From Microcaldota archaeon (GTDB taxonomy: Archaea; Micrarchaeota; Micrarchaeia; Anstonellales; J096), in the NCBI GenBank assembly GCA_026982895.1, contig JALWQW010000017.1:1-47447 (forward strand): a stretch of DNA of 47,447 nt. Reading direction: 5' to 3'. Below the pieces are notes generated by a model, which was given only the letters and a program-made list of their open reading frames with translations, had not been told where the DNA came from and did no database searches. Positions 1 to 47,447 of the stretch are shown piece by piece. The translations under genes and the position numbers were made by a program. The stretch's first letter is position 1; every line of letters begins with the position of its first letter.

Positions 1-663
1 GAGGTGGTAAACTCCCCCTTCCTTTGTAACAAAATTGAAAAATACGCGATTCTCTTCTTGAATAGTTAAAATTGTCTTTGTCTTCAAGTTAAGCATATAA
101 ACAGGATAAACCTCCGCCTTATTTATAGTTGGCGTGAATAAGATATACTCATCCTCCTTGAATGATGCTGGCATAAAGTCCCCTGAATGTTTGTCTTTTT
201 TGATTAAAGGAACGCCTTCCATTTTAGCAAAATATTTGAAATGTTCCTCACTCTTAAAGATGAGAATAGACAAAGGCCTAGATAAAGTAAAATCGTTAAC
301 TTCCTTAAGAGTTTCCTTATTGAGCGTATTGAGCTCCTCGGCTGTTAAATCCATGCCTGCCTGCTTTTTCAAGTAATACACATCATAAGCATCATGTTCA
401 TAAAGTTTGAGATGTTCGAGAGCCCAATCCATATCAGCCCCTTGTTTAATGAGCTCCTTTACCAACTTATCTTCGCGTTTAAAGAAGGCTGAGAGAAGCC
501 ATGGCATATAACCGCTATTTGTCTTAACCAACCGATCAACACCATAGCCTGTTTTTAAAGGTTCAGATGTGGGCTTTTTGTCGATAAATACCTTGCTCAG
601 AGAGAATTTTTTCTCCTTTGAATCATTAACATCCTTGCGGGATAAAGTTGATACACCTACCAT
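1..663 (-). CDS. Hypothetical protein, truncated by the left window edge (no stop in window)
   Basis: Minus-strand frame open from ATG at 663 to position 1: MVGVSTLSRKDVNDSKEKKFSLSKVFIDKKPTSEPLKTGYGVDRLVK...; absent from the ORF track because its stop lies outside the window. Confidence 0.7.
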   Translation of the reverse strand, partial: MVGVSTLSRKDVNDSKEKKFSLSKVFIDKKPTSEPLKTGYGVDRLVKTNSGYMPWLLSAFFKREDKLVKELIKQGADMDWALEHLKLYEHDAYDVYYLKKQAGMDLTAEELNTLNKETLKEVNDFTLSRPLSILIFKSEEHFKYFAKMEGVPLIKKDKHSGDFMPASFKEDEYILFTPTINKAEVYPVYMLNLKTKTILTIQEENRVFFNFVTKEGGVYHL

Positions 664-770
664 AAGTTATATATTATGAGGGGAAGGGTTTAAAAGCTTA
701 TAGTTAGTGGTTAATTGTGAAATAATAAGCGTAATAAATAATTAAAAATAGATATGATTGAAATGCTTTA

Positions 771-2237
771 ATGGAGAACGAATCAAAAATTTATGAAAAG
801 CTCAACCAAGCGTGGAAAACAACCTCTAAGATTTTATTAGGTGGAGATGTCGGTGATTTAAAAGAGTATGAACATCTTTTGAGCGATGCTATAAGTGGCC
901 ACCTTGTCCAAAAAAACTCAACGGTTAGTAAAGAAATCGTTTCTGTCCCTTTAGAATATAAAGATTTAGTCGTTGCAAGGCTCAGCGAGGCGGATTCAAT
1001 ACCTAAATTAAAACTGGACATAAATGAGATAAAGGATATAGACTCAATTGTTGAACGCCTTAAAGAGGAATTTGTATATGTCGGTGACAGGATTTTAGGG
1101 CAATCTGCCTTTGTAGATCTCTCCACCCATATAACAGATTCATCGTACATCTATCAGTCATACAATATAGCCAATTCAAAATACATAGTTTACTCGGCCA
1201 ATATAAGGAACTTCTCATACGCCTTCGGTTCTATGACCATAGGCACAGGTTCATTTACCATACTCTCCAGAAATACGGGAGGAACAAACACGAGCAGAAT
1301 GTTTGAAGTATTTATAACAATAGATTCTTCCGATGTTTATTATACAACTCATTGCACAGGCTGTAGGGATACATTCTTCACTTTCTTTAAAGATGGTGCT
1401 CACAACACCATTGGAAATCTACAGCTTCCTCCTGATAAGTACAAACAGCTTAAGGCAACACTCCTTGAAGAAATTAGGGACAATCTAAAAGCCAAGAAAC
1501 ACGTTAGCTTATTTGATTTATTCACACCAGAAGAGGTGGAAAGGAGAGGCCAATTAAAAAAGGCAGTATTAGAGAAGCTTCCTTCAATTGAATTAGGCGA
1601 GAAACCCTTTTCAAAAGAAAGTATAGATAAAGCATTTAAAGCCACTTTCAAAATGATGTTTAGCAAAGAACTCGATGGTTCCATAGATGATTATGCTGGT
1701 TGGCTCACAAAAGAGACGCCTTACTACAATATACAAGTCTACCCCTCATTTATAACCGGAGAAGATGTAAAAATTTGTCCACCAATACTTGGAAGCAAGT
1801 GGTTCGATAAAGCAAAAGAAGGTTCTCTTGTAACAAAAAAGGAGGCTAAAGTAATAGCTATGTTGAATCTTTCAGAAGAAGAAGTTGGACAAATTTCATT
1901 GAAAGATCTTGAAAAGACGAAGAAAATACTATCTGTTATATATGCACTAAATGAAAGATATCTACATGAATCTATCAATTATGACAATTCCCCTTTAATA
2001 TATAACTCACAGCATGTCTACAACAGCCCTATATCTACATTATCAAAATATATGGGTTATACAGTATATCCACGACAAAGCGCCTATCAATTTGGTTCAG
2101 CTTTAACCTTACATAGTGAATTTGGTATAAATGTTTATCACAGTCATGGAGTAAAGCGCGGCTTCGAAGTCGATAACTCTGCCCACAGCAGCGACATTTA
2201 TTTCAGCCATAACTGCGAGGGCAGCGTAATAGCATAG
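771..2237 (+). CDS. Hypothetical two-module repeat protein (Ser/Tyr/Asn-rich beta-repeat followed by a QLPxxKYxxLKxxLLEEI motif)
   Basis: 488-aa ORF; first module ends HCTGC...IGNLQLPPDKYKQLKATLLEEI...LFDLF; a second similar module starts near aa 405 and is truncated. Confidence 0.7.
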   Translation: MENESKIYEKLNQAWKTTSKILLGGDVGDLKEYEHLLSDAISGHLVQKNSTVSKEIVSVPLEYKDLVVARLSEADSIPKLKLDINEIKDIDSIVERLKEEFVYVGDRILGQSAFVDLSTHITDSSYIYQSYNIANSKYIVYSANIRNFSYAFGSMTIGTGSFTILSRNTGGTNTSRMFEVFITIDSSDVYYTTHCTGCRDTFFTFFKDGAHNTIGNLQLPPDKYKQLKATLLEEIRDNLKAKKHVSLFDLFTPEEVERRGQLKKAVLEKLPSIELGEKPFSKESIDKAFKATFKMMFSKELDGSIDDYAGWLTKETPYYNIQVYPSFITGEDVKICPPILGSKWFDKAKEGSLVTKKEAKVIAMLNLSEEEVGQISLKDLEKTKKILSVIYALNERYLHESINYDNSPLIYNSQHVYNSPISTLSKYMGYTVYPRQSAYQFGSALTLHSEFGINVYHSHGVKRGFEVDNSAHSSDIYFSHNCEGSVIA

Positions 2238-2371
2238 GACACAATCAGCTGCCAAGGGAGAAATATTTGGAGATAAAGGCCGCTCTGTTAGAGCAGATAT
2301 GGAGCGAGCTCAATGCAAAGAAGGACTTCCGCTATGGGATTTATTCGCTGGTGAGGAAGAAAAGTTAATAA
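2238..2371 (+). pseudogene. Frameshifted remnant of the second module of the upstream ORF
   Basis: Frame starting at 2234 reads IGHNQLPREKYLEIKAALLEQIWSELNAKK, then another frame reads EGLPLWDLFAGEEEKL; matches IGNLQLPPDKYKQLKATLLEEIRDNLKAKKHVSLFDLFTPEEVE of module 1. Confidence 0.65.
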
Positions 2372-2456
2372 TTGTCAAGAATTTTTTCAAAAATGATTAT
2401 AAAGTGCTGCAAGCGCAAACTTTTATAAAAGTATTTAAGGTAATAGGATTGGAAGG

Positions 2457-4331
2457 TTGAGTGAGATGGTGGAGAGAATTATCAAGGATGTACGGGAAGT
2501 CGGCTTCTACAAAGAAAACATCGAAGAAAAGGATATACATGAGCTTTTGGAAACAATAAGTAAACACCATCTTCCTCTATTAGGACTTATCAACTTCGAA
2601 TGGTTTTTCTACAATTTTCCCAAAATATATATCAAAAAAGTCGGCAACACGTTTCATATGTACATAGAAAGCAAAAAAGAGGTCAAACGCATCTCACATT
2701 TGCTTTTTCCCTTTAAAATAAGCCCTCCTGAAGAAGTTGAACTATTAAGAGGTAAAGGTATACCTGGAATCACTTTCGCCAGAAGCAATTTCATAGAATT
2801 TATGTTGAAGGGTGGGTTTGAAGAGGTCCATTTAAAGATATATAAAATATTGGGCAGATATATTATGAAGGGTAGCGCTATAAGCGAGGAAAATGGTCAG
2901 AAGACTCACTTCTTTGCAGATCCTATAAAATTTCTAAAATTCAACCTCTTGGAGCATCCATCCATATATATAGAAATACTCCAGCCACTCCTAAAAACCT
3001 TTGGCCTAAAATCAAACGAGCCTCTCTTTGAAACAGAGGATATATCTATAGGCTTGGACAATTTCGAACCTGTACAGCACACACTTGTTGTGGGTGAAAG
3101 CGGAAGCGGAAAATCCGTTTTCTTAATGATGTACATTCTAGCGCTCTTATATAAATATGGGGACAATTTAAGGCTTATTGTTATAGATCCTCATGGAGAG
3201 TTTAATCAAAAGCTCAAAATAGATGGGCGTTTCGTCGTAGATTATATAAATTATTATATAGACCCTGTCCAACTACCTTCATCAAATGATTCTCCGATGT
3301 ATGCTCAACTTATCACCCAACTTATCATGAACACAATAGGAAGTGAAAACAAATATGCTGAGAGAGTGGCCTTCCACGCAGTCTATCTTTTACTATCTAT
3401 AGGTAAGTTAAACCTCAGCAATCTCAAGGAGCTCCTCGTAGATGAACTGAAGAGGGGCGAGTTCTTATCTGAAACAGAAAATGAAGAATTGAAGGTATTC
3501 TTCGATAACGAATACAACGATATTTATACCTCCCACTTCAACGAGGCTATTCTTCCCGTTATAAATTTCATAAGTGAATATCTTCTTCATATGGGAAAAG
3601 GTGGTGAAGAAGTATCCTTAACAGAACTACTAAAAAAGCACAGACTAGTTACAATATCTTTTGACCCAAATAAATTCAGCAAAAACATGATTCGCTTTTT
3701 ATCAGGTAGTATAATGAATACAATGTATATCGAAGCTATAACGGGAAAGATAAAAACTCCCACAATGTTGATTATTGACGAGTTTCCACGCGTAACAAAC
3801 CAAGTGCTAGCAAATATATTGGCAGAAACAAGGAAATTCAGATTATTTACCACTCTTGCCACACAATATTTAAGTCAATTGCCCAAAGATATCTTAGACG
3901 CTGTCATAAGCAATGTGAGAAACATCATAGCCTTCAAGCTCCATAAAAAGGATGCTGAGCTTCTAAGCGGAGCCATGAATATGAAAATAGAGGAATACTT
4001 CTTAAAGAATAGAAGCACTACAGAACTTGAAATGGAGCGTGTGGATTTATTTGTAAGATTACATAAAAGAGAAGCAGTGGTTAGGTTATTTGACGGTGAA
4101 AAGTATTTTGATCCTATGGTTGTGAAGACAGTAGACGCCAATAATTGGTTTAGATATATGAATCAAATAGATGCTTATGTAAAAGGACATAATACAACTG
4201 TGAAGGGGTTGCTGCGAAAGATAGAGGCAAAGGCTCCAAAAGCCAAGAAAAGCTCTTCTGAAGATAATGTTCCTTCTGAAGAAAAGGAAGAAAATCCCTT
4301 CAAAAAAAGAGGTCCTATGGATGATGAATAA
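2457..4331 (+). CDS. HerA/VirB4-like (DUF87-type) P-loop ATPase
   Basis: Walker A VVGESGSGKSVF, LIVIDPHGEF, Walker B TMLIIDEFPR, LFTTLATQYLSQLP; start is TTG at 2457 or ATG at 2466. Confidence 0.8.
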   Translation: MSEMVERIIKDVREVGFYKENIEEKDIHELLETISKHHLPLLGLINFEWFFYNFPKIYIKKVGNTFHMYIESKKEVKRISHLLFPFKISPPEEVELLRGKGIPGITFARSNFIEFMLKGGFEEVHLKIYKILGRYIMKGSAISEENGQKTHFFADPIKFLKFNLLEHPSIYIEILQPLLKTFGLKSNEPLFETEDISIGLDNFEPVQHTLVVGESGSGKSVFLMMYILALLYKYGDNLRLIVIDPHGEFNQKLKIDGRFVVDYINYYIDPVQLPSSNDSPMYAQLITQLIMNTIGSENKYAERVAFHAVYLLLSIGKLNLSNLKELLVDELKRGEFLSETENEELKVFFDNEYNDIYTSHFNEAILPVINFISEYLLHMGKGGEEVSLTELLKKHRLVTISFDPNKFSKNMIRFLSGSIMNTMYIEAITGKIKTPTMLIIDEFPRVTNQVLANILAETRKFRLFTTLATQYLSQLPKDILDAVISNVRNIIAFKLHKKDAELLSGAMNMKIEEYFLKNRSTTELEMERVDLFVRLHKREAVVRLFDGEKYFDPMVVKTVDANNWFRYMNQIDAYVKGHNTTVKGLLRKIEAKAPKAKKSSSEDNVPSEEKEENPFKKRGPMDDE

Positions 4332-4429
4332 TGTTTCATTTATTGGTTAAAACACTCCTTTTTAAAACTTTATTATTAACAATATAACAGTGCATAAAGC
4401 AGTTGGCGGGTACGGGCTAAGGTGTTAAT

Positions 4430-5602
4430 ATGGCAGGCAAAAACAAAACCAAAGCCAAGATAAGCAAAGAAGATTATAAGCTAATACGGGCGAAGATAAA
4501 AGTAAAATTAGGAGCGTATAAGATAAACCCTGATAAAGCAGAGAGCTATTTAGAGCGATTTAAAGGCCTAGACATTGCAAGCATAGGTGAAGAAAGGGTT
4601 GAGTTGCTCATAAGAGAAGAGGCTGAGAAGAGCGAAGACCCTTCTATGCTTTTTGAGTTGGGTGTGATTAGCGAGACGCTTATAAAGTGGGAGAAGGATA
4701 CAGCAATTCTTGATGCTATGATTACAGTAACAGAGGAGTTCAAAAAGCTTGGAAAGAGGATTGATAAGATATCAGCCATAGATCTTCACTATGCAGGCCT
4801 TTCGAAAATAAGAATGGAATATGGAGTCTATAATCTTCTCAAGATGGTAAAGCCCGATTTAAAGCCGTGGCAGTTAAATAGAGTTCCTGAAGGATATTGG
4901 GATGATCCAAAGAATGTGAAGGAAGCGGTTGAGTGGCTTGTGGAAGAGATGGTAAAAGAGGGAAAGAAAATTGAGGATATAAATCGAAAGGATTTCAGGG
5001 ATGCGGGGCTCGAAGTATTATTAAACAAGTACGGAAAAGTTGAGCTTCTTAAAATGATTAAACCTAATTTAAAGCAGTGGCAATTAAATAGGGTTCCTGA
5101 AGGATATTGGGATAATCCAAAGAATGTGAAGGAAGCGGTTGAGTGGCTTGTAGAAAAAAAAGCGAAAGAAGGGAAGAAAATATGGGAGATAACTCAGGAT
5201 GATTTTAAGAATGCTGGGCTCGGACGAGTATTATATGTAGGAAGTGTGTATAAACTCTTAAAAATGATTAAGCCAGACTTAAAGTCCTGGCAGTTAAATA
5301 GAGTTTCTAGAAAAATTTGGGATGATCCTGAGCATATAAAGGAAGCAGTGGAGTGGCTTGTTGAGGAGATGGCAAAAGAAGGGAAGAGAATTGAAGATAT
5401 ATCTGCAAAAGATTTTTTAGATGCTGGCCTAAAAACTGTACTGTATAAAAAGGGTCTTTATGGTCTTTTAAAAATGGTTAAGCCCGACTTAAAGCCATGG
5501 AACTTGAAACATCTTCCAAATAACTTTTGGGATGATCCTAAGCATATAAAGGAAGCAGTGGAGTGGCTTGTAGAAAAAAAGCGAAAGAAGGGAAGAAAAT
5601 AA
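4430..5602 (+). CDS. Tandem 70-aa repeat protein, N-terminal part; 0-frame product ends soon after an A7 run
   Basis: Repeats of the form WDDPKNVKEAVEWLVEEMxKEGKKIEDIxxKDFxxAGLxxLxxxxGxxxLLKMxKPDLKPWQLNRVPEGY. Confidence 0.8.
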   Translation: MAGKNKTKAKISKEDYKLIRAKIKVKLGAYKINPDKAESYLERFKGLDIASIGEERVELLIREEAEKSEDPSMLFELGVISETLIKWEKDTAILDAMITVTEEFKKLGKRIDKISAIDLHYAGLSKIRMEYGVYNLLKMVKPDLKPWQLNRVPEGYWDDPKNVKEAVEWLVEEMVKEGKKIEDINRKDFRDAGLEVLLNKYGKVELLKMIKPNLKQWQLNRVPEGYWDNPKNVKEAVEWLVEKKAKEGKKIWEITQDDFKNAGLGRVLYVGSVYKLLKMIKPDLKSWQLNRVSRKIWDDPEHIKEAVEWLVEEMAKEGKRIEDISAKDFLDAGLKTVLYKKGLYGLLKMVKPDLKPWNLKHLPNNFWDDPKHIKEAVEWLVEKKRKKGRK

Positions 5603-6156
5603 AGGAAATAACAGTAAAGGACTTTGTAGAGAATGGACTTACCACAATACTGAGGAAGTATAATTTGTATGCTCTTCTCAAAATGGTAAAGCCCGATCTA
5701 AAACCATGGGAATTGAATAGGGTGCCTAATGAATATTGGAATAATCCCAAAAATGTGAAAGAGGCAGTGGAGTGGTTAGTTAATGAGATGGTAAAGAAAG
5801 GGAAGAAGATAGAAGATATATCTGCACAGGATTTTAAGGATGCTGGATTAGGTGGTCTAATACAATATGTAGAGTTATACGAACTCATAAGAATTGTTAA
5901 GCCCGATCTAAAGCCCTGGCAATTAAACCAAGTTCCTCCTGGTTATTGGCACAACCCAGAGAATGTAAAAGAAGCTGTAGAATGGTTAGTAGAGAAAAAA
6001 GCGAAGGAGGGGAAGAGAATCGAAGAGATATCGGTGCAGGATTTCATTGACGCGGGGCTTAGCACCTTATTTAATAAACATAAAAAAGCTGAGCTGTTGA
6101 GGATGGTTAAGCCGGATTACGAGCACGACGATGATAAAACTCGCGACAAGCCTTAA
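5563..6156 (+). CDS. Continuation of the 70-aa repeat protein in the -1 frame (repeats 4-6)
   Basis: Same repeat register resumes as KAKEGKKIKEITVKDF...; joining at 5572-5580 restores VEKKAKEGKK as in repeat 2. Confidence 0.75.
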   Translation: MACRKKAKEGKKIKEITVKDFVENGLTTILRKYNLYALLKMVKPDLKPWELNRVPNEYWNNPKNVKEAVEWLVNEMVKKGKKIEDISAQDFKDAGLGGLIQYVELYELIRIVKPDLKPWQLNQVPPGYWHNPENVKEAVEWLVEKKAKEGKRIEEISVQDFIDAGLSTLFNKHKKAELLRMVKPDYEHDDDKTRDKP

Positions 6157-6181
6157 AAAGAAAAGCCCTCTAACGCGACCT

Positions 6182-6805
6182 ATGGCTAAGAAAGTCATGC
6201 TCGACATTCCCTTTTACGCGGACAGCAGCGATGGCAACTGCCTTCAAGCATCGATGGCCTCGGTTATCGAATATTTAACGGGTAAAAAGCAGGACCTTCA
6301 CCGCTTAGATGAACTCACCAGGAGAAAAAAGGGCAAGTGGACAATGACGACGCAGGGTGTCAAGGTGCTGGCGGAGATGGGCTTGAAGGTTAAGTACTAC
6401 ACAACAGTGGATTTGAAGCCCTACCTTAAAGGCTTCGCCTACATCCAGGAGCGCTTTCCAGAGATTTCCGACTTTTTGAGGGAAAAGCTCGACGAGAAGG
6501 AGATGATAGAAACGACGAGGTATGTTATAGAGATGGGCCTCTATGAAAAGAAACAGCTGAGTATGAGGGATGTGGAATCCTTCATCGAGGCGAAAAAAGG
6601 CGTTATTCTCCTCATAGACGCCAATGTCACCAACGGCAGAGAACCATACCAAGGCCACTACATAACTATCACAGGCTTCGACGACTCACATATTTATTAC
6701 CATGACTCATCCCGCGGACCCAATAAAAAAGTCGAAAAAAGCCTTATGGAAAAGGCCTGGCATTCTCCCTATACAGACAGCGACACAATAGTTGTTGATA
6801 TATGA
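6182..6805 (+). CDS. C39-like peptidase family protein
   Basis: GNCLQASMASVIEYL (Cys), GHYITITGFDDSHIYYHDS (His/Asp); start MAKKVMLDIPFYADSSDGNC preferred over the ORF-track start at 6131. Confidence 0.65.
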   Translation: MAKKVMLDIPFYADSSDGNCLQASMASVIEYLTGKKQDLHRLDELTRRKKGKWTMTTQGVKVLAEMGLKVKYYTTVDLKPYLKGFAYIQERFPEISDFLREKLDEKEMIETTRYVIEMGLYEKKQLSMRDVESFIEAKKGVILLIDANVTNGREPYQGHYITITGFDDSHIYYHDSSRGPNKKVEKSLMEKAWHSPYTDSDTIVVDI

Positions 6806-6872
6806 CGAAGAGCTTTGCGACATAAAGACATATGACATAACTTTTTAATCCTTTTCATCTACATGTATTGGC

Positions 6873-8081
6873 ATGCGCACAAAAACATCGCCGCATGCGC
6901 TCTTTGAGCGTGTCAGGAAGGATATTAAAAAGGCTGAAAAATTTGAAAATTTGCCTCCGCTGCACGAGGAATTTTTGAATGCTAGCAAGAGAAAAGGCGC
7001 TGTAGAATTGGCGTGGCAATATTGGAACCTTATGTCATCCAAAGACATCGATAAAAAAGAATGTAGGAGAATTCTCCTCTATTCAGGAAACACGCTTAAA
7101 AAAGCTCTCAAAAATGTTATAAATAAGGCAAAGCGATTCAGGTCTATATTGAAGATGGCGGATTATATTGAAGCCTATGGTTTTCCATCAATTACAATTA
7201 ACAAACAAAGATACACTACAGAGATGCTTAGGGAAAAGGCAAGGGAATATGCATTAAGAGATTTAGAAGAGAACAAAGCAATTCTCTTCGATGATGAAAA
7301 AAGCAGGGAGGAAAAGATCAAAACCATAACCCACCTCTCAGATATGCTAAAAAAGCAAAAAAACCTGTCGGAGAAAAGCAATGCCGTTATAGAAGAGATA
7401 CGCGCAGAGATTTTCAACATATTTATGAGTTATTATTATAAAAACATAGAATACCTCATTTTGAACGATAAAAAGAAGCCTGCATTGGTGAGCTTAAGAA
7501 GGCTTTTGGGAAATAAAAGACGGGACTTTTTGTTTATCATTCGAGGCATAGAACTGAATAAATTAATTGAACTGCCAAGAGGAGGAGAAAAACGATTAAA
7601 GACATTCGTGGCGGCGTACAACGAAAGGATGAAGGATTTCGACGGCATAAGAAAAGGGATCTATTCATTTAACAGAGAGGATGTTAATATATACCTTCAC
7701 CTTTTAGATGAATTGGCTTTGGCAGGAGATATGCTTGGCATAAATAAATTGGAAACATATGAAAAAAAGAATTGGTTGAGACAATATCTAATAGCTCAAT
7801 CAAAAGAAGAGATATTGGAAGATGTCGGATTGAGGGCATTGCCAGAAGAGGAACGCAAAGAGCCTTACCATAAAATGATTAGAAGGGTGGATTTGCCCTT
7901 CCAGAGAACCTTTAGGGAGATAGTTTTAGAGGCAGTGGGTTTCATGATAAAAAACGATGAAAAGCTCCTCTTTACAGAGAATATCCAAGAGCTGATGGGC
8001 TATTTCTTTGAAGACAAAAAGCCGCTGGTCGAGGAGCTGATAATGGCTGCGCTGAGGAATAAACGAGGCAATTCAGAATAA
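6873..8081 (+). CDS. Hypothetical protein, helical
   Basis: 402-aa ORF with coding-like composition. Confidence 0.7.
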   Translation: MRTKTSPHALFERVRKDIKKAEKFENLPPLHEEFLNASKRKGAVELAWQYWNLMSSKDIDKKECRRILLYSGNTLKKALKNVINKAKRFRSILKMADYIEAYGFPSITINKQRYTTEMLREKAREYALRDLEENKAILFDDEKSREEKIKTITHLSDMLKKQKNLSEKSNAVIEEIRAEIFNIFMSYYYKNIEYLILNDKKKPALVSLRRLLGNKRRDFLFIIRGIELNKLIELPRGGEKRLKTFVAAYNERMKDFDGIRKGIYSFNREDVNIYLHLLDELALAGDMLGINKLETYEKKNWLRQYLIAQSKEEILEDVGLRALPEEERKEPYHKMIRRVDLPFQRTFREIVLEAVGFMIKNDEKLLFTENIQELMGYFFEDKKPLVEELIMAALRNKRGNSE

Positions 8082-8095
8082 CTGAGTAAGTTAAT

Positions 8096-8159
8096 CAAAG
8101 TTATTAAAAGAACCTTTACAAATTAGCATGTTTTTGTAAAGGAAGCTTTACTAACTTGG
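8096..8159. other. Long imperfect inverted repeat (27-nt arms, 21/27 complementary)
   Basis: CAAAGTTATTAAAAGAACCTTTACAAA (8096-8122) versus TTTGTAAAGGAAGCTTTACTAACTTGG (8133-8159); inner 10 bp perfect. Confidence 0.75.
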
Positions 8160-8204
8160 CAAATAAGATCTTATTAAATATTTTTCGCATCTGGATATAT
8201 TAGT

Positions 8205-9005
8205 ATGCTTAAGAAGATTGGCCCAAAGGCTTTAGCAACCCTATTCATTTCAACATATTTAATGGGTGCGAACCCCAACACATTTAAAAAACCATTAGTA
8301 GAGAATAAATACATGCCAAAGACCGTTACTGCTTCAACCGAACAACAGAAGGATGTAAGAAATAAGCTTTTTGGCATACCTGATGAGCTTTTATCAGAAA
8401 AAAAACATGAGATACTGAAAACTTATGAGGATGAGATCTTCTTGAAACCTACATTTTTCGCCAGCATGTACTTGATACATCCAATCGGGCAAGCTCCTGA
8501 CTTTACTTTTCATGGGCAAAAAGAGCGATTCATACAAGACGCTTTGAATCTACCAAAAAGGATTCGCCCTTTTAACTTAAATTTGCCTGGATTAATTATA
8601 GTGCCAAAAAACGAAAAAGATGAAGAAATAACTTATTTAACAGAAAGAATGCTTGGAGCGACTATAACACAATATTTACTAGATCAACATTTTGGTAAGG
8701 ATTATTTGAAAAAAGCTACAACTGAGGATAGTATTAGGACATATAAATTCTTTGCAAGTAATCCGGCAAGCGTCATTGCCTTTTGGCAGAAAACTGTAAA
8801 ACACTCGGAGAAGCCCTGGGAAGAAACTGCAAAAATAATTAAGGCAAACTTAAAACATCTCGAACCTATATTAACAGAAGCGGGTTTAAAATTATTAAAA
8901 GTAGGTGTGTTGAAAAATGACCCCCTGGGGGGAGTTGTCCTCAACATTGAAGTAGAAGGTAAAAAATTAGAAAAATTCATAGAAAATTATTCACCTTCAA
9001 AATAA
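8205..9005 (+). CDS. Hypothetical protein, possible hydrophobic N-terminal segment
   Basis: 266-aa ORF; 3' end overlaps the convergent CDS by 19 nt. Confidence 0.65.
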   Translation: MLKKIGPKALATLFISTYLMGANPNTFKKPLVENKYMPKTVTASTEQQKDVRNKLFGIPDELLSEKKHEILKTYEDEIFLKPTFFASMYLIHPIGQAPDFTFHGQKERFIQDALNLPKRIRPFNLNLPGLIIVPKNEKDEEITYLTERMLGATITQYLLDQHFGKDYLKKATTEDSIRTYKFFASNPASVIAFWQKTVKHSEKPWEETAKIIKANLKHLEPILTEAGLKLLKVGVLKNDPLGGVVLNIEVEGKKLEKFIENYSPSK

Positions 9006-10714
9006 GCAAGTTTCACAGTTTTTTTCTTGAGTATCCTATTCAGATTACCATAAAGTTGAGGCATATCACCACCTGAAAAAAGGACATAATAACCTTTCCT
9101 ATAATTAGAATGTCCTTTTGTAATGATTTTATTATTAGGCAACTTGAATATACTCGTCTCTGCTTTTATATTATCTGCATCCATTACTTTCATCCTTATT
9201 TGATAAGCCGCATATCCTGTAAGATTAGTTGGATTTTCAACATCGATAATATACCCCCTATGAAATTTATGATAGAGAGCAAATTCGCTTTTTACAAGAT
9301 TATCCATATATCTATATGAAAAGGATGGATTTCCATACATGCTAGTGAGAAATACTGAAATGTTGAAATGATTGGCTTTGAACAATCCATTAGCATCGTA
9401 GGCAGCCTCCACATCATCAGGTGAAAGTTCGCCAAATGAACCTGATTCTTCAACTTCTCTCCAAATTTTTTCCTTAGGATCATCAATAAGGTTCCTATGA
9501 GCATAAAAAAGGTTTATTATATAAGACAAGCCATTCTGCCCAGGTAATAATGTGGTTCCATCAGCTAGGGTTATCTTTTTGGGATCTTTTTTTGAGATTA
9601 AGGCAACGACAGAATGACCCTCATCTGCCATAGTCAAATTATTAGCTTTGAGATTGTATCTAAAGCCACCATAGTATTTTGTCTTAAAATCACCAGACAA
9701 ATTTCCAACCATACCTATTAAGAAGGAAGTTGAGATGCATGAAAGAAAAAGATTGTCCTCATTAGACCCTACAAAAGCATCTGCCAAGCTCCTTGCATTT
9801 ATCTCACCTTTTTTATATTTTGCTATAACTTCCCACTGAGAATCCATACCGTGTGAGAATATATACTTTAATAGTGAGAATTGGACTGAATAAATTAAAG
9901 CCCTTCCCTCGTTTACATCAAATATTTTAGTTTTAATCCTTTTATAAGCATCCATGGCTCCAAAGGCAAGTTCTGCAAATTTCCTAGCAGCTACCTTGAA
10001 TTTAGCAGGGTCTGTTTTAGAATAATAAGATACTTCTGATGCCGCTAAACTTTGATAAAAATGATCGTAATGCAATAATAATTGCCCTCCAATATCTAAA
10101 TATTTATCACGAGCCTTTTTTAGAGAGCGTATTTCTGCTTTGATACTTGATATTTCAGTACTCAGCTGTTTAACTTTCAATTCTAACTGTTTTATTTTTT
10201 TAGGGGAAGCTCTTGCCTTTTTGAGTTTGGTAATTTCATCAAGATACCCTCCTCTCTTATTTCTTAAAATTCTCAATTTGCTATACGAGGATGTAAGTTC
10301 AGCTTGAATATTATTAAATTGTCCACTATGTGTCATAAAAAAATCTCTGATTATAGAATCCCTTTTTTCAGCAGTCGAGTAGAGTTTAAATGCAACGGTA
10401 GTTGAAGAGCCTTTCTTCGTAATTATAGGTAAAGGATAGAAACCGGCTTTTTCTGAATATTCTTTAAGTAAAGCAATTTTCTTATCCAATGCCTGTCCAG
10501 ATCTTGATGAAAAAAATTGAAATTCACCAAAGCCGTTATTTTTCACATTGAAAAGGGCTTCCCTAAACTTCAACAGGGAAGGGGGTGGGATCCTCACATT
10601 ATTCTTGACACAATTCATCTTTAATTGTTTGATTATATCTTCAAGAGATAATTTTGTCTCGCCAGTATTATGTTGTTCTCCTCTAAGGAGTCTTTCTTCT
10701 CCACCTATTGACAT
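8987..10714 (-). CDS. Hypothetical protein with central coiled coil
   Basis: Start MSIGGEERLLRG at 10714 preferred; the upstream part of the 652-aa track ORF overlaps the permease in another frame and looks non-coding. Confidence 0.65.
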   Translation of the reverse strand: MSIGGEERLLRGEQHNTGETKLSLEDIIKQLKMNCVKNNVRIPPPSLLKFREALFNVKNNGFGEFQFFSSRSGQALDKKIALLKEYSEKAGFYPLPIITKKGSSTTVAFKLYSTAEKRDSIIRDFFMTHSGQFNNIQAELTSSYSKLRILRNKRGGYLDEITKLKKARASPKKIKQLELKVKQLSTEISSIKAEIRSLKKARDKYLDIGGQLLLHYDHFYQSLAASEVSYYSKTDPAKFKVAARKFAELAFGAMDAYKRIKTKIFDVNEGRALIYSVQFSLLKYIFSHGMDSQWEVIAKYKKGEINARSLADAFVGSNEDNLFLSCISTSFLIGMVGNLSGDFKTKYYGGFRYNLKANNLTMADEGHSVVALISKKDPKKITLADGTTLLPGQNGLSYIINLFYAHRNLIDDPKEKIWREVEESGSFGELSPDDVEAAYDANGLFKANHFNISVFLTSMYGNPSFSYRYMDNLVKSEFALYHKFHRGYIIDVENPTNLTGYAAYQIRMKVMDADNIKAETSIFKLPNNKIITKGHSNYRKGYYVLFSGGDMPQLYGNLNRILKKKTVKLAYFEGE

Positions 10715-10761
10715 ACACAAAAAATGAATAGAATTATTTAATAAGTTATCGTTAAATGTCC

Positions 10762-11592
10762 TCACCCGCCGACGGCCTCGAAGCGCTTCCAGGCGTAGAT
10801 GGAGAGGAGCTTTGTTAAAGCAAGAAAGACTAAAACGACGACACCGCCGGTTACAATATATTTTGGGCAGAAGGCATCGACGCAAAAAGCGGGAATAGCT
10901 GCCATGAATGCAATGGGCACGACAAAACGGAAAACGACGCCCCACAAACCCTCTAAGGCTGTATAGGGCATATTGGCATTATAGGCAAAGCTTTCTAGGA
11001 GGTAGCGGATAAACTCCGCGTTCTTCTCGTAGGCTATGTACAGTAAAGGGATTATATACATGAGGATTCCATGAAGTATAAAGGCATATATCACCAAAAT
11101 GAAAAACGACAATGAGAGAGTAATTGAATAAGCATAGAAGATATATATTATAAACCCTGTGTAAATGAGGGCTTTTAAAAGACCTGGCAGATAAAAATAC
11201 CTTAAACTCGAATATAAGAATGGGTGAATGGGCTTTGTAAGCAAAATTGAGATTTGAGCCCTTTTTCCACCAATCAATAGATTACGCATATCATAATAGC
11301 CAACCATTTCGACTAATGTATTTACGAGATTGTAAAGGAACATAAGAATTGCTATTTTGGGAAAGGTCCATCCTGCTAATGTGCCACCATTTAAGCCCAG
11401 CAAACCATACCACATGAGCACGAAGAGAAGTTCCACTCCTAAAAATAAGAGAGTATAAATATATTCTATTTTGTATTGGTTGTAGCGCTCCAAACCAATC
11501 TTTATAAGTTGCTTAATCTTTCTTAATAATGGCATATTAACCGCCCTGGCTCTCGAAATGCCTCCAACCGGCCTTGTGAATTCCATAGCCAA
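10762..11592 (-). CDS. ABC-2 family transporter permease subunit (DUF990-like)
   Basis: Multiple TM segments; paired with a second permease, ends overlapping. Confidence 0.6.
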   Translation of the reverse strand: MAMEFTRPVGGISRARAVNMPLLRKIKQLIKIGLERYNQYKIEYIYTLLFLGVELLFVLMWYGLLGLNGGTLAGWTFPKIAILMFLYNLVNTLVEMVGYYDMRNLLIGGKRAQISILLTKPIHPFLYSSLRYFYLPGLLKALIYTGFIIYIFYAYSITLSLSFFILVIYAFILHGILMYIIPLLYIAYEKNAEFIRYLLESFAYNANMPYTALEGLWGVVFRFVVPIAFMAAIPAFCVDAFCPKYIVTGGVVVLVFLALTKLLSIYAWKRFEAVGG

Positions 11593-12289
11593 TGATGATT
11601 AAAAGCAAAGAACTCCCCAAAAGATAAGCTACGCTGAACAGCGGCAGATTGCCCGTAAGCACGGCTTTTATCATCACATAACCGCTATGATAGAAGGGGA
11701 TGTATGAAAGCAAGTTTTGAATAGACGAAGGCAATAGGTTAAGAGGGAAAAAGAGGCCTCCTAAAAAGAGCTCTGTTAAGCGGAAGCCAACGCTTATACC
11801 CCATGTGCTGTAAACAAAGTAAGAGGGGCTGCTTAAAAAATACACTTCAGCTACTCGCCAAATGAGAAGAATAATTGAAATCTCTATTAAAGTTATAATG
11901 TGGATAGTAACGCCAAAATACGCCGCTACAATCAACCCCGCGATTATCAAAATGCCCTGCTCTATGAAGAGCTCTCCTAACTTCGCCAGAATATGATACA
12001 AAAAGGGTGTCAATGGCTTAGTTATGGTGAGCGTCCATCCTTCCCTTATATTTTGGGTGTATTCCTCAGCGGTCCATGTCCACCACACAGGAATAATGAA
12101 GAAGTACGCTACAATGAAATAAGGCAAAAAATCGGCATTGTTAGAAACAAGTCCATTCCAGACGAGCGTGAATAATAAGAGCAAAACAGAGGAGCGCACG
12201 AGCAAGCCCAGAATAGACAAAGGATAAGCAAGGCTCCTCTTAACACCGATTGCAATCCCGCCAATAGCACTCCTTACAGAAAGGAACAT
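11537..12289 (-). CDS. ABC-2 family transporter permease subunit
   Basis: Multiple TM segments; overlaps the next permease; both end in HFESQGG/RFEAVGG. Confidence 0.6.
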   Translation of the reverse strand: MFLSVRSAIGGIAIGVKRSLAYPLSILGLLVRSSVLLLLFTLVWNGLVSNNADFLPYFIVAYFFIIPVWWTWTAEEYTQNIREGWTLTITKPLTPFLYHILAKLGELFIEQGILIIAGLIVAAYFGVTIHIITLIEISIILLIWRVAEVYFLSSPSYFVYSTWGISVGFRLTELFLGGLFFPLNLLPSSIQNLLSYIPFYHSGYVMIKAVLTGNLPLFSVAYLLGSSLLLIIIGYGIHKAGWRHFESQGG

Positions 12290-12382
12290 ATGTTTGCCTT
12301 AAATAGAGGTTTTTATAAGCGTTTCCGGAGCTTTGGCGTATTAACCTGTAAGTGAAATAAGGCTTGCGCCTTTTAAATAGGT

Positions 12383-12400
12383 TTCCCCCTGCAGGGGGAA
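12383..12400. other. 18-bp perfect palindrome TTCCCCCTGCAGGGGGAA
   Basis: Direct reading; lies between divergent genes. Confidence 0.85.
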
Positions 12401-12567
12401 TGGTTTTTAAAGAGTTGAATAAGTGTTGTCAATAATTGTGGAGTGTGAGGAAAATTGAAAAGTTGATTTTTCAAATTTCCGGTGAATTAAAAGGTTAGAT
12501 TCTATATCGCGAAAGTCTTGAAAAGCTTTATAATAAGAATGTTCTAAGGGTTTATGGGGATGGGTTT

Positions 12568-13257
12568 ATGCAGTATCCTAAAATAAATACCTTCTTTAAG
12601 AGGGTTCAGGAAGGTCCTGATAAAGGCAAAATAATCCTCGACAGCATATCTAAGAATGAATTTCTTGTGCCTTGCGAATGGATTGTAAGTGAAAAATTAA
12701 ATGGCACAAATACGCGGATTATTCTTTCAGAGAAAGGCATAGAGATAAAAGGCAAAACAGATAAAGCGCAATTTAATCCAATAGTGCTTAGGGGTATTGG
12801 GGAAATTTTGAAACATATTACGCAAGATAAAATAGATTCTCTCTTAAAATTATATGAGGCTGAAAAAATTATATTGTACGGCGAGACGATTGGAGAGCTG
12901 GTTCAAGGCAAGGAATGGAAGTATAATTTAAATGGCAGAGAAGATGTGGATTTGTACATATTTGATGTGTATGTAATGAGGGAAAATGGCAAAGGTTTCT
13001 GGCTGGAGATCCATCAAATTAAAATGGTAACTAATGAATTAGGTTTGAAAAAAGTTCCTGAATACGGGTTTGGGACGATACCTGAAATAAAGAGGCGAGT
13101 TAAAGATGGCCTTGTCTCGCTCGTTGATCATAAAACACGGGCAGAGGGTGTTGTAGCAAAGACTCTTGTAACAGTATATGATGAAAGAGGCAATAGAATT
13201 ATGTGGAAGCTGAAGACCAAAGATTTTGAGGAGTATATAGGCGAAATGTATTTTTAG
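12568..13257 (+). CDS. RNA ligase family nucleotidyltransferase (Rnl2-like minimal catalytic domain)
   Basis: Motif I EKLNGTN, YGET, LYIFDVYV, motif IV AEGVVAK, motif V WKLKTKD; TATA-like AAAGCTTTATAATAA upstream. Confidence 0.8.
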   Translation: MQYPKINTFFKRVQEGPDKGKIILDSISKNEFLVPCEWIVSEKLNGTNTRIILSEKGIEIKGKTDKAQFNPIVLRGIGEILKHITQDKIDSLLKLYEAEKIILYGETIGELVQGKEWKYNLNGREDVDLYIFDVYVMRENGKGFWLEIHQIKMVTNELGLKKVPEYGFGTIPEIKRRVKDGLVSLVDHKTRAEGVVAKTLVTVYDERGNRIMWKLKTKDFEEYIGEMYF

Positions 13258-13383
13258 CATATGATTTAATGTGGTGGCGTTTTATGCGACAACGAGTTCT
13301 TATCTAAATAATCATTCAGTAATTATTCAGCATTTTGGAGAAAGAAATATAAAGGTGAACGGAGTAGAAGTAAGGGGGTTAAA

Positions 13384-14172
13384 ATGGAGAAAAAAGGTAT
13401 GGAAATATTGATAAAGCCTCTTAAAATGGTTATTATGATGGATAGTTATAAGGGCTTTGTAAAGGATTGGTTTAGAAAATATCTATCAGGAAGAATGCCC
13501 TTGAGCATGGAGAATGTTAATGAGATACTTCAAGTAGTTATTGACATATATAGATTTGATAAAAAATGTAAATATTTTACCTCTTTCTCAGATGTATTGT
13601 ATCAAAATATTTGCGTTTCAGAAAAGCTAAAATCACTCATCAAGATTATCCTAGGATATAGTGAAATTAAGAGAAATTATGTCAACAAGATGCTTCTTAC
13701 TTTATTCGCGCCGACTAATCACAAAATTATTATGTGGCTCAACAGACTTCTTAATTCACCTGAATGTACTGAGTTATATAAGATTAAAGATTATAGAAAG
13801 ATAGTTGCATGCAAAGGTATACTATACTTCTTTCAGAAGGAGGGAAAATTTCCCATTGTATGTGAAAATAGAGAATATTATTATGTTATGTTAAGCGATA
13901 CATACATGAAATTTGTAGAGAAATATCTAATTGGCTTATTCAATTATGTATTATCCTTGCAGAGTATAGAACCAATTTCAAGAAGCTCAACAAGGGTTGG
14001 TGTGGAGTACCTTATAGATATTTATGGTGACGATGTGAAGGCAGCGTCGAAATTCGTAGAAAGCACAGCTAGGAAATTAAAAGCTAAGGTCAAGAAAGAC
14101 TGGATCGAAGATGTAACAAAAGCTTATGAAGAAGCAATGATTACAGAATTAAAGAGAAGAAGCTGCCTTTAA
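13384..14172 (+). CDS. Hypothetical protein
   Basis: 262-aa ORF, coding-like composition. Confidence 0.6.
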   Translation: MEKKGMEILIKPLKMVIMMDSYKGFVKDWFRKYLSGRMPLSMENVNEILQVVIDIYRFDKKCKYFTSFSDVLYQNICVSEKLKSLIKIILGYSEIKRNYVNKMLLTLFAPTNHKIIMWLNRLLNSPECTELYKIKDYRKIVACKGILYFFQKEGKFPIVCENREYYYVMLSDTYMKFVEKYLIGLFNYVLSLQSIEPISRSSTRVGVEYLIDIYGDDVKAASKFVESTARKLKAKVKKDWIEDVTKAYEEAMITELKRRSCL

Positions 14173-14284
14173 GCTTACACACTCTTTTATCCATGAGCCC
14201 TACTTAAAGAGGTTTTTGATCATAATAGATTTCCATAACATACTATATAACTTTAACAGTAACGCATGGACTATTAAACATATC

Positions 14285-14314
14285 TCACAGTGCTCTTATT
14301 CATTGAATTACATA
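14285..14314 (+). repeat. Direct repeat copy A flanking the CRISPR array (29/30 identical to copy B)
   Basis: TCACAGTGCTCTTATTCATTGAATTACATA. Confidence 0.8.
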
Positions 14315-14361
14315 TTTTACAGGTGAAACTATGAAGGAAGATATAGCAAAATTAGAGGCTG

Positions 14362-14391
14362 TCACAGTGCTCTTCTTCATTGAATTACATA
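14362..14391 (+). repeat. Direct repeat copy B flanking the CRISPR array
   Basis: TCACAGTGCTCTTCTTCATTGAATTACATA. Confidence 0.8.
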
Positions 14392-14434
14392 TACTACCAT
14401 AAAGGTATTAGGCTTTTATGAAGGCCTTAAAGAA

Positions 14435-17400
14435 GTTCACATCCATCTCTGTATGATTTTAGACCTCTTCGGCTATGAAGATGCCTTGCTTACGCCTCTT
14501 GTTCACATCCATCTCTGTATGATTTTAGACACCTTATTTTAAATCCTTTTTTCTTTGCTATATCTAGTTCACATCCATCTCTGTATGATTTTAGACGGCT
14601 TAAAATGTCGCTGCTTGTTGTGTTCTCCAATGTGTTCACATCCATCTCTGTATGATTTTAGACTATTTTTATAAGATGAACTCCATAAAGAACCTCTGTG
14701 TTCACATCCATCTCTGTATGATTTTAGACTGTTGTGTTTTCTAGGGTTAGGAGAGCGTCGGGTTTGTTCACATCCATCTCTGTATGATTTTAGACCTACT
14801 TATAGCAAAGAAGACTTTACAATTCATGTTAGTTCACATCCATCTCTGTATGATTTTAGACTTTTCATGATTTACCACCTCTTCGTATTTCACGAATAGT
14901 TCACATCCATCTCTGTATGATTTTAGACTAGCTGGGCTTGTGCTGGGATGTCTCCTGTAACAGTGTTCACATCCATCTCTGTATGATTTTAGACACCTTA
15001 TTTTAAATCCTTTTTTCTTTGCTATATCTAGTTCACATCCATCTCTGTATGATTTTAGACCCCTGTTTTGGGCCAAAAGCAATGCCCTATATTTTGTGTT
15101 CACATCCATCTCTGTATGATTTTAGACTTGAAAAATACATCTTAAAAGAAATAGAATATATACGTTCACATCCATCTCTGTATGATTTTAGACACACAGC
15201 CAATGCCATCAAAAGCATAAGGCCCACAGGTTCACATCCATCTCTGTATGATTTTAGACATGGTATACTCACACAGAACTGTCAGGAGATAGAGAGTTCA
15301 CATCCATCTCTGTATGATTTTAGACCAATCCAGCCAAACTCCATTCGTTGCCGTTGTTTCAGTTCACATCCATCTCTGTATGATTTTAGACCCAACTCAA
15401 TAGCAATTCTCTCTGGCTGAATCATTTGTTCACATCCATCTCTGTATGATTTTAGACATAAAACGACGGTCTTTATGACACGGGAGTATAGTTGTTCACA
15501 TCCATCTCTGTATGATTTTAGACTATGACCCGCACTACGAAGATGAAGAATTTGAATAGTTCACATCCATCTCTGTATGATTTTAGACTTTCTGTTAATA
15601 ATACTTCATTCTTATAAACCTCGCGTTCACATCCATCTCTGTATGATTTTAGACTCACACCGTAGGCTTTGGCTGAAATCACTTCAAATGCGTTCACATC
15701 CATCTCTGTATGATTTTAGACCCTCAGATATTATATCTAATTTAATAACATATTTTTGTTCACATCCATCTCTGTATGATTTTAGACCATTTAAAAACTC
15801 CTGCTCGTATTCGTTACATCTCAGTTCACATCCATCTCTGTATGATTTTAGACCCACCATGTCGCCCCTAGGCAACTCGGATATATCTAGTTCACATCCA
15901 TCTCTGTATGATTTTAGACTTCATAGTTTTGCCTCCCTATGAGTGTTATACAGGAGTTCACATCCATCTCTGTATGATTTTAGACCCAAGATCAAGATTG
16001 TGCACCATTTTGAATGTGACAGTTCACATCCATCTCTGTATGATTTTAGACCGAGATTGAATACGGCTTCACAAGGTGGGGTGGAGAGTTCACATCCATC
16101 TCTGTATGATTTTAGACAGACACTGATTACGGCTTAACGGTTGATGGGGGCATGTTCACATCCATCTCTGTATGATTTTAGACTTGCTATTGCCAAACTA
16201 TGCGGGATTATTGAAGATAGTTCACATCCATCTCTGTATGATTTTAGACAATATCTATTGACTGATGGTGAAAATATATCTATTGGTTCACATCCATCTC
16301 TGTATGATTTTAGACTTTTGTCAGTGATGATTTTGGAACTGTTATGATTGAGTTCACATCCATCTCTGTATGATTTTAGACAGAGAAGGTGGAAAAGAAA
16401 AGGAAGAAGAGAGAAGTGTTCACATCCATCTCTGTATGATTTTAGACGAAGTAAATCTTCTACTCCTTAATTTTTTATATGAGGTTCACATCCATCTCTG
16501 TATGATTTTAGACACTCTAACCTCCGTAAAATCGCCCGTAACATAATTAGTTCACATCCATCTCTGTATGATTTTAGACTGAACATGCCCCAACCACTTG
16601 ACTTTATAATCAATAGTTCACATCCATCTCTGTATGATTTTAGACTAGTGAAATATACTAAAAGTGATATGCACGCAAATTGTTCACATCCATCTCTGTA
16701 TGATTTTAGACGTAGCAATTATAGGGAATACACGATAAGCCAAACTTGTTCACATCCATCTCTGTATGATTTTAGACCATTATAAGAATTAGCCTTATAT
16801 TCGTTTTCCCAATGTTCACATCCATCTCTGTATGATTTTAGACATTGAGCTTATTTGCTGTTTTCTCCAATTGTAAGGTGTTCACATCCATCTCTGTATG
16901 ATTTTAGACGGCAACTTTAAGCCCGTCTATTGAAGCGTCTAAATAGTTCACATCCATCTCTGTATGATTTTAGACCTGGAAATATGATGAACAAGGAGGA
17001 CATCCTAAAAAGTTCACATCCATCTCTGTATGATTTTAGACGAGGTGTGGGAATGAATAGAAGCATATATTTTAAAAGTTCACATCCATCTCTGTATGAT
17101 TTTAGACATGGTATGTAAGCGCCATCTGATGAAAGCCTCTAAGGTTCACATCCATCTCTGTATGATTTTAGACCCTAACAGCTCCTAACAGCTCCTTCTT
17201 TTATATATAGTTCACATCCATCTCTGTATGATTTTAGACATAAAGGCTTCCGCTTCGATATGAAGCCGAAGTTAAGTTCACATCCATCTCTGTATGATTT
17301 TAGACTAAAAAGATATATATTAAAGGAATTAAAATATGTTTGTTCACATCCATCTCTGTATGATTTTAGACCCGACGACCAACTTAATCCCACCAACTCC

Positions 17401-18842
17401 TGTTATAACTTGTGTTCACATCCATCTCTGTATGATTTTAGACACAACGCTTTTTTTAACCACAATCCAACATGGTTTAGTTCACATCCATCTCTGTATG
17501 ATTTTAGACGAAATATGGACGATTGGTCTGGAAATGGGATTGGTCAGTTCACATCCATCTCTGTATGATTTTAGACTTAAAGAAGGTGATGGCATGAATG
17601 AAGATTACAGTTTGTTCACATCCATCTCTGTATGATTTTAGACGTGGCTTAAATCAGATTAATTTTTTTATCTTCTTTTGTTCACATCCATCTCTGTATG
17701 ATTTTAGACAACCAAAATATCTCCTTCCTTTGCTTCCATATCTCCGTTCACATCCATCTCTGTATGATTTTAGACTTCCAACCGTCCTTCTCTCAACCTA
17801 CTCATGTTATAGTTCACATCCATCTCTGTATGATTTTAGACGTGAGTATCTCGTTTTTGAGGAATATGATGACATAGGTTCACATCCATCTCTGTATGAT
17901 TTTAGACATTTAACGGCAGCGAAGTCAGCGATGAAGTTAAAAAGTTCACATCCATCTCTGTATGATTTTAGACAAGATTAAAATTAAGTCGCATTATGGA
18001 AGTTCTATTGTTCACATCCATCTCTGTATGATTTTAGACCTGCTTTAAGGCATTCAAGACTATCAACCTTAAAGCATGTTCACATCCATCTCTGTATGAT
18101 TTTAGACCAATTCCCATAGGCTTCACGCTCTCCTTTTATTCCTGTTCACATCCATCTCTGTATGATTTTAGACTTATAATGGTAGTGATTTAGCAGTAGA
18201 AAGTGCAGAAAGTTCACATCCATCTCTGTATGATTTTAGACCAATCCTCCACCTTCAAGAGGTTTAGGTGGTGCTACGTTCACATCCATCTCTGTATGAT
18301 TTTAGACTTTAAAAAGGGTTAAACCTAAAAAGATGGTTAAGGTGGTTCACATCCATCTCTGTATGATTTTAGACCGAGATACAGAAGACAAGCAAGGCTG
18401 GAAAGCCTTAGTTCACATCCATCTCTGTATGATTTTAGACATAGCGGTTTAGGTTTTATATTAAACAGCGGTGACAGTTCACATCCATCTCTGTATGATT
18501 TTAGACTTTGTATTTCACTAACCCCTTTTAAGGTTGCTTCACGTTCACATCCATCTCTGTATGATTTTAGACCCACGCTATAAGCCAGAAGAAGAAGTTA
18601 GAGAGGTGGAAGTTCACATCCATCTCTGTATGATTTTAGACAAGATTAAAATTAAGTCGCATTATGGAAGTTCTATTGTTCACATCCATCTCTGTATGAT
18701 TTTAGACGTCGTTGGAGCATATGTATTCGTTGTGTTGGAATAGGTAGTTCACATCCATCTCTGTATGATTTTAGACTGGATTTACCTTATTATATGATTA
18801 GCAGTTGGCAGTGTTCACATCCATCTCTGTATGATTTTAGAC
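14435..18842. CRISPR. CRISPR array, 67 repeats of 30 bp (GTTCACATCCATCTCTGTATGATTTTAGAC as read on +), 66 spacers mostly 36 nt
   Basis: Repeat starts enumerated by hand at mostly 66-bp spacing; terminal repeats at both ends intact; transcription strand not resolved. Confidence 0.98.
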
Positions 18843-18937
18843 CTGAAAATGATTATGACGGGAAAACACACAGAAAAGAACCAAAAATGTTGCAAAGGCA
18901 CTTTTCTGCATCCCTTTTTAAAGGTTTGAAACAATAT

Positions 18938-19219
18938 TTAAATTATATTGTTCTTCTTTTCAAATTGCTTGCCAAACATAACTCTATCAATTCGAGAGTA
19001 GTCCTGTAATTTATATATAATAAATGTATCTGGGTCGGTTATGTTTAAAGACTTGGTGAATTCAACAATCTCTCTAAATTGAGCAGGCGTTAATTCGCCC
19101 TCATAAACAGATAATTGCGTCTGTCTAAGATATCTCCGAAGGAAATTGCGAAGTTTCCCTTGTATTCTAACATCAGAGATGTCATAAACTGTTATAACAT
19201 ACACATTACCACCAAGCAT
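18938..19219 (-). CDS. cas2: CRISPR-associated endonuclease Cas2
   Basis: MLGGNVYVITVYDISDVRIQGKLRNFLRRYLRQTQLSVYEGEL; start at 19219 preferred over 19261. Confidence 0.9.
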   Translation of the reverse strand: MLGGNVYVITVYDISDVRIQGKLRNFLRRYLRQTQLSVYEGELTPAQFREIVEFTKSLNITDPDTFIIYKLQDYSRIDRVMFGKQFEKKNNII

Positions 19220-20165
19220 TAAGTGATTTATACTCCTTAATGTTAAGCAGGTGTTTTTCAAGCTTATATAATTCTATTCTGATAAGCTCTCTGATAGAAA
19301 CTCTCTTGTTATTCGTTCGCATCTTTACCACTTTATTAAGTTCTTCATCAAATAAAGACAATACTTTCTTTCTTCCTACTTGGCTTAAGAATACGCCTTT
19401 AGAATCTTCAAAGTCTATGACTTCATCAAGCATTTTAAGATTAACCATTTTTATAAATAATCTTTCGCTTAGAAGAGGTTTAAATATCTCAGAAACATCT
19501 AATGAAAGAGAATATCTTCTTTCAAAAGGCTCATGTAGATAAGATACTGCTGGATGAAGATGTGTGTGATAAATTTCAGAAGCAACTGCGGCATAGACTA
19601 ATGAATTCAAAAAGCTTACGACTGCATTTCCTCTGTTGGAAGGAGGTTGAATTTCTCTTTTTTGGATTTTGAAAGCATCGGATAATTTAGAATCAACTAA
19701 TTTGTAAAAATACTTACGAATATTCCCCTCTCTTTGCATTAATTGAGGGATATTTTCAACACCCTCTAAATCGAGAGTAGGAAGATCGCCCAATGAATGT
19801 CTGCTAACAACATGTTTTATGTTCAAATAAGCACCTCTAACAAAAGCCTTAGCTAAATTCAATCGCATTTCAAAATCTTTGTAGGCAGAGACCTGCCTAA
19901 CCAAAAGCTCGCCAGAGGTATAAACATCTTTAGGATAAAAAGTTCCTGTATAATTCCCATATCTATCAAAAAAGTGTAATAGGATACTATTTTTCTTCAA
20001 TACTTTCAAAACACCTGTAGAGACAGAACCCGAGCCAATAAAATAAATAGTATGTATCCGTTCAATAGGAATTGGCTTGCTTTGTTCTTTAGTTATAAAA
20101 TACATTGTGGTGTTTTTCATTTTTAGAATACCATCTTTAGTTATATACAAACTTTCTTTGCTCAT
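19206..20165 (-). CDS. cas1: CRISPR-associated endonuclease Cas1
   Basis: NAVVSFLNSLVYAAVASEIYHTHLHPAVSYLHEPFERRYSLSLDVSEIFKPLLSER. Confidence 0.95.
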   Translation of the reverse strand: MSKESLYITKDGILKMKNTTMYFITKEQSKPIPIERIHTIYFIGSGSVSTGVLKVLKKNSILLHFFDRYGNYTGTFYPKDVYTSGELLVRQVSAYKDFEMRLNLAKAFVRGAYLNIKHVVSRHSLGDLPTLDLEGVENIPQLMQREGNIRKYFYKLVDSKLSDAFKIQKREIQPPSNRGNAVVSFLNSLVYAAVASEIYHTHLHPAVSYLHEPFERRYSLSLDVSEIFKPLLSERLFIKMVNLKMLDEVIDFEDSKGVFLSQVGRKKVLSLFDEELNKVVKMRTNNKRVSIRELIRIELYKLEKHLLNIKEYKSLNAWW

Positions 20166-20674
20166 TATTCCCCCTCATCTCCAAAACAAAACATTCTATA
20201 AGCACATTTCTGACAGCGTCTAATTTTCTTCGGTTTGGGCGGATCCTCCATAGTTTTTATCTTTTTTATTTCATCAACCGCATTCTCAAGTGTGGATATA
20301 TCTAACGCTGTTAAAACTACAACTTTTCTAGAGCCAGGTGCTATTAATACACCCTTTGCTTTAATTCCTTTGAGATGTAATTGAAAAAGATAAAACTTCA
20401 GCTGTAATTCATGGGCTTTTAAGAGTTTGGAGCGTTTCCGCTCGTAAACCACATATTCATTACCTAACTTAACAACATCAAAAACGCTTCTATTGAGATG
20501 AACTTCTTTTTTATCCCTCTTATACCCAGATTCATGTAAAACTTTGCCATCCTTAACAATTTCATCTTCATTCGCATTTATCAGATTATGTGAATATAAC
20601 CACAACATAGTAGGGCATACGAAATAATATTCTAATTCAACACCTGAAACACCATTAACTTCAGTTTTCATCAT
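20165..20674 (-). CDS. cas4: CRISPR-associated exonuclease Cas4
   Basis: RecB-like VYERKRSKLLKAHELQLKFYLFQL and C-terminal CQKCAYRMFC cluster. Confidence 0.9.
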   Translation of the reverse strand: MMKTEVNGVSGVELEYYFVCPTMLWLYSHNLINANEDEIVKDGKVLHESGYKRDKKEVHLNRSVFDVVKLGNEYVVYERKRSKLLKAHELQLKFYLFQLHLKGIKAKGVLIAPGSRKVVVLTALDISTLENAVDEIKKIKTMEDPPKPKKIRRCQKCAYRMFCFGDEGE

Positions 20675-23030
20675 CTTCGCCTAAAAGATGTTTTTTATAA
20701 GTATTGATACTAATGAAATCCGAATCTGGATCTTCATTCCACTTTTTAACTTTCCATTTTGAGATGTTAAGGATACGGTTGGAGTAATCAGATAATAATT
20801 TAAGATACTGTTCTAATAAATCCATAGCAAATTCTTTTTGCAATCGTTTATAAGTTTCCTTGATTTTTTCAGATATACTTCCTTTATTTTCAGAATCAAT
20901 CACAAAATAAGACTTTGTAAATATATTGTTCCTTAGATCTTCACCCAGAACATCAGAAACAGAATAAGTACTCCATATATTTCGATCCAATAAATGAACA
21001 ACATAATCTATAAATGTTTTTTCTTCAAAGAATCGCTTCTCTGAAACCCTCCCAGATATTTCTCTGGCAATTTTTTCAAATTCTGATTTAGTTGATAAAG
21101 TTTTATCACCTTCAAAAATAGAATTAACAAGTGATAACGTTTCTTCTAGATCCTCTTGAGAATACGGGAGGGAATTTTTCCTATTAAGTGATTCTTCGGG
21201 AACAAGCAGGATGAATTTAGCATTTGGATTTTCACCACCCCTATTAACCCTGCCCATAGATTGCACAACAGATGCTAAAGGAGCTAATTCACGCATCATT
21301 AAATCAAATGTTATATCAACACCGGCTTCAAGTACTTGTGTAGAAATTAAAAGCACTTCATCTAAATTTAATGCTTCATTTAAACGAGATTCTCTATCTT
21401 CAAACATCATATTTGAATGTAATAAGATTATCTTTTTATTGCCTAAAACAGTATTTAACTGCTTAAATTCTTTCTTATTGTATTTCATTGCTTCATAAAG
21501 ATCAATGGCTTCTTGTACAGTATTAACAATTATAGCAATCCTTTTATCGTTTGAAGATATATTATTTAAGACATCAGCAATTAATTTAGATTTAGATTTT
21601 TCTTTGAATTTTATTATTCCAACAGATGCATTATATTTCTCATGAAGTTCCTTAATCCATCGATCATCTGAAAGGATTTCTATGCTTCCTAATGTTTTAG
21701 ATGTCTCCTTTGGAGGTGTGGCAGTCATAATCAAAGTGGCTTTTGGTTCTACTTTATCAATGAAATGGTAAATTAAAGCTCTAAATTTCTCGCCATATGC
21801 CTGGACTTCATCAAACACAAAAATTGCATCAGAAAAAAGACCACGACGAATAGGATATCTCTCAACATTCAAGAAAGTCATTAAAATTTGGTCAGCTGTG
21901 GTTATCACTAAAGGCTTTTTCATAAAATAGCTCTTTTCAATTTTGTAAAAATTGAAATCGCTATATGAACTAAAGATCACTTTTTTATTAGATAATTCCA
22001 CCAATAGATCGGATTTATAGTCTGAATCCCATTTATCAACATTTTCATTGCCAATATAACTTATAAATCTTTGATGGAGATCCTTTATCAACGCCTTAAA
22101 AGGAAGTACATAGATTATTTTTCTAACACCTTTAATATTTTGAGCGCTTTTGAGTGCCCATTTTAAGGATGCCTCACTTTTACCTGCTCCCGTTGGAGCC
22201 TCTAGGAGAACATGTTTTTTATTGATATATTGAGACAATCTCTCAGTTATTTCTGCTTTGATAGGGTCAGATTTCCCGTTAAATTTATTTTGAATCCGTT
22301 TATTGAAGGCTCTATCAAATTCAGTTTCTAATTGACCCCAATTAACAATTCTTTCATCAGCATGACCAGAATCTTTCCAATCAGCTTCTACAAGGCAAGA
22401 ATAAGCAATAGAGAATCTCTTTTTGTTAAATTCACCAGAATCCCCAAGTTTATAAATATCCTTCAATATATTCTTCAACGCATTCGCATATGCTTCAGAG
22501 AAACTATTATTTTCTTTTGTATGGAGATACTCTCTAAATTCACCTTCAGAAAAATCAAAATTCATTATAGATTTCAAAACTTCTCTTATGATAGGGAGAT
22601 CAGATTCATCTACTAAAACATTACTTTTTTCAGAAGAACTATTTAATAAAAGTAAATCATCCATTATCATATTTGCAGAGATTTGAGAGTGGTGATAATA
22701 TATGACCATTAATTTCATAAGCCTCTCTTTGTCTTCTAGATCTGGCTCTAATCTCATAAATACAAAATCTGCTATAGGCAAAGCTGCGATAGGATGTCTA
22801 AACTTATTATGCTTGCATCTTTTCAATTTATTTTGAAACTTTTGGGAGGCTTTAGCTATATCATGAAGATATCCTAAATTCTTCGCCAATATACATGATG
22901 AGCAATTTTTTGATATGTGCTCTTCAACATTCTGCAAGTGTTCTGTTAATGGTTGTCCTTTTGATGGAAATTTCCCATCTTTACAATTAAAATCACCTTC
23001 GGGCCTAGCCCATACATCCATTAAATTCAT
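20661..23030 (-). CDS. cas3: CRISPR-associated helicase/HD nuclease Cas3
   Basis: HD LGYLHDIAKASQKFQ; Walker A LEAPTGAGKSE; FVFDEVQ; MTATPP; ESR...TQVLEAGVDI. Confidence 0.95.
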   Translation of the reverse strand: MNLMDVWARPEGDFNCKDGKFPSKGQPLTEHLQNVEEHISKNCSSCILAKNLGYLHDIAKASQKFQNKLKRCKHNKFRHPIAALPIADFVFMRLEPDLEDKERLMKLMVIYYHHSQISANMIMDDLLLLNSSSEKSNVLVDESDLPIIREVLKSIMNFDFSEGEFREYLHTKENNSFSEAYANALKNILKDIYKLGDSGEFNKKRFSIAYSCLVEADWKDSGHADERIVNWGQLETEFDRAFNKRIQNKFNGKSDPIKAEITERLSQYINKKHVLLEAPTGAGKSEASLKWALKSAQNIKGVRKIIYVLPFKALIKDLHQRFISYIGNENVDKWDSDYKSDLLVELSNKKVIFSSYSDFNFYKIEKSYFMKKPLVITTADQILMTFLNVERYPIRRGLFSDAIFVFDEVQAYGEKFRALIYHFIDKVEPKATLIMTATPPKETSKTLGSIEILSDDRWIKELHEKYNASVGIIKFKEKSKSKLIADVLNNISSNDKRIAIIVNTVQEAIDLYEAMKYNKKEFKQLNTVLGNKKIILLHSNMMFEDRESRLNEALNLDEVLLISTQVLEAGVDITFDLMMRELAPLASVVQSMGRVNRGGENPNAKFILLVPEESLNRKNSLPYSQEDLEETLSLVNSIFEGDKTLSTKSEFEKIAREISGRVSEKRFFEEKTFIDYVVHLLDRNIWSTYSVSDVLGEDLRNNIFTKSYFVIDSENKGSISEKIKETYKRLQKEFAMDLLEQYLKLLSDYSNRILNISKWKVKKWNEDPDSDFISINTYKKHLLGEDDEN

Positions 23031-23762
23031 TCACATCACCACAAATTTTTCTGAACCTGCAGCATATGCTTTAACTCCTTCATTCAAAGAAACTGTGATA
23101 GGTTCTTCACCTATAGGAACTACGTACTTCTTTTTAGAGAGACCGCCTTGTTTGTATAATGCAGTGATCGGAAGATCCTCAATTTTTAGATTTTCTAAAT
23201 ATTGAGATAAGTCAATATAGCGGATAAAATCTTCACGGATTGCGAAGTTTGTGGAGATCTCTTTCTCAGATATTTCATTCACAGAAATTTCCCTGGCTAA
23301 AACCTCATTTGCCAAAGCTTCATTCTTTCCTAAATGAATTTTAAAGAACTCTTTGTTTAGTATATCCTCCTTTTGAGCTATACCAAAATACTTATCATCT
23401 TCAGGTAAAAGATAAATAAAACGATATTCTGGCATTATAAGATACTCTATATTTGTTGGTTTCTGTTGATATTCTATCAAGTAATCCACATAGTCCATAT
23501 AAGTACTTAATACCTTCGAAGAGTATGCTGCAGCAATCTGTATTTTATCCATATAATGAGAATAAAAGTTAATCAGTTCTTCTCGAGATTTCTTATTATT
23601 ATACGATAAACGCATTATACCTCTCTTAGCAAATAAAAAACCAAGAACTGTTGATTTAGGGGGAAGTATATGTGTAAGTTGTGTGGTTACTGTAGCATGT
23701 TGTCTAAATTGGGCTAACCAACCAGAAATCTTCATCTCAACTGCCCAGTAACCATCACCCAT
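23031..23762 (-). CDS. cas5: CRISPR-associated protein Cas5 (I-B Tneap/Cst-like)
   Basis: MKISGWLAQFRQHATVTTQLTHILPPKSTVLGFLFAKRGI; position in operon. Confidence 0.85.
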   Translation of the reverse strand: MGDGYWAVEMKISGWLAQFRQHATVTTQLTHILPPKSTVLGFLFAKRGIMRLSYNNKKSREELINFYSHYMDKIQIAAAYSSKVLSTYMDYVDYLIEYQQKPTNIEYLIMPEYRFIYLLPEDDKYFGIAQKEDILNKEFFKIHLGKNEALANEVLAREISVNEISEKEISTNFAIREDFIRYIDLSQYLENLKIEDLPITALYKQGGLSKKKYVVPIGEEPITVSLNEGVKAYAAGSEKFVVM

Positions 23763-23764
23763 AT

Positions 23765-24724
23765 TTATTCCTCCTCCTTATTTGATTTAGTTATTAATTC
23801 TTCAACGACCTTTGATATATCTCCATCTTTATCAAGGGAAATATCTTCCACTATAGAGTCATCAAGACACAATACTTTCACACCATTAGGCAAATTGCTA
23901 ATTTCAAGTTTTTTGCTGCCATCTTCATTGTTTATGACTTTCATTTGAGCGAATAACTGCTTATCTAAAGAGGGATATCCATAATCACCTATAGCTATAG
24001 CCATAAATACACATGCTGGCTTATCACGAGCTCCTCCGACATCTTTTTGCATAGCATACTTTAATGCCTCAAAGAAAAGTTTTAATCTTTCTCTTTTCCT
24101 CTTCAAGATTTGTTCTTTATCATCAGGATCTGTAAAGTCTAAACCAACCATATCTGGATTTATAGCAAAGGATGTGAAGTAAAGTTCAGGAGAAATAGAT
24201 CTATTAATTATTGATCCTCCAGATTCACTGTTAGTAGTGGATATTAAATTTGTATTAAAGTCTACAAAAGAATGATAGGGTTCTAAAGAAACTGCCCCCC
24301 AAGTAGTCACAGGACCAGGCCTTGTATTAGCTACTTTACCTTTACCTTGATCTTTCATATACCCAAATAAATCATAGTCGATAAAATCTATACCTCTCAA
24401 ATCTTTATTGGATGCATTGGCTTCTGATAAAACTTTATCTTCCCTCAAAATTACATCCTCCCCACTTTTTATCCAATAATCTCTAATTCTTCTCTTAAGA
24501 GCAAAAGGACTTACATATATTCTTGGCTGGGCATCATGACCCCAAGGAATAATTTTTTGAGAAATTAAATTGGTTCCAGATGATCCACTTGCATTCTGAT
24601 TGCTTGGAAAAGAATAATAAACCGCTACAACTGTTGCTCTTTTCCCAGAAAAAGGCAAGTCATTTTTCTCAAACCAGTCACTACCTAAAACCACATTTGG
24701 TTCTTCTTTTTTATCCCCACTCAT
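23765..24724 (-). CDS. cas7: CRISPR-associated protein Cas7 (Cst2/DevR-like)
   Basis: NTRPGPVTTWGAVSLEPYHSFVDFNTNLIS; position in operon. Confidence 0.85.
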   Translation of the reverse strand: MSGDKKEEPNVVLGSDWFEKNDLPFSGKRATVVAVYYSFPSNQNASGSSGTNLISQKIIPWGHDAQPRIYVSPFALKRRIRDYWIKSGEDVILREDKVLSEANASNKDLRGIDFIDYDLFGYMKDQGKGKVANTRPGPVTTWGAVSLEPYHSFVDFNTNLISTTNSESGGSIINRSISPELYFTSFAINPDMVGLDFTDPDDKEQILKRKRERLKLFFEALKYAMQKDVGGARDKPACVFMAIAIGDYGYPSLDKQLFAQMKVINNEDGSKKLEISNLPNGVKVLCLDDSIVEDISLDKDGDISKVVEELITKSNKEEE

Positions 24725-26304
24725 TCTTTCACCTCATCTTTATTAACATTAGAACTTTCTGATGGTTTTGATGTGCCTGCCAACAAACCCAATATAAATA
24801 AGTAACGTTTTCTTTGACTATCGGCAATAGAGGACATATCTGAAGCATCAAAACCATATATACCAAATTCCCGAATTAAAGAATTCAACCCCTCTACAAA
24901 ATTGATGGTTGAAAGTTCCATTGGCGCCGTTTTCGCCAATAGATACTTTCTGGTTCTTTCAGATTCTCGCTTTTTATCAGCCTCATTCAAACCATCTGTT
25001 ACAGAACTAAAAATATATCTGTGCAATTCAGCACCTTTCTCTACAATTTCCTTTTCATTTATATCTTTTTCCATAGGACACACCCCCACATATGTTTTTA
25101 CAAAATTAACAAAATCCAAAAAAGCAAAATAAGCATATTTATTATCTGAATAGCGATAACCACTTATGAACAGCTTTAACATAGAATTATTTATCTTGCC
25201 ATCTTTCATAAAATAGCTCAATGATTCAAGATATATACCAAGACCCTCAGATTTTATAATAAAAGGAATTAAAGAGGAACCTCCCTCTTTCTGACCATTC
25301 AAAAAAATTTTCTTAAATTTATTTATGCTCTTATAATCACGAAAAACAAGCTGCCATAAACAATTTATAAGCTTATCAACATACAAAAAAGAATATATGG
25401 TGGGATTAGCATTTTGTTTACCGGGTTGATAGAATAGAATATAAATAGGGTCTCTCTCATTTAAGATTTTGAGATTAATATATAGCTTCTTAACCCACCT
25501 TACAAAACTACTATCAAATAAGGTTGAGTAAGGGGTGTGTTTAGATAGAATTAAATATTTATACTTAATTTTCTTTTTCTTTTCCTCGAAGAAGAGGTAA
25601 GAGGTTTTAATATATGTGGGAAAGAAATTTGCAAGAATACTAAAAAGATAACAACTGAAACAAACTACAGAATTAGTACCTTCTAATTTATAATCAGAAT
25701 AATTACTCTGATTCAATCTGAACCTAGGTTTGAAATGTTTAAATAAAAGGAGTTTACGGTTACAATAGATGCAGAAACTATATTTACCCTTAAACTTCAC
25801 TTCGCTTCTATAAAAGTTATACCAAAAAGGATAATACAAAAATATTTTGATTACCAAACTCTTTGGTAAGTGATCGCGTAAATTCTTAAGAATCCCATCT
25901 ATACCTTTATCATGACCTTTATATTTTTTATTATACTCGCTAGAGTTTACAATAGAACACACATTTTTAAAAGCCTCCATCTCCTGAGGTTCTAAAGTAA
26001 TTGGCAGTTTTTCTGAAATAAGATTACATATGGATGTTTTTTTGGAGTCTGTAACTGAACCAAGAGAAAAATAGTTGGAATTAACAAGAATAGTAAATAT
26101 CCTCCAAATTGGCCTGCTCTCATCATAAAGAACATCCTTAAATTTATTCACATCTTTATCTAATGAAGCTTGATTTAATTCATTAAGCTGTTTTTCCAAA
26201 TTCCTAAACTGTACATCATCATCTAACAAAAGAGATTTGGCAACTACTTTGCCTACTTCAATTGCCATCTGATCTAAATCTCCTTCTGCCATTGGAAGAT
26301 TCAT
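24721..26304 (-). CDS. cas8b: CRISPR-associated protein Cas8b (Cst1-like) with zinc-finger cysteines
   Basis: FCIYCNRKLL...VVCFSCYLF; operon position; overlaps cas7 start. Confidence 0.75.
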   Translation of the reverse strand: MNLPMAEGDLDQMAIEVGKVVAKSLLLDDDVQFRNLEKQLNELNQASLDKDVNKFKDVLYDESRPIWRIFTILVNSNYFSLGSVTDSKKTSICNLISEKLPITLEPQEMEAFKNVCSIVNSSEYNKKYKGHDKGIDGILKNLRDHLPKSLVIKIFLYYPFWYNFYRSEVKFKGKYSFCIYCNRKLLLFKHFKPRFRLNQSNYSDYKLEGTNSVVCFSCYLFSILANFFPTYIKTSYLFFEEKKKKIKYKYLILSKHTPYSTLFDSSFVRWVKKLYINLKILNERDPIYILFYQPGKQNANPTIYSFLYVDKLINCLWQLVFRDYKSINKFKKIFLNGQKEGGSSLIPFIIKSEGLGIYLESLSYFMKDGKINNSMLKLFISGYRYSDNKYAYFAFLDFVNFVKTYVGVCPMEKDINEKEIVEKGAELHRYIFSSVTDGLNEADKKRESERTRKYLLAKTAPMELSTINFVEGLNSLIREFGIYGFDASDMSSIADSQRKRYLFILGLLAGTSKPSESSNVNKDEVKE

Positions 26305-27059
26305 TCTGAAGGCACCTCCTTAGCCAAACCAAGCATTCCAAAGCCCAAGTGTGTCCTATCACCAATACCATAATATAATGCTACAGATGCCGCTCTAGAA
26401 TCGCCTTTGAAAATAATTTTATCATTAGGGGAGTTGGCACTCCACGCCCGAATAGGATGACCTTTTATGGAATAAAGCTTCTTCTTCATAGGTTTTGTGA
26501 GATTTAATGAAATATCAAAGTTAAGATCATCATTTAAATCAGGTAAAACAGCTTTTGCGACTCTGTTTATATTACCCTTAAGAGCTTTTATGAAAGTATC
26601 TTCATCAAAAGAATTAATAGCTTTTCCATTTTTATCCCTTAATACTATGGGTGAAAGAAAAGAAAGGCCTTTTTCAGGATTTAGTGTAATCATTTGAACC
26701 TCACTTCTAGTAATAAGTAATTGAACTTTAGAATCATCTGATTTTAATAGATGATTTCCCAGATTCAAAAGTACATTTTTAGATAACGCTTTTGTGAATA
26801 CATCTGCAACATCTTTATAAGGTGTAGTTAAATAAAAATGACAATACCTAAAATTAGACGTCGGAAATAAATTTGAGAATAAGAAAGCGCGTTTTCGTTT
26901 TCCAGAATGAATCATTTCTGAAAGGTTTGAATCTCTTGATTTAATTGCTTCCAAAAGAAGTGAATAAAAAGAATACTTCATGTCATAATAAGAGTCTTTT
27001 AAAGTTGGTGATAAATTGCGGCAGTTGATCTTAAAACGGGAATACATCAACATACCCAA
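26301..27059 (-). CDS. cas6: CRISPR-associated endoribonuclease Cas6
   Basis: C-terminal Gly-rich loop GIGDRTHLGFGMLGL; operon position. Confidence 0.85.
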   Translation of the reverse strand: MGMLMYSRFKINCRNLSPTLKDSYYDMKYSFYSLLLEAIKSRDSNLSEMIHSGKRKRAFLFSNLFPTSNFRYCHFYLTTPYKDVADVFTKALSKNVLLNLGNHLLKSDDSKVQLLITRSEVQMITLNPEKGLSFLSPIVLRDKNGKAINSFDEDTFIKALKGNINRVAKAVLPDLNDDLNFDISLNLTKPMKKKLYSIKGHPIRAWSANSPNDKIIFKGDSRAASVALYYGIGDRTHLGFGMLGLAKEVPSE

Positions 27060-27108
27060 AATAATTATTAGAAAGCTTTTTAAGGATATATGTAACTTAT
27101 TAAAATGG

Positions 27109-27129
27109 TAAATTTTAGATAAAAATTTA
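27109..27129. promoter_or_regulatory. Inverted repeat TAAATTTT-AGATA-AAAATTTA between divergent csa3 and cas6
   Basis: Perfect 8-bp arms just upstream of the csa3 start; operator role is inferred. Confidence 0.45.
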
Positions 27130-27142
27130 CGGGGTTGGTAAA

Positions 27143-27775
27143 ATGGCTAAAATATGTGAAGCAGATATAATCCATATAGCGACGGTGGGTTTTCATTCAA
27201 AGCATATATACAGCCCACTTAAAGAATATGGCGGGAAAAAGTTAATTCTATTGACATCAGGAGGCAGACGGAAGAAGGATGAAGAAAGAATGGCAGAAGC
27301 CGTGGCAGAAGCGAAACGAATTGTTAAACTATTAAACATCGAATTGGAGATTATAGAGCTTAAAGGTGGCTATGATTATACTGCTAAGTTTAATGAAATA
27401 GCAAAAATAATTAGAAAAGAAAAAAATGTTGTGGTGAATGTAACTGGTGGCCCTAAATTTGATTCCTTTGTTTTGTACATGGCAGCGCTGAAATACAATA
27501 GCAATGTTAAGGCAGTGTTGTATATAAGAGAGGATATACATGAAATAGTTAAGCTACCAAAACTAATAATCTCTGAAATAAAATTGACAGAATTTGAACA
27601 AATCATGTTGAAGGCGATAAAACCGGGCATTAGCGCTAAAGAGCTGGCAAAGCAATTGAATAAACCTTTTTCCCAGGTGTTAAGATATTCACGAATACTT
27701 GAAAAGAAAGGATTGATACGCGCAGAAAAGGATGGACAGACGCGCTACATCTATCCTATGCAGCCATATATATGA
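27143..27775 (+). CDS. csa3: Csa3-like CARF-HTH transcriptional regulator
   Basis: CARF-like VVNVTGGPKFDSFVLYMAALKY and C-terminal HTH ISAKELAKQLNKPFSQVLRYSRILEKKGLIRAEKDGQTRYIYP. Confidence 0.8.
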   Translation: MAKICEADIIHIATVGFHSKHIYSPLKEYGGKKLILLTSGGRRKKDEERMAEAVAEAKRIVKLLNIELEIIELKGGYDYTAKFNEIAKIIRKEKNVVVNVTGGPKFDSFVLYMAALKYNSNVKAVLYIREDIHEIVKLPKLIISEIKLTEFEQIMLKAIKPGISAKELAKQLNKPFSQVLRYSRILEKKGLIRAEKDGQTRYIYPMQPYI

Positions 27776-27803
27776 GTATTGATTAGTCAAAGCACCCATT
27801 TCA

Positions 27804-28700
27804 TTAGGCAAAGCCCCCGTCATAAAAGGCCTTCACCAAGCGGGGAAGAGCCTTGCTGTAACCTCCCTCTAAGACTGCGAAGTAGGGAATGCCAAGAGCT
27901 TTAACGCGCCTCCCAACCTCATAATAGGTATTCTCATCCTTTATGTTGAAGGGCAAAACAGGGTCCTCATGCCATGTGTCGAAGCCCGCTGATATGGCGA
28001 TGATATCTGGTTTAAAGGCTCTTGCTCTTTCCAAGAGCTTATCTATGTAAGCGAGGAACTGCTCGTCGTTAACAGTGGAGGGCTCGACATCGAAGAGAAA
28101 GGCATTATCTGAGCTCCATCTCCGCATGGGAAAGTAATGCCTGGGATCGCCGTGAACAGAGCCATATAAAAAGGCGCTGTCATCTTTAACGAGAAAATGC
28201 GTGCCGTCACCGTAGTGGGCGTCGAAATCCATGATGAAGATGCGCTTGGCTTTGCCACCCATCAAAAGATGCCTCGAAGCTATAACTATATTGTTTAAAT
28301 AACAGAAGCCCCGCGCCTCATCCTTATACGCATGATGGCCCGGCGGCCTAACAGCAGCGAAATCATTCTTATCAGCGGATTCAACAGCCGCGCAAACAGC
28401 ATTAAGTGCTTCTTTCCACAGGGGTTTTTGAAAATTCAAATCGCCCATAGCGCCTATTTCGTCTTCACAGTTTTTCTTCAAGTCGAAGACATAGAGAAGG
28501 GAATGCACTTCTTTAATCAAAGGCAGGGCTTTGCCTTCGTCGTCGCATTTAATCTCATGAGCAGAAGGAAATAGCTCTTTTATACTCTTCAGCCTCGCGG
28601 GCACTTCCACAGGCGCGACGCCCTCATAACCTTCCAAAGCAGATAGAAGCATGATTATATGAGAGTTAATGCCCTTTAAAGCTTTCCCCTTAGCAAACAT
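27804..28700 (-). CDS. Histone deacetylase/acetoin utilisation family deacetylase
   Basis: RPPGHHAYKDEARGFCYLNN, IMDFDAHYGDGTH, ISAGFDTWHEDP, LEGGYS. Confidence 0.9.
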   Translation of the reverse strand: MFAKGKALKGINSHIIMLLSALEGYEGVAPVEVPARLKSIKELFPSAHEIKCDDEGKALPLIKEVHSLLYVFDLKKNCEDEIGAMGDLNFQKPLWKEALNAVCAAVESADKNDFAAVRPPGHHAYKDEARGFCYLNNIVIASRHLLMGGKAKRIFIMDFDAHYGDGTHFLVKDDSAFLYGSVHGDPRHYFPMRRWSSDNAFLFDVEPSTVNDEQFLAYIDKLLERARAFKPDIIAISAGFDTWHEDPVLPFNIKDENTYYEVGRRVKALGIPYFAVLEGGYSKALPRLVKAFYDGGFA

Positions 28701-28703
28701 ACA

Positions 28704-30221
28704 ATGGAAGAAAATGTAAGAGTAGGTGGGGAATGGAAGCCTCTGCTAATTATAATAAGTATAACTGCATTAACGGGCATAGTGCTCCAATTCTTCATCA
28801 ATGCATCCTCCTCCGATTATTGGATTGAAAAAGCCTTTGTAAAATTCAACAACACAACAGGCACTATAAGAGAATCATTTTTATTCCACATCAATAAAGA
28901 CGGCTTTCATGAGTATTACAAAGAATATACTGGTGATGAAGCGGTCTTGACTATAGCCTGTAGCAAAGGCTTAGATAGAATAGATACCTACGAACACATA
29001 CACCACAAAGAAGTTGAAATGTTAATCTGCAGAAGCAAGGCAGGATTGAAGAAAGGAAATTATTGGCTAAATATCACATACAGAATGCCCAATAAAGAAA
29101 AAATCCGATGGGTATCCTTCACAAACAGCCCCCGAGATATAAAACATTTCTGGTCGAACGGCGACGCGATATTCAACAATGTCCATAGGGATGAAGCGGC
29201 AATCTCATACTACCCGCAAGCAGATATAGGAGATATTTTATTTAGATACTTCCTACGCATAAGCACTTACAGAGATATTATCGTTACGATTCTGCTGGTA
29301 GCATCTATGTTAATCATATACTGGAGGTATGGAAGAGAAGCTGCTGTTGATGAAGCATCTTTACCAGAAATCGTGCATACTCCGCCATCACATAGGCCAA
29401 GTTATGAAGTAGCTTGTCTCATGGCAGATATTCCCTTGGGTAGAAGTAGGGATGATGTCGCCAGATTCCTAAGCGCATTAATAGTCAATGGCATAAGGAA
29501 AGGTACAATGGAGATAAAGGATAAAAAACTAAACATAAAAGACATGAAGGCTGTTGAGGAAGCTTACCCAAAGGAGATAACGGCGATATTAAAAATGTTA
29601 AACGGTAGAGACCTATCTAAGCTAAATAAAAAAGATATTGAAAAATTAGTGAATACACTCATGAAAAACTATCTAAAAACCCTTGAAAAATATTACAGCA
29701 ACAAGGGATTTGAGGAATTTTTCATCCCTATAGGATATATCCTCTTGCTAGGAGGACCAATATTAGCCGTACTTCTCAGAATAGTGCCCCTCCCAATATG
29801 GTTAATAGAGTGGATTTTCACAGTATATTTTCAACTTTTAGTGATCACTGGTGCATACGCCCGCTTTGGAAAATACCTTTTAGGAAGATACAAAACAAAG
29901 GAGATCTACAAAGAACGCCTTCTATGGGATAAGTTCAAAAAGCTGCTCAAAGACCAAAGTAGACTAAAAGAATACTCTCTAAAAGATATGAATATGTGGG
30001 GAGAATGGCTTGAATACGCTTACGCTCTAGAAATACCCAAAAAGAACATTGAGTTAATAGCAAAGATGGCCAAATCCATGGGCTATGAAAAGGCCAATGA
30101 AATTGCAACAGTAAGCTTATACACTCTGGCCCTTAGCGGAGCAATTAAGAGCATTTCTTCTAGTAAAAGGAGCTCTCTTGGCGGCGGCTTCTCAGGCGGA
30201 GGCAGCTTTGGAGCTAGATAA
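28704..30221 (+). CDS. DUF2207-like membrane protein
   Basis: TM segments, C-terminal GGGFSGGGSFGAR. Confidence 0.65.
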   Translation: MEENVRVGGEWKPLLIIISITALTGIVLQFFINASSSDYWIEKAFVKFNNTTGTIRESFLFHINKDGFHEYYKEYTGDEAVLTIACSKGLDRIDTYEHIHHKEVEMLICRSKAGLKKGNYWLNITYRMPNKEKIRWVSFTNSPRDIKHFWSNGDAIFNNVHRDEAAISYYPQADIGDILFRYFLRISTYRDIIVTILLVASMLIIYWRYGREAAVDEASLPEIVHTPPSHRPSYEVACLMADIPLGRSRDDVARFLSALIVNGIRKGTMEIKDKKLNIKDMKAVEEAYPKEITAILKMLNGRDLSKLNKKDIEKLVNTLMKNYLKTLEKYYSNKGFEEFFIPIGYILLLGGPILAVLLRIVPLPIWLIEWIFTVYFQLLVITGAYARFGKYLLGRYKTKEIYKERLLWDKFKKLLKDQSRLKEYSLKDMNMWGEWLEYAYALEIPKKNIELIAKMAKSMGYEKANEIATVSLYTLALSGAIKSISSSKRSSLGGGFSGGGSFGAR

Positions 30222-30372
30222 AACATTTTATGTCCCTTTTTAGAGGTGAAGAGGAGATTCAAAGGAAAAGTGGGGGTATAATTATCAGCCGCCAATAGAA
30301 AAATAATGAAAGTATTTCACCACTGACCAGGGGAGCTTTGTTCATGATGAAGTTCTTCATGCTCTGGGGGAG

Positions 30373-30425
30373 TTTCCCTCCTAAGAGGGAAAAAATTGGC
30401 AAATGTTTCCCTGTGGAGAGGGAAA
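30373..30425. terminator. Two tandem TTTCCCT...AGGGAAA hairpins between convergent genes
   Basis: TTTCCCTC-CTAA-GAGGGAAA (30373-30392) and TTTCCCT-GTGGAG-AGGGAAA (30406-30425). Confidence 0.5.
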
Positions 30426-30436
30426 TTTCTACAAGC

Positions 30437-31582
30437 TCAGAGCTCCGCTATCCTCTTGTATAAAGGCACGAGAGCCCTAAGCTCATCAACAGAAACACGC
30501 TCATCTCTACCATGAGCGTTGAAGCTCCTCGGCCCAAACTCGACGACGCCGATCCCGGCGCTGGAAAAGAATCTAGCATCTGAGGAGCCACCAGCGGTTG
30601 AGGACTTTGGCTTGTAACCCTTGGAGGAGAGGAATGTCAAGACAGCTTCTGCATACTCTTTATCTGGATTGAAGAAAGGCGCTGCGTAAAAGAGCTCTTC
30701 TATATCAACTTCGTAGCCGTCTTTATACAGGTAATGAAGGATCGCCTCCCTGCTCGTGCCGTGGTTCATGCGTATATCCAGTGTAAGCTCCAGTGTTGAG
30801 GGAACGGTGTTGTAAGCAGAGAGAGGCATCGACAGGCTCGTTATGTTCACAGTCGTTGGAGCCATCCCTTCTTTATTGGTGAGGTTAGCTCCCATGTCCA
30901 AAACATGCGCAATGTAACGAGAGGGATTATATGGCAGAGATTGTGAGGCATGTCCTCCTTTCCCTTTAATCCTTAACTTCAACCAAAACACACCCCTCCG
31001 CCCTACTTTTACAGTGTCGCCGAAAACCTTGGATTCTTGCATGGGCTCACCTATGAGCGCTCTCCTAATCTTGTGCTTTTTCAAAACATCCTTCAAAGCA
31101 GCTCCAGTCCCCTTAGCCCCTCCTTTCTCCTCATCGCCAACGACAAATAGAGAGGCACAGCGCTTCTCTTTCAAAAGCTCGGCAAAGGCGAGGGTCATCG
31201 CCGCTAAACCACCCTTCATATCGGCTGAACCTCTACCGTAAAGAAAGCCGTCTTTCTCCTCGGGTTCAAAGGCTTTATTCCAATCGTCGGCGGGAACGAC
31301 ATCATAATGCCCATTAAAGGCAAAAAGCTCAGCACATTCATAAGCGGGATAGTAAAAGGCGTTCACAACCCCCTCATAAGTGTAAAGCTCTCTTTTATAG
31401 GGCAGACCTTCCAAAGCCGAATCAATAACCTCAACTACCTTCTTGCCATTAGCAGAATCAACAGTATTGATAGAAATCAGTGCCTTCGCCAACTCGATGA
31501 CATCCATGCTGTGAATAGAAAAATAGCCCTTAAAAGCCTTGCTGAAATAGATAGGCTTAAAAACACTTTCTACCACATACAT
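30437..31582 (-). CDS. M20 family metallopeptidase (ArgE/DapE/ACY1-like)
   Basis: FNGHYDVVPADDW, GRGSADMKGGLAAM, GDEEKGGAKG, GGSSDARFF; true start may be MDVIELAKAL at 31507. Confidence 0.88.
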   Translation of the reverse strand: MYVVESVFKPIYFSKAFKGYFSIHSMDVIELAKALISINTVDSANGKKVVEVIDSALEGLPYKRELYTYEGVVNAFYYPAYECAELFAFNGHYDVVPADDWNKAFEPEEKDGFLYGRGSADMKGGLAAMTLAFAELLKEKRCASLFVVGDEEKGGAKGTGAALKDVLKKHKIRRALIGEPMQESKVFGDTVKVGRRGVFWLKLRIKGKGGHASQSLPYNPSRYIAHVLDMGANLTNKEGMAPTTVNITSLSMPLSAYNTVPSTLELTLDIRMNHGTSREAILHYLYKDGYEVDIEELFYAAPFFNPDKEYAEAVLTFLSSKGYKPKSSTAGGSSDARFFSSAGIGVVEFGPRSFNAHGRDERVSVDELRALVPLYKRIAEL

Positions 31583-31586
31583 ATGT

Positions 31587-32750
31587 ATGGCAGAAAAGCC
31601 CCAGGAGTATAAGGTGCGCGTTTATACAGCTTTTAGAAGAGGCTCTGAAACTCTTGAAAAACAAATCAGCAAAAAAATAGGCGAGAGGATTGTATTCAAA
31701 GAGCCAAAAGTAGACAAGTACATTAAAGGCGTGCCGAGCATATTCAACAGCAACTATAAAAAGTACCCCCTCGTAGAGATGCTTCATCCAGAAAAAATAA
31801 TCGAGTGGCTCTATAAAAAATCAAATTTCCTAGTACTATTAGAGGATGGCGAAAAAACTGTAGGCGTTGGAAGTGTAATATTAGGCGACGGCCCTGAATA
31901 CATGGAAGGTAAAATAGCTGAGTTCGCTAGAACAGCGGTACTTCCAGCCTACCAAGGAAACGGCTTCGGCAAGAAGCTATCGGCCGTAAGAAAAGCCATC
32001 ATAGAAGAGCTTATAGCATTGGATGTAGACGAATTTTCAGAGTTATGGACGTACAGCGAGCCAAGAGCGGCCAATGGTTTAACTCAAAAGAATGTGCTTA
32101 AACGCCTAAACCTAAAACCCTTTGGCATTCTACCAAAATACATCGTTAAAAACGATAGAGAGTTCGTAATAGAAAGCTGGGGGGAAGTAAGCGTAAGAGC
32201 TTATGTACCTGAAGAATTGAAAGAGACTCCTCTAATAAAAGGCTTAATAGAAAGCGGCGCAGCTTGTATCAAAAAAGGCCATAAAAAAGACATAAAAGAG
32301 ATAGAAGAAATAATAAATTTAGGAAATTACTTCGGAAGGCACGATGGAAAGAGCACGCCCATAGCAAACACACACATAACCGATTTTGGTTATGCAGACA
32401 TAAACATAAATTTAACAGAATACAACTTAAAAACAAAAGACCTGATTAAAATTCTAGCGGAGAGCGAAGAAGTATTCAAGGAGTATATGAATGTAAAGAA
32501 AGTAGATTCTCTCTTAGAGATAATCAATATAGTAACAACCTTTGAGAATATTGGAAATATTATGGAAAACATCAAATGGCTGGATAAACATTATATTCTC
32601 TCATCGTATATACCTGGAAAAAGACGATTTGCCCTCCAATTCGGCAGGATACTTGGGAAGAAGGACAATCTAAAAGAAGTCGTCATTTTAGAAGACTATG
32701 GCAACATGGCCAGCACACTAACGAATATAGTGGAAAAATACAAAGAATAA
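31587..32750 (+). CDS. GNAT-family N-acetyltransferase with C-terminal extension
   Basis: ARTAVLPAYQGNGFGKKLSAVRKAIIEE. Confidence 0.7.
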   Translation: MAEKPQEYKVRVYTAFRRGSETLEKQISKKIGERIVFKEPKVDKYIKGVPSIFNSNYKKYPLVEMLHPEKIIEWLYKKSNFLVLLEDGEKTVGVGSVILGDGPEYMEGKIAEFARTAVLPAYQGNGFGKKLSAVRKAIIEELIALDVDEFSELWTYSEPRAANGLTQKNVLKRLNLKPFGILPKYIVKNDREFVIESWGEVSVRAYVPEELKETPLIKGLIESGAACIKKGHKKDIKEIEEIINLGNYFGRHDGKSTPIANTHITDFGYADININLTEYNLKTKDLIKILAESEEVFKEYMNVKKVDSLLEIINIVTTFENIGNIMENIKWLDKHYILSSYIPGKRRFALQFGRILGKKDNLKEVVILEDYGNMASTLTNIVEKYKE

Positions 32751-32794
32751 ACTTAGGCGTGTATTTTTAAACATTAAGATAATAACTAAGACCA

Positions 32795-32878
32795 GCCGGG
32801 ATGGCGGAACCAGGCAACGCGCCGGACTTGAGATCCGGTGCCCTCACGGGCTTGTGGGTTCAAATCCCACTCCCGGCG
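32795..32878 (+). tRNA. tRNA-Ser (anticodon TGA)
   Basis: Acceptor GCCGGGA/TCCCGGC, anticodon stem CCGGA-CTTGAGA-TCCGG, long variable arm, T arm GTGGG-TTCAAAT-CCCAC, discriminator G; no encoded CCA. Confidence 0.93.
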
Positions 32879-32887
32879 CTTGCCGCC

Positions 32888-33802
32888 TTACTTCTTCTTG
32901 GTTTTGCTCTTTTTAGCAGCTTTTGTCTTCGACTTGCTGGATTTGGTTTTCTTCGCTGCCTTCGTCTTTTTAGCAGATTTAGCGCTCTTTGTCTTTTTAG
33001 ATGATGTCTTCCTAGAGGAGCTCTTGCTCTTGGTTATCTTCTCGACGGCCTTCTTAACAAGCTCCTTCTCATCAGGGAGGGGCTTTGCCTCCTCCAAGGG
33101 CTTAGTAGCCAACCTATCATAAAGCTCCAATGTAGAGGCTTCTAAGCGGGCAATATCTTTTTCAAGGGTTTTGACGCGCTCCTCAAGCATCTCAAAATTG
33201 GCACCTATAGCTTCTATACTCTCCTTTATAGACTGAGTTTCCTTTGTTAGGCTCTCATGCTTCTCCAATAGATCTTTTACATGCTCCGATGAGCCGCTTG
33301 TATCCTCTGACTTCAACCTACTCAGTATGCGCTGGGCGAAGTTATGGGGATTATAGACGCCATGAAGATAAATGGGTCCTCCCTCCTTCAAATGAGCTAC
33401 ACCTGCAGTATTTATTATAACAGTGCCGATGCCAAAAACCCTCTCCAAAAGGCCACGCTCAATATCAATATCCTGAATAGACTTGTAAGGAACAACATAG
33501 GAGTATCTCCGTATAATGCCTCTCTCTATATAAACACCTTCATCAGTAAAGGCATAGCCTACAGTAACATGAAGAATTTCTGAATACAATAGAGCCAAAA
33601 TGACGCCTATAAAGCCCAACAAACCTATAATCTCAGCTATCTTAAACTTAACATCATAACATGTGCCACCGCAGCCTTTATCTATAAGTGCGGCCGCTAT
33701 ATAAAGAACAGCAAACAATATCAAAACCTTTATCAGATTGACTAGAAATATGCGCCTGCTTATGCGCATCAGACTTTCTTGATTTACATGGATCGCTGCC
33801 AT
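32888..33802 (-). CDS. Membrane-anchored bacterial-type PH-domain protein with coiled coil and H1-like Lys/Ser/Ala-rich tail
   Basis: TMs near N-terminus; DEGVYIERGIIRRYSYVVPYKSIQDIDIERGLLERVFGIGTVIINTAG; tail KSSSRKTSSKKTKSAKSAKKTKAAKK... Confidence 0.75.
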   Translation of the reverse strand: MAAIHVNQESLMRISRRIFLVNLIKVLILFAVLYIAAALIDKGCGGTCYDVKFKIAEIIGLLGFIGVILALLYSEILHVTVGYAFTDEGVYIERGIIRRYSYVVPYKSIQDIDIERGLLERVFGIGTVIINTAGVAHLKEGGPIYLHGVYNPHNFAQRILSRLKSEDTSGSSEHVKDLLEKHESLTKETQSIKESIEAIGANFEMLEERVKTLEKDIARLEASTLELYDRLATKPLEEAKPLPDEKELVKKAVEKITKSKSSSRKTSSKKTKSAKSAKKTKAAKKTKSSKSKTKAAKKSKTKKK

Positions 33803-33810
33803 GCTATTTT

Positions 33811-34608
33811 TTGATGAAAGGCTTTTTTAAGATTAATGGCGCAATTCAAAGCGTGCCTGCCTACAAAGGAAAGCGATACAAAACCATTTTACTAGAAGAA
33901 TACAGCACTTCGCCGAAGAGGAATGTCGAGAATGATGTAGAAGAAGCTCTAGCCACTTTGCCAACTTATGACATATTTATAGACGACATGGATGAGCTAA
34001 ATTTAGACGGAGCGGCGAATATGAATATATTAGTAGAGAGGCCTAAATTGAAGATAAACATACATAATAGCCTCTTAAGCCTCCATATAAACACATACAC
34101 AGAAAGCGAAATACATGTAAATGTGCAAGGCGAATCGTTCTTAAGCATGAGCTTCGAGATAAACAAAAATCTCCATGTGAAGAGCAGATTCAACGGCGAA
34201 GGCGAATTGTACGAGAATATCAGGGTTGTAGAAGAAGGCATTCATGTAAAGCATGCATTGATGACAGAGATGGCCGGAAAAATAAGCACAAATATTAAAG
34301 GAGAGGCGAAAAACAGCATCATAGAATACACAGCAAAGCATATACCCACAAATTCCCTTAAACACGAAGCTAATTTGGCGGCGAAATGTCCTATAAAAGG
34401 CAAGCTAAGCCTAAAAGCTCTTTTAACGAAAAAGGTTAATGTTGAACTACAGCCAAACATCGAAGCTGCTTGCTTAAATGCAGAGATAACGCACAACGCA
34501 GCAGTATTCGGCATAAACGAAGAGGAGTTATTTTACCTGCGCACTAGGGGCTTGAACAAAAAGAAGGCTGAAGCAGCCCTTATAGAAGCGTTTAAAGGAA
34601 GCGCATAA
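33811..34608 (+). CDS. SufB/SufD-family (SufBD core) protein, compact
   Basis: C-terminus ITHNAAVFGINEEELFYLRTRGLNKKKAEAALIEAF resembles the SufBD H(G/N)A-x-G-x-LFYLxSRG signature; beta-helix-like body. Confidence 0.75.
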   Translation: MMKGFFKINGAIQSVPAYKGKRYKTILLEEYSTSPKRNVENDVEEALATLPTYDIFIDDMDELNLDGAANMNILVERPKLKINIHNSLLSLHINTYTESEIHVNVQGESFLSMSFEINKNLHVKSRFNGEGELYENIRVVEEGIHVKHALMTEMAGKISTNIKGEAKNSIIEYTAKHIPTNSLKHEANLAAKCPIKGKLSLKALLTKKVNVELQPNIEAACLNAEITHNAAVFGINEEELFYLRTRGLNKKKAEAALIEAFKGSA

Positions 34609-34652
34609 TGCACAACCTACTCATTTTTAACTTTTCAGAATAATATCTGCAC

Positions 34653-35129
34653 ATGAAGCAAAGACGCCTCAGCAACAAAGAATTAAGGCAATTGGACGAA
34701 GTTATCCCTATAAAAATAGGAAAGGGCAGAGAGGTGTTTGAGCTCGACCACCCCAAAGGCAAGGTATATATTATAGAAGGGCTACCTGCTTTCTTCGAAT
34801 ACGAAGGGAAGCTCTACCCAACCCTCCAATTTCTGCTCGATGTGGGTTTGGATGCTCCAGCAGTATATGTGGACAAAGGCGCGATTCCATATGTGGCAAA
34901 AGGAGCTGATGTTATGAGGCCAGGCATTCAGCATGTGGAGGGCGATTTTAAAAAGCATGACTTGGTTATTGTACGCGACGGCAAGCATGGACAGCCTCTG
35001 GCAGTGGGCCTCTCCCACTTAAACAAAGAGGCGCTTGTAGAGAGTAAGAAAGGCAAGATGATTAAAGTCATCCATCATATAAACGACTGGATATGGCGAT
35101 TGAAGCCTACAAGGGGAGCTTCGCGATAA
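34653..35129 (+). CDS. PUA domain RNA-binding protein
   Basis: APAVYVDKGAIPYVAKGADVMRPGIQHVEGDFKKHDLVIVRDGKHGQPLAVG. Confidence 0.8.
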   Translation: MKQRRLSNKELRQLDEVIPIKIGKGREVFELDHPKGKVYIIEGLPAFFEYEGKLYPTLQFLLDVGLDAPAVYVDKGAIPYVAKGADVMRPGIQHVEGDFKKHDLVIVRDGKHGQPLAVGLSHLNKEALVESKKGKMIKVIHHINDWIWRLKPTRGASR

Positions 35130-35604
35130 CCTTATATTCAGCATGCGGCCTCTTCAGTACACTCTCATAAAGCGTCAAGTGTTCCGGCATATAAGGCTCC
35201 AATTCAAAGCCTTTGTGCTTCTCCAAAAAGGGCTTAACATCGACTCTACACCTTACCCTCGCCAATGTTAAATGGCAGGTGTTGGAGCACTTCCCTTTAC
35301 CACAAGTAAGCTTAGCCAACTCTTCACAGCCATTCACACCTAGCCAAACGACGCGAACATAATCCAATGAAGGAAAAACACCGACGCCTTTAAATTCCAA
35401 TTTGGGCTTTTGGAATTGCATATTCTTCAATTCACCAATCAACACCTTTACAGCATCATCGGAAAGCTCACCGTAAAAATTGAGGGTTATATGCGCATTT
35501 TCAGGCGGCACCAATCTATAGCAAGGGCCTTTGAGCTCGTTTTGAAGTTTAGAAATTGCTTCCTTCACATAGTTAGGAACATCTATAGCCAAAAAGACAC
35601 GCAC
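35107..35604 (-). CDS. thpR: RNA 2',3'-cyclic phosphodiesterase (2'-5' RNA ligase family)
   Basis: Two HxTL motifs (HITLNFYGEL, HLTLARV), MRVFLAIDVPNYVKEAI. Confidence 0.88.
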   Translation of the reverse strand: MRVFLAIDVPNYVKEAISKLQNELKGPCYRLVPPENAHITLNFYGELSDDAVKVLIGELKNMQFQKPKLEFKGVGVFPSLDYVRVVWLGVNGCEELAKLTCGKGKCSNTCHLTLARVRCRVDVKPFLEKHKGFELEPYMPEHLTLYESVLKRPHAEYKVIAKLPL

Positions 35605-35612
35605 GAATATCC

Positions 35613-36125
35613 CTAAGCAAACCTGCTCTTATCTGCAAAGAGAGCCTTGAGCTTTATCTTCTCCCCTGGCGTTATATCCGGGCTTGGAGCAACAAAGGTG
35701 TTGTAGAAATCCTTCATGAGCATCGCAGTCCGAGTTTTGTCCTTTTTTATGGCGAGGGTTAAATAGCCTCTAGCTCCTTTTACATCACCCAAAAGAAAAG
35801 ACGAGAGAGCCTGCATGAAGTAATCATCGACAGTCGGCTTTTTAACGCCTGAAAACATGGCAAGGGCTTTATCATATATACCTCCAATGACATAGACATT
35901 GCCCAAAAGCCTGAGAAGCATGTCTGATTTGCAGCCTTCCTTCAAAGCAAGCTTCCCAAATTTAAGGGCGTCCTTCTCGTGGCCAGATATGAATGATTGA
36001 AGCGCTTCTAAATAATAAATTGCAGGAGGCTTGAACTCTTTCATGAGAACGCGGGCTTCGCTCTCCTCGCCCTCGATTATGATTTTCTCCACATAAGACA
36101 TGTCTATTTTTTTAGGCATCACCAC
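35613..36125 (-). CDS. Hypothetical TPR-like protein
   Basis: Helical repeats: LLRLLGNVYVIGGIYDKALAMF, ALSSFLLGDVKGARGYLTLAIKKD. Confidence 0.6.
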   Translation of the reverse strand: MVMPKKIDMSYVEKIIIEGEESEARVLMKEFKPPAIYYLEALQSFISGHEKDALKFGKLALKEGCKSDMLLRLLGNVYVIGGIYDKALAMFSGVKKPTVDDYFMQALSSFLLGDVKGARGYLTLAIKKDKTRTAMLMKDFYNTFVAPSPDITPGEKIKLKALFADKSRFA

Positions 36126-36171
36126 ATTTATATTAAAAAGCTTTATAAAGGCTTCATCCCCTTACAAAAAC

Positions 36172-36585
36172 ATGTATGAATATGTGGAGCACACAAGTGA
36201 TGTGAAAATAAGGGCTAAAGGGAAGAGCTTTGCAGAAGCACTCGAAAGCCTTATGCAAGGACTTATAGACTTGATGAAAAGCGGAAATACTGCTCAAAGC
36301 AATAAAGAAAAGGAAACTCTATTAGAGCTCAACACGAGCCATATAAACGACCTCGTTATTATGAGCTTAGAAAAAATACTTGTTATATCCGAAATCGAAA
36401 ATATTATCCCTAAAAAAGCAAAAATACTGGAAGAAGAGCACGAAAATCCCTATTATGTAAAGTTTGCCCTTTTTGGCAGTGAAGGCGAATTCAACGAAAC
36501 GCTCATAAAGGCAGTAACATATCACCAGTTGAAGGTTGAAAAAGAGGAGGATGGTTGGTTACTAGAAGTCATCGTCGATATATAA
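36172..36585 (+). CDS. Archease (RtcB cofactor protein)
   Basis: MYEYVEHTSDVKIRAKGKSFAEALESLMQGLIDLM; internal start preferred; AAAAAGCTTTATAAA promoter about 35 nt upstream. Confidence 0.85.
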   Translation: MYEYVEHTSDVKIRAKGKSFAEALESLMQGLIDLMKSGNTAQSNKEKETLLELNTSHINDLVIMSLEKILVISEIENIIPKKAKILEEEHENPYYVKFALFGSEGEFNETLIKAVTYHQLKVEKEEDGWLLEVIVDI

Positions 36586-36897
36586 TTCTGGATTTTTCTT
36601 AAACTCCTCCATAGCCCAAAAGCTTGCAGTGGTTACACCCACACCTAGAGACACAAGGAGGATTTTTAGCCAGAGAGGTGTTGATTTGTTCGTTTTATGT
36701 TCATTAAGCGGCTGATGGTTTGTAGTGTTGGGTGGCTTAGCCCTTTTCAGGACACGCTCGACCTTTGGCTTCTGTAGTTTAAGCATGAATTTAGGTGTGG
36801 ATTGTAAAGGCTGCGGCTTCAAAAACACTGTTGTTACAGTGCCAACCAAGATGGCTCGTTTTAATGTTTTATAAAGTTTGACCATAAAAATCACCAC
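36562..36897 (-). CDS. Small hypothetical membrane protein
   Basis: 111-aa ORF, one C-terminal TM segment; TTTATAAA about 25 nt upstream. Confidence 0.5.
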   Translation of the reverse strand: MVIFMVKLYKTLKRAILVGTVTTVFLKPQPLQSTPKFMLKLQKPKVERVLKRAKPPNTTNHQPLNEHKTNKSTPLWLKILLVSLGVGVTTASFWAMEEFKKNPELYIDDDF

Positions 36898-36917
36898 ATG
36901 AATATCGACGAAAAGCT

Positions 36918-37778
36918 TTATAAATGTGATAGTGTGCGATAAAGAGGATAAAGAGCTTGTATAAACTGCGTTTTGCTCTTAGCTAGAGAGCACTCCTTTA
37001 AAGCGTGCAGGATTGTAACCCACCTGCCAACCAACACTTTAAGGCTATCAACATCTTCAAAACGAGAGCCTGCTATAAAAAAGGAAGGATACCGATATAG
37101 AAGAAAATTTAACGCGGTGTTTGCCTTCCTAGCATTTCGCCATCTGCTAGTTATACATGGTTTTAGATGGCAGAGATAGCTATGTTCTAGTGCTAGGATA
37201 TACTTTCTTTTGGAAGTCTCCTTTGGGTTGCTGAAGAGGTTGTCTGCTATATCTGCTAGTTTTATAATGGGCAAGCGCAAATCATCTTCTGTTAAAATAG
37301 AATGGACATAATTCGTGTAATTTGTGTAAGGGGCTGTTGTCAATAAATCCAAGGAACAATGCGGATATGCCTCATTTGGATAATAGCTCAATTTATGAAT
37401 GAGCAAAGCTACTTCCTCGCCGTACTTGTTTAATAAAAGCTGCTTCATCATTAGCTTATCATCGGCTTCCTCTATGACATCGTGAAAGAGCGCTGCTATA
37501 ACCCCTTTTCTAAGAGCTTCGCCCCTTATATCGTATCTTTTAAGTAGAAAAGAAGCTATAGCAGAAACACGAAGAGGATGAACAATATAAGGCACAGCCT
37601 CCCTGAATGAAGGGTCACGCTCGCGCTTCCTATACTTGCCTTTATAAGATTCCAAAGCCTGATTCAGAGCGCCTTCCAACAAGGGCTCCTTCTTCAGCTT
37701 GGCTCTAAATGATTCTGGCAGGGATTTGTCCATCCATTTAGAGAGGTCTTTCTTCGATTTGTCTTTAACCCTAGGCAT
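36918..37778 (-). CDS. HD-domain hydrolase (RelA/SpoT HD-like)
   Basis: VPYIVHPLRVSAIASFLL, VIAALFHDVIEEAD, IKLADIADNL. Confidence 0.75.
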   Translation of the reverse strand: MPRVKDKSKKDLSKWMDKSLPESFRAKLKKEPLLEGALNQALESYKGKYRKRERDPSFREAVPYIVHPLRVSAIASFLLKRYDIRGEALRKGVIAALFHDVIEEADDKLMMKQLLLNKYGEEVALLIHKLSYYPNEAYPHCSLDLLTTAPYTNYTNYVHSILTEDDLRLPIIKLADIADNLFSNPKETSKRKYILALEHSYLCHLKPCITSRWRNARKANTALNFLLYRYPSFFIAGSRFEDVDSLKVLVGRWVTILHALKECSLAKSKTQFIQALYPLYRTLSHL

Positions 37779-37949
37779 TGCTATATTATGGCAAAAAGTA
37801 TTTATAAGTATTTGTTAATGCACTTAAGAAGCCAATACTTCCTTCAATGCGCTTTATTTTGTAAAATATTGGTGGTCTTTAACGAAATTTATGAACTCTA
37901 AAACACATAGAAAGCCATTATAAATCTTTCGAGGCATAATTATATTGCA

Positions 37950-39392
37950 ATGGTCAGGAAAAATAAAATAGAGGTAAAGAAAAGGGAATTGAGGCAGAAG
38001 TCTAAAAGAGAAGAGCCGCCATTAGAAGACAAACTCATGATAAGTAGGGAAAAAAGAGTCAAGGCACTAATAGAGAAAATAGGGGGCAAATGGAAGGCTT
38101 TGGGCGAAGAACTTTATAAGATTTATAAAGAGGATAAAGAAGAGGCCTTTGGGCTTATAAATGCCATCAACACCAAGCTCAAGATAAAACAGCCAAAAGT
38201 AGAGTATGAAGAGCTCGAGAAGTGGTTAAATCTCTTGGTAGATGAAAAGTTGGCTTTCTCCTTAGATGATAAAGAAATGGTTAAAGCTGTGTTGGGTTTA
38301 GCTACCTTCTCTGGGCTGAAAGGGATAGGAAGTGAAGAGAATGTAAAGAAGAGCTTTGCCATGGTCGTGCTGAAGGAAGCTATGAAGAGCAATAACATTA
38401 GTAGGCGAGAGACAGCAGCTTGGCTTATAATTAGGCTCGGCTTGCAGAAGGAGCTTAAAGCGGAGTTGATGTTGTTGATGTTTGATGGCATAAGTGATGT
38501 GAGAGAAGTGGCTAAAAAGGCATGGAAGAAAGCTGGCTTTGGCAATGCGAAGGCAGTGTATGAGCGAATGAAAGAAGAGGAAAAAGAGCGAGTAAAAGAG
38601 CTAATAAGAGAGGCAGCGAGGAGTGATGATTTGGATTGGGGAAGACGATATGCAGCAGCTAAGCTCATAGGCGAGCTTGGCTTACAGGAGGAATTCTTAG
38701 ATAAGCTGGTAGAGCTAGTATTCGATGAGGAAGTGGTGGCTAAAGCAGCAGCCAAAGCCCTTAACAAATGGAGCAAAAGGCTGAGGAAGAGGGGCATCAG
38801 TGCAAGAGAGGAGTTAGAGAAGAGAAAGCAGGAATGGAAGAAAGAGATAAAGGAGAGAATAAGAAAGCTGATAGAAAAAGGGGATTTCCACCCTTCTCTT
38901 GATGCTATAAGGGCATTCCGTTGGTTAGAGGATTATAAGCCTGAACTGCTCCTCCTCTCCTTTGTGGAGGATAAAGAAGTTAAGAGAGTAGCAAAGATGG
39001 AGCTGCTGAAGAGGTATGGTGTAGGAAGCCTAATAAGAGGGAAGCCAAAATTAACAGACAAAGAAAGAGATGAGCTGAAGCAGCTAGTAGAGGAGGTAAT
39101 GAGAGAGGGTGATAATAAGGCAAGGGAGGCAGCGGTTAAGCTAGCCTTGAAGCTTAAGTCTTATGCGCTGTTATTGATTGTATGGCCTTATCTGCTCTGG
39201 GAGCCCTCGTTGTTAGATGAGAAAAGTGCGGAAAAAGCCAAAAAGTATATGAGGAAGCTCTTTGGAGAGCTGAGGTCCAACGTGGCTAAGAGGAAAGAAA
39301 GCAAGGCAAGCTTAGCTAACCCCTTCGCCCTCTCTACGCAAGCGAAGCTCGTCGGAGAGCTAGCCCTAGCTATGGCAGTGCTCTGCTTATAA
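37950..39392 (+). CDS. HEAT-repeat-like helical protein, tandem paralogue 1
   Basis: Shares organisation with the next ORF: KEDKEEAFGLINAINTK and C-terminus LANPFALSTQAKLVGELALAMAVLCL. Confidence 0.7.
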   Translation: MVRKNKIEVKKRELRQKSKREEPPLEDKLMISREKRVKALIEKIGGKWKALGEELYKIYKEDKEEAFGLINAINTKLKIKQPKVEYEELEKWLNLLVDEKLAFSLDDKEMVKAVLGLATFSGLKGIGSEENVKKSFAMVVLKEAMKSNNISRRETAAWLIIRLGLQKELKAELMLLMFDGISDVREVAKKAWKKAGFGNAKAVYERMKEEEKERVKELIREAARSDDLDWGRRYAAAKLIGELGLQEEFLDKLVELVFDEEVVAKAAAKALNKWSKRLRKRGISAREELEKRKQEWKKEIKERIRKLIEKGDFHPSLDAIRAFRWLEDYKPELLLLSFVEDKEVKRVAKMELLKRYGVGSLIRGKPKLTDKERDELKQLVEEVMREGDNKAREAAVKLALKLKSYALLLIVWPYLLWEPSLLDEKSAEKAKKYMRKLFGELRSNVAKRKESKASLANPFALSTQAKLVGELALAMAVLCL

Positions 39393-39443
39393 TCCAGAAA
39401 ACAGGCTTTTAAGCTTTTCTAGGCTCAATATAAATGGATAATC

Positions 39444-41216
39444 ATGCCTACTAAAAAACGAATAATGAAACAGAAAGAGCAAAGGAGCACAGGAAAATTA
39501 AGCCCAAAACAAAGAGATGAAAAAGAGCCCCTAATAGAGAGGTTTGAAGAGAGTGTGGAAGAAAAAGCCTCAAAGCTATTGGAAGAAACAAAGGATGATT
39601 GGGAAAGGATGGGCAAAAAGCTCTATGAGATTTATACAAAAGATAAAGAGGAGGCCTTTGAGCTTATTAGCGATATAAATAGGAAAAGAGGAGAAAGGAA
39701 AATTAAGGTCGATATTCTTAATAAAAAAGCTCAAAGATGGGAAAAATTGGTGGAGGAAGGATTAAAGCTGTTGGGAGGAGAAGGCCTCAACTTTTCCATG
39801 GAAAAAAGCAGAAAACGAACAGAGGCTGTATTGAGCTTGGCAGCGTTTTCAGGCATCAAAGAAATAAAAAACGACTATGACTTAAAAAAGGCGTTTGCCA
39901 AAGTTCTTATAAAAGAAATAATAAACCCCTATGATGAGAGGCTTTCCTTAGCGATAGACCTCACACAAAATCTCAAATTGTACGATGAATTATTGTTGGA
40001 TTTGATAATAATAGCATATCATGATGAATGGGGGGCAGAAGAGAAAGCCATAGACACCGTAATTAATTATGATCATATAAGAGATGTAATGAAAGATGTA
40101 ACGAAGAAGAACCCAAAAATGGCTAAAGAGATAAAGAAGATAATATTGGAGGGTGTGGAAATAGGAGAAATATGGAAATCTTATGTATCTGCCACACTTA
40201 TTAAAGAGCTGGGCTTGCAGGAAGAATTCTTAGAAGTATTGGAAGAGCTATTGTTTTTCCACGATGAAGACAGAACAGACAACAGAGTCAATTTAACAGC
40301 AGCAGAAGCCCTCTTTGAGTGGAGCCCTGAATTATGGAATGAAGCCATTGCATCTGACGAAGCAGATAAGAGAAAGAAGGAGTTGAAAGAAAGAATAACA
40401 AGAGGATTAAGAAGCTGGATAATAAATACGGAAGGCTTAGATAAAGAAGAGGCCATAAACATTATCTCTATATTGGGTTTACATGAGAAATTTGTTTATG
40501 AGCTTCTCGACAGCCTATTTGATGAAGATTTAGATGTTGTGAAGGCTGCTATACCCGCTATTCGAGATTGGAATGAACAATTAAAAAACAGAAGCAGCAG
40601 TATCAAAAACATCATAATAAAGCTTGGATTGTTAAATGAATTTAAAGAGAAGATTGATGAAAAGCTAAGCAATGGCGAGGAGGCGGCGAGATACGGAAGC
40701 ATAGCACTTATAGCTGAGTTGGATTTAGAGGACGAATTCTTCCATAAGCTCTTGAATAGAATCTTTGAAGAAGATGAGAGCTATATCATATCTACAGCAG
40801 CAGAAATCGTAGGACTTTGGAACAATAAGCTAAAAGAGTGGAGGAGCAGTGGTGTAAAATACCTGGAGAAAAATGATCCTAAGATAGTTAATGAGATGGT
40901 AGAAAAAATAGAGGTGGGTTTAAAGAGTAAAAAATGGCAACAGCGGTACGCAGCCGTTCAGCTCATAGCCCATTTAGACTTGTGGGAGTGGTTTTTATTT
41001 GGGCTTGTTCCTTTAATCAACGATAGGGAAAGGATTATTCAACAAGTGTTAAAACATATGAAACCCAACCTCAAAGAGCGTGTAATAAAGAGAGTGAAAG
41101 ACATTGAAGAGCACACCAAAAAAGACCCTGCTGGATTAACTAATCCCTTCACCACAACTTCTTATGAGAAAAACAGAGAGGCGCTCGCCACAGCCCTTTT
41201 TCTCTTATGCATTTAA
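39444..41216 (+). CDS. HEAT-repeat-like helical protein, tandem paralogue 2
   Basis: TKDKEEAFELISDINRK and C-terminus LTNPFTTTSYEKNREALATALFLLCI. Confidence 0.7.
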   Translation: MPTKKRIMKQKEQRSTGKLSPKQRDEKEPLIERFEESVEEKASKLLEETKDDWERMGKKLYEIYTKDKEEAFELISDINRKRGERKIKVDILNKKAQRWEKLVEEGLKLLGGEGLNFSMEKSRKRTEAVLSLAAFSGIKEIKNDYDLKKAFAKVLIKEIINPYDERLSLAIDLTQNLKLYDELLLDLIIIAYHDEWGAEEKAIDTVINYDHIRDVMKDVTKKNPKMAKEIKKIILEGVEIGEIWKSYVSATLIKELGLQEEFLEVLEELLFFHDEDRTDNRVNLTAAEALFEWSPELWNEAIASDEADKRKKELKERITRGLRSWIINTEGLDKEEAINIISILGLHEKFVYELLDSLFDEDLDVVKAAIPAIRDWNEQLKNRSSSIKNIIIKLGLLNEFKEKIDEKLSNGEEAARYGSIALIAELDLEDEFFHKLLNRIFEEDESYIISTAAEIVGLWNNKLKEWRSSGVKYLEKNDPKIVNEMVEKIEVGLKSKKWQQRYAAVQLIAHLDLWEWFLFGLVPLINDRERIIQQVLKHMKPNLKERVIKRVKDIEEHTKKDPAGLTNPFTTTSYEKNREALATALFLLCI

Positions 41217-41324
41217 TAGCGTTTAATATAATATACTTTTCTCATACAAGCAAAGATAATTTAAACAATTTAACACACTAACTCCTAACACACTGACTGC
41301 TTATTATTCTATTATAATGTTTAG

Positions 41325-41330
41325 AAAAAA
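41325..41330 (-). terminator. T-tract downstream of 23S rRNA
   Basis: TTTTTT on the minus strand just after the 23S 3' processing stem. Confidence 0.4.
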
Positions 41331-41339
41331 TAGTGCAAA

Positions 41340-41364
41340 GGAAGGAAGATGGATAATTACTAGG
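41340..41364 (-). other. 3' strand of 23S pre-rRNA processing stem
   Basis: RNA CCUAGUAAUUAUCCAUCUUCCUUCC, complementary (24 Watson-Crick plus 1 G-U) to 44973-44997. Confidence 0.8.
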
Positions 41365-42309
41365 CGATCCCTTTAGTAGTGGCTAGCTAAACACCTCGAA
41401 GTTTCCCCCTTGGTGCTTACACTACCACCCTATCAAACCCATCTGCTGTGGGCGGACTTAGGAGCCTAGTCTTGGGAGTGGCTTCGACCTTAGATGCTTT
41501 CAGGTCTTATCCACATGGGGCGTAGCTGCTCGGCAGTGCCAATTGACAACCGATCGACCAGAGGCCCCGAGTCCCCGTTCCTCTCGTACTGAAGGACCCT
41601 TACCCTCAGGCTCCAACGCTCCCAGTAGATACTACCGTACTGTCTCGCGACGTACTGAACCCAGCTCATGTGGGTCTTTAACGGATGAACAAACCGACCC
41701 TTGGTGGCTCCTGCACCACCAGGATGACCCAAGCCGACAGCGATGTACCAAACCGCGGGGTCGATGTGTACTCTCGCCCGCGACAAGTCTGTTACCCCCG
41801 GGGTAGCTTGTCTGACAGAGTAGGCTCCCACTAAAGGAGCACTACTGTTCGATAAGCCATGCTTTCGCAGCTGCTTTCCACGCTTTTAGGAAAGCAGTCA
41901 GGCCGACATATGTCTTTATCCCTCTGCGACGGATTTCTGACCCGTCTGAGTCGACCTTTGGGCACCCATGTTTCTTTATCGTGGGTGTACCGCCCCAGCC
42001 AAACTACCCACCAGACGCTGTCCCCTTTTCAGGGTAAACTCCGCTAGTCGAAATAGGTGGTGTTCCATTGGCGCCTCTGCCGCCCCCGGAAGGACGGCTT
42101 CGAAGGCTCCCACCTACGCTCTGTATCCCGACCAGCGAAATAACGCCTGGCTGTAGTAAAGCTCCACGGGGTCTTCGTTTCCCACTGGGAGTCCCCGGCA
42201 TCTTCACCGGGCAGTGAGTTCACAGGGTCCCAGGCAGGGACAGTGGGAGAGTCGTTACGCCATTCATGCAAGCCGCCAATTAAGCGGCGAGGTATTACGC
42301 TACCTTAAG

Positions 42310-43033
42310 CAACTCCTATTGTCATGGCTTATGCCAAAACAACAAGAGCTGGACCATATCACTCTTCCTCCGAGCCTCTCAGCTCTTCTTGGAGGAAGCC
42401 CTGGCGTATGGCCTCTGAGGACTCCCACCTTTTAGAGAAGACAAAACCTCCTCTAAAGAGCGCTTCCTTGGCTGCTTTGTCGCCTTATAAGCAAGCTTCA
42501 ACAACCTTATGAAGCCTTCACGAGTCCAATGCTCCTTATGTTCTAAGCCCTCTACGATCTCAGCAAAGAGCTGAAAATCACGGGCCTTAACTACAAGCTT
42601 GTGTTTCTTAAAAAAAGGCAGGATTTTCTCAATCAACTGCCTCCTGTTATCGACAACATATTGCCATTCATCTTGGCCATGCTTCTTTTCCACCCTTCCA
42701 GCGTTGAACACGACCTTCATAGTGTCTAACACTATCCTGTCTTTTTGTACAACATGGAAAACAGGGTCAAGAACATAGCCAAAACGCATGCCTTCTTGTT
42801 TCTTTACACTAACGCTAAAGCAACCCTCTGCATCGACAAAACCTACAATATACCAATGCAGATACTTGCGACGACGGGGATACTTTGTTGCGTTCTCGCC
42901 TAATTCATGTATCATTTTTTCACCTCGGTGGTTGCCTGCTGATCTCCTGCACCGCTTCTGCGCTGTTCCTTGCTCAGGGGCAGAAGCCTTCGGATTCCCA
43001 GCATATAGCCAGGTTTTACGACCCCCTAAGTCG
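42310..43033 (-). other. Group I intron in 23S rRNA (724 nt)
   Basis: 5' exon GACCCU pairs with internal guide GGGGUC (U-G at splice site); P3 CCUGGC/GCCAGG; P4 UGCUG/CAGCA; P5 extension GCUUCUGC/GCAGAAGC; P7 GAGGCCAUA/UAUGGUCC with bulged A; P8 CUUCCUCC/GGAGGAAG; intron ends in G. Confidence 0.9.
42379..42915 (-). CDS. Single-motif LAGLIDADG homing endonuclease encoded within the 23S intron
   Basis: LHWYIVGFVDAEGCFSVSVKKQ; RBS-like GAGGTG upstream of ATG. Confidence 0.9.
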   Translation of the reverse strand: MIHELGENATKYPRRRKYLHWYIVGFVDAEGCFSVSVKKQEGMRFGYVLDPVFHVVQKDRIVLDTMKVVFNAGRVEKKHGQDEWQYVVDNRRQLIEKILPFFKKHKLVVKARDFQLFAEIVEGLEHKEHWTREGFIRLLKLAYKATKQPRKRSLEEVLSSLKGGSPQRPYARASSKKS

Positions 43034-44972
43034 AGGGTCAGAGTTACCCCCGCTCTTTACCAGCCCTTCTTCCCCTTGAAAAGGGCTTTCAGGTACTGGC
43101 AGTGAGCAGGCGTCGGCCACCGTGCTAAGCGTTTCCGCTTTGCGATGACCTGTGTTTTTGGTAAACAGTCGCTCTCCCCTGGTCACTGCGACCTGGACTC
43201 TCGCGAATCCAGGCACCCCTTCTAGCAAACATACAGGGCTAATTTGCCGAGTTCCCTTGCCTGGGTTCCCCCTACAGGGCTGAGCCTTTTCAGCTAGGGG
43301 CACCTGTATTGGTTCTAGGTACGGTCATGAAGGATCGTTCCTGGTCCCTTTTCATGGGCCCCAGGCATCAGTCTATTTACACCATAAAGGTTTACTTCCC
43401 TTCTCCTCATAACGAGACTCCGAGAAGTTATCCCTCTTAGACCTCCGAAGAGGCTAGACCTAGCCCAAGGCGTCAGGACACAGGCATGCGTTACCGAAGC
43501 CTACCTTCATGGGGCAGGAATATTAACCTGCTTCCCTTTCGTCTTTCAGGAGTTACCCTTAGACTTAGGACCGCCTAACCCGCAGCTGACGAACATTGCT
43601 GCGGAAACCGCGCCCTATCAGCCCCCTGGGATTCTCGCCCAGGTATGCTGCTACTAACGCCAGGATATTCATTCCAGACAGCTCCACACGACTTTACAGC
43701 CGTGCTTCTACGCTATCCGGACGCCCCCCTACTCAATGAGCCATTGGCTCTGGCAGGGTATCGGGAGCCGGCTTAGCCCCGTCAATCTTTGGAGACTGCC
43801 CTCTCGGCTGGTCCGCTGTTACGCGTTGCTTAGAGGGTGGCTGCTTCTAAGCCTACCTTCCAGCTGTCTGGGAGGAGAGCCTCCTTTGAGATTTACACTT
43901 AGCCGGCACTTAGGGCCCTTAACCCTGCGTACGGTCGTTCCCGTAAGGGCTCTCAGGCTTACCCCAGAGAAACCCCACTGCCGCCTTCTACGGAGCCTAA
44001 GGATTCGGAGTTCGATAGGGAAGTGAGGGATTTCTCCCCCGGGCTTCCCAGTCGGTGCTCTACCCCTTAGGCTTCCTCCAGCGACGCTGTCCTGAGGGAC
44101 ATTTCGGAGGGAACCCGCTATCGCCCGGCTCGATTGGCCTATCACCCCTATAGCAGAGTCACCCGAGGGGATATACCACCACCGGTTGAGGACCTCCACC
44201 AGCATTCCTGCTGGCTTCATCCTGCTCCGCCATAGATCGCGCGGGCTTCGGGTCTCCAGGCAGTGACTAAGCCCCCGTTAAGAGGCCGTCCCTTGCAGAG
44301 CTGCGGACTTTCGCTTTCGCTTCGGCTTTCGCCTCGCCACTACCCAGAACTCCCTGGCTCTTGCTTCGAGAAGAACGCCCGGACCTTGGATCACCCATTT
44401 CCCCGAAGTCGTTGCCTCCTCCGAGTTCCATGGGCCAACCTTTCAGGCCACGGGCCGCCTGTCCCCACCTAGTTTCAGGTTCTTTTAACCCTCCTGCCGG
44501 AGAACTTTTCAGCGTTCGCTCACGCTACTAATTCGCTATCGGTCTGTAGTTGCTATTTAGACTTGGGAGTTAGTTCTCCCATCTTCCCGCCCTCAGCCAG
44601 AGAACGGTACTCATCCAGTTCGCTCCTTCTGCCTTAATCTACGGGGCTTTCACCCTCTATGGCGTCCCATTCCAGGGAACTTCGACTCAACAGAAGGATG
44701 CTACCTCACACATCCACCATAACATTACTGCTATGGCATTCGTGACGGTCTGTCCGGGGTCCACTCGCGTTACTACCCGGATCGCTATTGCTTTCTTTTC
44801 CTCCCGGTACTAAGTTACTTCAATTTCCGGGGTGCTTCGTGCACCGTAAAAACGGCACACACTGCTCGATCCCAGGATTAACACCAGCATGCGGTTACCC
44901 TGGGCTTATCGCAGCTTGCCACGGAGCTTCGCTAACTACAGCCGAGCCATCCACTAGGTGGGTTGCAGCATA

Positions 44973-44997
44973 CCTAGTAATTACCCATCTTCCTTCC
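44973..44997 (-). other. 5' strand of 23S pre-rRNA processing stem
   Basis: RNA GGAAGGAAGAUGGGUAAUUACUAGG pairs with 41340-41364. Confidence 0.8.
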
Positions 44998-45143
44998 CAC
45001 TTAGTTTCCAGATGGAAACCGCACAAGCATAAACGCCTTCACAGGCATCGTTGTTTCTTCAAAGAAGGTTTTTTAAATATAGCGGTTTATCACAGGCGAA
45101 GAGACCTCCAATTGCCGCCGTACTATAACTATATGGCAAAGAG

Positions 45144-45151
45144 TTTATAAA
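45144..45151 (-). promoter_or_regulatory. Putative TATA box for 23S rRNA transcription unit
   Basis: TTTATAAA about 150 nt upstream of the mature 5' end, no gene in between. Confidence 0.5.
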
Positions 45152-45217
45152 TGTAATGGAAAGCTTGGAAGGAACAATCTTATCGCAGAGGGATTTGTAG
45201 AATAAATTTAAAAAGCG

Positions 45218-45225
45218 TTTAAATA
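45218..45225 (+). promoter_or_regulatory. Putative TATA box for the DUF917 gene
   Basis: TTTAAATA about 40 nt upstream of ATG 45265; GGAGGG RBS-like motif also present. Confidence 0.45.
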
Positions 45226-45264
45226 GGCATTAGATATACACAGCTATACAAATGGAGGGATAGA

Positions 45265-46257
45265 ATGATTATACACAAAGATGACTTTATACACCTTCTT
45301 AAAGGTGCTGTTCTCTATGGTGGAGGCGGTGGTGGCAGTCTAAACGATGGTGAAAAATTATTGGAGAATATCGGTGATATTCGCCTTCTCACATACGACG
45401 AATTAAATGGTTCGATATTAAGGGATTACGCAATATCTCACTTTGCAATAGGTTCTTTGGAAAGTGAAATACGCACATTTTCCTCCAAATGGTTAAAGAA
45501 TACATATGAAACCCTATTCGAAAAAACAAATTATCTGATTGGAGGTGAGATGGGAGCGTATGTCCTAGCAGCTAATATACGAATGAGTATAGAAGCTGAA
45601 ATGTTGCTCTTAGACACGGATGCTGGAGGTGGGCGTGCTATACCTACAACATTATCCGATTTATATTCAGCATTATCTCTGAAACGCATTCCATTAGTTG
45701 CCGCAAGTTCGAAGAGAAACTTACTTGTTATACAGAATATCGAAGAAGAAAAGCTGGATAGATACTTGGACAACTTTTTTGATTTAGAAAGGCAGGTAAT
45801 AGAAGTTATAGGTTATAGGACACAAGTAAAAAATCTTCCATTTGGGAGTATAACAAAAGCATTAAAGGCTGGAAAATCACTAGAGCACAAACAAGTGCCG
45901 TTAGGCTTCAAAGTGCTCGGTAGATTCAAAATCGAAGAACTTTCGCATAAAGAAGGCAGGTTTTCCACTATTATTATAAAAGGTGGGGGCTATGAATTAT
46001 TAGCTCTTAATGAATTTATTTATGCCAAAAAAGAGAACAGGGTATTAGCAACGATACCTCTTATTATATCAATTGTAGAGAGTGAATCATGGCAACCATT
46101 ATTGAGCACAGAGGTAGAATTAGGCATGGAAGTAATCATATTGGTCGGCAAACCCTTGCCACCTATGTTAAGGCCTTCTTTTTACAAAAAATATTTATCG
46201 CCAAAAGCATTTGGAATAAACATCGAACCTACTGTTGAATCCAATGAAACTAAGTAG
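45265..46257 (+). CDS. DUF917 family protein
   Basis: LLKGAVLYGGGGGGSLNDGEKLL, YLIGGEMGAYV, LLDTDAGGGRAIPTT. Confidence 0.75.
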   Translation: MIIHKDDFIHLLKGAVLYGGGGGGSLNDGEKLLENIGDIRLLTYDELNGSILRDYAISHFAIGSLESEIRTFSSKWLKNTYETLFEKTNYLIGGEMGAYVLAANIRMSIEAEMLLLDTDAGGGRAIPTTLSDLYSALSLKRIPLVAASSKRNLLVIQNIEEEKLDRYLDNFFDLERQVIEVIGYRTQVKNLPFGSITKALKAGKSLEHKQVPLGFKVLGRFKIEELSHKEGRFSTIIIKGGGYELLALNEFIYAKKENRVLATIPLIISIVESESWQPLLSTEVELGMEVIILVGKPLPPMLRPSFYKKYLSPKAFGINIEPTVESNETK

Positions 46258-46259
46258 GC

Positions 46260-47447
46260 TTATTTTTTGTGCTTCCCCCTTTTATGCGTTGCATATTTGT
46301 TTTGAATATTATTCGTGTAATAGTAAAGAATGAATCCTATTAACAAAGCCAAGGCCACACCCGCAATTAGTAGATTGGTATTATTTTCACTTGGTTTATT
46401 CTCATCAATATCCACCCCACTTCCTTTAACCTGGCCAACATCGGCCTTACTAGAACTTTCAGCACTCCTCACAACAACTGTTAATGTCTCTGGTACCTTG
46501 TCTATATGATAGCCTTCCTTAGTCTTTACAGCACCCTCTGGCATAGATATGTTCACACTTTTATTTTCAACAACAATATCCAAAGCCGTGTTATTTAAGG
46601 CTATGTTAAAGCGAGGAGCAAAGTGCATTTCCACAGTCTTCACGCCCTTTTCACCTTTCATATAATGACCGACGCGTTCTATATGCCCTGTGATTTCATC
46701 ACCTGCCAACAACATCCATCCTTTAAAGCTCACATCATCCTCCGGTGCTGTAAGGAGCCCTTCTCCTCGTATATGAATAATGGAGTTGTTTATAAGCTCT
46801 GCTTTGTACGAAGTTATCTTATCCATGTAAGTGCTTAAAAGCATCTTAACCATATGTGGGTCTCTTATAAAAATAAGGGATTTAAGAAGAGATTTATCGT
46901 TGCCTTTCATAGTTATATCAATATAACCTTCCATTCCCTTAGATGTACGTTTTCCCTCTGCAGAGAGGTTAAGCATATCTATACCTTCCATTTCATTATA
47001 ATTAGCAGTTTCGTTCTTTAGAATGTAATAATTGCCTATAAACCTGGCTAAATCGTTGCTTAGGATTTCGACTCTAACGCTTGCATTGCCGTATTTTCCT
47101 GCTTGTTCATCCAGACCTCCAAAGTAATTAGCCTTACTGACGTTAACGCTACCAACATACTTACCGGGCGGATCATCTATGCTAATAACCATTTCCTCTG
47201 TGCCAGCCATAGCCGCATTATCCAAAACCCATGTATAAGAATAACCAACAGCCTCAATAAGGGAAGTTAGGCCCGCCGCCTTTGACTTCGAAATAACATC
47301 CCTCTCTCCCATCTCTTCGATAGAATCGCTTAGTTCATCCCCGAGTTCATCCTTTGCAGCATCTTCTATATCATCATTCGTTATTGTAAAGTCCGTAACA
47401 CTGTTAGCAGTATCAACAATCTCCTGGGGATTACTCCCACCCATCGT
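46260..47447 (-). CDS. Hypothetical protein with C-terminal TM anchor, possibly truncated by the right window edge
   Basis: Open frame to the window edge; C-terminus LLIAGVALALLIGFILYYYTNN followed by a basic tail. Confidence 0.65.
   Translation of the reverse strand, partial: TMGGSNPQEIVDTANSVTDFTITNDDIEDAAKDELGDELSDSIEEMGERDVISKSKAAGLTSLIEAVGYSYTWVLDNAAMAGTEEMVISIDDPPGKYVGSVNVSKANYFGGLDEQAGKYGNASVRVEILSNDLARFIGNYYILKNETANYNEMEGIDMLNLSAEGKRTSKGMEGYIDITMKGNDKSLLKSLIFIRDPHMVKMLLSTYMDKITSYKAELINNSIIHIRGEGLLTAPEDDVSFKGWMLLAGDEITGHIERVGHYMKGEKGVKTVEMHFAPRFNIALNNTALDIVVENKSVNISMPEGAVKTKEGYHIDKVPETLTVVVRSAESSSKADVGQVKGSGVDIDENKPSENNTNLLIAGVALALLIGFILYYYTNNIQNKYATHKRGKHKK

Follow-up and report, generated by a model that had tools for sequence, protein, structure and literature searches.

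We analysed a stretch of 47,447 nucleotides (hereafter the window; contig JALWQW010000017.1, positions 1 to 47,447) from a Microcaldota archaeon, in which a 23S rRNA gene on the minus strand is interrupted by an intron carrying a LAGLIDADG reading frame. The features of this locus are listed below, and the parts of the intron are given in the order in which they are transcribed.

41353-44975, minus strand: archaeal LSU (23S) rRNA gene, intron-interrupted (RF02540, 2393.9 bits)
42310-43033, minus strand: group I intron, 724 nt, at LSU/1923 in E. coli numbering (exon restoration, empty site in genome G001, matches to covariance model R1)
43034-43039, minus strand: P1, 5' exon side GACCCU, whose last U pairs with the splice-site G (U-G in 31/31 introns)
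43020-43025, minus strand: P1, internal guide sequence GGGGUC (covaries with the exon: GACUCU/GGAGUC, GAGACU/GGUCUC)
43008-43013, minus strand: P3 5' strand CCUGGC (read back; covariation)
42999-43003, minus strand: P4 5' strand UGCUG (read back; covariation)
42980-42987, minus strand: P5 extension 5' strand GCUUCUGC (31-intron comparison; all 9 pairs of the helix show covariation in alignment A2)
42954-42961, minus strand: P5 extension 3' strand GCAGAAGC (31-intron comparison)
42937-42941, minus strand: P4 3' strand CAGCA (read back; 31-intron comparison)
42935-42936, minus strand: P6 5' strand GG, partner CC at 42419-42420 (31-intron comparison; sequence)
42921-42926, minus strand: Shine-Dalgarno-like GAGGTG upstream of the endonuclease ATG (such a motif in 12/31 introns)
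42379-42915, minus strand: 178-aa ORF of a LAGLIDADG_1 homing endonuclease, within the P6 loop (PF00961, 1.2e-16; purifying selection)
42407-42415, minus strand: P7 5' strand GAGGCCAUA, with bulged A at 42414 and guanosine-site G at 42413 (bulged A in 31/31)
42400-42405, minus strand: P3 3' strand GCCAGG (read back; covariation)
42391-42398, minus strand: P8 5' strand CUUCCUCC (read back; 31-intron comparison)
42364-42371, minus strand: P8 3' strand GGAGGAAG (read back; 31-intron comparison)
42351-42358, minus strand: P7 3' strand UAUGGUCC (read back; 31-intron comparison)
42311-42350, minus strand: P9 hairpin region (minimum-energy fold)
42310, minus strand: terminal (omega) G of the intron (G in 31/31)

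Removal of 43033-42310 rejoins the LSU exons as TGACCCT followed by CTTAAGGTAGCG. When the joined exons are aligned to E. coli K-12 rrlB, the insertion point falls after E. coli 23S position 1923, a classical rRNA intron site. The same junction is uninterrupted in the congeneric genome G001, whose flanking exons are 93-94% identical to those of the window, and the junction that an earlier note on this DNA had proposed (GACCCU followed by CTTAAGGTAGCG) stands on both exon restoration and an empty allele. Of 301 genomes in the phylum, 95 match the uninterrupted pattern exactly. In the LSU/1923 introns L006/L039 and L007/L018, the 3' exon reads CTTGAGG rather than CTTAAGG; many intronless genomes of the phylum also have this form, which thus represents a natural rRNA variant. 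No SSU or 5S rRNA gene was found around the 23S gene in the 47-kb window (1-47447), which suggests that the rRNA genes of this genome are unlinked. Side by side at 37950-41216 lie ORFs encoding 480 and 590 aa without a Pfam match; by eye their sequences are partly alike, and they are possibly helical-repeat proteins.

The folded core of the intron was compared among 31 archaeal introns at LSU/1923 with homologous endonucleases, the window intron included. At fixed positions of P1, P3, P4, P6 and P7, 824 of 837 cells are paired (98.4%), with P4 and P6 each paired at 100%, and 90 cells show double changes, whereas 1000 shuffles gave 29.5 (sd 7.0). The clearest changes are in P1, where the three main exon types GACCCU, GACUCU and GAGACU are matched by the guides GGGGUC, GGAGUC and GGUCUC/GGUCUG, respectively, and the splice-site U-G is preserved in all 31 introns. 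Three positions of P3 alternate between C-G and U-A; P4 alternates between U-A and G-C, and P7 between C-G and U-A. The bulged A of P7, the guanosine-site G-C pair and the terminal G are each present in 31/31, and P6 is extended in the window sequence by a P6a helix (CCACC/GGUGG). P10, the pairing with the 3' exon, is short or absent in several of the introns, which counts against a group I reading.

A second alignment of 18 sequences, made with MAFFT and excluding Micrarchaeota, leads to the same core. With no structure supplied, RNAalifold recovered P4, P5, the P5 extension, P7 and P8 from it, with compensatory changes at 22 of 36 pairs. When the P3/P7 pseudoknot is included in the full structure, 95.5% of cells are paired versus 76.6% after shuffling, and sliding the partners by one to three columns lowers pairing to 41.2% or less. 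In the named structure with the P7 pseudoknot, 141 cells carry double changes, compared with 44.6 (sd 5.3) in shuffles. A covariance model built from this alignment, and hence without any Micrarchaeota (R1), matches both halves of the window intron as two pieces (E 7.3e-10 and 1.4e-3); it has no other match in the 1.01-Mb genome and none in the E. coli 23S rRNA. With the ORF deleted, the core folds at z = -4.65 relative to dinucleotide shuffles, and the minimum-energy fold contains P1, P4, P5, P6, P7, P8 and P9. P3 is missing from that fold because it is the pseudoknotted helix and cannot be shown together with P7. The structural features by which a group I intron is recognised are in place: a pseudoknotted P3-P7 core with P8, a P4-P6 domain, the U-G in P1, a guanosine-binding G-C beside the bulged base of P7 and a terminal G. 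The earlier note had paired this core by eye; both strands of P3, P4, P7 and P8, the guide, the splice-site U-G and the terminal G read back at the coordinates it gave. The group I architecture is confirmed by its anatomy, by the covariation and by a covariance model of independent origin.

The reading frame in the P6 loop encodes a LAGLIDADG_1 protein, scoring 61.8 bits against PF00961 (cut-off 23.1). Its motif reads IVGFVDAEG, and D28, E30 and G31 do not vary among 10 aligned homologues. Strong purifying selection acts on the gene, with pS 0.91 and pN 0.22 against its nearest relative, and the endonucleases of the related introns L045/L051 have a dN/dS of about 0.11. The protein matches I-CeuI at 4.5e-11 and I-SmaMI at about 1e-34. 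The I-CeuI intron of Chlamydomonas chloroplasts occupies the same rRNA site, LSU/1923, and I-CeuI is likewise a single-motif LAGLIDADG endonuclease, but its host is a chloroplast and its sequence is distant, the archaeal enzyme being nearer to the I-SmaMI-like LAGLIDADG_1 group. A further counterpart is I-ShaI, encoded in a group I intron of the 23S gene of a CPR bacterium, which cuts DNA and forms a dimer (PMC11270868). It also has one LAGLIDADG_1 domain, although its host is a bacterium. Because the window enzyme has one LAGLIDADG motif, as I-ShaI does, it probably acts as a homodimer.

The tail of the ORF extends 12 codons beyond the start of the P7/P3/P8 core, so that its last codons overlap P7, P3 and P8, and such an overlap occurs in 29 of the 31 introns, the window intron among them. 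A dual function of this segment was considered and rejected: no protein-level constraint was found on the overlapping tail, and the core motif is free of stops in every frame, which makes the recurrence of the overlap no evidence for a double role. Twenty-six of the 29 overlapping introns share one frame through the core, with the window intron (42379-42420), L018 and L027 in other frames.

The standard Rfam model for group I introns, RF00028, does not detect this one. Searching the window whole and by halves, at the gathering threshold and at E values up to 10, gave no match; a match at another place in the genome (E 1.6, 11 bits) was put down to chance. The earlier note had named an RF00028 match on the minus strand as its check, and silence of the model together with a lack of covariation as what would speak against it; the model is indeed silent, but the covariation is strong. 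ORF-less introns of the phylum, found with R1, score 84.0, 74.3, 68.7 and 61.7 bits under RF00028, all above the cut-off, and the best-scoring of them (L099) lies at LSU/1923. In contrast, the published archaeal intron IB4.18 stays at 25.8 bits, well short of the cut-off (50), and none of the archaeal group I introns in Nawrocki et al. 2018 (PMC6125680) had a significant RF00028 match; silence of the model is therefore not negative evidence. Most likely, the window intron escapes detection because the endonuclease ORF in the P6 loop splits the core, with divergence contributing. RF00028 is a detector and not a defining feature of group I introns, and it is a poor criterion here. Such an intron in archaea can be fully concealed from the model by an endonuclease gene within its P6 loop, and surveys relying on RF00028 only thus undercount archaeal group I introns.

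Almost all archaeal introns known before 2018 were of the bulge-helix-bulge kind, often with LAGLIDADG genes (PMC6125680), and a related solved endonuclease (3e54) is named an rRNA intron-encoded endonuclease. On this ground, the intron could be one that is removed by the tRNA splicing endonuclease and ligase and merely carries a LAGLIDADG gene, a reading that we consider very improbable. Such an intron requires a central 4-bp helix flanked by two 3-nt bulges. At the only two junction placements that restore the same rRNA, this helix has 0/4 and 1/4 pairs; across the 31 introns, the maximum was 2/4. The group I core, in contrast, is complete and covaries. No tRNA intron that could serve as a bulge-helix-bulge positive control came out of ARAGORN searches, and the junction scan is weaker than the covariation while pointing in the same direction. 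With the junctions failing the 4-bp helix and the group I core covarying, the earlier note was right to set bulge-helix-bulge splicing aside.

There is a small chance that this is a degenerate group I intron that does not splice itself, leaving the 23S rRNA interrupted or depending on a helper protein. Its failure to match RF00028 would fit such decay, but every pair and invariant base of the catalytic core is preserved, its changes from relatives are compensatory, and the endonuclease reading frame is both open and constrained. We likewise give almost no credence to an artefact of assembly or binning that placed the 23S gene of a foreign organism in this genome. The absence of an SSU gene adjoining the 23S gene in the window might point that way; the exons, however, are close to the congeneric 23S gene (93-94%, as above) and 78-84% identical to that of another member of the family, and the closest intron also belongs to the same family.

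We therefore favour, with a probability of about 95%, a mobile group I intron at 23S position 1923 of a micrarchaeon, of subgroup IB4 by homology, with a P1-P9 core that is predicted to splice itself and a LAGLIDADG gene in the P6 loop for homing. The intron RNA would fold into the standard P1-P9 core, in which the guide pairs with the last bases of the 5' exon. Splicing would begin when a P7-bound guanosine attacks the 5' splice site; the 5' exon released by this step would then attack behind the terminal G, so that GACCCU is joined to CUUAAGG. The P6-loop endonuclease, probably as a homodimer, may cut intronless copies of the same rRNA site, and the cut would lead to the intron being copied in. 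A literature search found no report of splicing tests on archaeal group I introns, and the 31 same-site introns, with their matching exon-guide changes, offer a ready substrate for such tests.

Introns of this kind were already reported in archaea in 2018, and ours is another member at the same site and in the same phylum, adding a clear covariation-supported case. Micrarchaeota carry the LSU/1923 introns IB4.18, IB4.17 and IB4.20 (Nawrocki, Jones and Eddy 2018, PMC6125680), and one of our homologues (L049; MNVH01000001.1 10442-9750, 693 nt) has coordinates identical to those of IB4.18. This intron shares phylum, insertion site, core and a homologous endonuclease with the window intron, but it comes from a different species, its endonuclease is 45% identical, and its exon/guide type is GAGACU/GGUCUG rather than GACCCU/GGGGUC. 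Its homology at the same site would place the window intron in subgroup IB4. Three introns of related archaea at LSU/1931 (L011-L013) have the same core motifs and a LAGLIDADG gene within, but they lie 8 nt downstream (between GGT and AGCG), use another exon-guide pairing and encode distant endonucleases (34-38% identity).

The nearest endonuclease gene, 67-68% identical, comes from a Candidatus Micrarchaeota MAG in the same family, where it also sits inside a 23S gene, and most other relatives within the host phylum are labelled Micrarchaeota; from this we infer that the organism of the window is a micrarchaeon. A single-sequence search of genome contigs found no relatives, whereas an alignment query did. 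R1 matches 20 of 301 genomes of the phylum and most have none, a patchy distribution of the sort expected of a sporadic mobile element. Relatives also occur in MAGs labelled Bathyarchaeota, Sulfolobales, Brockarchaeota and Hermodarchaeum, which, provided that these MAGs are correctly binned, are additions to the 2018 host list. Tentatively, and at somewhat less than even odds, the LSU/1923 intron and its endonuclease may form one mobile lineage found in most archaeal phyla, with these additional hosts among them, and spread by horizontal homing between phyla and not by vertical descent. For the micrarchaeal endonucleases, the tree needs three changes, but a single clade is not rejected (p-AU 0.22), so the tree does not establish horizontal transfer between phyla.

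Other group I introns came to light in the same searches. Within the phylum, L102 and L107 lie near the 3' end of the SSU gene, as, from their sequence context, L108, L113 and L114 probably do, and L107 sits on the contig of the published IB4.19 (SSU/1498). In an Actinomycetota contig (L080; JAUJNI010000002.1), a bacterial 23S gene of about 5.1 kb (LSU 730-5875) contains four RF00028 matches (3288-3515, 3586-3935, 4565-4867 and 5208-5509), two of them far below the cut-off, and apparently harbours several group I introns within the one gene.
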